Below are positions 1 to 64,000 of a stretch of 64,000 bases of DNA, in pieces. Made by a program: the position numbers and the translations under genes. Position 1 is the first letter of the stretch, and each line of letters opens with the position of its first letter. The notes beneath the pieces were generated by a model. The model saw nothing but the letters and a program-made list of their open reading frames with translations. It searched no databases and was not told where the DNA came from. The stretch is from Mycteria americana (taxonomy: Eukaryota; Chordata; Aves; Ciconiiformes; Ciconiidae). Location of the stretch: positions 133,761,077-133,825,076 of the forward strand of contig NC_134365.1 in NCBI RefSeq assembly GCF_035582795.1, in the 5' to 3' direction.

Positions 1-1297
1 TCAATACAAAACAAGTTTTGTCCACCTAACACAGGCAATTCAATTTATATTTCTTGTATATCTAACTTAAAATGACTACACGCACTGAAGTCAACAATGG
101 GAACATGACCTGCAGATGGCACCATCTTAGTAGGGTGACAAGCACGTAAGCATGATACAAATCCTGTCATCAAGAGAACTGTTCCTGGGGCACGTAATTA
201 TGCATGCATGCAATTTTTTCCTCAAGTATAAGGTTGGTATAAGGCTGGTATAAGGCTAAGTTCAGCTATAAGCTCTAGTCAATTGTAAGCATTCAAGGGC
301 TAGCTGAAAAAGTACAGCATAGGCCTTAAAGGTAATTCCTACTGACCTCCCAACTAGGCCTATCTGTGCTCTTTCCGACTGGCACATGCCATGGTCAACA
401 ATGAAAGGAAGTACAGAAACTTTCTGAAATTACTAACATGCTTTGCCAAGGAATATTAACATGCTTAGCTATAGAACAAAAAGAATTCTTGTCCTCAAAC
501 CCCAAGAATATAAAACATTATTACTATAAAGGCAAATAAGCTCTTCTAGTTTGCTAAAAACCAGGGAGGCAGCAATAGGATTTTCGACTGGTTTTGTCTG
601 CATATATGTGTAATAAGCGAGACAGCCCAGGCAAGACATTTAACAGGCAAGACCACCACAGCAAGAGACCACTGCAACTAATTTTCTTGGTAGTCAAGAA
701 CATTTCCTTGGTAGATCAACCAAGACAGGGCTGGCAACCAAGCCATCTAGCCTGCTCGGGAACAGAACGCCGATTTATGACTCAACTTTGGAGAGGGAAG
801 AGCCTTTAACAGCACTAAGCAGGACAGCCCTTACAAGGAGGAAACTGCACGTCTCCGCCACTGTCACACAAAGGCTTCACTCGCAAAGCCGGGACGCCAA
901 CCCGCCGAGCTTTGGACCCACCTCACCAGCAAGCGAAGGGCCTCATCCAGCCAACCCCAACCCGCTGCGACCAGCCTAACCTGCTCCCAGCACCGCCGCT
1001 CTGCCCCGCGCCTACTTCCAACTACCCTTTCCCTCAGCCCCGGCGTGCTGCAACTCGGCCCCCCGAAGCACCGCCGCCGTCCGCGCCCCCTCAGACCTCA
1101 CCGGCCCCAACGGCCGCGGCAGGGCTTGGAGGGAGGCACGGATCCCCTCAGTCTCCGAGCGCTGCCCCCACCCCGCAACGGCCCGCCCGGCCCCGCCACA
1201 CTCCGCCGGCCCCCGGCGCCCGCATCCGCCGTTCCTCGGCGCCCCCCCCCGCGCCTGCCTCGGCCCGTCCCTTGGGCGCCCCCCGGGCGGGTCTCAC
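1..1297 (-). other. EIF2S3: EIF2S3 intron 1 (5' part)
   Basis: On the minus strand this follows the donor GTGAG next to the first coding exon. The conserved second exon of eIF2 gamma (switch I and P-loop region, with a GHVAHGKST-type motif) was looked for on this strand and not found, so the intron runs off the left edge. From about 900 to 1297 it lies in the CpG island; the rest is A/T-rich. No repeat or RNA gene was recognised. Confidence 0.7.
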
Positions 1298-1366
1298 CAA
1301 GGTGGCGAGGTCCTGCCGGCTGAGGTGCGGCTGCCCCAGAGTCACTCCCGCCTCATCCCCCGCCAT
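1298..1366 (-). CDS. EIF2S3: EIF2S3 first coding exon (eIF2 subunit gamma, partial)
   Basis: This exon encodes the first 23 residues of the gamma subunit of translation initiation factor eIF2, the GTPase subunit of the complex that brings initiator tRNA to the 40S ribosome. On the minus strand it reads [20 protein letters not shown] followed by ATL, almost identical to the mammalian N-terminus as recalled ([20 protein letters not shown]). The start ATG (1364-1366) sits in a strong context (A at -3, G at +4). The exon ends CCTTG and is followed by a consensus GTGAG donor in phase 0. The open frame continues upstream of the ATG for about 480 nt without a stop, but that part is GC-rich low-complexity sequence, and the conserved start fixes the N-terminus. 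All GTPase motifs lie in exons beyond the left edge. Confidence 0.9.
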
Positions 1367-1667
1367 CTTGGCCCGAAGAGGAAGCGGGGAGGCTAGCGCG
1401 GCCGCCTGACCCCCGGCTGCACTCGGCGGCGGCGCCGCCGGCGCGCAGCCCGGCACCCGCCGGCCGGGGGACAGACGCCCGGCCTGGGGACCCGCCCCGC
1501 TGACCGGCGCGGGGCCGCCGCCAGCCCCGCCGCGGGGCGGGAGCGGCTCAGGCGCGCTTCGGGGCAGCCCCGAGAAGGACCCCGGTCGCCCTCGCGCCGG
1601 GTGATGCAACCCGGCCTGCCGCAGGGACCGCTCCGCGTGCGGCGGCGCCGCCAGGGAAGCGAGCGCG

Positions 1668-1684
1668 TGCGCATGCGCATGCGC
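1668..1684. promoter_or_regulatory. overlapping tandem NRF1 motifs
   Basis: Two copies of TGCGCATGCGC (1668-1678 and 1674-1684) overlap by five bases. This is the palindromic core of the NRF1 consensus YGCGCAYGCGCR. A Sp1-type GC box follows directly. NRF1 typically drives CpG-island housekeeping promoters, which fits eIF2 gamma. Confidence 0.6.
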
Positions 1685-1800
1685 GGGGCGGGGCCGCGGC
1701 GACGAGAGGGCGCCTTGCGCCTGCGCCTTGTGCCTGCCGCCGGGTAACGGTCGTGGGCTGAGGGTGGTGCGGGGCTGCTGAGGGGAGGCCCGGGGGGGCG

Positions 1801-4800
1801 GGTTAAAACGCACATCTAGGGAGTACGTGTGGGTGGTCTTACACACAGTTAGTGCTGGTGGTACAAGTGTCTGGGGAATCCGTGCTTCTAAGTGTTTCTG
1901 TGGAAAGGAGATTGTCTTTTGTCTACGACAGGCCGGCTGGGCCCGCGGTGACTTTTGTGCTAAGTGCTGTGTGTACTACATAAAGTAAAATACTGCCATT
2001 GGTTCAGTAGGGCGTTCAGGATGGGGACCTAGTTTAGTTGAAAGATGCACCAAAAAAAGGAGATTCATACTGTGTTTATGCTTTATGTCTAACAGCATGA
2101 CAATGTAGGTTTAGTTGGTGTAGCGAGTGGGTGTGATGCAGAAAGGAAGATGGGGGTAAAATTGAAGCAAGATATGCTTGTATGTACTGGAAATGAGCAT
2201 ATCTAATTTGAGGTCTGATCAGCTTATCTGCTTGAACAGTAAAATGTCACTCTGCATATGTTAGTAATCTCTGCTGGCCATCGGCCTGATAACATTTTGA
2301 ATTTAACCTTTCTCTTGTTACTGCCTTTTGTAGGCTGAGTGCTTAGTGTTAGGGAGACCATACAGATATAAGACCCTGCCCCAAGATACGAACAGCTTGA
2401 ATCTTTTGTACCAAACAGCTAAAAACCCTGCCAAATGCGTGCTGTTTTCAGAGTTGAGTACGACATAAATGCTTTAAAAAATCTAATAAAATCCCTGATC
2501 CAGTGGTGAGAGCCAGCTTACAAGGTTCAACAGAGAGTAAAGGCCAAATTCACAACCCTCCCCCGTGGGAAATTGAATTGACTTCTCCTTCATGGAAACT
2601 TCTTAAAGGCATAGAGGTTGTTGCTACTAATAGGATTTCTTCTATGATCAGAGAAACAGGTTTCAATGTAAGTAACCAATTATGTCAAATACATGCACAT
2701 TCATCAACAGTGGCTTTGCCTGCTGGAAAATGTGATGGTTCTCAGGTTTTGCCTGGCTAACTGCTTGGGTCAAAAAAACAGGTTTGGAGCACACAGCCAT
2801 GTGATTGAAATGTGATGATGGAAATCTGTATAAAACTGGTATGCCTGGTTTGGCAATGCTTGTAACCTCTGACTTTCGCAAATACTACTATTTCCATTCT
2901 TTCCTGATACGAGAGCTAGGAATGAGTTCTGCTGTGTCTACCTAGAGCAAATACATTGCCAGCATTCTTGTTTTGAAGAAATGAATATGAAAATGTGGTA
3001 AGAAGCTTTACAGTGTGTATAATGGTGTTGCCAGTGACAAGATGTGTTTTGTCTTGCGACCCAATGATTTTGCACATTGGTCTGGAAAGTAAGTTCTCGT
3101 ATCTAATCTTTCATCAGGCCACATGATGTTTTCAATTTTGTATAAAATATGTCACTTCTGGGAAAAACAATAGATGCTTATGACCGAGATACACAAAGTA
3201 TAGTGGGGAACATGATGCAATACTTGGTTGTAGTTGCCTCGACGTCCATGCATGTATAATCACTCTTTTATGAAAATGAACTGAAAATACTAGACTCTGT
3301 AGTTACTTTGCTGTTTAAATTATGCAATAATGCAGTGCAATGTAAAATTATGGAAACAGTTTTTGTCACATTTGCAGCAGCCTTTAGAAAGAATTTAATC
3401 CTTGCCAAGAACTCTGTCAGGAATCTGAAAAAAAAATAAACTGTTGCTCCTATTTTAACAATGAGATTATACATTTTACATATTCTGAGATAGTCTTGTT
3501 ACTTTGATTCACTGTATTTGGGAATATTTGTGGTATGAATAAAACCCAGAAAAGTCTAAAGCCTGCGAATGTCTAATTAAAGCAGATAAAAACATTTCTA
3601 GGAGTTGTGAAGTATATTATGCATATATGTATAAATTAAATGTTTAGAATTATTCAAATGAAATGGTAAACAGTATATTAATATAACTCAAAAATGTATG
3701 TCCAGAGTTTTATTCATTGCAATAGTCTCATTTAAGCCAGTGGGAACTACTTAGTAACCAACTTTGTACAGATGCCTGAATCAGAGGGGTCACCCAAATC
3801 TCTATGTAAATTAGTATTAACTAAGGTAATGTTGATACCGCTGGTCATTGTCGAGGGCCCAAATTTAACACTCACATTTTTATTTAGGAAATTAGAATTG
3901 AGGCGTTATTAACATATTTAGATTTTTCAGTAGAGGCAAATTGTCCAATGTGAAGCAGAAGGAGATGGGGGGGGGTGCTTTTAAATGTTGAGAATAAGTA
4001 TTTCAAAGCTGTTGGGCTTTTTTGTTTTTTTGGCTAGGTTTGAGGTTGTCTTCTGCGGCAGCGTGTAGGAGAGACCTGAAGATCGTCTTACACCTCAGCT
4101 TGCTACGAACTTCAAACAGCAAAATGACAGTCAGGTAAACCCAAAACTGTCCTGCTAGCTTTTTCCACCCTTGCTGACCTATGAAGGTCAAAAGCCCGAA
4201 GAGGGCAGAAGGATGCATGAAGTTTTGGTTGTATCACTTCTGTGTATGAGAAACTTACTCTGTACTCTAGTTTTAATTTGCTGAAGCAGGAGGTGTGAGT
4301 GGGTACGTGCTTGGTACAGCAGAAGATACATCCTATGAATAAGGGGGAGAAAGAAAGTCTTTGCTTTGAGACTTAGGCAGCTGGAACGGTAGCTGTCTTG
4401 GCAGTCAGTACGTAAAGATTGGTTTAAGTGCACAATTAACAGGTTTTTAAACAGAGACTGGGGAGATGGGGCAAATTTACGGTGTGAGTAACCAGATGAG
4501 GTGGAATAGTATGACATTTGCTGAGTGGAGAGAGGCCGGGCTGTTGGGATGAAGGACTGAATGGGAGCAGGTTGATTGTAGTGTGGAACAAGCAGGCGGT
4601 GAGGGAGCAGTAGGAGGGCGGTTGAATAGAGTGGGAAGAGCAGTGGGAAGTCTTTTGTGAAGCAGTGCATGCAATAGCTGGTTCGTTGTGTGAAGCTGTG
4701 AAAGGTGGGAAAGACGTTCAGCTTGGGGGTGGCAGCTATAGAGGAGGTACGCTCTTGTTTTATAAATCAAGAATGGGGTGGGGGTGGTAACAAGAGACTG

Positions 4801-5095
4801 AAAATAGGCAGCAAAGGGGATGGGAATGGCAATAAACAGGGAGAGGATGGCAGCGTGCGGCCTGCTATTTAAAGCAGTGAGTGACACAGAAGGTGACGGG
4901 GAGGTAGGTAGCAGGTAGCGAATGGTTTGGGAGTGGCAGCGCCAAACCAAAGGTCCACGTAGTTTAGTTCACCTCTCACAATAAAGTCGCAGCGTGCCAG
5001 GCAAAGAGAGAAAGCAAGGAGGTGGTGTTTGTACTGAGGCAAAGCCCCGTTCATCCCACGCTGGGCTGCCGTGTTTCCCGTGAGCTGCGCACAGT
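1801..5095. other. intergenic DNA between EIF2S3 and KLHL15 promoters
   Basis: About 3.3 kb without a recognisable gene. The stretch from about 3960 to 4950 is purine-rich on the plus strand. This gives two pyrimidine-coded minus-strand open frames of about 157-160 codons with Leu/Pro/Ser-rich, non-protein-like products. No repeat family was identified. Confidence 0.5.
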
Positions 5096-5099
5096 TTGT

Positions 5100-6560
5100 T
5101 GCTCGAGGGCAGCTACACTGAGCGCCTGTGGCCGGCGGCCCTGACCCGTCGGGCTCTGGTGACCTGGTTCCCACGGTTCCCCGTGGTGACCCTGGTTCCC
5201 CGGCTGGCAAGGCTGCCTGTGGCAAGAAGGGAGCTGGGATCAGCCTGCGGCTGGCCAGGTGTCGGGGGAGGAGTTCAGCAAGCTCCTGACAGGGGTTGCT
5301 GTTGCCCGGGGTGGGTTTCAGCTCAACACCCCCGCGGGGCTGCTGCCGGGACAAGCGAGAGCTGCAGAAGTGTTGAGGAAAGGGGCCGTGGTTTGCAGCA
5401 GGACCCGGCCGGGAGGCTGAGGGGTGGAAGAGAACGGCACACCCTTGAGCCACCAAAGGTGGACGCTTGCGGGTGAGCGTCCTCACGAGCCAGACGCAGA
5501 CCATGCTTGTCGGTGCCGCTTTCCCGAGGCCCTGCCATGCGCGGCCTCCGCTAGGCTCCGGTAAGGGGCTCCTCTGCCAGGGACGTGCCCGGTCTCCCCG
5601 TGGCTGCCGGTGTGGGCTGGCGGGGCCAGGGCCGGCCCGGCGTCTGGCTGACACTGCAAGGGGCAGGGAGGTGCCAGTGGGACAGGGCACGCTGCCGGGC
5701 GCGGGGCGGGGGTTGCCGAGCCGAGCCGGGCCGGGCCGCCCCGAGGCGGGGGCGCGGCGGTGGCGGTTTGCCGCCCCGGGCGCGCCCCCCCCTCCTCCGG
5801 GCCCGCAGGTGGCGGCGGAAGTGACGGCCGGCGCGGGGTGCCTATCGCGGGGGAAGATGGCGCCTGCGGCCGTGCTAGGCAGCGCAGAAGGTAAACAAGT
5901 GTGAGCGGCGGGGGGCGGGCGGGAGCGGCAGGGACCCCGGGGGCGAGGCCAGGGCAGGCAGGGCCGGGAGCCCGGTGCCCGGGCGGCGCGGCACTGCGCG
6001 GCGGGGGGCGGCTCCCCACCTCCCCCTGAGCACGGACCGCGGGGAGGAGGGAGCCCAGGATCCCCCCTTCCTCCTTCTCCGCCTCCTCCTCCTCCCGGCT
6101 TTGCCTCAGCCATTGCCCCTCTCTTCAGCCCCCCGGCGCCTCCCTCCGCCGCCGCCACCGCCGCCCCCGGCTTTATGTTACACAGAGGCCCCCCTCTCCA
6201 CCGGTCCAGCGGGAGGAGCCGCGTCTTCAGCGCCGCCGCTGCCGAGAGGTAGGTGAAGCCGCCGCCGGGGTCCCTTGAGCCTCCCCGCTGCTGCCTGCCC
6301 CACCGAGGGCCTTCAGGGACCCTCGTCCCCCGGCTCCGCCGGCCGAGGCAGGCGGGGGCGGCGAGCCGGGTGCCCGCGAGCTCCGGGGATGGGGGCGGCG
6401 GGCACGGCCGAGCCGGGCCGGGCGGGCAGGCGCCATGAAAGGCTTGGGCGCCCGCGGGGCGGGGGATTGCGGGGCGGCCTCCGAGGGGCGGCCGCGGCCC
6501 CGAGGCGGGCGCCGAGGGCTCGTGTGGCGGCACGGCTGTAACTCCGAGCCGCCTGCCCCG
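5100..6560 (+). promoter_or_regulatory. KLHL15: CpG island, probable KLHL15 promoter and non-coding first exon
   Basis: This is the second CpG-rich block and the only one between EIF2S3 and the KLHL15 coding exons. It is the natural KLHL15 promoter, because in human the gene diverges from EIF2S3 and has a non-coding 5' exon. Two plausible donors are seen on the plus strand: AGAAG|GTAAAC at 5890/5891 and GAGAG|GTAGGT at 6248/6249. An AAGATGGCGCC sequence (5854-5864) resembles a YY1 initiator-type element. A 580-codon minus-strand open frame spans the island but is GC-rich low-complexity sequence and was rejected. Transcript data would be needed to choose between the donors. Confidence 0.65.
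5840..5890 (+). other. KLHL15: candidate KLHL15 5' UTR exon end with donor
   Basis: The donor AAG|GTAAAC at 5891 matches the consensus well and lies about 30 nt after an ATG at 5857. Splicing to the acceptor at 14987 would give a 5' UTR with an upstream ATG. The exon's 5' end cannot be fixed from sequence. Confidence 0.35.
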
Positions 6561-7742
6561 TTCGTCGGGGAGCTCGGCCTGTGAGCTTTCGCTTACAGCG
6601 GAACGTGTCAAGCAGACGAGCTGAAGTAGGTCATCTGAGTTCCTGCCCGAAAATGGCTATTTTGCGGTCAGTGACGTTGGGGGAGAAAAAAGTATCAGTG
6701 AGCAGAAAGAGTAGACTGCCGCTCAGGAGTGGTACTGGCGCTTTGACCTATTTGGTAAATACTTAAATGTCGCTTAAAAATTTAAAGTTCTTGGGTTTTT
6801 TGGTGTTCGGGTTTTTGTTGGTGTTTTTTTCCCCCCTCCTTTAGAAGAAGGATAGGGGAACCATAAAGCTGTTACGGGATAAAAGGGCAGAACTACTAAG
6901 TCTGGCTTCCTGTTGACTTTTTCGTTGTGTATACTTGTCCCTAAGGTAATAATCCAGCTCTTGCACCACCGTTGCCCCAGTTCACACTCAGATCCCCTCA
7001 GCATACTACTGTACACCAACATCCTTTCTGTCTTTTTCCTTCCAACACCTAGCCAACGTGTTTTAATTTCTACCACGTCCTATAAACTTTCCCACTGTCA
7101 CTCATTTCCTTTCACTTTCCTTAATTATACCCTGTGCTGGTTTGGACCTACACATGTGTTGATTTGCCTTTTAGCAAGCAAAGCAGAACAGATAACTGTT
7201 GAGCTCACACTGGAGACACCAGATATTTTTCATTTATCTAGCTGCCAATTTGGGGGGGAATTTGTAGATATTTAATATGTTTGAGATTTCTGTTTTTCTG
7301 ACAAATGAGGTTGACATTTGGCAATGAGGTCAAAAGCTGCGTGTCTTGAACAAAAGGCACAATCTCATTAATCTCATTTTCTCAGAAGATGCTAGAAGTA
7401 TTAACTAAGTTAGCAATAAATATACAGATAATAACAAGAAGATAATTGTAAAGGGTAGTTTAACTATCTTAATTTAGATTAAAATTATTTTTACTAATAT
7501 AGTTTAAATACTACTTGTAGCTTATTACCTTTTTATTATGCTAAAAATTTATGTGACAAGAGTCCAAACACTTTGATACAAAAAAGTAGGATTAGACTTC
7601 TGCTGCTAAGAAATACTTAACTTGCTACTTTTCTGTGTAAAACACACTGTGATTTTCTTGGTAAATATTTTCACAATGAGAAAATCATTCTTTATTATTT
7701 ATTTTTTCTTAAATTTCAAAAAAATATTCTTTATATTAGCCA

Positions 7743-7774
7743 CGTGTGTGTGTGTATATATGTGTGTGTATGTG

Positions 7775-7797
<23 letters not shown>
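7743..7797. repeat. (TG)n/(TA)n microsatellite
   Basis: A run of GT dinucleotides interrupted by TATATA changes into a pure TA run of about 24 bases. It lies inside the KLHL15 5' intron and is likely polymorphic in length. Confidence 0.9.
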
Positions 7798-7805
<8 letters not shown>

Positions 7806-10800
7806 AAGGAATGTTGGCACTGGGGATAAAGCAGTCCTGTCCAGTTTGAGAGCAGTGGCAAATCTGTAGTTTTCAACGCTACCATCATTTAACTCTAGGT
7901 ATTAGTGATACAAGTTTTTCTAGTTAAAGGCAATTCTCATTCTTATGGTTATATTAAAAATATTTTATACTGGTCACCTGTTCTGGTATCTGTAAATGTA
8001 ATTGGAAGAGCATTGAGCTGACCTTTCTCTACGTTCAAGAGTATGTTTTTCTGTACAGGTGTAGTGATGTAATGATCTTTTAGCCAAATGGTTTAAACTA
8101 TCTTAATGTCTGTGAAGTGCAGTTACATCATCCGCATAATGGACTAATAGGATGAGAAACTAATGTATATCTCATTGATGTTAATTCATGAGACAGAAGC
8201 TGAGTTTGGATTCAGTTAGGTGAAGTTCAACTGGTCAAGTAACTACAGCTGATGCATATGTCTGGCAGTCTTAAAATGCTTGTCAAGCATGTACTTTCAT
8301 CAGAATCCTTTTGATAGTCATCCTTAAATCAGCTTTAGCTTGATTTAAGGGCTGAGCTGGGGAGCATATTTTATTCTCTGATAGCTAGTGTTGTAAAATG
8401 GGAAGTTTTCTGACATATAATCAATTAGTATTCATCTAAATTCAACATACATGAAAACTATACTCTTCAGCAGTATTTTAAAACAAAATGGTTCTGATCT
8501 TTTGTGTGTGTGTGTGCTTGTAACATTTGGATCCTTCTGTGTAGAAAGGCTGAATTGGGTTATAGTATAAGTTTTTTTAGGAACAGAGAGTAATATGAGC
8601 TGAGAAACCAATCCATTATGAATATGTGCGTATGAGAGTACCAACACATCTGCTTGAGTTAGAGGTTTCTCAAAAAGAAAAGAGAACAAAATACACTCTT
8701 CTGGTACTGTACTCCAAGAAGATCGCTAAAGACGACTCAGCAGGGTTCTAGCATACTTACAGAGTGACGTATAACCATACTGAGCTGAGACACAATCCAT
8801 ACTGCGTTTTAGTATGTTTGGTTATAACTGGTTCTGATAATGCTTCTGGCATAACCATAATGACCTCAGAGACAACTGATGTGTTAAATATTGCCACTGT
8901 TGTTATGAACTGATGCAGATCGCTCGGAGATAGCAACATGGATAGAGGTTGTAAGAGGAGCTGTCATGGTCAGATGCGTGCCCCTAAGAAATTCTTCATG
9001 CAGTGTGGACAGTTTTCAGGAGTACCCAAGTTTTAATTTCTAGAGTTCTGGCAGTCTGGTTCCTCTGACTGGCAGTAATTGGTAAGCTCCTAACTCCTTG
9101 CTTCTAAAGTAATCCAGTGTTTTTGGAATTCTCACCACGGATTGGGTGAAGTTTTTAGTGTGAACCTACCAATGTGTTTAAGATAAATTGTTTCCCAAAC
9201 TTAGCATATTAATTATAAAGGATTTTAGATAAAACATACAAACTTGATGTGTTTCTTTGTTTCCTACCTTTGCAATTGTTGTAGCAATGCAGAGTTTCAA
9301 TATCCACTGATTATTGATCTATCTCACTTTTATGTCATTCCTTCTGTGCTGTTAGTGGGGAATTATGATGAAAAATGGTGGTTCGGACAAAGTTTAATGG
9401 TTTTAGTGTCAAACCATGTAAACAAAGGTTTAATTTGGCAGATAAATTATTTATACTGTGTAAATGTATATTTATACACCCATGGCGTTCTCACTCATTG
9501 CAGTACACTGCATTCAAAGGCCCAGTTTTTAGTGATGAATATGTGCAGTTGTGAATGTTTTGCTTGTATGTGCAAATGCCTGTGTGTTGTATTTTCATAT
9601 GTGTGTATAACATCTGAGTATGGAGGAATGTCCTATTTGTGCAGGAAAGTGTTTTAACAAAATAAGAGTCAGAGAATTCTGCTCAAAACAGTCTTTGCTA
9701 TGCACCTCACTGAATAAAGCATACGTAATGGCTTTAAAATTTGCATTTAAATGCATGCATTTGATGGATGAAAGGAATGGCATAGATGGAATAGATTATT
9801 GGATTTTAAGCTCTGTTTCAGTACTTTGTGTAACCAAAGTATGGGTCTGTATGTCTGGTGAAAGATCTTTTCATGTAACTCGCAGATACCGTGTTTTATT
9901 ATGTGAAAATTTTTTGTTCAGCTGTGTTCACATAGCTGTTTTCTCAGAATTTCTATGAGGTAGGTAGAATGAACAAGAACTTCAAAATCTGTAAACACAG
10001 GGACTTGCTAGTTCTGTCTCAGCATCTCAAATGGGTTATTAAGGAACAGCAGTAAAGGAAATCAGAAATCTGCCTTTCAGCTGGTGTGCTAGAGTTGGTA
10101 TTGCCAGTACTTTCCTAGAACAATAAGATTCTATCCCTAGAAAGTGCATATAAGCTTATATATTACATAAACACACTTATTTAAACACCCTTTTTCAGGA
10201 AGTACTGCTTTTGGATAGATTTTTAAATCAAGCAGGGCATGAGCCAAAAGCGGGTATTCTATAACTTCCTTCTCTATAGCCTGTGTATTTAGACTCCATT
10301 TCTTTTGCTTGTGACTAAGAGCCTCAGACACCCTGAGGAAAGAAGGTTGTTCTTGTTTAGCAAGAAAAAGCAGTCTGGAACAGGGTTTTCAGACTTTTAT
10401 TACAGCTGCGGAATAAAGATGAGAAATCAGTGTTCCAAGTAAGTGCTTTTACAGTCACGGCAGAGTAGAGTCTGTAGTGCATTATGCGCTAAAAGAGGAA
10501 GAAATGTCAGGAAAAGCTAATAAGGTTAAGTGTATTTCTCTTGGCTTTTCAGCAGAGAATCTTACTTCCTGTGCTGCATTATACTGGTCAGCTCTAGTAT
10601 GCGCAGAACAATGCAGAACGTCAACTTAGAATTCCCCCCCCCCCTTCATTGTTTATACATTGGAAATTTTTGTTCCAGTTTTCTTATAGACCACTGTAGG
10701 CTACGTGTCTTCCTTAGGATTAAGTGTGCTATTGTGATTTGCACGGGTGAAGAAAATATAACTCTAAATTTTGCATTTTTATTGAAAATATTAAAAAAAA

Positions 10801-11744
10801 ATCATTATGTTATTGTCCTCTGGGAAATAAGCTGCAGCATTTGAATAGTGCATAGAATTACATCTAAGATTGCAAGTCTGTGTGTGGGAGGAATGGCATA
10901 GCTATGCTTTAGAAAAATGACTTCATTTGAGAGTATTTTGTATTGCTTTTTTGATATTTGAACTACCGCATTGCTATTTGCTTTTGACTGAGGATATTAG
11001 CTGTAGAAATGAAGATTTTTTCCAGTTGATCATAGTATGCATTTAACTATCTAGTTTCCTAGTCTGTGCTATTTTAACCTGCTTTTGTATTTGCACTGGC
11101 CAATACATTTTTGTGGTGTAAAGAAGAATGTATCTGCTGATATTGTGCGTGGCTTTGTGCCAAAAAAGGGATATTTACTCCTTTAATGCAGGAAGACAAG
11201 TAGTCTTTCGCTTTTCACTCATAGAATTCTGAAGCTTCTTTAGATGGTGTTATAGAGAAGTCGTACTGGTTTTGTCTCTGCTTAAGTAATTATTAAATGC
11301 TGTCTGATGTTTGGGAGGAAAAATATTTTGAGATTGAAAACTGTAGATTAACTAAAAATAATATAAGCAGGGATGTGAAAAGAAAGATTAAGTGACTTAA
11401 ACCCCCACATTTTTAAAACATTCTGAAGTAATAATTTCAGAGTGTTGACCACTTTTACCATTGTAGAGTTTTGCGGCTGACTTTTGACTTTAATATATTT
11501 TTACAGAATAGCCAGTTTTAGGGAGATGTGAAAATTAGAACCCTAAAAGGTGTTCCCTAAATGCAGGGGGTTTTTAAATGTATTTTGGTGATTCCTAACA
11601 CCTTATTTTTTGATAGACTTAAAATTTGAAGGGTAATAGCTTATATCTGATTTTTGTGTGTGTGTCTTAATGTATTTAATCAGAAGTAAAAGGATGGTTG
11701 CAAAAAAAAAAAAATATCAGTGCGTTCTCTATGTAAAAGGAGCT

Positions 11745-11870
11745 TGATCACAGGATCACACAGACTGGTTGAGGTTGGAAGGCACCTCTGGAGGTCACCT
11801 GGTCCACCTCACCCCCCCACTCAGCAGGACCACCTAGAGCTGGTTGCCCAGGACTCTCTCTGGTGTTGTT
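11745..11870 (-). mobile_element. CR1-type non-LTR retroposon fragment
   Basis: The plus strand shows GATCACACAGACTGGTTGAG then GTTGGAAGGCACCTCTGGAG, TCACCTGGTCCACCTC, a C run, and AGCTGGTTGCCCAGGACTC. This is the reverse complement of the conserved 3' region of avian CR1 LINEs (consensus like TCATAGAATGGTTTGGGTTG followed by GAAGGGACC...). The copy is short and diverged, 5'-truncated as is usual, and non-coding. It is the clearest indication that the host is a bird. Confidence 0.85.
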
Positions 11871-14800
11871 TTTTGTGTTTTATTTATTTGTTTTGATCCT
11901 TAAAAGGAACACTGGAGGTGCTCCTCTGGATTCGGTGCATTTACGCTCTACCATTTGTCTCTCCTTATCTTCACTTGCCAACCTTTCCTTTTTGCTTTTT
12001 TGAAATAGGCCTTTTAAAGATGTCCTATGTAAAAGTTAATTTCTCTCCTTTTATTTGCAGAGTGCCTATAACGTAATTATCTTTCTCAAGTTAAGGGGAA
12101 AGACCCTAGTATGTGTTTGGAGCTTACTGGTATGGTTCTTCTGTGTTGGTCACTGATGCAGTAATGTATGTACTGTTTTGAAGAAATCCCTTCCATGAGG
12201 TTGCTGTCTGCATGAGCCTGTGTGATGGGAGATCCCATTATTTTCAGATTAGTATATGTTGCTTCATTTCTGACTTTTTTTTTCCAAATACATTGTTGTG
12301 TTATTTTGTTCATGTCTTGCATTTGTAAATTCCAACTGTCCTGTCCGGTCTTTTCCATTGATCTTGGAATTGAAGCTGAGCCATATGTCTTAGTTGGTCT
12401 CCTAAAGAAATGTAACTTACACAGCTGTACTGCCTGAGAATCCTAGTAACCTTTGAACCTCTTGGCCAATTTCAAACAAAATTGAGACATAGTTGTTTCA
12501 AGTTGCTGTATGTTTTATGAAAAGGGGTGGCTCAATTAAAGGCAAGTGATCATTAAATTTTATAAACAGGAAAGACTGAAGTATGACCTCAACTATTATT
12601 CAACATCTGAGAACTGGGGAAGAGAGGGAGGTGTTACAAGTGCTCTAGTGAAAGGAAAAAAAGCTAATATTAGTGTTTACCTTTTATTTTATATCAGAAA
12701 TCCAATTAGAAAGCAAAATTCTGAAAAGTCAGGCTTTGTGCTTCCTCTTCAGGTTGTTGCTTCTTTTTGAGGTGCTAAGAGTTAGCAAAGTAATTCTTTC
12801 CTTGTCTGCTTTTATGCAAGAATTAGCAACAGCTAAGAAAAATATTTGATGGTAATTTTTCTTTCTGGTAGGCATGTGCTGTGTTCAGGAATAAGGGACT
12901 CACAATATGAAGCTCCAGAGCAGCTTGCATTTTCTCTCTGTCTTCAGAGACATTGAGGGGAGTGTGCTATCATGGATACTGGTGAGAAAGTGATTGGATT
13001 GTCAGCTTTGGTCTCTTGGTGCTGCTCTTACTTTCAGGAATTTGAATTTTGTCATAAGGCCTTAATTTTCATGAACGCTTCCGGCATTAACTCTGTTGTG
13101 CACAGAACCTGTCAGCAGGCTTCAACAGCATGAGCGGTGCTCATTCCATGAGGTGGGTCTACAAACACCCACTCACCACTTCAGTTTTGCATAGACAGAG
13201 AGTATCTCCTGTTTTGTTTTCCAGGATGTGTGCTGATGAATTAAGGAGAGGAGATGATTATCTGTTGATGGAGTCTAATAAAACACATTCCAGTTAAAAT
13301 GGCAGCAGTCAGGATGTGGTGCTTGAGGAAGTGGGAGTAACATGATAACTGCTCTCTGAAGTTGTTAAACCTGGGCCAACCTAGAGTCACTTCTGTGTCC
13401 ATATACTGCTGTAAAGTTCTATAATTTTGAAAATTAGCAGATTGTTAAATGTGTTGATGTTGGTGTTATTTAGCTTTTCATGTAGGTTACCAGTACCAAA
13501 ACATTATTAACTTTAATTGTTATAGGAAATTCAGAGTTAAATGCACAAATAACTGAGTGAATGTTGCAGTGTAATTTAAGGTGGGATAAAGTGCAACAAA
13601 AACAGTTGAACCAGTTCCAGTAGCTGATTAATGCCAAAAAGGGAAGATGTTACTCTTCTTCCCTGTTCCTGCTCATGTGTGATGTCCTGCCCTCTGCATC
13701 AACTTGGTTTTTGTGCCATACCCCCTGCTGTGTCAAGTCAGAAGTCAGCTCACTGATAAGCAGAAAGCTCTCTGGTTTTGAGGTTTTGTGTGTGCTGGGG
13801 AGCGGTGGTGTTTGGTTTTGTTTCCCCCAGCTCCGGTTTAGTTTTCTGTCAGGTTTATGAGTTGAATTGGCTTTCTGGAGCAGTCTAATGCGCCCCAGAA
13901 ATGGCTCAAAGTAGGCAGCAGGAGCTCAGACCTGAGAATGAGGACGGAGAGGGAGAATGGAGTGCGCTGTTGCCCTTTGACTAGTGATAAATTATTAGAT
14001 CGGTTCAAACTGCCTTGTGCAACTTCACCCTACCTAAACCCAAGGAAGCTGAGCAAGATTTTGATAAATTCCTGGATTTTGATTAGTTCTTGATATAGAT
14101 TTTTATTGAATATTTATCTTCCTTAACTTTAACAGGGTAGGATCCTGCTAGTCTTTAATGTCTTTTTGGTTTATTTACAGTTTGACTATAGCTTGCACGT
14201 AAGTAACACTGCATCTGCAAATGTTCAAATGCTTAATAAGCAATTAAACTTCACTAAACCCGGTATACAGAATATTATTTATTGTGACCTAATTTTGAAA
14301 GTGCTTCCTATTGCCTTAATATTTTGCACTTCATAAATCTCATCACCTATAGTAAGAAACAGGGGAAAAAGGGACTATGTTGTTACAGGAGAAGTGAAAT
14401 ACACAAACTTAAACAGTGTCTCTGAAAATGTTCAGTTTCCTAGAAGTAACTTTTGAGTAAATTGACATATGTTTTTAAAGAGACTAAAATTTTTTTAGGT
14501 TATACCTTGTACAGATCTACTGGAGCTTGTTTCTGAAGTTAAGGAAGTTCTGCTTCCTTTCTGAAACCTTTGATATTCAAGAGTGGGTGTTTTATTGCTC
14601 CCCTGAGATAAATTCTTTAGAGAGATTGGGGGGGGGGAGACGAAGAAAACACCGACAACCTTTTTAGCGTTGCATGTTCATTATCTGACCACTAAGTAGC
14701 TTGGAGTGAGGAATCACTCTGACAGTATCGCATAGTTATTCTTGTTCATTACCCTTTCTTTAAAATGATAATATTTTGGGGGGAGAAATATTTAAAGTTT

Positions 14801-14987
14801 GTGTTTTGAGTTGTTTCTTAAGTTGATTTTTCAGCTGAAGAGAAAGCAGAAAGGATGGTGAAGACTTCTAAGTCTTAATGAAAGCAATCTCAGTTAGGAT
14901 CTGTCTGGTCAGGAAGGGCTTGTGATATGTTATTAGACATAACAATTTATTTTTATTTTTATTTATTTTTTTTTTCTTCCCCCCCAG

Positions 14988-15699
14988 GTGATTCATGGCA
15001 GGGGACGTGGAAGGGTTTAGCTCCTCCATCCATGACACCAGTGTCTCTGCTGGATTCAGAGCACTGTATGAGGAGGGATTGCTTCTTGATGTCACACTTG
15101 TCATTGAAGACCACCAATTTCAGGCCCATAAAGCACTGCTTGCCACCCAGAGTGATTACTTCAGGATTATGTTCACAGCTGATATGCGAGAACGAGATCA
15201 GGACAAAATCCATTTGAAAGGTCTGACAGCTACAGGCTTCAGTCATGTCCTCCAATTCATGTACTATGGAACTATTGAACTGAGTATGAACACTGTTCAT
15301 GAAATCCTTCAGGCTGCCATGTATGTCCAGCTTATAGAGGTGGTAAAATTTTGCTGCTCTTTTCTCTTAGCTAAAATCTGCTTAGAAAACTGTGCAGAAA
15401 TTATGAGACTTCTGGATGATTTTGGTGTAAACATCGAAGGAGTCAGGGAAAAATTGGATTCCTTTCTGCTAGAGAATTTTGTGCCACTCATGTCCAGACC
15501 TGACTTCCTTTCGTATCTGAGCTTTGAGAAGCTCATGTCTTACTTGGATAATGATCATCTGAGCAGGTTTCCAGAGATAGAGCTGTATGAAGCTGTTCAG
15601 GCCTGGCTGCGCCATGATAGAAGACGCTGGAGGCATACGGACACCATCATTCAGAACATCAGGTTTTGTTTGATGACACCATCCAGTGTTTTTGAGAAG
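14988..15699 (+). CDS. KLHL15: KLHL15 first coding exon (BTB and BACK domains)
   Basis: The coding part begins at the ATG at 14995, seven bases after the acceptor, and gives residues 1-235 of Kelch-like protein 15. The sequence opens MAGDVEGFSSSIHDTSVSAG and carries a BTB fold from about residue 31 (LLLDVTLVIEDHQFQAHKAL) followed by a BACK domain (about 133-235). BTB-BACK binds CUL3 and dimerises; in mammals KLHL15 directs PP2A B56-beta, CtIP and doublecortin to ubiquitination. The exon ends FEK|, and the donor is AAG|GTTGGT, weak at positions +3 and +4. The frame stays open for seven codons into the intron before TAG (15721-15723). The -3 position at the start codon is T, a suboptimal context. 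Near-complete identity with the recalled human protein supports the assignment strongly. Confidence 0.96.
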
Positions 15700-18600
15700 G
15701 TTGGTGCATTTGAAAAGCAATAGACAGGATTCATCATTTAGCTAGGGCAGCATGCCATTAAATAGGTAAGATACCCAAACCTATTAGGAGGAACAAAAAG
15801 ATAGCATTTATTTTTCTAATAAACCCATAGAAGACAAACATCTAAAAGTATTGTCATCTGATTATTAGACAATAGTATGTACAGTGGCTGGAGAACAGGT
15901 AGGTTTACAATACATGTTTTTAAGTGACTTCATAAGGAAAGGACATTTTAAAATAAGGTCACTTGTATCAAGTTTTATTTCAGTCATTCTTACTGTTTTC
16001 CACAAGTTGCTTCTTGCTTTACAGAGATTTTAGAGCTGCATACAGTATGTAGGGTATATGTCATGATAATTGTTGTCAGTATAATCAAAACATAATGACT
16101 GTAGCGTTTACGTGGTTTAAGTACAGATTTTTTTATTTACAAATATTTTTCTATTTACTAGCATCTGCTGTTAAATCTGCAGGGTGTTTTTGTTGTTGTT
16201 GTATCTTCAGTGCTTGTGCTGTTACACAGCAGTTGGAAGTAAGCCCTGATCCTGCAAAGTTACACGTACATTTGGTTCTACACAAGGCACATAATACAAT
16301 TAGAAGTTATTGATGGTGTGAAATGTAATGATTTACTTAAAATATAAGAGGAATCTTTGTAACAGGTGATCTAAAATTCAACTGATCATTGTATGTATTA
16401 AGAGGTTAAAAGAGAACTTGCTTTTTCTGCTGTTCTGTTGAAGAATAGATGAAAAATGTTGTTTTCAGGTTCCTGAGAATCTCTGAATATTTGTCAACTA
16501 GAAAATTACAAAACTTTGTAAGCAGCTCTCTTGCAGGCTAGTAACAGTAAGGGTATTCAGGTTAGGAATTACTTAAACTGTGCTGTTTTGTTTTAACAAT
16601 GTTAATTTTGTGTGATAAGATACAACTTTAACTTGTGTATTGTTCACCTCTCAGTGACTTAATAGGATTTAAGACCCTGTGTTTCTGTTGAGCTTCTTAT
16701 AAATCAATTTCTATATATTTTTACTTTGGTATCTAGTGAATATACAGATAAGGTTGTATTGTTCTTGGTCATTTTAAGGGCTACTGGATCATTTAAGCAG
16801 TAATGCTTACACTTACTTGTATTTTAAATTATAAAAGCTATTAATTACTTCAGAGATGAGTGAGTTTTTATATTTTGGATTTTTTTGTGTGTGTGTGAAT
16901 TGAGTAGAGGAAGTAATACATAAAATACATTTATGATCCTATATTAGCCTATAGACATAAACAAAATAAATACCTAAACATATTTTAGAACAGTAATGTA
17001 ATGTTTATATTGGATTAAAATGTTTCCAACTAGTAAGAGCTGAACTCTGCAATATACTGTGTAGGGTCTTCTTTTAAATAATGCATTTACCTTATTATTA
17101 CATCATTTAAGCCCTTCAGTAGGAAAATTGGTAGGATTCACAGAGTGTTCTTAAGGTCAATCTAATAGGGTAAGGCTCATCTGAAAGAGTCTGCTTCAGC
17201 TCTTTGAATTTTTGGGATACAAGTTCAAGCATCCAGCTGTCTTCAGTTAAATTTCTGTATGCGCAAGTGAAAAGTATATGTTGGTCTTCAGCATTATATT
17301 CACGTATAACTTCTGGAGCTGGTTTTGGTATCAGTGGTATAAATCCTGCATACAGTGCTTCTCATTTTTATCTTGACAGCTACCAAATGGTGAGATAGGT
17401 ACAACTTAAGGAGATAAGTTTTTTTCAGTATCTCAGTTTATATACCCACATATAAAAGCTTTATCTGTGAATACCGTTTCCATTAATTGTATGTGGGAAC
17501 AGAGAGAAGCCAGTGCAGATTCTGAAGTGGGACAACTCAGCAGAGGGAAACACAGCTAAATAAGTATGTCATTTGTTGCTGCAGCTAGGAGTGTATTTGT
17601 GTTTTGCCCTGGCTAGAGAGCATTGAGTAATCCAGCATGAAAAGTGACAAAGGACAACCGCAGTTGGAGCTAGCATCAAGGTATAGACCACACCTTTTTT
17701 TTTTCCTTTTTTTTTTTTTTTTTTTTTAATAAAAGAATGTGTCTGTTAACTGTTCTGGAATTAACCTGAGGAGAACTCTCTTCTGTGTGTAGAAGGGGGA
17801 AAATATTGGTAAAACTGCTTTTTTGGAGATCCACAAACAGAATTCACCCCTTTCCTGAAGGCAGCACATAGTAAATGTCTGCGTCAATGTACCAAATACA
17901 ATCTGAGGCTGACTCTTACAGTTCAGCGAGCTCTGTATTCACTGTACAGTGGCTGGCTTGTCAGCTTGTCATATGTACTCTTACGTAATCTTTCTAATAC
18001 GCATTTCTAAGATGCCTGTCATTGTAGTATATAAATAACTTATATAACTCAACTTTGCAAGTCACAGTAAGGATACTTTTGGCCTCTTAAGCCATTCTGT
18101 TTCTTACATCATTTTTTGGAAGAGATTTACAATCTGAGTGGGATGGCTTGTCCTTTTAAAAAGGAATTGATGAGCGACTCTAGATTTATACCTTGAGGCT
18201 GATGTACATTTGAAGTGAAGGTGCAGCCTGTTTGCTTACTCTAAACTGTCCTGGAAGAACGGCTTCTGAAGTATGAAGAGATAATGCTTTTGTTCCTCAG
18301 CCCTTAAAATAGATGTAGATGTATGAGGGAAAATGGAAAGATAAATGAAGTAAGGATTTGGGGAATAGTTAGAAAATAAAGGCAAAAGTATATGGGGAGA
18401 AGCACAAGTTCCACTATCCATGTTACACTTTTCTTTATTTGAAATATATCCATGGCTCTGTAAGTCTTGAGGAAGGTTGTAGATAAAAATTAGAGGGCAT
18501 TTCTCCTAGATCACTGAGTTCATCTCTGTGTTACTGGAGGCAACCATGTCATGATTTCCCTTCATGTACTGTTTAAGCTCCATTTAGTTTCTGCGTACTA

Positions 18601-21600
18601 CTCAGATTGAAATGTTGTTTCAAAACCTCTGTCCTTAAAATTGAAAGTTGTTGGGTTTTTTTTATGTCCAGTCTATAGGGTTTGTTATGACTAGCCCATG
18701 CTGATTTATAAATTCCCAACTTAGTAATCACTAGGTACATCAGCTTCTGCTTTAGAGGTAGGATGGATAGCACATTATCTTTGAGTATGTGCTTTCCTGT
18801 GCCTAGAAAATAGTAACTTTTGAGAAGATGTCATTGTAATTTTATGTCATTGTGACTTGACCTTTGATAAATGTGTTGAATTTATCTTTTTTTTTCCTCA
18901 TTTACGTCCATGTCTAGTAATTCATATGTATCTACTTCTACAACTTCGTATGCTGAGGCTTAGAATAAGAAGTGTCTAGTGGATGAGGTTAGTGGGCCCC
19001 TCTTATCTTAAATAGGTGCTGCACTTGATATTTTTATGTCTAAAGGTTACTGCTGTCTTGGATAGATTTGCTAGAAGTATTTATTATGTGCTGAGCATCT
19101 CAATTCTGGCATATAGATTGTTGGCTCCACTCTCATTTGAGATATTAGATTTGAATTAGATTCCAGCTTGATTGTGATATAATTTCTCTTGCCAGTTTCT
19201 AAAAAGGAACAGCAAAATACTCAGTTTGAGGGCGTTGTCCTTGCTGCACAGAAGCTATGTCTTCTTGTCCTTCTGTGGTTAGGCTGAAAAACGCAAGTGA
19301 TTTGTAGCACTTGCAAAATAGCCCTTCAAAGCCCTGTAGTGGTACTGACCAGTTTTTGTACTGGCCATGGGATGTAACTAAGTAATGACCCATGCTAGAA
19401 AAAGGGAAAGTTAAGTACAGCAGCTTGTCCAGTGCTATGTATACTGATGTTTGGTTGCAAAGTAATTTTGGTTACTGCTGGTTTAGACACATACGTGTGA
19501 CTTTTTCTATTTGACTGAATTTTGTTCTGGAATAAGTGCGTTAACATTTTGATAATGTTTGTTGACAGGCTTATAATTGTGCTTAGAATATGGCCAGAGA
19601 TAAGTAGATGTGAAAATAATCAGGATCCTGGTTAGTAGGACTGATGGATCTTTAGTTTTGATTCAGCTTAATCTCTAGTAAAATACCAATTTTTTTGCAA
19701 GTAAAAGGAAGAATTTGCTCTCTAGAAGTCCGATACAGACGCCACCATTATTCATTGAAAAGGTGTAGCATAGCTTCTGTACTCCTAGTAGAGTTTGAGT
19801 TGCATCACTTACACATTCAGAATTGGCAGTTTTAGAAAACTTAAGTAAGCACAATTTTATAATCTTTGAAATAGTTCTCCACTTATGTGACTAGAGATGA
19901 TAGAGTCACATTATGAGCCATCCAGGTTTTTCTGTGGTTTTTTTACCAGTTCTACAGAAGGAACCAAGCTAATATCTACCCCATATAAAAACATGTTAAG
20001 ATTTAGTTACCAGGTGTACAAATAATAGATGTTTAATTTGGGCACTTCAAAAGTAGCCTTTCTCCATGGTTTTGAAAGCTTTTTCCTAAAAGCCCAAGTA
20101 ACAAAAATATAAATAGAGCAATAGCTGTAAATGGTGTGGGTGGGGAAGCTATACAGTGAAGTCAAACTTGTGTTGCAGAACATTTACCTTGCATTTCATT
20201 GCTCTTCCTGCAGCTTATTAATTTGCTTAATTGTTTGGGGGGGGGGGGGGAGATGATGAACATAACATGGGATACATCTGGTCTTTCATGGGGATCACTT
20301 TTCAAATTAGAAACTAATGGCTTACATTTTTGGCTTTACTTTTTCATAGACTATAGATGGAAAATTCTGAAACTTGCATAGCTGCTGCAACTAGAAAAGC
20401 ATGCATTGCAATACAGCAGAAAAATAGGCAATGATTAATAGCTGCATTAATTTGGAAAGCCAGCAGTTTTTACTGTTTCACTGATTCAAAATGAAGAAGA
20501 GAAAATGCATTCAAGCTCCAATTTACTATGGCTGGAGGGATGGTGGTGATTTTGGTGAAGTCTTGATGGTTTTGGTATTGACTACCCTAGGGGGTGAGTA
20601 TAGAGGTGAATGTTTTAAATTATTTTCCTCATCTTTCTTTTTGGAATGACACATTTGATTTTGTTTATGCTGTTCCCTGTCTGTGTAGCTAAAAGTCCAA
20701 CTGTGAACCACTATAACTGGTAGATGATGCAATGAGATAGTTCTCATTAGAGTTCTTGGGGAGCTCTTACATTAGCGCTGTGTCCCAGCAGAACCTCTGT
20801 AAAAAGGTTTTGTCCAGAAAACTGAAGAGAAAAAATTGGAAAGAATGTAAAAGTCACATGAGCAAAGCTTTAGCACTTGGATTAAATTCCTTTTTTACAA
20901 TAAGGCTGGGGTTGGTAAGGAAGTCCAACTTAAACTTTCTTTGAGACCCTTCAGCAACATAACAGAATAGTGTTTCTTTAAACTTTGAAAATGCTATGAA
21001 GCATTTATTTTTTTTTTATCAATTCAGAGTTGATGATGTACTCTTAAGAATGCACATTTGTTTTACTTCAAGGTTAGTGTACATTTCCATCTGTTTTGGA
21101 TGTTTTGCAGAAACTTGTGAGCATTCTCTAATTATTTGTTGGTAATTAGGGGCATGTTCCTTCTAGAGCTTCTCCATTTGAACTTAACAGGAAAATTGGT
21201 CTGTTGGTAAGCACTTGAGATATTTGTTGATCAACTACATGTTGCTACTTATGGGTAATGGCAGAAGGCTACTTTTGAAAGCTGAGGGATTTCCTTCAGC
21301 ATATTTTGGGTGTCAGCAATTCCCACAAAAGGCTTGCTGAAGGACATGTTCTTTAATCTACTAAAATTAAAACATATGCACAACTTAGAGTTGTGTTTTA
21401 ATACCTAAACACCTAGATTTTAATGCTTCTCTTTTTTGATTATACACACAAGTAATTAAAAGTATTGTAAAATTATTCAGAAGTGTAGGTGTTTGGAGGG
21501 TTTTCCTTACTATGGGCTGAATAGGACTTTCACATAATTCTGGAAGATTTCACACAGACAGTGTGTGAATGTGAAAGTGGGCAAACTGACCTACATTTGC

Positions 21601-24600
21601 GTTGTCTTCATTTGTATCAAGCAAGTGTGAGCAGTCTGTACTTTCATATAGGCATATCCTAACATTCATCTTGGACCATCATTTGAGCCTCAGGAGAGGT
21701 ACCACGCTCCTGTATGGCAGAGGTTGTGCTGGTGAAAGGTGGAAGGCTAGAAACACTGATATTTTTCTTCAACGTCAAATTCTAGGAAGCCTCCAACTAC
21801 CTTTTCTTACCAGAATTTAGACAGTCTATCGCTCTGGTTTGTTTTGGGGTTTGTGGGTTTTTGTGTTTTTTTTTTTTTGGGGGGGGGGGGGTGGTGGTGT
21901 GTGTGTGGTGTCTGCATATTGTAAGAATTGCTAGTGCTTATATATCTTAATGTTCATCTGTTCAAGATTGTGCTTGTAGATAGCTTCCCCGTGAACTTCA
22001 GTCTGAAAGAGTTGTTTATAACTGGTAGCTGCATTTGCTTCTTGATGTCTTTCTGGTTTAAGGTAAGAGATTGAGGCTTTGCTTTGATGTTAGTGCCTTT
22101 GTCAAGATAAGTAATAGTAAACTACTAAGAGAGTGATTCCCTGGTCTTGAGATTCTGTCTCTGGAATTAGAGATATTCCTTGTTTCCTTTTGCATGCTGT
22201 CATGCGATGAGATTTAGGTTATGTGAAGGAGTAGAGTGATGAGGATATAGGAGGCTTATTTTATTTCCAGTTTCTGGCTGGCATTTCAGTTTCTAGATCT
22301 AAAGACAGAGTTGTAAATGTTGAGGGGGAAAGAAAAAACAATTTTCCATCTCTGCCAGGCTTTGCTGGCATGCTTCACGTTGTAAGCATGTTGATCCTGT
22401 TGTCTTCCATAATCATCCAAGAAAACTTGAAATGCATATAGGTGGAACAAAAATAGTTTATCTTTTTGTTTAATTCAAAAAATGATAGCTCTGGTTTGGA
22501 AATGCATGAAATAGTTGTGCTGTTTTAGAATTTGAAAGTTACTTTTAAGGATAAAGTAACCCACCCGTGATTCTTTGTCATTTTAACTTCCTGATTCATT
22601 TTTTTGTACCCTTTAAGGCTTTCTATATTTTACCATTTTTCTGTGCTGTGGTTCTCTCCGCCACCCTCCCCCAGCATATTTTCTGGAATTTATGTTCAAT
22701 CTTTTCAGTCAGGCAAGTTATGTGGTTTATTCTAACAAATGCCATATGAGCAGATCTCCTGTGTTTGTATGATGGATTCTTTATTTGCAATAAGAAAATA
22801 GATCTGTTATTCCCCAGAAGAGTTGGGCTTACTGTGGGTGTTTTATAAGCACTATACCTAAGTAAACCTTTTCTCTCCATAATCACCCCCGATAAAAATG
22901 GTGGAAAGCAGCTGGATATTGCCCCGAGAATAATATATGCAATCTGCATGTGACCATCCTCTTTTTCCAAGCAAAGATAAGTTGAAGTTGTCAAAATAAA
23001 GTGGGGAAAAGAAAAAGTGTAAATAAAAACATCAAATCACTGTAATTCTTGAGCTGTATAGTGCTTTACAATGGTAGGTTAGTATTTGTGGTTTTTTGAA
23101 AATCTGGTGTGTAAACGAATCTCAAAATCTGTGCAAAACATGTCCAATAATAACAGTTCAAAAGATTTTTTAAAAAAATCTTTATCTGACATCAGAATGT
23201 CTTAATTACTATACAAGGATGAGAAATTATTAACAGAAAGCTAACAAAATTTGAATAGCACATGTTTATGGAAGAAGCAACTACTTTATTCACAAGGTAT
23301 AAAGAACATTCATTTCCAAATTGCTTTTCATGTACATGAAAACTCACACCACGACCCCTTAGGTAAGTGGTGGTACAGGCTTTTGTCCCCTGGGGCAGGG
23401 AATAGGAGGAGGTGGGGGAACAGATATTGAAAAATAGTAGCTTCTGACGTTATCTTGTGGTCACTTTGAAATTGCAGAGTGGCCTGACATTTTTTCAGAG
23501 CATCACTTCTCTTTTTTGGAGCTGGTGGGAACTAAAGGCATTCAGAGTGTTTGAAAGCAGTCCAGCTTTATGTGAAAGAAACTAGGACTTAGGATCAAAT
23601 CTGATAGAGGATTTGTGGATTTGGCAATATCTAGCAGGCTTTTATTTGTTTTTGAAGTGTAATTCAGGATGCTGTGTTACACCGGACTGTACAGGAAGAG
23701 CGAAACCTCTTTGAAGAGAATCACGTGGTGACCGAAGGTCTGCCTGGAGCTAGATTTATTAAAATGTTCAAGAGAGGGATGTGTTTTGGAGTTGTTTCAG
23801 GAACTTAAATTGGTTTTAGTAGGAAGGGTCCTGGAAAGGTAAATTCTTGCAGTCTTCCCCCCAACTCCAATAAAACTGAGCAGGGATAGCTCTTTTCAAA
23901 TTGACATGGCACCAAGAAGGAGCACTTCACTACTATGTGGTCATTCAAAGGTGGTAACTCTCACCTGGGAAGTGGAATTTTAAACCTACCTCTGCAATTT
24001 ACCAAATAAATGTGCAACCAAAGGATTATAGGTTGAGATGTCTTCCTTTTGTGTTAAATGCGTGTGTTAAAGTGTGGAGACTCACAGGAGGGAAACTGTA
24101 AGGTAACCATCATGACGAATGGTTAGTGCGATCACATGTTCTGAAGAAAGGGGTTTGGGTACTTTCCCTTCCCACCCTGCCCCAATTAAATAGCCCTGTG
24201 AGCAGAGCCTAGCATTTGGGAATACCTGATTGGGCTTGATTGTGAGAATTCAGCAGAAATTAGACTAGGGTAGACCTTGGTAAACACAGAATGGGTGTGT
24301 AGAATGTTTTTCAAAATCAGGAAGGTAGTGCGTTTTTAATTTAGGTGCTTCATGGATTAAGCAGAAGATGAACAGAGGCTTTTTTGGGGAGAAGGAATAA
24401 TGATTTTTAGACATGGGGATTTCAGTTGTGCAGAATTCCGGCTTAAATTCTGCATGTGAGTATTCTGCTGAAAATGTTGGTCACTGCTGTTAATTACTGA
24501 ATTGCCTTCTGGATTTTGGATAACAGTACATTAGCTTAACCCTCCATGCACAAATGCAATTGCTCTCAAGATTACCTGAATGAAACGAAGTAAAATAATC

Positions 24601-25791
24601 TTCTAATGACACATAGTCATTTAGGTTTTCTGGATTGTTTCTCGTGGTTGGAATTTTAATATCTTTTAAATGTATTCATAGGTAAAAACATCAGAGTTTT
24701 ATCGATACTCCCGGCAGCTGCGACATGAGGTTGACCAAGCCATGAATTACTTTCATAGCGTTCACCAACAGCCTTTGATGGAAATGAAATCGAACAAAAT
24801 TCGTTCTGCCAAACCCCAGACTGCAGTATTTAGAGGAATGATAGGACACAGTATGGTAAACAGTAAAATTCTTCTCTTGCACAAACCAAGGGTCTGGTGG
24901 GAACTAGAGGGCCCTCAAGTACCTTTACGACCAGACTGCCTTGCCATTGTAAATAACTTTGTGTTCCTATTAGGTGGGGAAGAACTGGGGCCAGATGGTG
25001 AGTTTCATGCTTCATCCAAAGTGTTTAGATATGACCCAAGACAGAACACTTGGTTACGAATGGCAGACATGTCTGTTCCACGTTCTGAGTTTGCTGTTGG
25101 AGTTATTGGGAGGTATGTTTATGCAGTGGCTGGGAGAACCAGGGATGAAACGTTTTACTCAACTGAACGGTATGATATTACTGAAGATAAATGGGAATTT
25201 GTGGACCCCTATCCAGTCAATAAATACGGACATGAAGGGACTGTGCTTGGTAACAAATTGTATATCACTGGTGGAATTACATCATCTTCAACTTCTAAGC
25301 AAGTGTGTGTGTTTGATCCCAGTAAAGAAGGGACAGTAGAGCAGCGAACAAGGAGAACTCAAGTGGTCACTAACTGTTGGGAGAACAAATGCAAAATGAA
25401 TTATGCAAGATGCTTTCACAAGATGATTTCTTATAATGGTAAGCTTTATGTCTTTGGTGGTGTCTGTGTGATCCTGAGGGCCTCCTTTGAATCTCAAGGA
25501 TGTCCTTCTACAGAGGTTTATGACCCAGATACTGATCAATGGACTATATTGGCCTCTATGCCAATTGGTAGGAGTGGTCATGGTGTAGCTGTTCTGGACA
25601 AACAGATAATGGTTCTTGGAGGCCTTTGTTACAATGGGCATTACAGTGATTCGATTCTCACCTTTGATCCAGAGGAAAACAAATGGAAAGAAGATGAATA
25701 TCCGAGGATGCCGTGCAAGCTGGATGGCTTACAAGTCTGCAGCTTGCACTTTCCTGAATATGTTTTGGAGCATGTTAGACGTTGCAGCTAA
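14995..25791 (+). CDS. KLHL15: KLHL15, Kelch-like protein 15 (complete, two coding exons)
   Basis: Joining 14995-15699 to 24682-25791 gives 604 residues, the length of human KLHL15 as recalled. The junction is in phase 0 (FEK|VKTSEFYRYSRQLR). Order of domains: BTB (about 31-98), BACK (about 133-237), then a six-blade Kelch propeller (about 320-590) that recruits substrate. The product is a CUL3-RING ubiquitin ligase adaptor in cytosol and nucleus. It is transcribed on the plus strand, divergently from EIF2S3, from a CpG-island promoter near 5850. The same neighbours (EIF2S3 upstream, APOO downstream) are found in human. No disruption is seen; substitutions relative to human are few and conservative. 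Confidence 0.95.
15700..24681 (+). other. KLHL15: KLHL15 intron between coding exons
   Basis: An intron of about 9 kb, T/G-rich on the plus strand, with donor GTTGGT and acceptor TATTCATAG. It contains long T runs (17694-17728), a 14-G run (20237-20250) and a T-run/13-G-run/GTGGT block (21861-21912). No transposon or RNA gene was recognised, and the short open frames have no familiar products. Confidence 0.7.
21840..21912 (+). repeat. T-run/G-run low-complexity block
   Basis: GGGGTTTGTGGGTTTTTGTG is followed by a T run, 13 G (21879-21891) and GTGGTGGTGTGTGTG. It could form a G-quadruplex on the plus strand and is a place where assemblies often err. Confidence 0.7.
24682..25791 (+). CDS. KLHL15: KLHL15 second coding exon (Kelch propeller)
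   Basis: This exon encodes residues 236-604. It starts directly after the acceptor CATAG with GTA AAA ACA TCA GAG (V K T S E) and ends at TAA (25789-25791) after the C-terminal residues VRRCS. Kelch repeats are marked by double-glycine or similar turns: LLGGEE at about 333, AVAGRT at about 385, ITGGIT at about 432, VFGGVC at about 494 and VLGGLC at about 548. Each is followed by downstream Y and W residues (YDPDTDQW, FDPEENKW). The large uninterrupted exon holding the whole propeller fits the family. Reading shows no stop or frameshift. Confidence 0.96.
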   Translation, partial: VKTSEFYRYSRQLRHEVDQAMNYFHSVHQQPLMEMKSNKIRSAKPQTAVFRGMIGHSMVNSKILLLHKPRVWWELEGPQVPLRPDCLAIVNNFVFLLGGEELGPDGEFHASSKVFRYDPRQNTWLRMADMSVPRSEFAVGVIGRYVYAVAGRTRDETFYSTERYDITEDKWEFVDPYPVNKYGHEGTVLGNKLYITGGITSSSTSKQVCVFDPSKEGTVEQRTRRTQVVTNCWENKCKMNYARCFHKMISYNGKLYVFGGVCVILRASFESQGCPSTEVYDPDTDQWTILASMPIGRSGHGVAVLDKQIMVLGGLCYNGHYSDSILTFDPEENKWKEDEYPRMPCKLDGLQVCSLHFPEYVLEHVRRCS

Positions 25792-26221
25792 AACAGAATG
25801 AACAGCTCTGTGAAATACAAAAAGCTATACCTAACTTGTCAAAAAATACAGACCAGTTGACTTCCTTCAGAGATACTACCTTGTGTATAAGAACAACTGT
25901 TAAATGCTTAAGAGGAACAGGATGCACAGGGAGAGTACTTAACCAAGTTTATTAGAAAAGCCAATAGTTGGTCTGATATTGTAAAAGGTTTGTTTTATTT
26001 TGTTTTGTTTTTTTAACAAACATAATGGTAAGTAGGGGAAAGAAAAATATATTTTTGAGTGTGGTTATTTTTTTGGTAACATTTTGTGTCCATAATACTT
26101 CCTTCTATCTTTTTTTTTTTTTTTTTTTAATGGCCATTATACCACTATGCTTCTGAAATCAGTTAACAAAATATTTGTGGAAAGAAGAAAGACTTTATTT
26201 TCAGTTTTTATTGAGCATCAA

Positions 26222-26227
26222 AATAAA
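26222..26227 (+). terminator. KLHL15: proximal polyadenylation signal AATAAA
   Basis: A canonical hexamer 430 nt after the KLHL15 stop. Use would give a short 3' UTR lacking the hairpin region. Confidence 0.4.
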
Positions 26228-27028
26228 GCTCATCATCTGTACTAGGGTACAACCAGGTTTAAAAGAACAAAACTAAACCATTTCTGTATTTTATGTTGTA
26301 TTTTGCATGCTTTTCCCATGAATTGCAAAGTATTCTCAAATCTGCTAGGTGTTTTTGTTTTCCCTTATATACATTGAAGAATAATCCTAACCCCTTTGCA
26401 TGACCTTTTTCCTGGTTTTGTATAGTGGTACCACTAAGTCTGCCAAAATGCAAATTACACATTTTCTACTAAATTGAAAATGAAACTTTTTTATATTCAA
26501 AACACTATTTCTATGCTGCCTTCTATTGTCTGCATTGTGTTTGTTGGTGAGTAAAGAATATATCCACACACATGCATACACTGTAAAAACTATATATAAA
26601 TACATCTTTTTCTGTGCAGTTACAATATTATATTTTAACTAGTGCACAGATTCAGCCATATCTGTTGAATTTAAGGTATAGTACTGTCCTTTAATGAGCT
26701 AAATAATTCGAAGTTCTTAAGTAACTGGAGGCCTCATTTGGTATAGAAGTATCTTATCTTTAGTATATACTGATTGATTCAGTAACTTTAAACTCTTTAT
26801 ATCGATGCTACATAATCAATTGTTGATAATTTGTTGGTTTATAAATTATTTTTTAAAAAGTAAACACATCTTACCTGAGTTTCTTTTATGTTTGAATGTG
26901 CTGCCCAGTTTTCTTTTTTATGAAAATGGAAAATGTCAATAAGCAAATGTTCAGCACTGCTTCAACCCACAGTTATTTTCAGAACTGGATATATTACAGT
27001 TTATTCTCAGTACTTTGCTTGTACTCAT

Positions 27029-27070
27029 ACTTCAATACGAGTACTTTGTACTTTGTACTCGTATTGAAGT
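27029..27070 (+). other. KLHL15: perfect 16-bp hairpin in KLHL15 3' UTR
   Basis: ACTTCAATACGAGTAC (27029-27044) is the exact reverse complement of GTACTCGTATTGAAGT (27055-27070), separated by a 10-nt loop TTTGTACTTT. It is too short to be a typical pre-miRNA. Confidence 0.9.
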
Positions 27071-27167
27071 GGTATACTTTTTTTAATTATTATTCTTTTA
27101 CTTATCAACTGCTATGAGCTACTGTCTTTTGAAAATGTGGTGTTAGGTGGTTGGGTGGTTAGATGGT

Positions 27168-27198
27168 TAAAAGAAACATACCATTTATGTTTCTTTTA
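27168..27198 (+). other. KLHL15: perfect 13-bp hairpin in KLHL15 3' UTR
   Basis: TAAAAGAAACATA (27168-27180) pairs exactly with TATGTTTCTTTTA (27186-27198) across a 5-nt loop CCATT. It lies 98 nt after the larger hairpin. Confidence 0.9.
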
Positions 27199-28200
27199 CA
27201 AAAAACCCTACACAACTATAGCTACTGACCTCGGAGTGCCTGAATAGAGATGTGTGGTCCAAGAGGGCTTTGAATAACTCCATTGTGTTAACTTGCAGAT
27301 ATTCCTGACAGTAGATTGGTAAGAATTATCTGCCAAGACATAAATAATAACAGTAATTACCTTCTGATTATCTTTAATGACGTGAAATTAGCCACTTCCA
27401 GAATCTAAAGGAGAGATTTGGAGAAGTTGAAGGCTCACACTTAGTTCAGATGCGTAGGGGGAAAATGCTGAAACATGCACCTGCATATTCTGTAAAATCT
27501 TATGCTGCTGTGTTTCACTTTAAGCAATAGACTGTACTTTATATGCAGCAATGCAAAACCACTTTATTCAGCATCTTCCAGTCAGAAATCACTGTAGAAA
27601 AGGAATGTACAGTACTCAGGGAGTTCAAAAGAATGCACTTACAAAGGGACCAAAATCACCCTCAATTTCCTATGTTAAAGATAACACCTACTTGCCTAAA
27701 CTAAGTTTGAAATAATTGACAGAAGTTAAAACAATGTGTAAAATTCCTCATACTTGTATTTTGATATTTTTGTAGTAATTATGTTCTGGGTTGAGGTGTG
27801 AGGATTTGGAGCTATATGGCAAGTTGAGAGACTTTTTTTTTTTTTTAGATGATTTATTGATAGAGTATTTTCTTTCCATATGTTTTAACAGAAAGAGAGA
27901 ATGTATGCCATCATAGCTGCAGTGATAAAGTTACTTACACCAGTAGTGACTGGACCAAATATTGATATTCAGCCTTCTGATGCAGACTAGTTTGTGGTTA
28001 AATTTAAGTCTTTTTTTAATCAAAATTCAGTTTACTGGTTTAGAAATCTAATTTACTTTCTTAATAGCTTAACTTAAAGCCAGCGTGGCTTACACTAAAA
28101 CCTCAGTTTCACTGTGAGAATTGTGTGTACTTTACCCTGCATGGGTGCAGAGATAAACTGACTCCAGTAGGTGCTGGGTGTGTGCAAGTAAAAGGTTCTA

Positions 28201-28221
28201 CTGTACATAGTTCATGTACAG
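28201..28221 (+). promoter_or_regulatory. KLHL15: hairpin containing a Pumilio motif
   Basis: CTGTACAT and ATGTACAG form an 8-bp stem around the loop AGTTC. The TGTACATA at 28202-28209 matches the Pumilio element UGUANAUA and would be partly sequestered in the stem. Confidence 0.5.
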
Positions 28222-31200
28222 AATATTGGGGCACAAGAAAAAAACAAGGTTGTTTTATTGTTTTTATTCTTTTTTGTCACCAGCTTATTTCTCAATAAGT
28301 TTATGGGACAGCAAAAACTAATCCTGCTTGAGTAGGCTTTCATGGGCATGTTATGTATAGTACAGAGTACTTCACTTTCATCTAGGGCCAGTCTGGGGAA
28401 TGGACATGGTTCTGGGTATCTGGTCTTCCATGATTCAGGTGTAGTAAAGAGACATGGCCAAGACCTTATTAAAAATAATGGTAAGGATGGGGGTGTCTCA
28501 ATTTATGTTTTTGAGTCTGCATTTAAGCACCTTCTGAAGTTCTGTGTGCTAAGCAACTGCCACTAAAGTAATTGGTGAGTATTGACACTTGAAACATGAA
28601 GAACCAGATCATTTTTAGGTGCTCTGTTTTTAACTTCGTATTTGTCTTCAGGCGCCCAGTTCTGAAAGATCTTGTTCAGGATTGTGATAGTAATTATTCT
28701 GTGAAATTCTAACTTGAACTGTTGGTTTCAGCTTCTCTGAAGCTGTGTTTCCATTGAGAAGCTGGCTGTAACCTTTCCAGCATTAGGAATGATTGGAATT
28801 TGCTTGTGTTTAGAACGTGTGGGGGTATGTGAGAATGTGTTGTTAATTTACATTTCTACTGTGCTTTTATTGTTTCAAACATGAAATATAAAATTAGCTT
28901 TTCCATTGCAGTGGAACTTTTGAGGCAGTTATTTTTGTTACTTTATATATCAGAGGGATATTTTCTTTTTTTTTTTAATTGAAAGTTTCTGTTTGTATTT
29001 GCTTTTAGTATTTAGCTCCAGATAACTTAGTGTTTAAATAAAAACACAACTAAGCTGGCTAATAAGAATTGCCTATTATCAAATTTTGAGCCTTATGATC
29101 AGAGTAAGATGGGGTTTAAAAACATTTAAATGCCTCTCATTTGTCGAGGAAAAGGTAAGTTACAATCTTTGATTATTAAGTTGGGGGGTTCTTCTATTCC
29201 CGCCCCAACCATAATGGAATAACAGCAAATCTAATGTCACCCACATATTTAAAATTTAACACAACCTGCTTTTAAACAGTAAGTGTACTTGCCTTTTTTT
29301 AAAAAGGTGGACATAGTGAGTTGTCTAGGGTTTTTTTTCACATTTATAACAAAAATGTATCAGCTTCATGTCTTAATTTAGCGACTAGCTCCAGGAGGAA
29401 ATATTGTTTTCAAATGAGCCAGAATGGACAAAGAGCATAGTGCTCCTGTAAAGGGGTTGGACACTGCCAGTTCCTATTCCACATGCTGCTATATCTGTTT
29501 TTAGGGGACAGATAATTTTTTTTTCCCCGAAGTGCTGCATAAGGAAAAAATAGCTCACTTTTCCCCACAAAGTGTTGGTAGTAGTTTTGTAGGAGGAGGT
29601 ATTAGGTGGCAAAAAACTGTTTTGAAATTCTTTCCCCCCTTGATTTAGCTGGAAGAAGGCAGTACTTGATTATACAAAGGCTCTGCTGTTTCAGAAAGCA
29701 CTGCTAGCAAGAGGGGCTAGTGGCAGCATATGAGCTACCTGGCAACCTGCTTTTATGTTACTTTCTTTTGAAAAGTGTGGGTGCCCTACTTTCTGCAGTC
29801 TGATAACAGTCCTGTTATAACTAGCTTTAAGGGTTTGTGACTTTAGTATTTCTCTGGTTTCTGAGATTTGCAGCCATTTTTTCTTGAGGACCTCCTGCCT
29901 TACAAACCCAAGTGCTGCTTTTTTTCATGCTGATAATATGATAACTACTTGCATCAGTGACAAAGCTTCACTTGATGCTCAGGAAGCAAAGGATAAAATT
30001 CAGCAGGTACAAATTCAAATTGGTTTAAAAAGAAAAACATTGCTTAACTCATTATGTCCATTCTTTTGCAAAAGGAGGGTAAGCATTATGGGGAGATGCG
30101 AATGGCTCTTTAAAAATAAACTTCAAGCTTGTGTCAGCATTTATATGACAAAGTCTTTTTAAAAATAGTTGCATTTGTAGAGGTATTTTGTCTTTTTAAT
30201 ATATTTTTCCTTAAAAAAAAAAAAAAAGCAGTGAATTGGGCCCCTGATTCTTTTAACACTTCAAATGTGTACTTCACATATGTGAACAGTCCAATATAAA
30301 GAAAATAGCAAACTGTATGGTACTTAAAACATAAAAAGGCAAATGCTATTAAACCTGTGCTTAAGTGTTTATAGGGTTGGGGGCATCAAAGAAAACATCT
30401 ATCCTGCTCTCCTTCCATTAATAAAAATATAGCTGGTGAAGTTACTTGAACAAGCATCGTCCATCACATGTGGCAGGGCTTACTGAAGGAGAGTGGGAAA
30501 GAACATAACTGGAAAGCACATGTAATCTATTTAAAACAAAGCTTGCCGGTGTCCTGTAGCTAACATTTTGAGATTTTAATGTTTGTAAAACAATCTGAAG
30601 CTGCTTAAAATAAATACTAGTGACTACTTTTGCATCTGTATTTGATTTTTGAAAGTTGGTGAGTAACTTCAAAATTTCCATTCGTATGGGTAAACTTCAT
30701 AAAACATAGTTGTATGTGGCAGGTGGCAGAAAAACTGACTTGTTTTGAGCACAGCTTTCCTGGATTTCCCTCTACTAATTTTTTTTTTTTTTTTTTTACT
30801 TCCCAAATTTCAATTAATGTTTATATAGTCTTTTAAAAATAACTTTCAAAGATCAACTTCAAATACCTTTGGATTAATATTAAGTTGGTAGCTAGGGGAA
30901 AACCACTTCTATTTGCAGATGGTAGTTTTTATTTATGGCTCTGGTAGAAAACCTTATCGTAAGTCTAGAAAATACAGTGTTACATAGGACTGTAAAGTTA
31001 GCTATACTTAGGGGGCTTTTATTACCTCAGTGGGACCCACCTAAATTTTATGTCAGTTCTGGGAACAGTTGAAGGGAAGAGTGAGCTATGTTTTTATTTT
31101 AAATATTTTTCCCTATATATTGTTATTTTTGTAGATCTTTTTAAAATAAATTATATGCTGGAGATTGCAATTCCACTATAGTATCCCGCTTGATTCCGGT

Positions 31201-31583
31201 GTACAATATCAGATTGTTTGTATTGAAAAGAATGTATTTGATAAGTATTTGATAAGTTAACAGGAAAAGTTATTTTCAAACTGTGCTGTGTTTGTGTCTA
31301 GCAATTGGAAATACTTTTCCGATAGAAAATTAAAATTATATATATATGACCTCATATGTACATTTGGTTTAACTGTCTAGTGATTACCCCAGGGCTGCTA
31401 TAAACTTCTCTGAATAATTTAAGAATTGACTCTTTTTAACTGTTTTAAAGCCTTTTTTCTTGTCTTTTTTTGTCAGAAAGTAATTTTCCCTAGCTATGGA
31501 TACAGTATGCTCAGACTTGCATATGCACTCTGTTCGGGTTTTAAACTGAAAAAATGTATAAAATGTGTATAAAGAAAAGTGTA

Positions 31584-31589
31584 AATAAA
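31584..31589 (+). terminator. KLHL15: distal polyadenylation signal AATAAA
   Basis: The hexamer is followed by an A/T stretch and then a T/G-rich CTTGTGTAAACTTTGT element. It overlaps a Pumilio motif TGTAAATA (31580-31587). This is the likely main 3' end of KLHL15. Confidence 0.55.
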
Positions 31590-31610
31590 ATATTTTTAAT
31601 CTTTAAACAC

Positions 31611-34600
31611 TCTTGTGTAAACTTTGTAATACTGAAAGTGTAGTGGCGCTGGATTACTTTCTACAGGACTTCAGAGTTTACTCGGTTAAGCAACTCTTCA
31701 AAAATGTTGTGTTGCTATAATTCATAACATTCTGTTAAAGTTATCCCAACAAGAAAAGCTGAGTGTCCTTATATAGCATCAAGCTCATATCTTTAGCTGT
31801 ATTTTACAGTCTTCCCAATTTTAATTGCTGTAGTGCATTCATGTGTCTACTCTGCATTTCAAGCTTGAAATAATGTTTGGAGTTGACTTCATCGTTGCAT
31901 TTGTAACTCAGTGTCAAGGCATAAATTTAAACTATAAGACTGAAAACCGAAGCCAGCTTTTGGTGTTAGTCAGCAGCCAGGAGAAGAGACTGTTCCCCGC
32001 TATCAAGCACACGGAATTGAGGGCCCTGAGACAACATGCGTTCATCACACACTGGGACCTCAGAGTGCCAGCAGTCCAAGTCATACCGCTTAATGTTTCC
32101 CATAACAGGAAGGGGAAACTTCATTTCATTAAAGTGTCAGATCAGAACAACATTCAATACCCAGAAGGGGCGGGGGGGGCATGTAAAACAGGAGGTTATG
32201 ATCTTATTTTCTCCAGCAGTCTGATGAAAGCCTTCCTTGTCAGTCCCTTGCCACACTCTTCCTTTTCTCTGCCACTATTTTTCACCAGCTCTCTTGCTGT
32301 CAGATCAAAGCGCTTGGTTCAAAAATCTACTATCAAGAATGTTTGAAAATAACTGTGTTATCTTTTTTTTTTTTTAATATTGAGTCATAAACCAGCATTT
32401 TTATTTTAATGCTTCAGATTACTTAAAACTTTATTTGCATGAAGTAACTTTTTTTCCCCTCCTCTCTCTTTGGTAACTTGACTTCATTCTAGACTAATTA
32501 GTACTGTTTAATGGGAGAATGCTGTGGATGAGTTTGTGCTGGTCCCAGTGAGATGCATCATGGGCGGAAGGGCCTCTTTTAATTGTGATGTGTCCCCATT
32601 TTTTGGTTCAAAAGGAGACCAAATGTATTAGAGTGATACAGTGGAAGAGAAGATGACAACAATCTTTTCACACTGTGAATGTTGTTTACAATTGGTTTTG
32701 TTCACCTTTTTAATTCCCCTTCTCTGTGAGCCAGGATGTATTTTTGGCAATACCTTTCTTCCACAATGCTACACTGGCTGACTTGACTTACTTGGTAGCA
32801 CCTCTGTAGTTGATTAGGAATCTCCAATAATGGTTCCATTATTTCACTAGGAAGAGCTCTCACATTCTAACTGGTTCGTAGTTGCTCATACCAAATTCCT
32901 CACTTTTTTTGAATATGCGGCCTTATTTTTTTGGCAGTAGTTCAGTCATCTGTGTTCACTTGATTTGTGTGATATGAAATTAATGTTAGTTTTGCAAAGG
33001 GTTTTTTCAGTTAATTCCTTCCAGATTCTTTGGTATAAGTTATCCACCCTTGTTGACTTGAAATTCTTAATTTCAACAGATGTTCCCCCTTTGTTACAGA
33101 TCGGGTTTTGGGGGTTTTGGTTTTGGGGTTTGGGGTTTTTTTTTCTTTTCTGATTCCATCACCTTCATAATATGGAAAGGTTGCTTTGGGTGTTGCACAG
33201 ATTCTGTATTAGTTCTGTACCTTTTGAGTTCATAACATACTCATGGACATGTGATTCCCCCACCCAGCCTTCAGCCTGTCAAGTCTAACTGATGTTTCAA
33301 TGTCATCTTTTAATCAGAGTGCTGTCTTGTCCAAGGCAACTTTCTTGGCATGTGCAAAATTTTCATTCTTTCAAGGGAGAGGGTAGGGAATATGTGTAAA
33401 GACAGCTTTAACTTCTTGTTTTCATTAATGCTTTCCACTTTACATTTGATGCTTTAGTTGCACTGACAGGTGCTTTAGGCAATGTTTACAGGTAAAAGTA
33501 AACCTCATCATGATCTCTGTTTAAGTACCCAGTGACTCTTCAGTCATCTGTCCATTGGAATGAACGCCAGCATTAAGCATCTCATGCTGAGTGCCAAGCC
33601 TTCTAGATTGATGCTATGTAGTACTTTAGGAACTAAAAAAATACTCTTTTTGCCATGTATCTGATGTCTGTCAAATGTGTCTCCTGGTGATGTCACCCTT
33701 GTATTATGGATAAATGTTGCTCAGTAAGTGGTGCTGAAAAAAATACTGGTTTCCCAATGAGATAGATGGCTTTAATGGTTAACCCTGTTATTGCAGTATT
33801 TAATTTTAGCAGACAGATATGGCTTTGGCCTAAACTGGCAGCCTCCTTTCCCACACCCATTTCAGTATGTCCTCAGGCATGTTCTAAGCATTGGTTTGTT
33901 TGCTTTTTTTTTTTGTCATGTGGCTCATCTCACAAGTTTGAGTTACACTACCCATATAATTCTTTTTCTCTGTGAGGATCTTTATCTCCTGTGGCGAATT
34001 GTGCATGTTATGGGTCTGTTTATATGTATTTGAGTACTACTGATGAGACTTTTTGACTTTACCACTCCCTCTTTCTCAAAAGAACTGCATAATGCTAACT
34101 GAAACCAAGTTATTTCCCCCATGTTTAACTTCCATAGTCTCAGGTCAGAAATCCCAAGGTGGTCAGTTTACCTTCCCAGATTGCTGAAGTCATACAAAAT
34201 GCATGGGATTGTGCTTGTGGTGGTGACACTGGTGTCAATGTGAAGCATGGCCTAAGCACTTTCCCCGACATTGGTGTAGTGATGGCCTTCATTTTCACTC
34301 CTGGAAAGCAAGAAATTGCTCTGCTGTCATCTTGCACCTCTCGGGTGTCATCTTGCACCTGTTGGAAAGCCCTCTTGGCTAATTTATTCCCAGGATGGAG
34401 TCCTAGTCACTTGGGTGTATTTGGTTGGCTGAGGACGTTCCATGGGATTTGCCTTGTGTCACATGTGCTCTTACTTTTGCCTCTGGCTCTTACAGGTAGT
34501 TCTGCAAGGATTTTTTTATCTAACACAGATGGCAACTTGATACCAAGAACTTATTTTAACTTACTATAATGAAACCCAAAACATGAAAAATTAAAGTTGC

Positions 34601-35371
34601 AGAAGAAGACATTTCAGAGTACAAAACCTTTTATATATATATATATTTTTGTTTTCCTCTTCCTGATTCTCAGTTCATTTATTGCAATCGGGAAGAGTTA
34701 CTGTCAGGTAATAGTTTTTCCTTCACTGTTTCTCCTGACAGATTATCCAAAACACTGAAAAGAATTATGTAGTCAGAAAAAAAAAAAAAAAAGTGATGAT
34801 AATTAACTGAACTATACCTTTTAATTTAATGGCTTTTCATGGTCTTAAAGTTGGGAGCTGATCCAATTAACAACCTTATTGGAAGCGTTTTAGCTGATTG
34901 CTGAAAGAGCTGGATTTTGGTTCAGTACTGTTTTCTGAAAACAAGGGGAGTGAGGCTGACCTCTACGTAAGTTAAATATACTAAATACTCCAGCCAAAGA
35001 AACCTTGGTACAAAATTGTTAACACCCAAATAATCAACCAACTGTACTTTGCAAAAGTTACGAACCTTACCAAATGATGACAGTTGCTCAGTTTTAGATT
35101 TGTCCTAGCTTTGCAGTGCAGAGATTTTCATTTTTCCCATGGTAAAAATTAATTACAGGAATGTATGTTTTGCTAAACTTGTTAAACCGGTGTAGGAAGC
35201 CATCCTTTCAGATTTGCAGCCTTGTTCAAAACAGGGCAGGATGCATTAAAATGGCTAGAAAGGTTAGGAATTTTCCAGTGCCTTAACTTTTGAAGATTTA
35301 TGCATCTGCTGTGGATGGAAATCGTCCAGTATCCTCCAGAGAGAATGCCTGGGACCAGGCATACGATTTAC
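31611..35371. other. intergenic or read-through region after KLHL15
   Basis: The plus strand stays T-rich until about 34500, as expected if transcription runs past the poly(A) site, and then becomes more A-rich. It contains an unrecognised 167-codon open frame (31843-32346) and a G-tract cluster (33103-33135). No repeat family was identified. Confidence 0.4.
33103..33135 (+). repeat. telomere-like TTTTGGGG tract, G-quadruplex potential
   Basis: G runs at 33103-33105, 33110-33114, 33119-33120, 33125-33128 and 33132-33135 are spaced by T runs. The resemblance to TTTTGGGG telomere repeats is probably coincidental. Confidence 0.6.
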
Positions 35372-35493
35372 CTGCTTCCTGTTCCCATTCTTCTGTAGCA
35401 ATAGATTGATCCCTCAGGCTTTTCAATTAGTGAAATCGCCATCCCTTGATGTTCAGCGAAGTCTCTCCTATTTGTAACATCCAGTTTCTGTAC
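35372..35493 (-). other. exon-like segment of unknown gene
   Basis: On the minus strand TTGGTATTATACAG precedes a 122-nt open segment that ends GGAAGCAG|GTAAAT, a near-consensus donor. In phase 0 it reads 40 codons (VQKLDVTNRRDFAEHQGMAI then SLIEKPEGSIYCYRRMGTGS). The product is not recognised and does not resemble the C-terminus of human CXorf58 as recalled. It lies on the same strand as the CXorf58-like exons and downstream of them. It could be a lineage-specific exon or chance. Confidence 0.3.
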
Positions 35494-38400
35494 CTGTATA
35501 ATACCAAGCATTCTTACACACGTACAGGAGTAAGAAGCTATTCCATAGCACTTGAGAAATGTGACATTTTTCTCATCTATAAAATTGCCAAAGCAAGCTA
35601 AAGCATTGTTTTTTACCTGTGCCAGCCCCATTTTATACTAATTTATGAGACTGAAGAGGTAGTTTCAAATGCTGTGCTAGAGAGAAATGGTTAGAACTAA
35701 AGACAATGTTAGTCTGTGCACCACTACCCTGTGTCCCTTCAGTTCCTACACCATGAGCTGCAACTATGCCAGCCATAGCCCTCCTCCATAGGCTGTGGGG
35801 GCAAAAACATAAATGACTTCACATTATGAGAGTAGTAGGTGATAACACACATTAAATATACATGGGATCACTGGGGGAAACTATCTAAATGACAGTTTCC
35901 ATTAGTGATTGTGAAAGACCCCTGAAACATGTCCTAGAGTTTCCTAAACGCACTGCAGGATTAAGCATGTGTAAGGTTGGCTGTTACTCCTTTGTGGAAA
36001 ATGCTCCCAGAATGGAAGCAGCAGTTGAAAGTACCAGACATGATGGTTTTTGATGAATGTGAGGCAAAGGAATGGAAAGGTGCAAAACCAGCCTGTACAA
36101 GTGACGTGGTATCAAAGAGCAAGGAACTGTAGTAGGACTTCTAGGTAATGAGTACTTCTCCCCAGAAACACAGGCTTATGTCCTGAAAAGGGCATTGTGC
36201 TTCCAGTTTTGCTGCATACCTCATTCTCTCTCAATCAAATATGCCCTCTTCATTTTTACTGGCTTCTGTTGAGCTTGAGAAGAGCAACATGTTGGCTGCA
36301 TGGACACTGTAGTAGGCCAGTAAGAGTAAAATGAAGAGGTGACTGATGAATTGTATGGAAATGAAGATCTAGAAAAGAAAAATCTTTAAAAGCCAAATAC
36401 AGGCTTTTCTTCTCAAAAAGGGTGTTGCTCTAGACTGAACAAATAAAGCCATGGAACCAACTTCTGCCTTCTAGAAATAGAGAATAAAGTTTTTTCCCTT
36501 ACACTCTTCTATTACATCAAATTATGGTGGCAGCATCAGTGAAGAAGAAATCCGGATGATTCTTCATGTGGTGCTCAGCTCTGTCTCCCTTCTTGTTCAA
36601 GCTGCAGAACAAACCCCTGCAGAACAGTCTGCTGCTCTTCTGGTCCCTAGGATCCTGTAAGGCTTCAAGCCCCAGCCTAGGGGCTTAATGGGGAAGCAAG
36701 TCAGAGCTTAAGCCAAGAGTTAACAAACAACGTAAGTATAGGCTTCACTACTCAAATATGCAAATCTTTGCCTATTTCTGACTAACTTGTATCATGCAAG
36801 ATGTCGGACAGCAGGTAGTGGTACACGCTGCGTTCTCCAGTTGGTCTGTGTGTGTGTGAGTGGTAAGTCCCATGGACCTCGCTGTAACTCCTCTCACTCT
36901 TACAAGTGTGTGTAGATACTGTTAGAAAGATTAAAATGCAATTTCGTAACAGCAAAAATGAAGACACTAGAACACTTTCAGTAATAGACTGTAATAATCA
37001 TGTGATGGTACAGGTATACATAGTAAGCATATAATACGTTCTACTTCTCATTCATGGGGGAGCTACATCATGTGCCCTGGTAGAAAGTAAAATAGAAATT
37101 AAAACCCTTCAAAAATGATCATTCTAAAAGTCAGTTATAAGTAACAAAGTAAGCTCAGCATGTCACTGTTAATTATTAAAGAGGCAGCACAGTACAAGAA
37201 GGAATGTGTGCCTTCAATTGGAAATTATTTGGTAGACCTAGAAACTTAGTCATTCAGGTAAATAAGGTACTACATTTAATATCTATATTTATGAAGATAC
37301 TGATGTCAATACATTTACAGGCAAATGAGGTAAAGATACTCACATTATCTTGCTAAGAAATTAAGAATTACTGTGAAAATAATTTTTAAGGTAAAAAGAT
37401 TAGATGCGCTAAATACCTGAAGAGACTGGCAACAGATGCAAGAGCTTTCACCTTTTAGCCTCAGTTAATTTCCAAAATGTATCCGGCTTGACTGAAAACC
37501 AAGATGCATTTGAATTTTGAAAGGAGTTGGACTTTGTTGTGATGGGTGCTTAAGAGCATCAGAAAGGTGTTTGTGTTCTCACTGTACCATATATCTGTGC
37601 TTTAGAAGACGATTGCTACACCAGACATTAGCCGACATCTCTATCGGTAGTATGAACGTCTTTGTTAACAGAAGAATTATTCATCGGTGCTGGAAGGGAG
37701 TAATTGAAAAATGTGGAACTAGAGCTACTGATGGCTGCAGTGAGAAGTCAAGGATTTGAATTAGGGAAGGAACATTTGGGTGTTTAACCATGGTGATACC
37801 AAAAGTGAAACTATACACAGTTGGATTACACTGGGTTTTTTTGCATGATATGTTTCTCTTTTTTTACCTGTCCCCTGTCTTAGAATATAGGTTCTTTATT
37901 TGGAAAGCACTGAGTATATTTTGGATGCTGTCAGAATGTGACAAAGCTGATGAGACAGCACATGCTGAAATTCAAAGTACTGGTTTACCCCAGATGTGAA
38001 TACAGTAACGTCTTTGCTGCAATTAAAGGTAGGTCAGTGGGAAAGCACAAAGAGCTTTGCAATAGCATCTGTCCTTAACATTTAATTTACTTTTTGAATG
38101 TATGACTTCAGACCTCATAGCTGCCAAAATAGCACCTCTGACAAACGTTGAAAACCGACCTACCTTAAGTATGAAAAGCAAAAGCACAAGGTAAGGTTCA
38201 CTCCAAATAAAACAGTATCGTTAAATACAAAAATCCGTTGAACACCCCCCCCCCCTTTTTTTTTTCAAGTTAGGAAGTGAATAAAGTAGAAAGAATGAAA
38301 GAGTATTCTTATGAATATACAAACTACACTCCCTTCATAAAGACACTGGGAAAGATCCATCATCACACACCCCTATAAAAGCTACTTCAATTAGCTGTTT

Positions 38401-39134
38401 CACAAATATGTGCTAAAAGTGACAGAAACGTGAGAAATGAATCGTGTGCTTTGGAGACCAACCTAGAAAAGCTGTGTACCTGACATGTCACCTCCGACTG
38501 TGCTTTGTGCAGAGCATTTACAAAGCCAGGCTCAAGGCATTAGGTGAAGCTGCTTCACAACTGAAAGTTGAGTTTATTGGAGTCCTTGTGGTTGTGTATT
38601 TTCTATTAACTACATATTTTCAAAAGAATTTGAAGAGAGATCTGCCAAACAGCATTCTTTTAACTTGGAACACAAAAAAGCTGTAAGAGGCAGAAAAGCA
38701 GTTTATTTTATGAAGACCTTAAAAATAAATAATGAACAGGCTGGCAAAACTGTAGTGGCAAGTCATGGTATTAAAAAATTCATTAATTTTAGTGAATAAA
38801 AGGTGCATGGAAACATGTGGTTTGTTTTTTTTTTTTTTTTAAATATGCAATAAGATTTATCATGAAGGAGAACATCAAAATAAGCCAGCCTTTCAGAATT
38901 ATAATGTTTTCCAGTGATCAGTGTGAGTAGGTAACTGCACTGATATTTAATGGGCAGATGGTACAAACTCACATTTTAACAGGAATGTGCAACAAATCCT
39001 TTTTTTTCTACTGTACCTATAAATGTGTGGCAAGTAACTGTCATTGTGTTGGTAGTAAAGGACCGTTCTTATTTTCCTGACAAAAAATTAAACTGTAAAT
39101 AAGCAATCTAATACAGCATTATGAAAGCTCAGAC
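35494..39134. other. probable minus-strand intronic or intergenic DNA
   Basis: AT-rich sequence with no supported exon. The plus strand tends to be A-rich, opposite to the KLHL15 and APOO introns, which suggests minus-strand transcription. An 11-C run followed by a T run lies at 38245-38267. An 80-codon plus-strand open frame at 37517-37759 is not recognisable. Confidence 0.4.
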
Positions 39135-39260
39135 CGTAATGGCTAAGGCAAAGGATTAGCAATCAAGTTCCATAAATTGTATTTCTGCCTGGGCTGGCAT
39201 AGTTTATGAACTGTGGCAGCGTTTTCAAGCCTCTCTGAGCTGCAGCTTTCTAAAGAAAAT
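39135..39260 (+). mobile_element. probable ancient MIR-type SINE
   Basis: The order of motifs matches a MIR: a tRNA-like part (GGCTAAGGCAAAGGATTAGCA), then TCTGCCTGGGCTGGCA, then TTCAAGCCTCTCTGAGCTGC and AGCTTTC. The MIR core consensus has CCTCTCTGAGCCTCAGTTT at this place. The copy is strongly diverged. The call rests on recalled consensus only. Confidence 0.45.
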
Positions 39261-39340
39261 ATTTCTTTCACAAGTATTTAGAAAAGCCAATTACCGAGGA
39301 AAGGGAAAAATACTGGCATGCAAAATAAAACTGAAACTTG

Positions 39341-39580
39341 GTATAGGTTCTTATATTAGAAACAACCAGGAGTTGATCATGCCAAAGCTCTTTATTCTGT
39401 GGCCTCAGCAGCAGAAACTTCAGCTCCTTTTTAAGCCTGCCTGACAATGTTTTGGACTGTGCATAATCTATTATGGCACATATTATCACTGTCCCAGGGA
39501 AATTTTGCAGAGGACAACCTTCTCCAGCAGTTATTCCTGCCACCAAAGTAGGCAGGGCTTTCATCCAGATTACTGGTAGA
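39341..39580 (-). pseudogene. CXorf58: CXorf58-like exon C with frameshift
   Basis: The acceptor TTGTTCTCCTACAG leads into STSNLDESPAYFGGRNNCWR and RL in one frame. From about 39514 the homology continues in the next frame (PLQNFPGT, then RLKKELKFLLLRP and QLLVVSNIR). One extra base, the A at 39514 or a neighbour, explains the shift. Similarity fades after SNIRTY. No clear donor is seen at the 3' side, and a stop follows at 39268-39270. Confidence 0.6.
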
Positions 39581-40396
39581 CTGTAGGAGAACAATACACC
39601 GACATGAAAGCTAATGTATTTATATTGCTATTCTCTATAAAGGTTTTCCCACTCTTTTTAATCAGTCATATCAATCACTGTAAAGATTAACTTCCAGATT
39701 AAAGAAAAAAATGCAGTGAAGATGCTGGAGCTGATAAAATTGTTTAGTTTAAAAATTTTTATAAAACAACTATCTGTTCTTCAGATATTTATATCTGTGT
39801 TACATAATTGTATCAATAATTGCTGCGTAGTCACTGAATATAAATTGATCACAAAAACATGTATTTGTAACATATACACCATTGTATGTCCAGGAACAAT
39901 TGGAATTTTCTTTACTGTTCACATACCAAACTTAAAAAGAGAATGCACTTGAAATATTCTTGTCTGTCCTCTGTAAAATTGGTCCCACCCACAGCCTGGG
40001 ACTTGGCTTTGGTTGAGAACTAACCAGAGCAGGCCACTAACCATGACTCACCTCAATGCCATCACTCCTTGTGGGCTCGCCTGTCATTTTGAGCTTGGAA
40101 AATTTTCTTTCTCTAACGCCTTGAGGATGAATAAAATGCATCAAGAAACACGACTGCTTTGCAAACTACCCAGTCAGTCTCCAGGCTCTCACAAAGCTGC
40201 CGTAAAATACTGCAAAATTGGGTTTTCCACAAATATTTGCTGTACCCTGGCTGCTTATTTTCCACAGATAAAACTGACTGTGCAAAGCATAATGCAATGG
40301 AGAAAGAGGCCCATTAGTGTTCTTCACCCATCAGTCACTTACGTACATTTTAGATACAACTCTTCCTTGCTAAAGAGGGAATCTTCATAACCAAAT

Positions 40397-40513
40397 CTGT
40401 AATAAAATATCGTTATCATCTGTTATGCTGTGGTTTGGGTACTGAAGCTCATCTTGTGCCACTTGTTCATGGTATTTCTGATATCCCATTAACTTGCAAG
40501 CGTCAGCTGCTGC
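40397..40513 (-). pseudogene. CXorf58: CXorf58-like exon B
   Basis: After the acceptor CTGTATTTCACAG come 39 codons in phase 0: AAADACKLMGYQKYHEQVAQ and then DELQYPNH...DILLQ. The human counterpart has AVDDACKLMG and ends near VVTMQ. The expected donor after LLQ reads CAG|ATTTGG, not GT, and reading on hits TGA four codons later. A strong GTAAGT donor exists further on, at about 40343, but the frame is closed before it. Confidence 0.6.
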
Positions 40514-41619
40514 CTGTGAAATACAGCAGAAAAATACAATAAGGCTTTAAAAAGAAAAGGCACAAACCTGAAGTCTTCCGATTTCACTTCAGATTGCTCC
40601 CAACAATAATCCATGTGCCAACAAACAAGAAGGACTGTCTGCTGATTTTACAAACAGCTCGTTGAGAAGCATCGCCCAATTTTGCAATGCAATGGTTAAA
40701 CATGCCCATTAGTCTGGAAAATACTTGTTCCTGCTATAGCTGGTTGTATCAGGTCTATAAAGAGACTGCAATAAAGAAACGTAGGCATTTTCTTTAAGAG
40801 GGAACAACAAAAATCATCATCAACAAAGAAAATTCGAGATTATAAGAGGGTGCATACCTCGTCTGTCTTTCCACAATACCCTTCCTGATGGACTATTTGC
40901 TACTGTGTTCTTCAGGTACTTTACCTCTTATGTAAAAATTATTTTTTATAACATTTTCCAGGACTAATAGGGTGCTATTCTTCATATTCTAAAATCAATA
41001 TTAAATCTTTTAAATTACTATAGTATTTTTGGGGACCTGAGAAAACTCATTAAGAGAGGATCCACGTTATTTTCTTGGTGTTCTTATGTGTCTAAACTAG
41101 GAGCGTAGGCTTCTCTCCCAGTGCCAGGGAAAAGGAGGAGGTGATGGGGTACACTTCCAAGCAGAATTCAGGTGCTGTGAACCCTCTGGTGAAGTCTACG
41201 TCCAGTCCATACCAAGGCAGCAGAGGCTCCTGTGAGGTTTCAAAAGTCAGGCAGCCTGAATCATCACCCTTTCACCCCAAGTCCTGACGGAGCGGCCTCC
41301 CAGCAGAACTGTGATGGCAACTGTATGGCACAGCCTATGGAACCTGCATTTTCCATATGTAACAGTTAAGCTGAACAAAGAATACAGACAAATGCTTTCA
41401 AGTATCTTTGCATCTTAAGCTTCAAGGTAATTTTTCACTGCTACGTAAAAATTAACAGTATTCGGTAAAAGCAAGGCACTTTTTTGCATTTGAAATCTGT
41501 CGTTATGTGACCAAGGTTAAGTACGAGGATAAATATCTTACACAATGTTAAAAATAACAAGCACCAAGATCCTAGTAACTGATCAGAAAATTATGACACG
41601 TGAACATGAAGTAAGTCAC

Positions 41620-41728
41620 CTCATTTGATGGGCTTGTTCTTTTTCCGCTAATGTATTTGCTGCCTTGGCCTTGAGTGCTGCGAAAGATCTTTAACACAAT
41701 GAAAGGTGGAGACTCCTGACCAGCAAAT
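41620..41728 (-). pseudogene. CXorf58: CXorf58-like exon A
   Basis: On the minus strand the acceptor TTTGTTTCTTCAG precedes a 109-nt exon (one base plus 36 codons: FAGQESPPFIVLKIF...SPSNE) ending GAG|GTGACT. The length is one codon shorter than the human segment as recalled. Splicing in phase 0 to exon B is consistent. This exon itself is intact. Confidence 0.6.
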
Positions 41729-42018
41729 CTGAAGAAACAAAGCAGCAGTTTATTAGCTGAGAATATGAGAACAGATTTCCCATGATTTCAATGGGAATGG
41801 AATATTGCCTTGGTTTATCTTATCTGACGCGAATTTAGTACTCGTTATTTCTGATAGTCTTCTACCACAGGGTCGGACAGCATAGGGTGTATACCCTCCC
41901 TCGCAGCAGATGCGAGCGGAAAAAACTTGCTCCTGTCCAACTCGCTCAGGTGAGCTGGGGATGCCCCATCCTGGGCTGCAGAAACCAGGAGTGTTAAGAT
42001 ACGGAGAAGGGCGTAGTT

Positions 42019-42303
42019 TTATTGGTTTAAATTTAATATTTTGAGATTAGAAAGGTACAGAACCCTATCTTGATCTCCGTACTCTAGCCCCATCCGAGTT
42101 CTAATGGCATTGAGATGTCTCTGAACATCCTCTACAAAGGCCACAAGGTAATGCACTGAACCATGCTTGCAGGTGGTAAAGAATAGCGAGTACACACATA
42201 CAGCACTCTGGCACTTTTTTTTTTTATAAATTGAGTTCTAAAGAGATGTTCCTGCCTTATAGCTACCGAAATTTCGAGTATTTTCTATTACCAGCCTTCT
42301 TCC
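42019..42303 (-). other. unassigned open segment ending in stop plus AATAAA
   Basis: About 95 sense codons run without a stop on the minus strand and end in CAATAAAAC, where the stop TAA lies inside an AATAAA signal (42018-42023). The product (including HYLVAFVEDVQRHLNAIRTR) is not recognised. It does not match the N-terminus of CXorf58 as recalled. A short terminal exon, an LTR fragment or chance are all possible. Confidence 0.25.
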
Positions 42304-42633
42304 AGCACACAGTAAGCGCTAATTCAAACCCAGATCCGAGTCCGAAGTAAGTCCAAATTTAAAAAAGAATTCAAAACGTGCCTGATGTATCCCCCTTACG
42401 CATACAGGGGCTTGGATGGCTCTTAATATTGCAACCTATAGAAACCACGTCCTCGCCTCGGGTCTAAACAAGCCGTTGTGCCTCCTTTCCCCGAATCTGA
42501 CCAGATTGCCCCTTCTGCTTTTATCTCCTCCTTTTTCTCCCCTCTTCGAGCCCCTCATCCCCGCCCGCCGCCGGCGGCAGCAGGAGCGTGACGGCCAGGA
42601 CCACGTGGGGCGGAAAAGCCCCGCCCCCTCGGC

Positions 42634-42646
42634 GTTGCCAGGTTAC
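42634..42646 (-). promoter_or_regulatory. RFX X-box motif
   Basis: The minus strand reads GTAACC-T-GGCAAC, an exact match to the X-box consensus GTNRCC(0-3N)RGYAAC bound by RFX factors that control ciliary genes. It lies in the shared promoter and is oriented with the CXorf58 homologue. Confidence 0.55.
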
Positions 42647-42695
42647 CGCGGGGGCTGATGCAAACGGCGCCAGCTCCCCGGCGGGCGGGTTTTTT

Positions 42696-42703
42696 TGACG
42701 TCA
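42696..42703 (+). promoter_or_regulatory. APOO: CRE (TGACGTCA)
   Basis: A full palindromic CREB/ATF site 46 nt before the APOO start codon, close to where a TSS is expected. Confidence 0.65.
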
Positions 42704-42748
42704 CAGCGCAGCGACGCGGCCGGTGCTCACCGCCCGCTCGGCACCGCC

Positions 42749-42757
42749 ATGTTGAAG
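42749..42757 (+). CDS. APOO: APOO coding exon 1 (MLK)
   Basis: Nine coding bases, ATG TTG AAG, followed by the donor GTGAGG. The ATG context is GCCGCCATGT. Human starts MFK and continues V in the next exon as here. The 5' UTR probably begins around the CRE at 42700. Confidence 0.85.
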
Positions 42758-45700
42758 GTGAGGAAAGCGTCGCTGCCGCCCGCGGCCGTTGCTGTTCTCC
42801 GCCCGCTCTTCCGCTAACTCCGCTGCGTTGACAGGGCTCCCCGCCGCTCGTCCCCGCCCCGGGGGAGCGGGCGGAGGCAGGCGGCGGCCCCTCCCTTCAG
42901 GCCTTACCACCGCCCCGGCCCCGGGGCCTTGCAGCGGGATGCGCCGGTTCCCGCGGAGGCGGCAGGGTGGCCCCGGTGCTGCCGGGCCGTCGCTCTGGGG
43001 GCGTCCGTGTCCGGCGGGGCGAGGCCGGCAGGGGGCGGCCGGGGAGCGCGGCCGGAGCGGCCCCGCTCTGAGGCGCCCCGCAGGCGGGTGCGCTGGCCCG
43101 GGAGGGGCCCCGCTTCTCCCGCCTGCCGTTTTAACGCAGGTTCTAGTTACTTGGTTGACGAGAGTAGTCAAGTAGCGCAGACCCTGGCGTTGTTACCAGC
43201 GACCGATTTTTTCACGTTCGAGCTAAAGCTGTTCTAAAATCTGTACTGTCCGGTGGCAGCTGTACCCAGGGTATTTGCCTGTAACTCTCGCAAGCTGTTA
43301 GTTTTACTCTTGTGGCAGCTGCGTAATCTCTCTTTTTAATATTTCAAAATTGCGTGCCCTATCCGTGTTGCCCAAAAAGAAACACGTGAACACCACGTTC
43401 GTTACTTAAAATGACTTCCTGACCACAGCAGCGTGGAGCTGGGAGCCTTAACAACGTTTGGCTTTGTAAAGTCCTCGTCTTGAAAGTCTCCCTTTACTGC
43501 ATGTAGGTTGTCAGTGAAATCTGTGAAAAGGAGTGAACGTGCATGGCCTGGGCTTAAATCAGATAATTGCCTGAAAGGTCTTTGCCTCTGATAAGAAGAG
43601 CCCCAGATCCCCTCAGGCCAGAAGCAGGTTGTATGTTGCAAATGGCTACTCGAGAAGCAGGGGTTTTTTTTAAAACTGGTGACACTTGATTCTTGAAATT
43701 CGTTCTCTTTTGTACTTTTTGAGTTTGTCAAATGTTGATAATATATTGATAAGCTGAGCAGCCTATGCTTGCTTTACTCTTGTCGCAACTTCATTTTTTT
43801 GATACTTTAATGTTGGGGCACTTGCTGGAATTCTTACGGATTTTATCTCAGAATTGTTGAGAATTCCATAAGTGATACTGAATTGTCATTAAAGGGGTTA
43901 TATGTGAACCTGTGGGTTGAGGTACTATGCATAATATTACTACTTTTATACAACCATTGAGGTTAGGCAGATTCCAGTGTTTCAGGCCAAGCTAATTTTT
44001 TGCCTGTAAGAGCAAAAGGGGGAGGTGGCTTCTTGTCCTTGATATCTGTGCTTCAGGGAACAGGAGTGCTCAAGAGTTTGGTATTTTGGGGTTGAGAGAT
44101 AGGGGGAAGAATGGAAAAAAAAAGAGAAAAATGAAGCAGCTTCATACATTAGTGCAAATATCAGCCTTCACAAAAGTATGATTAAGGATCTTTTTCCTTT
44201 TCTTCTTCCTTTCCCTAGTTTTGACAGGCTGACAATAACAGTAACAAGTGAACTGAGAAACCACAGACAAGAGGAGAAAAAAGACAAAAGTTCTAGTTAA
44301 TCTTTAGCTCCCCCCCCCCCCCCCCGTTTGTATTGAGAACTAATAGGGGATTTATTCTTCCCAGAGGCATTTTTTAGTTAAGAATTAAGAACTTTGAGAA
44401 AGAAAGTAAAGCAAGGCAATGAAAGATGAAATCTGGTAGTCTTTTTCCCCTCCAACTTTGAGATTGAATTTGCTTATGAGTGATGTGGTACCTACAGATA
44501 AAATTGAGTTCTTCAGCTAGAGAAAGGAATAAATTTAATATCTATCTTTTTTTTTTTTACTTTAAATGCCTAGAGAGAAGAATGTCAGCTCTACTTTTCT
44601 GGTATCAACTGAATAGCTGGAAGACAGGCAGACTAAAGGCACAGCTCAATTAAAATGTTTTACTAAACCAATTTGTTTAGTAAAACGTGGTTAATATGAA
44701 ATTCAGGAATGAGATTCTAAAGTGAATTTTGGAAACAGAAAGCAGAACGGTTAATCTTTCATACTACCGAATAAACCTTTTAGTGTGTGCGTATATACGG
44801 TACTTTAGTACTGGTTGTATCTGTCCCATAAACTTAGCTGATGTAGAAGACCATTGCAGTATAGCTTGAACAGTGCATTTAAGGAGAGATTCCTCTTGCA
44901 CTTTTAGTGGTTAATTTTGTTTTGGTTAAAATGTAAATGTGAAACATTCAGAAAATGTCTGCACTTCAGTATTTTGATAATACGGTGTTTTCAGTATGAG
45001 TAGTTCTGTCATCACTGATGTTTGTGAAACCAAAGTGGTTCCATTCTTATGCTCCGCTGTTTACCTGCGTGTCTATATAGAAATCTCAAATATTTAAAGC
45101 ATTTGGATTTACTGTTTCTGCTGGTGACATTTAGATCATTTTCAAACAATATAAATGGTGTTGAATAGCAGCAAAACCACACCTGTTGTTTGACATAGCA
45201 GACTGGATTTATTTTTCCTAAACAGAGGTTATCAATAATGAATTATTCTTTAATTAAAGTAGTATTTTTTTCTGTTGCTGTTGGGTTTTTTCTTTTCCTT
45301 TTCTTTCTTTTTTTGTTTTTGTTTTACTGCAAGGGACACTTGTAGAAAAGTTAAATAGAAGATGTAAAAACTCTGCATGTTTATTCATGTAACAAACTTT
45401 TGCCATATTCAGGAATTAAGTTTTAGACACTTGTCTCTGAGTGGCTCTCTCTGAAGTTGTGTTTTTCAAGTTGCGTTATTTCAAAAGTCTCCTCTGGTGC
45501 TAACTTCTTTTGAGTATAGTATGTGCCATTGATTTAGTAGTTGCTCTACTAAAGCTATCTGTAGTTTTAGGCTTGTTTGAAATTTAGGCTCACATGAAAT
45601 ATTTGCACTGAATATGGCTGTTCAGGTAACTGGTAGCTGTAGTTTAAATAAATTTGAAACTGCTTTGAGGAAAGTGAGTGGAGTCGTGAATATCTTGATG

Positions 45701-48700
45701 TCTTTTCTAGCTGTATGTTTCATTTTTAAAGGTTCCAAAAGTCACAGGAAGTAATATTTTACTGAAAGCTTATTTTTCAGAATGAAAGTGCATTTCAGAT
45801 TTTTGCCTTTTCAGTGACAGAACAGTTTTGCAGTGAAAAAAGGGAAGAATGAGGAAGTATATTCTACAGTTATTAATGGTTAGTGGCGTTCATGTTTTTA
45901 TCATGGCTAATGAAAATATGTGAAGAGTCTTTGTTTAAGCAAACAGTATTAAAGATTGTTCATGTCTTTTCTTGGCTGTGAAACAGCTGATCCGGTCATT
46001 GTGGTGTTTCATTATAGTGCTGTAATAATGAGTCCATAAATACAAATAAGGAAAAACTTCCATTTTAAGCAAGTTTTTCCATACCTTTTGATCCATCAGA
46101 TCCCTTATGTCTTTCTGAAAAGAAATCCTATGACCTAGTTCTTGTGTGCTGTTTCTCTCCACATAAATGAACATTTTCAGGAAGTTTGACAACTATATAG
46201 TCTAGTTCTGAGTTTGAGGAGTCTCTTGGTTACATTTAATAAATATTCCATCTGCAAAGCAGTGGAAGAAACTTAAGCTGCAAATACTGATCTGTATGCA
46301 ATAAGCGTGTAGTCTGGATAATTTTAAAGCTATTTTCTAACAGCTCTGCAATGGGCAGAAACAAAGTTTCAGAGTAATTGTCTTGATGCTAGGTCAGTTA
46401 TCATCATAACAGCATGAAGGATGTATTGGTTTGACCAAGGCTTCAGTTTCACGAGCAGCTAGGTCAGTGTAATGTACCCTTACTATTTCTGAAAAGGAGG
46501 AGGGCTTGCTGCCTTCTCCTTTTTCATCCCCTCTTCCCTGGCCACACAGTTCCTCTGGTGCTTGTCAGGCTGTTTCATGGACGGGTTCAACTTACTAACC
46601 CCGCACAAAGCTCTCCGCTTCTTTTTCAGGATTGATCTTTTGCCAAATTGGCGAGGTGAATTGCCTCATGGTGGAAGCGTCCGGCCACCAAAGCTAGGGC
46701 AAGGTGAGCAGCAGGACTTCTGGGAACGGATGCCTCAAGCAGAGCCAGACCTCTCCAGTTTGGTGGCCGCAGGCTGTTAGATTCGCTCACGCTGTAACTT
46801 ACTACAACAAACCGCAGGCTGTTGTAACTCTGCACGTGTTTATCTGAGCAGTAACATGAATATGAGACATTGAAATGTTTCCCATTGGAACTGCTGTTTC
46901 TGGAGTAAAACGTTGCTGTTAATAAAGATGTGTATTTGTTGGAAAATGCTTTTGGTGCATTCTTGATTCGCTACACAGCTAAGATTTTTATCTTCTGTTT
47001 TTTAAGTTAAAGCAGTCTCTCCTGTTAAGAAACACAATTTAGTGTAGGTCCAGAATATAGGAAGAATTATATTCACCTTACTCATAGTGGTTGTGTTGTG
47101 TGACTGGATTGAATCTGTAGTATTCAGAAACAGTGAAGTATCTGTCACAATGCGCTGTAATTCATGTTTCTCACAGAAAAGTAGGAGACATTCCTAAAAT
47201 TCTTAGAAAGCAATGATTATGTTGTGATACTTTCAACTGTAGGTCTCATTTTTTTCCTAAATCTAGATGCAGACGATAACTAGAAATTAAACATTGAACT
47301 TCTTGGTACTAACTCACTATGGAAAAATGGAGGTGTTACAGACATTCACAAAGTTGTTTAAAATAGTATAGATATTAACAACATTATAGTCATAAGAAAG
47401 TTGACAAAAATAATGTTTCAAGTGAGAGAAAACAGAAGATCTTTTTGTGAGATGAAAACTGATGAGATTAGCATTTATATCTACTGTTTCCTTTAGCCTT
47501 AGGCTTTTCTAAATACCATCTGAATAACTTAGGTGTTACCATTTGAGTGCCTGAGAGCATTAGATTGTGTACCACTGACTCCCCTTTCTTCTACCTTCTA
47601 AACATCTTAATATATCATTTATATGTGGGGACACAAACATTGTCTACGTGGATGTGTTCAAACATGTTGCCATTTTGTTTGAACTCTAATGATTTACACC
47701 TTTTCCTATAATGTTTCTAGGTAATTCGGCTGGGGGCCACCCCTGTTAGCCTGAGCTTGCTCTCTATCCAGGTTTATGCTTCATCTTCAGAGAAGGAGAC
47801 TTCCAAAAAGGAGTTGCTGAAAATTGAGGAGGTAAATATGGTTAGAGCCCTAGTGCTCTTCTATCTATACGGAAATATCTAAGGAATTCTGAAAGACATT
47901 ATATTTTGATGTGTGAAAGTATTTAGGTACATCTCTTCGCCCTTTGTATTCTTGCCTTTAAACTTGCTTCTCTATTTTCAGTAATAGAGGTGTCGATACA
48001 GTTTTGCTTCTTACACCTGAGGGTTGGATTTGATGCCCTCTGCTTGATAGTGTCAGGCTTGCTTGTGTAGAAAATCTTTTTCCTACATTAAAGCCTTCTG
48101 TTCTTCATTCAGAAATTACCTTTTCATGTTTGTAGCTTTACTTGTGGTCGTTTCACATCCCCAGGAATATTTTCTTTGCTTTTTATCCAGGTAACACCAT
48201 GTATGTTGTTGTTTTTTTTTTATTTATTACAAGTACTGTTGGAAAATTCCAATAAAATTTCATTTACCTTCTCCAGTAAAACAGCAAATCAAAAGCTGCT
48301 ACTTCTAAAAAGATTGTCTTTTTTACAGGCAAAATTCTTGTCTGGCAATGCTTTGAATCCGATATAGTAGCCTACAGAATTTTATCAGTTTTCCTTTCTT
48401 TACGACACTCAGACCTAAGCAACAACAAATAAAATAAATAGTGATAATAAAAACCTGTTATTTTATTGTTTCTCTAAGATGCTACAAATGGCTTGGTTAT
48501 ATCACAAGTAGAGCTTTAAAACACCCTGTCAAACTGTAGACTCACCAGCATTGTGGCACAGGCTTTTAAGTCTCCAACATTAAAAAAAAAAAAACCAAAC
48601 CAAAATTGTAGTTCATAACTAAATACAGCTGTGTATCCATAGAAGTTTGTAGATGTTTAAAAATTTTAAGTACTTCAACCCCAGCTAAAGTGTTGTTATA

Positions 48701-51700
48701 TGAGCAGTGAAACTAAATGAAACTTATTTTTGTGTATACTTAGGTCTTTGGGGTGCATCTGCATGGGCAGTTCACTTGCATAATACAACGGAATCAATAG
48801 TTGAAGCAGTCTCCTGGCTTCACCCCAGTGAAGTAACCTTAGCTGGGGCCGTCGTGTGCCCTACACCACTGCTGGCATGAGTCAGTAATGAGGCAGCAGT
48901 TTGAAGTTACATATGTGCTGAATAATTGACTTGCCCATCGGCTTCAGCAAAGCAGAATGTGCAAGCTGTGGAGTTTTGGCTGCCTTTCTTACCATTCACA
49001 GTGTATGTTAGTTTGGATCTCTACTGTCAGCTGTCTAGTTTCATAAAATATATGGGAATTTTCTTATCTCAGAGACTTCTGTCCTTGTGCCAGACATGGC
49101 TGTTAGGTTGTCTAACAGGATCAAAGTTAAACTGATTGCGACTATGATTGCCGGAGATGACCGTATTTCCTGGGGAAGTGAGACTTACAATGCTTGTCTC
49201 CCAGAGTATTATGGGAAATCCAGCTGCATGAGTTATCAAATTATTTGAAAATTCTATTTTATATAGAATTTTCTATTATATAGAATTATATATTTTGTTA
49301 TATATTTTGCCATTATATATATATATAAATAAAATATATATTTTTTTTGCCATTATATATTTTGTTACAGTTAGCAGCTTTTTTTCATTATGATAGAGAT
49401 ATAGTTGTTTTCCAACTTATCTTGAAAAGAGGGCTAGCTTCACTTTACAACAATACGTGTAAACATCGGTTTATAATAAACTACTCAATGTAGTATAAAT
49501 GTGGTATAAAATGTAAGCTCTTTATACTGAACATCAGTGTAGTATATAAGCTGCTAGGAATTTTAACAGGTTTTATTTTGATCTAAACTTTGCTGTTCAT
49601 CTTCAACAGTATAGACTTTGGTTTTGGTTTTTTTTTTTTGAATACAATTTTAAATATGTTTAGGTAATTGTAATAAATATGTTGTGATGTTAAACCCTAA
49701 ATATGGTGTTTTAGTATTTATTATGTGAAGATGCCCATTACTCTTCAGGTGGATGTTACAGTTCCTATTTGCTCAGCACCATGGTGCTATTAATGCTGTC
49801 AGTTGCTGATGCAGTTCCTGACTGCAACATTGGGATGCCGTACCATTTTCCTGCTCAGTAACAAACAGACAAAATTTGTATTGCATGTTACCTTGGATAG
49901 AAGCTACTTAGACTCTTTAATGGTGGCTTGTGCAAATATAGAAGATGATTGATTGTGATTTCAGAGTTCTAGTACATTTTGTATGTTAACTGGGAACCAG
50001 AAGTGCTGATTAAGACCAGAAACATTTTTTACAATTATGTTTTATGTTCTTATTAAACTAGTGTAATATTAATTTATAACCTGTGACTTGGATCATATAG
50101 CAGCTATGGATGAATTGCATAGCAATTAGAAGTCGTCTTCATCATAGCATATAATTAAACTTTGCTCATAATGGTTGTCTCACAGCTGTGCCTGAATTTT
50201 TATTATGCATTGTTTATGTAGTAAGCACCTTGTTAGGTGTTCTCTGGTTATACTGTTCATGCCCTGAAGACCTACTTACACAATTACACCTTTGTTTTTA
50301 ACCTCTTGTTTGCTAATATTCACAGCTGTCACTCTACTCCTCTCCAGCTCGTGAGACTAAATATGTGGAGAATCCACAAACGCAATTGGAAGAGGGGGTT
50401 TCGCGTTTACGGCATGTTATGGAACCGTATACAGCCTGGTGTCAGGTATAATGGTTTTATATCGCATCTGGTAGTGGTTCAATGATAAAGGTTGAGCTGG
50501 GATTTTTTTTTTTTGAGACAGAATTAATAGACAGCAGCAAAGTAAAAGCTGATAGCTGTACAAGCATTTTTCCAAAATGCTGCATTACTTAAAATTTTCC
50601 ACAGTCCGGGTCATAATATTTACCCCCTCCTCACACAAAACCAGTTGTTTCTTTCTACTAATTTGCTGAACGAAACTGCTTTTTTGCATTTCGTATCCCT
50701 CCAAAAGAATTAAAAGAAAATTAACTAAAGCTTAGAATTGTTATCTGAAATAAACTTTAAGCTTAAAAGTATCTAGGGATATCTGGATTTGGTACTGTCC
50801 TGTGACTGAGGAAGACAAGACAGTGATTAAATTTGCATTTTCCATGCTCAAGGAGAAGGCCTTAAATTATCAAGCAGTGTGTTTTGGAGCAGCAATACTG
50901 AGTTTCCTCACTGCAACTCTGACAAAACATGACTTTTCAGAAAGTAAATCAGTATTTCCTGAACTGGAATGTTGAGGGAAGGAACGGAGCTCTCTGGAAG
51001 AGAGAAAATCCCAGGCCACTAGTAGTGGCAAACCTAGCCCCCAGACCTTACCCCAAAACTTTCTTATATATTGTATTAGGTAGCATGTTTATACTAAACA
51101 GTCATTAAATACAAAAATAGTCTTTGGAGCATAGAGGAAAACTAAGATCTTTGTATTTAAGGCCTAAATTATTGATATTACATTGCAGAGTCATATGATG
51201 GCTTTCTTGCTCTTTCCTGACCCAGGAAATGTTGAAGCTTACTTTTAAAGCAAGGGCATCCTTGTCATCTGGTTGCCTCTTGGCAACTTTAGATGATTCT
51301 CTACTTTGCACTCTGGCCATTGTGAATTCTCTTAAGCTGCAAGCTGGTTTTCCAGTTCTCCATAGAAAGCCAAGCTGTTCAGATCAGGGTGTCCTTTCTG
51401 CCTACAAGTTCTGTGTTGTGGTACTGACCTTTAACAGTACTGAAACATTTTTTTCAGAAATACTCAGGGTTACTCAGTCTAGTGACATGTTTCTAAAGTG
51501 CCACCAGCAGGAGTACTGACTTCAGTTTTGAAAGGGAAGGGGCATTTTCCACAGTATTGTTAGAGCTCTGACTTCCTAAACGCACAGGTTCTGTTTGGTT
51601 GCCTGCAGTAGCCGTAACTGGGAATGAAATTTGAGACAAGGTTAGTTTCCTAGTTGGACTGACTGCAGGTAAGCCTTGAACAGTGCTTTATGCCTTACTG

Positions 51701-54700
51701 GCCTGTTGTCTTCCTGTTTGCTTTATTTTTTGTCTGCGTGGTGATCATTTACATAAGATGTGCTCTGCTGCTCACATACAACAAGCCATTTCCTGGCAGT
51801 GGTTTACTGACTCATTTTATGAAGTGGGCATGTAAACTTTATGGGTTTGGGGTCATCTGGCTTGCTTAACTGTAGGCAGAGATAGTTTTGGTTTTATACT
51901 ACCCCCACCCCCTGCTCTGTTAAAGAAAATAACATTTTAGGTTTGTCTCAGTTGTCTTTAAAATTAAAAACATAACCCAGGATAATGAGAATAAAATTGG
52001 TTATGTTCGAATATCTATTTTACTTTTTCAAAATTGCTTGCTTAACTGTAGTGGAAAGTCAGTTCAAAACACAGATGTGGAAATGAGCCGGTTACGTGTG
52101 AGCTGTGACAGATGATCAGACTTAATCTCTGGGGTCTTTAGAGCATGTTCTTTTTTTCATTGTCTCTTAGTAAGACCAACATCCATTTAGAGTTATGTTG
52201 TGTGTCACATGCTAACGCTTTTTTTTTTTCATGACAAGTGGGTTTTTTTTAAGTCACTCTTGCCAGTGAGGAAACGAAAGTTCTAAAGATACTGTCCCCC
52301 ACGCAGTATCCTAAACAAATGCTTTCACTTCTGCACAGATACAGCTAAAGTGATATTGCGAGACCATTCTCTGCTTTAGCTTTGGGCATCCATGTTTATG
52401 AATTTGTTCCCTAACTGATAGACAGTCTTACACTGTCTCTCCAAAGGACTATTAGCATAATAACAATTAGCAGGGTTGCTCTTGCTGAGATTTTTTTTTC
52501 CCTACTTTTTTAAAAAGCAGTGTGAATTCTTTTACTTCCTGCATATTTTCAGTCTGAGAAAAAAATCTAGAACTAGTTTGTGGGGTTGATGCAGTGCTCT
52601 TTGATTTACTTTGGACATTGTATGGACGCCTCATTTTCCAAGTCACTTAAAAAATGCAGTTTTGTTAGCCTAAGATAGTCTCTTGGAAAGTGGAATTTAT
52701 CACCTTGCAGAATGAGTCATGTACCACTGTGAAGTGCTAGGAAGGAGTTTATTAGAGTCTTGTACTTCCTATTCTTTGCATTAACTCAAATATTTTTGTG
52801 ATACCTACATACACTGAGAAACCTGAGATAATCCTGAGTTTCAGCTACCTGATCAGGAACTCAATGAAATATTGAAGTTGACTTCTGTGTTTTGAGGTAT
52901 TATATTTCATTTGTGTCCAAAGATTACTTTGAGAAAAAGATATATATTATGCCAAACGTAATGTTGAGCAAGCATAGCCCTGTAAGTGAGGGGTGGAAGC
53001 GGGAATAAAAAAGTTATTTTAGGGACCTAGCACTTTTGTTGTTCTTCTTTCTTTTTTCTTTTCTTTTCTTCATCAGGTCAGTTACGATCTGTAGTTAATA
53101 TTTTACTTACTTGGTATCTATTTACTGTTGTTTTCTTTTCTGGTGTTTTTTTTTTTTTAGGATCTTTATGCCAAAGCTATGCCCAAATTAGAAAAAGCTG
53201 TTGAGCATGGTAAAGGTAAATCAGTTGAGTTTTCTTAACTAGCAATTTAAAATGCAGGACTGTACTGTATCTTCTGTTAAAAGGGAATTCCATTAAGCAT
53301 TGTTTTATATATGTAATTTTGAATGCATTTAAGACTGCTTTATTTGCACTGTATGTCTGTTTAAATTTCCTTTGTAGGTCATTATGACACTACGTTTCTA
53401 AACAATTAAAATCTGAAACCTGCATCTATGTCGACCAATGTCACTAAAAATGGCAGTTATGCAGGAAAAGAAGGAAAAAAAGCCTCACAGTTTTTTCCCA
53501 CTTGGTAGTATTTGCTTGACCCAGCCTAGTAACTGAAACTTCCTGCAATGTTTATTACTTGTCACAAGTGTTAGGTCTTTTGTTTGTCTTCTTTAGCCTT
53601 TTCATTTTGGTTTACTTCCTTGGATCTCCTAAGAATTTTGAATTAATCCAAAATAATTTGGTTTTGGAAGCATCCTTTCATACTTAGGCTCATCAGGGCT
53701 GAGCATGGATGCTATCTAGAGCTCATTTCAGATACTGCACCTCTCTTCCTTAAACTTAACAGTCTCAGTCTTTTGAACTCCTTTATATGGAAGTTTTTTC
53801 ATAGTTTTCCCTTCCCCCATTGCACTCCCATCTTGGAGTGACCTTTGTTTATTTTGTGTCTTTCCTTTGTTCTGTGATTTGGTTTTTTGTACACTGTTTT
53901 ACTGAAACTAATTCTTGTTAACATGTAAATGTAAGAATCCATTTGGCAAAGGTTTTTATCACTAATTTGAAAAAGAGATGATCGAGATGCGAAAGAGCAA
54001 AACAAAACAGATGGCCCAGGAGCAAAGGCAAAAGCTTCTATGAAAATTGGTAAATACAATACGATGTTCAGTTTCATTCATGTGTCACTAGAGAAGATCT
54101 CAAAGGCTTTGAATTTTATGCCAGCAGATCTAAAATGTGCATGATAGTTAAATGTGTTTTGATAACTCTTTGTTTTGTAACAATTGCCAGCATGTATTGA
54201 TGATTCCTTATCACAAAACCACTTTCACATTACATTAAAGCACTTTGTTTTGACTTATTTTCAGAGGGCTGTGAATTTCTCCAAAACCCCCCTGCTGGCT
54301 TTTATCCAAGGCTTGGTGTGATAGGTTTTGCTGGAATTGTTGGATTGTTTCTTGCTAGAGGTAAATGGGAACCTTTTGAACTGCTTATATTATTATTTGG
54401 GATAAATAATGTATTTGGGTTTTTTTGGATACTAATTTTTAATTGTGACACATGAGATCTGACTTAACTGTACAAGCATGTTTCTACAGTGTTCCTCCAA
54501 TTATAAAGAAACTTCATGTAAAAGGTGTGTAATAACCATCAATTATTGTTTGAGTACTGTATTTGTAACTGGAATCTAGTCTTTGATCTTTTCCAGTTCT
54601 AGCTTATTATAGCAAAAGTAGGAAAGGATATATATATTTTTTTTTTTAGCCTAAAAATCTTTTTAATTACTTAAGTTCCTCATCACATATGTCACTGTAA

Positions 54701-57700
54701 AAAAAACTACAGAGGAATAAATTATGGTAAAATACAGAGGTTCCTGAACTATGATACATGTGCAATTAGTTGTTGTCTATTCAAGTTCCTTCAAAGTATT
54801 CTGTGTCCAGGCACAGAGCTGCTGCAGATGGTGATATTCAGCAAAAACACTTGTGAACTCTGGTTGTACTGTAAATACACGCATGTTTTGCTCTCTAGAA
54901 ATGCGATACAGTTAATTTCATCACACTAGTTGAAGAAATGAATACGTTTGTGCTTTCATAGAAATAAATGTTATTTTAAGAAATGTTAATTGTGAAAAAG
55001 TATTTTGTGTTTGTATTGAGATATTCTTAATACAGTGAAACAAAGTAACACAAGAAGAAAACTTGTAGGTAACAAAACTGTAAAATTCTAGAATTTCAAT
55101 ACTAGTGAGGACTTGCTGTGGATAAAAATACACCTTAGCAGGGCCTATATATGTTGAACAAACTGGAATTGTGTGCTTGACTCTGTAGAAATGGAAAGCA
55201 TTCTGTGAATATATGCACTTATATATGCACTTATGTATGCACTCCCCAAAATATTTAATTTTCCAGTGAAGGTGATGAAAGCAGTACTTTTTTTTCCTAG
55301 CATATTTTTTTAAATGAAAATCAGGCTCTCCAACTTTACCCATTTGAAGTTCTTTCTCTTCAAATTCCTGCTTCTTGAGTTATATGATTATGAATGAGAT
55401 CAGCTTCCAGCCCTTACGACTGTAGCAAAATTGGGGGGGGGGGAAGTGCAGTCTTGGGGCTGGATCTGAAAGATTAGAGGGTCCCAAGTTTAATAAAAAT
55501 CCCTCATAATACAAATGTCTAATTTGTGAATCTTCTAGGATGGGAGCCATAATTTTAAAACTTTTTGTCTAGTTATAGTTTACAATATTGACTGTTAGTT
55601 CCAGAAAGTATTCAAACAGTAGAAGGAAGTGCCCCTTAATTTTGATGCTACAGAAAGTTAGAACCAAATGTCCTCTTTTTTTAATCCCTTTCCCCCCTTG
55701 GTCTCACTGGAAAAATTGCCCTCTTGGAAGGTACAGGTAAAATCTTTCAGGTCTAACCATAACACTTGAAGATACAGCTGCCCAGTAAGTAGAAAGTACG
55801 GTATTCAGAGTTTAGTCATGTGACTATTGTGCAGTCATCCAGCTTGGTTTAAAATACCGTTGAAGATAATTCGTTCTAACCTTCTTGAGTAGTGCTGGAA
55901 CGGACATGGGAGTGTTCCTAAACTTTCCTCTAATGGGTGTCTCCCAGCAGGTAGCAGCCTGCTGGAAGGCATTAATATCTTCAATTATTACATTTACTCC
56001 TAAAGTGATATGGTAGGCACACTGATAAGCTATCACTAAGGAAGGTTTCCCCATTCCTAGAAATTACAACAAAAGTGTAATTCTTCTGGTTGTAAAGATG
56101 CAATGAAGCTTGCCTTTTCTGTGCTTTCTTATAGCTAATTGGTAGCAAGTTCCCTCTTCACAAGACTAGCAACATCTCTTTATGAATGTCTCTTGTTTAC
56201 TGCTAAGTTTCTCATCTCATCATGAGCGTGTGTTAGTGGAAACACTAAACATTTCTAATATGCATTTCCTCTTCAAAATTAATTATTCCTTCATTAGAAG
56301 CACATGTGGTTTTGCATATAGAACAGGCTGTTCTATGAGGAGCAGAACTACTGCATCCTGACTCCTGTACGTCTGTTCTATGACCTTTTTTCTCCTGTAC
56401 TGCTTGCTTTTCTCCTTTACCTGCTCCCTTCTATGTTCCTTTCTGACTGGATAAACTGCAGCATGCCCTGTAACTGATTCAGTGATGCATATTGTCACTG
56501 GCCAGCTAGGATACACAACCTGTGGCCAGCTGTGATAAGAGGATGAACTTTTCAGGCAGTTAAATTATTTTAGACTTGTATAATTTAATAGAGATTAATC
56601 AAATTGATTAAAATGTTCAAAATTTTGTTGGGGACTGAGCAACAGGCGTGTAGCATAATTGTAAGTACTTTAGTTTAAAAGTACTTTCAAATGCTTTGGA
56701 AATTGCTGTAGTGAATCAAGAAAAATTATTCATAAGAGCACTTGTGGAAGAATCAGTATTTGTGAGTCAAGGTAACTTATAAAGTTTGTATTGGAACCTC
56801 TCTTGTTCTGCTTGATGTATCAAAAGAACGCTATCCTAACCTTTCTTTGCCTGAGTTTTTCCTTTTAGTTTAGGAAAGAGTATCAGTTGGTATAATTCTC
56901 TTAAAGATCTCTCAACTGTGACTTTTACTTCATTATTCAGTACTGAAATAAATTATGTATTAGTGATGTACAGTAAATATAGTTGTAACGTAATTTTCAC
57001 TATGGAAAAATGTTAATAAAAATATTATCTTAAAAAGGTTAAAAAAATAATTACTGATCAGAGTAATTATGTTTCTTAAGAAACCAGTAGGACTGAACAG
57101 AAAATGTGCTAAACTGTATTTAATGAAATTGTTTTGATTATAAATAAGAGGGTAGGGCCATTCAGCTGTCTTGGTTAACATATACTCTAACAATGTTTTG
57201 GGGTTTTTGTTTTGTTTTGTTTTTTTGTTATGAAACAGGCTCAAAAATAAAGAAGTTAGTGTATCCTGCAGGTCTTATGGGTATTGGTGCCTCCATGTAT
57301 TACCCTCAGCAAGCGGTTTCTATTGCAAAGGTCAGTGATGATACCTTTCTTTGGAGAAATGTCTTTTACTTTCATTATTGCCTCCTACCTTCAAATTAAC
57401 TGGTAATCCTTTTTTAAAAGCCATGTCAGTGTGCTTGGCACTTAACAAAAACTGATAGTTATTTTGTCAAAGAACATGCAGTCTAGGCTGAAAGACGGTA
57501 AGATACTCTGTTTCTTTTAGTGACTTTTTCTAACATTGCAGTACTGTCTTCGGTTTGAGGAACATAATTTCCTTTCTGAATCTCTAAGCTCAAGTAATTA
57601 TAAATTAATGTAAATATGCTTAGTAAGTGCAGTTTGCATGTTTACTTACAATACAAAGGAAGCTTGAAATATCTTGAGAGAAAATGAAAACAGGGTTTGA

Positions 57701-60700
57701 AAGAAAGAAAAAAAAAAGGGAGATTCTATAGAGAAATCATAAGAACAGAATTTTGAGATAAATGTTGTTGTTGAAGTTTTCTGCTTTTTGTTGGATAGAG
57801 CTTTAAGAAAGATAGCTTGCACATTCTGGAATGGGGCGAGAGTTCTGCTGCTTATTGGAAGCCTTTCCTGTTTATGCATTTGTTGTTTCAGGCACATAAG
57901 AAACATGTTAACTTACAGTTGCTTAAGTGGGCTTCCGGTGAAAGAAAGAACTGAAGAGACCAGACAGTTGCTTACAGCCCCTGTTCATGTCAGTTCATAT
58001 GCCTTGCTGTCCACACTTAATTGTACTGGCAGATTTCTCAGTTCTCCACCACATTCTTTTTCAAATCCAGCTTTTGACCACTCACAGTGCACATATTTTA
58101 ATGTCTCAGAAGTACTTTGTATTTCATGTTTTGGTAAATTGGCTATCCAGTTATTGGTGACTTCACTGAGATACCAGGATGAAAATATGATATTCTTAAG
58201 AACGTACGATGTTCTTTGAAAACTGAAAGGTTGTTGACTTAGGGAGAGTCAAAAATGCTGTGTTTGAACTCTGCCAGCATGGTGATACCCTGATCTTTGA
58301 TGGAATCTTTTTTTAGTGCTTCCAAGATTCAAATGCTCTAAATACAGATGGTTCTGTTGACTTATTCTCAGGGAGTGAAAATTATGCAAGTGGCAGAAAA
58401 AACCCATCAAAATTTAAGAAGCTTAGACATTTCTGTTGGAAACTGTGTATTGAAATTCTAGTTGCCTTCTGAACAGTGACGTGGGACATGATTGAATGGT
58501 GTTCAAACTGATGTTATTGTTTTTAAAGAAGCTCAGTTCAGTCTTAACTATGGATTTGCTACTAACAGCTTCACAATAGCTTGTTTATTTTATGAAAACT
58601 TTGAAGTGCATGATTGCCCTTTGATTAATTCACAGTTCTTAGTTTGACTGTAACAAAAAATCTGATCTGAGACCATGAGCCTGAAACTTGATTGGAATAG
58701 GTTTAGCTTTGACTTGGTCAGGACACTAGATGTATGAGTTTGAAAACTTCTGTGGAGAGAGTGATATCCTAGATACTGTTATGGTTCCTCTAATCTCTCT
58801 CATGCTTTGCTTTTCTTAAAGAAGCGAAGTTTTAAGCATATCAGATCTTACTATCCATAATTTTTATGCTTTAATCTGAAATTGGAAGTACTTTCATCTC
58901 TAGTAATTGTTTTGAAATGTTTCATAGGCCTTTCAAAAAATTTCTGTAAGCCTAGAAAGGATGCTGGCAGTACAAAGCTCACTTGCCAAGTTAATAGAAC
59001 AGTATAGGAAATATTCTGGAACATAAATTTTTAATTTTTTGTTTATTCTTTATATTATGTTCTTTTTATTTTTCTTCCATATTTGAGTACTTCATCACTA
59101 CTCTTTCATTTACAGTGGTATAGTTCCCTTCATTTGGTAAACTTGCAGATTTGACCATACTTTAAAAGACTAAAAAAAGTTTTGGGTGGTAGGTTGGTTT
59201 TTTTCCTTCCCACCTTTATTAAAGACTTTGCATTGGAGAGCTGGAAATAAACACAGCAAAATATATTTGCAGTTGAGGTACAACACTTGATGCATCTGTC
59301 TAGAAGAAAACTTTTTTTCTTTAATTAAAATGTATGAGTTGCTAAGTGAAGTTATAGCAACAGAATTAATAATCGGTAACAGGTAGTTTTCAGACATTAT
59401 TCATGTAACTGGAGATGAAAGAAATGCACAGCCTAATTAGTTTTTTCCCTGCTTTAGTAATCATTCTAATAAATCACAAATTTGTAAGGGATTTGTTTTC
59501 TCACTGCTAGTATTACTTTAATTTGTGTAACTTTGAACAAATGGTCAGACTGTATATGTGGTAAGGGAACTGAATTCAATATTAAAGTTTATTTTGTTCT
59601 GGTGGAACTTTAAGTAGTGTTTTGGAACTGTATTGCTTTCCAGCTAATCATAATACATTCAAAATATTTTGTATCTACTCTGGCTTATCTTACATCTGGA
59701 AAAAACTGTCCATTATGAAGTTACTTAAATCAGTCTCTTTATCATTAGAATTAATTTTTGTTCCTTGTTACTAGAACTCAAATTTCCTAATGTAGTGTGT
59801 GTTATGCTTACCTTCTTGAAAGAAAGAAAAACTTCCTAATATGTGTGTGTTTATTTGACAACAAACTAAATTATTTCTATGTCTTTTGAATCTATGCTTC
59901 ATCCCTTGCCCAGTTAGTCCATAAGGCATAAACAGTTGTACTGGCACAACTGAGAGCATGACACGATTACAGGGACCGTGGGTTGAAAAGAAGCAGTTGT
60001 GGTAACTTAATCCATGTTTGCTGCAGAATGAAATGCTTGTGAAATTGCACTATGACTACTTTCTTAACAATATAAATGTAGAAAAGCCAGCAGATTCTCA
60101 GTTTAGTTTCTCAGTATGCAATGTAGATAAAGCATTGCTAGCTGTAATTCTGATCGATAATTTTGACATACAACATACAGTATAGTCAATATTATATGCT
60201 TATGGTCCTGTGTTGAATTAAAATATGGGAGCTTGTTTATGTGCACGTTAGGCCTTAGAGACTGCTGATGCTACCCCAGTAGTGCCTAGTATGGGTGTTT
60301 GTGGCCCAAGGTCACTTTCAAACTATTTCGGAGTCCCTGTTGAGAACCGCTCAGTCTGACTTTTGAACTTGTTTGGTCAAATTCTAGCATACAGACTTAC
60401 TTAGTGTTGCATTGAACAGAGGTGGTATTTTAGCGTGTGGTAATTTAACACAAACAAGCTAGAAATTGTTACCTTCCAGAAATTAAGAATTCCAGATGAC
60501 TGAATGGAAAAACTTGTCCCTCTTTGAAGGGAACTCTTTGTATGAATGTTGGAATGAATGCTTTGAATAATTGAATGAACTGTTTGTATTATGATTGTTC
60601 CTTTTACTTTTCCTGGTTGGAACTGCCACTCCCAAGAATAGTGGTGGCAACTGCAGTATCGAACTGCTTCCTTTCAACTGCTTCTTGAGAAAGAGAGGTA

Positions 60701-62978
60701 TAAACCACAAGCCTAACACATGACTGTAGCGTTGTCTTCATGAGAAGATGCATTGGGTGGTTATGAACATTTCTTGGCTATGTTCCTGTTGATCCTGTAA
60801 CTTGCAGCTTACAGTCTATCTAGTATTGTATTTTTCAACCCATGTGAACTGTGAACGTGTGCATGGGTCCCAGCTCTTGGGAGGTGTGTACAGTGTTGAA
60901 ACATTGGTTGACTGTGGCACACTAAACTATCTGGGTTGCTGCACCTTGTGATGTAGCCACTTTACTCCAGCAATGTGAATGACCAGTTTCTCATTTAGTG
61001 CTATTCATAATTCACTTGATTGTATGACTCCTATAATAAGAATATTTTAAAGTTTGTACTGTTAGGCATTTAGAGTGTTTTTAAGTATTTTAATGGAGTA
61101 TTTTTGAGCAGGAACCAGAAATGGCTTATGGATAGTTGTTGTTGTTTCTCATTTTAGTCGATAGCTGTGTCCTCAGTAACAATGCAGACAAAAACCCCCT
61201 CTGTTTGTTTGTTTGTTTATTGTGGTTATTTTTCAGTCCTGGTAGGTTTGTACTGCTTGCACAACTGATCACGCTATCTTTCCAGGTGAGCCATAGGCTC
61301 CTCTGACTTTTAGAATTTGTTTGTTGAAGTATTTGAGAATGAACATTCCTGATAGTGAAAAAGAAGATAACTGTCTATACCTGTAATGGTTGAATTGAGG
61401 GATTTTGGAGATTTAACACATTCACCCCTGGAACAGTTGGTGTGCTTTTTTTCCGATGTCCTTTATCACCGTCAAATATAGAGAAAACTCAGTGCATCAT
61501 ACCAACTTGTTTAAAACCAAAGTACAACCGAAATTGTCAAATGTGGTGACATATGCTAGCTCTTTGTATTTAAAACAGCCTACATTTTGGATTTAGTTGT
61601 GACTCGGAAATGTAGTTGCTGATTTGGGTTTGTTTTCTTTTAATTCTAATTATTAAATAGCCTCTTCTGTAAGGTAGTAACATGATGTCTGCCCAGAAGC
61701 ACATCCCTTACCATTGTAGTACGTAACTGGTGTACTTAATTTTGTTCAGACAAACAAAGGGAAGTGGTTCTTTGTACCATGTGTGCCCAGTGGTAGAACT
61801 CCTTGGCACAGGATGTTGTGGATGCGAAGAACTTGCATGGGGTTCAAGGGGAAGTGCAAGAAGTTTGTAGGAGGGAAATTCCTTGGGCATTGTTATACAT
61901 GTAGAACTTGCCTCTGGCTCAGGAAGTCTCTCAGCAGTGAGTTGTTGGAGACTGGAAGAAACTTAAAAACTCTATTCAGAAACTGTTTCAGAAACGTCAT
62001 TTATGCTTGCCCTGTTCTCATAGCTTTGGTTTTCCAGCTTTGCCTGCTGTGGGAGATAGGGTGATACTTTCTTATTTCTTGAGTTCATAAGTTTTTAATA
62101 GCTGTCTAGTTGGGCAAATTGTCCATTTTTTGCTCTTCTTTATTTGTAAGAAAACTGATAGTGATATGAAAGTGAGTACTGACCTGAGCCTGGAGCTGTA
62201 AAAACCTAACGCTCTGGAGTTTTAAAGGATGCTATGAATATTACAGTTCCATATCATGTAAGGAGCAGGAGATACTCTTTTATTACTTAGGGATTTTTCT
62301 TGTCATAAAATTACCTTTTGGTGTGATACAGCAAACACCATCTTTCCTAGCTGTCTTCTGTTTTGAGAGTTGACAGCTGGTTATTCATTACAGCCATCTA
62401 TCAGCAAATTAGGTCTTTCCTCTAAATAGCAAATAAAAAGAAACAAAGGGGTACTCTTACTGTTCTGTCAAAGCAGCGAAAATGTAAAATTGCAGAATAG
62501 TGACAAACTAAGTAGGGGATTTTTTTTTTCTGTCTTTGAATATGGTCAAATTAAGAAATAATTTGCATATGTTAAATAAATTGAACATCAAATACTAAGA
62601 AAACCAGAATTGTTTCCATGCAGCATCATTCCATCCCTTTTTATACAGATATATTTTCAGGTACTCTTCAAACAGTTTTTTAGCAAGTTGGCTTTTCTTA
62701 TTCCTTATGTGTCATTTTTTTTTTCAAGATGTTTAATGCTGCATACCCTGAGCTTGAACAGGAAGATGTTAAAGATCTTGTGTTTTGAGACTTCTTCCAC
62801 TTAAACAAGAAGCAAAATAATATTTCCCAGATTATTAAGTTCATGCTTTCTAATATCTTTTGTTTCAAAGGTTGCTGGTACACAGCTGTATGACTGGAGT
62901 CTTCAGGGATATATTGCTGTAGAATCTCTTTGGAAGGATAATCCTAAGAAGAAGAAATCTGGGAAAAAAAGTGATAAG
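42749..62978 (+). CDS. APOO: APOO / MIC26, MICOS complex subunit (C-terminal end missing)
   Basis: Seven exons (42749-42757, 47721-47831, 50326-50445, 53161-53215, 54265-54360, 57239-57330, 62871-62978) join in frame to 197 codons. All junctions have GT/AG sites and consistent phases. The protein belongs to the apolipoprotein O/MIC26-MIC27 family of the mitochondrial inner membrane, which shapes cristae junctions and binds cardiolipin. Key blocks: LSLYS and EPYTAWCQ (residues 41-80), [20 protein letters not shown] (103-122), a first membrane segment (about 115-129), [11 protein letters not shown] (130-140) and a second segment (about 141-152). These match APOO better than its paralogue APOOL, and the KLHL15/EIF2S3 neighbourhood agrees. 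Human MIC26 has 198 residues, so only a few C-terminal residues and the stop are missing. Confidence 0.93.
44657..44686. other. perfect 12-bp inverted repeat
   Basis: GTTTTACTAAAC (44657-44668) and GTTTAGTAAAAC (44675-44686) pair exactly around a 6-nt loop. It is intronic and AT-rich. No function is inferred. Confidence 0.85.
46630..46945 (+). other. exon-like segment with poly(A) signal in APOO intron 1
   Basis: The acceptor GCTTCTTTTTCAG (ending 46629) precedes an open frame [20 protein letters not shown]...LSSLVAAGC that stops at 46780. AATAAA follows at 46921-46926. An internal GCAAG|GTGAGC donor lies at 46703/46704. The segment is more GC-rich than its surroundings and has no A-tail. 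A 12-base repeat CCGCAGGCTGTT occurs at 46767-46778 and 46812-46823. The product is not recognised. Joined to APOO exon 1 it would stop after one codon, so it is not a simple APOO variant. Options: a terminal exon of a nested gene, an alternative APOO end, or a decayed retrocopy. Confidence 0.35.
47721..47831 (+). CDS. APOO: APOO coding exon 2
   Basis: Residues 4-40 ([20 protein letters not shown] then [17 protein letters not shown]), between acceptor ATGTTTCTAG and donor GAG|GTAAAT. It encodes the N-terminal hydrophobic/targeting segment followed by a charged linker, as in human MIC26. Phase 0 on both sides. Confidence 0.93.
47832..50325 (+). other. APOO: APOO intron 2
   Basis: A T-rich intron of about 2.5 kb. 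An AT block at 49255-49370 holds tandem 16-base copies of TTTTGCCATTATATAT (49305-49320 and 49345-49360). No gene recognised. Confidence 0.75.
49255..49370. repeat. degenerate AT-rich tandem repeat
   Basis: TTTTGCCATTATATAT recurs at a 40-base offset, and TATATTTTGTTA recurs at 49289-49300 and 49356-49367. The intervening sequence is TA-rich, so slippage-type duplication is the simplest explanation. Confidence 0.75.
50326..50445 (+). CDS. APOO: APOO coding exon 3
   Basis: Residues 41-80, [20 protein letters not shown] then [20 protein letters not shown]. Acceptor TATTCACAG, donor CAG|GTATAA. It matches the human block LSLYS...QLEES...RHYCEPYTTWCQ. This is the soluble helical part before the membrane segments. 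Confidence 0.94.
50446..53160 (+). other. APOO: APOO intron 3
   Basis: T-rich intronic sequence of 2.7 kb ending in a T run and TTTAG. No repeat or gene recognised. Confidence 0.75.
53161..53215 (+). CDS. APOO: APOO coding exon 4
   Basis: Eighteen codons plus one base: [18 protein letters not shown], then G of a split Glu codon. Donor AAAG|GTAAAT was chosen over the GTAAAG five bases earlier because only this one keeps the frame and the length of human VQWGLDSYDYLQN. Confidence 0.9.
53216..54264 (+). other. APOO: APOO intron 4
   Basis: T-rich intron of about 1 kb with acceptor TTATTTTCAG. Nothing else recognised. Confidence 0.75.
54265..54360 (+). CDS. APOO: APOO coding exon 5 (first membrane segment)
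   Basis: Residues 99-130, ending in the first base of Gly 131: [20 protein letters not shown] then [12 protein letters not shown]. The [16 protein letters not shown] block is highly conserved in MIC26. The glycine-rich hydrophobic stretch is the first inner-membrane helix. Donor GAG|GTAAAT. Confidence 0.95.
54361..57238 (+). other. APOO: APOO intron 5
   Basis: About 2.9 kb, T-rich, with a 12-G run at 55433-55444. A 140-codon minus-strand open frame (54921-55343) is not recognisable. Acceptor TATGAAACAG. Confidence 0.75.
57239..57330 (+). CDS. APOO: APOO coding exon 6 (second membrane segment)
   Basis: Completes Gly 131 and runs to residue 161: [20 protein letters not shown] then [21 protein letters not shown] and YYPQQA are family signatures. 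Donor AAG|GTCAGT; reading on into the intron ends at a stop at 57397-57399. Confidence 0.95.
57331..62870 (+). other. APOO: APOO intron 6
   Basis: A 5.5 kb T-rich intron. A 143-codon plus-strand open frame (57788-58219) is unrecognised and probably chance. No transposon family was identified. Confidence 0.75.
62871..62978 (+). CDS. APOO: APOO coding exon 7
   Basis: Residues 162-197: [20 protein letters not shown] then [16 protein letters not shown]. The first part matches human [20 protein letters not shown] and WKEN. The lysine-rich tail differs from the human tail. Acceptor TGTTTCAAAG, donor AAG|GTAAGA, phase 0. The stop codon must be in a further exon. Confidence 0.93.
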
Positions 62979-64000
62979 GTAAGAAGTCTGAAGAAATTGA
63001 TTTCTGAATTTACCACTGCATTTTCAGACAAGGAATATACGAACAATAGTGTTTTTTTCCACTCTGATTCAGCTTTTATTTCTGAAGACAAAGATTTAAT
63101 TCTATCTTTCTAAGCTGTGGAAAAATATTAAGCTTATTTCAAGTTAAACTTTCAGAAATGCTGTTTGGAAGTTTTCTTTAGTATAATCTCCTAAGTGTTT
63201 AATAGGAAAGTTGGGAGTATTGTGATTGGAATGCTAGGGAGCAAGGCTTTTACGGTCTTGATTATTAAAAAAAAAAAAAAAAATTTTTAAAAGTAATTTA
63301 ATTTGACAAGCGGCATCTTAAAAATCTGAAATAACTTTTTTATTACATAGCTCCTCTTTGAAAGAGAGCAAATAGTCTTGTTTCCAGTTTATTCCCATTT
63401 TGTTTTTTTCCTTTGAATGTTCATGAATATTTGCTCTAGCATGAAGATGTCATTGTGTGCTGCTCTATTAAACGTTACTATCTAGTCATAAAAACAGCAG
63501 TTTATAGGGATATGCAGTTCTTAAGGATTTAGTCATGGATAACTAGCTGTGTGGTTTAATACTTACAGCCCTATTTTAGGAAGCTTTGGTTTAATCGGTT
63601 CTCATCCAGGGGGCTGCCAATAAAACTTGAATTTCTTTTGAATCTGCTTTGAACTGGGCATCCTGGTGAGGTACCAAGCAGAGTCATTGCTGATAGCTTC
63701 TGCTTTTAAGATTTCCAGTTGTTAAACGCTGTACAAGGGATCAGATTAACATTCACATACCTGATTTTTTTTTTTTAATTAAAATAACGTTCATCTTTAT
63801 TTTCTGTTCTACAAGTCACTTTTTTTTTTGGTCTGGCATTACTGTTCTGTGTTAGGCTAAGCAGACTGATGTTTTGCCTTAGATATGCCTGCATCAGATG
63901 ACAGAGCAAATGCTAAGATAACGGCTTTGTTTTCCAGAGTATGGCAAGCACTGAGGTTTCTTTAAAACAGCATTTTTTAATTAACATTGCTAATACAACT
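62979..64000 (+). other. APOO: APOO intron 7 and possible start of last exon
   Basis: An intron-like stretch with a 17-20 A run near 63266. A good acceptor TTTGTTTTCCAG ends at 63937, followed by AGTATGGC. Using AG at 63937 leaves a frame open to the window edge; using the next AG (63939) gives YGKH and a stop (63952-63954). Either could be the last exon, or it may lie further right. Confidence 0.35.

Follow-up and report, generated by a model that had tools for sequence, protein, structure and literature searches.

A probable unitary pseudogene of CXorf58 between KLHL15 and APOO in Mycteria americana, and a possible erosion of its paralogue MFI

To our knowledge, no function has been established for CXorf58. 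A role in motile cilia and spermatogenesis has been predicted by data mining, in a study that also names MFI as the paralogue of CXorf58 and points out that MFI redundancy may hinder the analysis of CXorf58 phenotypes (PMC8317215). We consider MFI and C11orf65 to be the same gene, in line with a table printing C11orf65/MF1 in a second paper. There, C11orf65 is related to FAP423/MOT12 of Chlamydomonas, an IQ-motif protein that is a minor component of the axoneme (PMC11151096). In birds, the ciliary genes WDR93 and CFAP46 were lost concurrently (PMC10445033), and CatSper, sNHE and sAC are likewise reported as lost or pseudogenized (PMC6660944). The locus described here resembles the first case as an axoneme-linked loss in birds that would affect two functionally linked genes together, and resembles WDR93 in particular in that remnants remain in place with lesions of the frame and of splice sites. 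It differs in that WDR93 and CFAP46 are central-apparatus C1d genes studied in about 500 vertebrate genomes and by RNA-seq (PMC10445033), whereas we analysed one genome and a different family. With CatSper, sNHE and sAC it would share the loss or pseudogenization of avian sperm motility genes; those, however, are an ion channel and regulators, not members of the CXorf58/MFI family of IQ proteins (PMC6660944). In the available text of the literature on CXorf58 and C11orf65 with chicken or birds, we found no report of an avian loss of either gene.

The window, i.e., the whole stretch of DNA analysed, comprises 64,000 nucleotides of the 223 Mb contig C1 (133761077-133825076) in an assembly of 1.35 Gb and 279 contigs. 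It contains 0 N bases and no Rfam family was detected in it. Positions below are those of the window unless preceded by a contig name. The gene order is KLHL15 (plus strand), a CXorf58 homologue (minus strand) and APOO (plus strand). We take the human order to be KLHL15 - CXorf58 - APOO, and the bird homologue has the corresponding flanked position, on the strand opposite to both neighbours. The sequence suggests that the CXorf58 orthologue still occupies its ancestral place and has probably been inactivated, making it a unitary pseudogene.

KLHL15 (14995..25791, plus strand) is the tail-to-tail neighbour, with open coding from 14995 and at 24682-25791. Its two long open frames of 243 and 369 codons matched BTB, BACK and Kelch in Pfam, an arrangement that we presume to be KLHL15. 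APOO is the head-to-head neighbour. Its first coding exon (42749..42757, plus strand) reads ATG TTG AAG and is followed by GTGAGG, and further plus-strand exons follow in order at 47721, 50326, about 53161 (weak), 54265, 57239 and from 62871 onward. Pfam ApoO matched two of the APOO exons, both under the curated cut-off. APOO residues 80-96 gave a weak match to the human query, showing that exons can be nearly invisible under a query of this kind: the CXorf58, APOO and MFI queries were all working versions of the human proteins rather than database copies. All exons found in the two neighbours are open and without a frame break, and the local quality of the assembly therefore looks good.

When the working human CXorf58 query was compared with the window by tblastn, four collinear matches were found on the minus strand, covering residues 103-262. 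Residues 103-133 matched 41733-41641 (65% over 31 aa, E 4.2e-7, 43.1 bits), residues 140-178 matched 40519-40403 (44% over 39 aa, E 2.8e-7, 43.5 bits), residues 184-213 matched 39586-39497 (50%, 36.6 bits) and residues 209-262 matched 39510-39349 (44%, 38.5 bits). The last two fall in a single exon and have a joint E of 1.2e-10. The preliminary description had proposed three minus-strand exons following CXorf58 in order and position, and had called for a tblastn check; the four matches bear out the arrangement, and tblastn with the working human query was significant at this locus (E 4.2e-7 to 1.2e-10). A likeness arising by chance in conserved non-coding or unrelated DNA is extremely improbable: the matches are collinear, with E down to 1e-10, and lie in the syntenic interval, the joint between the first two exons is compatible in phase, and all four matches (36.6-43.5 bits) exceed the best of 200 shuffled queries (31.6 bits). 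Nothing was found in favour of a chance resemblance, which the shuffles and tblastn reject. At the level of the sequence, homology to CXorf58 is beyond chance.

The homologue also appears to be the only one in this genome. A query made of the first two exons (A and B), run against the 1.35 Gb assembly, was significant only here (E 3e-19 and 2e-17) among the best three candidates scored. The third of these (contig C20, E 0.12) contained three stops and was set aside as noise. The 308-residue working human query listed four matches, and each of them fell here (E 1e-5 to 0.92). With these queries, which cover exons A to C, no second copy was detected among the best three and four candidates scored, respectively, and the locus is the sole significant copy among them. 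Exons A and B had no relatives in prokaryote genomes and viral contigs by tblastn, and no match in the PDB up to E 1. In Pfam, one of the three CXorf58 pieces gave two families at chance level (E ~0.1) and the others gave none.

Exon A (41620..41728, minus strand) encodes (R)FAGQESPPFIVLKIFRSTQGQGSKYISGKRTSPSNE between a good acceptor, ttcttcag, and a donor, GAG/GTGACT, that is fair (score 3.4) by an approximate donor matrix. Exon B (40397..40513, minus strand) encodes AAADACKLMGYQKYHEQVAQDELQYPNHSITDDNDILLQ after the acceptor tttcacag. The two exons join in phase 0, with the same spacing as in the working human sequence. Exon B is open through DILLQ and then meets an in-frame TGA (40387-40385); at the end of its homology (40385..40396, minus strand) there is no normal donor. 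The sole GT before the TGA is complete belongs to the weak sequence TTG/GTTATG (40392, score -4.3). A donor-like sequence, TACGTAAGT (TAC/GTAAGT at 40343, score 2.7), is located at 40337-40345 on the minus strand, about 50 bases past the homology of exon B and beyond the TGA.

Exon C (39350..39580, minus strand) gives STSNLDESPAYFGGRNNCWRRLSSAKFP and FPGTVIICAIIDYAQSKTLSGRLKKELKFLLLRPQNKELWHDQLLVVSNI, which lie in different frames. The homology follows one frame to about 39500 and the next frame thereafter, switching from -1 to -2, which places a one-base change within 39490..39505 on the minus strand. The homology ends at 39340..39350 (minus strand) with AATATAAG followed by AACC, where a GT donor is missing. 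In the interval 39240-39380, which was scanned for donors, the highest-scoring GT is TCG/GTAATT at 39295 (0.7), 55 bases past this end. The sequence agrees with the exon limits given previously (41728-41620, 40513-40397 and a start at 39580), and the broken reading frame that had been reported is seen directly in the two exon C matches, in frame -1 and then -2. The damage extends beyond the frame break, in that exons B and C both lack a normal donor at the ends of their homology.

We considered the possibility that the gene is intact and that an error in sequencing or in the consensus produced the one-base change in exon C. The change is a single base beside short runs (TTTCCCTGGG), as would be expected of such an error. 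However, an error at this point would leave the missing donors of exons B and C and the undetected 5′ exons unexplained, and KLHL15, with its 243 and 369 codons, and the nearby APOO exons are free of any such break. We regard this explanation as quite improbable.

The chief rival to the pseudogene reading is a gene that still codes after being re-framed. The weak donor TTG/GTTATG would end exon B in phase 2, exon C would start in a new frame and, past the one-base change, be read in the ancestral one again, and the product would either end at 39268 or splice on. With a splice at 40392, 180 codons can indeed be read without interruption between exon A and the stop at 39268, and the fair donor TCG/GTAATT (0.7) at 39295 lies inside it. 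However, the exon B donor scores only -4.3 compared to 3.4 for that of exon A, both by the approximate matrix, the conserved DESPAYFGGRNNCWRR stretch at the start of exon C would be replaced, and a 5′ coding exon is still undetected. In addition, a random 27-codon stretch on the minus strand of the window stays open in about 24% of cases. On balance, a re-framed coding gene is unlikely. An open stretch of 119 codons at 39268-39627 (minus strand) shares the frame of the 3′ part of exon C, covers this exon and carries on beyond its homology as far as the stop at 39268; automatic annotation may report it as a gene.

According to the preliminary description, the terminal exons were not visible. 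This holds for the 5′ end, where none could be detected; at the 3′ end there is a candidate, exon D (36221..36368, minus strand), which reads (R)SSFPYNSSVTSSFYSYWPTTVSMQPTCCSSQAQQKPVKMKRAYLIERE before a stop. It has the acceptor ttcttttctag and the phase that exon C requires, and it resembles human residues 288-307. It ends in SSQAQQKPVKMKRAYLIERE and a stop, where the human counterpart presumably reads SKQAQMKVEKMRKVYLAKEK. The similarity of exon D by itself is weak, with shuffles reaching its score in 6/200 and 3/100 cases. It ranks first among 451 open acceptors in the required phase, narrowly, at 23 compared to 20 for the next; these two tests rest on one similarity and cannot be counted as independent of each other. 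No exon for human residues 1-102 could be detected in the interval from exon A to the APOO start (41735..42745, minus strand), where the best local score was 25 compared to a shuffle mean of 30, and 197/200 shuffles scored as high. The best of 28 donors scored in this interval reaches 7. Failure to detect an exon with a working query of this kind is weak evidence of absence, above all for N-terminal parts.

A CpG-rich stretch at about 42400-43400 holds the APOO start codon at 42749. It is probably a bidirectional promoter that would formerly have served CXorf58 as well. The head-to-head arrangement with APOO in this CpG-rich stretch could also be taken to mean that the core has been kept for a role other than protein coding, e.g., serving the shared APOO promoter as a transcribed spacer. 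However, the similarity tracks codons and exon limits, as expected of a former coding gene, and specific evidence for a new role is absent; such a role is very unlikely.

The bird copy retains residues 103-262, the core of human CXorf58 (NX_Q96LI9), in an unchanged order, and presumably the same neighbours, KLHL15 and APOO. This core is spread over three exons whose order, phase and strand are preserved. In contrast to the human gene, the bird copy is frame-broken, a normal donor is missing after exon B and also after exon C, 5′ exons were not detected, and the stop in the candidate last exon comes early. A frame-breaking change thus lies in a conserved coding exon (exon C, 39490-39505), and splice sites and exons appear to be lost (the B and C donors and the undetected 5′ exons). 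We infer a loss of coding function because of the frame change, the two missing donors, the undetected 5′ exons, the open neighbours and the eroded-looking paralogue (see below). A unitary pseudogene is the simplest reading of the sequence, and it does not appear to be anciently dead.

There were no stops in the 151 homologous codons (0/151), an observation that counts against a pseudogene, as a constrained gene would show the same; the 151 codons come from pieces picked for their homology, and the TGA after exon B falls outside the count. At the 5% level and under neutrality, 0/151 stops limits the divergence since the loss to less than about 0.16 substitutions per site. The one indel yields an estimate of 0.015 to 0.044, with wide intervals, assuming indel to substitution ratios of 0.05 to 0.15. 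The avian neutral rate is near 2e-9 per site per year. At this rate, the CXorf58 loss would have occurred less than roughly 80 million years ago, a loose bound that makes a loss within the bird radiation plausible. The proposal of a recent loss therefore stands in part: the lesions support a loss of coding function and there are 0/151 stops, but recency is only loosely bounded, at less than about 80 million years. While intact, the gene would have encoded a small protein of the IQ type, belonging to motile cilia and to the flagella of sperm. Selection on CXorf58 may then have been relaxed in this bird lineage, with small lesions and the loss of the 5′ part following.

MFI has a core similar to that of CXorf58 (VRFRLGGVKFPPDIYYKIF and IRFRFRGETFPPFIVFKIF, respectively, in the working human sequences), in which FPPDIYYKIF recalls FPPFIVFKIF of CXorf58. 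It occupies another locus, which we take to be next to ATM in human. A minus-strand reading at C1:204346023-204346112 is presumably the C-terminus of ATM. Beside it, on the opposite strand, are two MFI exons that are collinear with the working human MFI sequence and matched in phase. The first (C1:204334596-204334685, plus strand) encodes DVHIFQYNKELTSFRGTDPPLLVKSIYPQE and ends in GAG followed by ATAAGG, with AT where the donor GT belongs; by itself it is weak, as 2/50 shuffles scored as high. The second (C1:204335367-204335420, plus strand) encodes AELLGVAAGAFIKFRLDA, has a normal acceptor and donor, and is stronger (0/50 shuffles). The remnants thus lie beside ATM, on the strand opposite to it and in the expected order.

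The MFI exon with the FPPDIYYKIF core was not found with the working query in the 80.7 kb extending up to ATM and 70 kb beyond. The search returned eight rows at chance level (score 40-49), on both strands and over the whole MFI length, none of which has FPP. Neither the row at 204361118 (LYYKTFQH, score 40), the nearest in letters but not preceded by FPP, nor that at 204350520, antisense to an apparent ATM exon, was accepted. The top acceptor among 378 open acceptors before ATM (204341477, score 19, next 13) was unconvincing. Genome-wide, the missing exon gave no significant match to the working query (best E 3.4), and the whole-protein MFI query gave nothing up to E 10. The N-terminal IQ exon of MFI was not seen beside ATM with the working query. 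The remnants were themselves found only via the ATM neighbourhood, and silence under such working queries is therefore weak evidence.

With one donor reading AT and the exon after the core start not found, MFI looks eroded too, less certainly than CXorf58. If so, the potential compensator for CXorf58 would be eroded as well, and this bird's axoneme would seem not to require the pair. The possible joint loss of both paralogues is the most interesting side of these observations. We suggest, tentatively, that CXorf58 and MFI, members of the FAP423-related axonemal family, may both have been lost in this bird lineage and perhaps in much of Neognathae. If this is true, such birds amount to natural double knockouts for a motile-cilium family that is conserved and uncharacterised, and that would join WDR93/CFAP46 and CatSper among the avian losses. 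A double erosion would put to the test whether an axoneme can work without the family, and would point to avian lineages for comparison.

The assembly is recognisably that of a bird by its beta-keratin genes. This family (PF02422) had 391 candidate places, and all of those scored (150/150) pass the family cut-off. One of these genes was read out as MSCYDQC...CNEPCVRQC, presumably a keratin of the feather type. On contigs C248, C25 and C2, the beta-keratin genes stand in long, regular arrays in which the scores are equal and the spacing hardly varies (for example, about 4.3 kb on C2 and 5.6 and 6.5 kb on C248).
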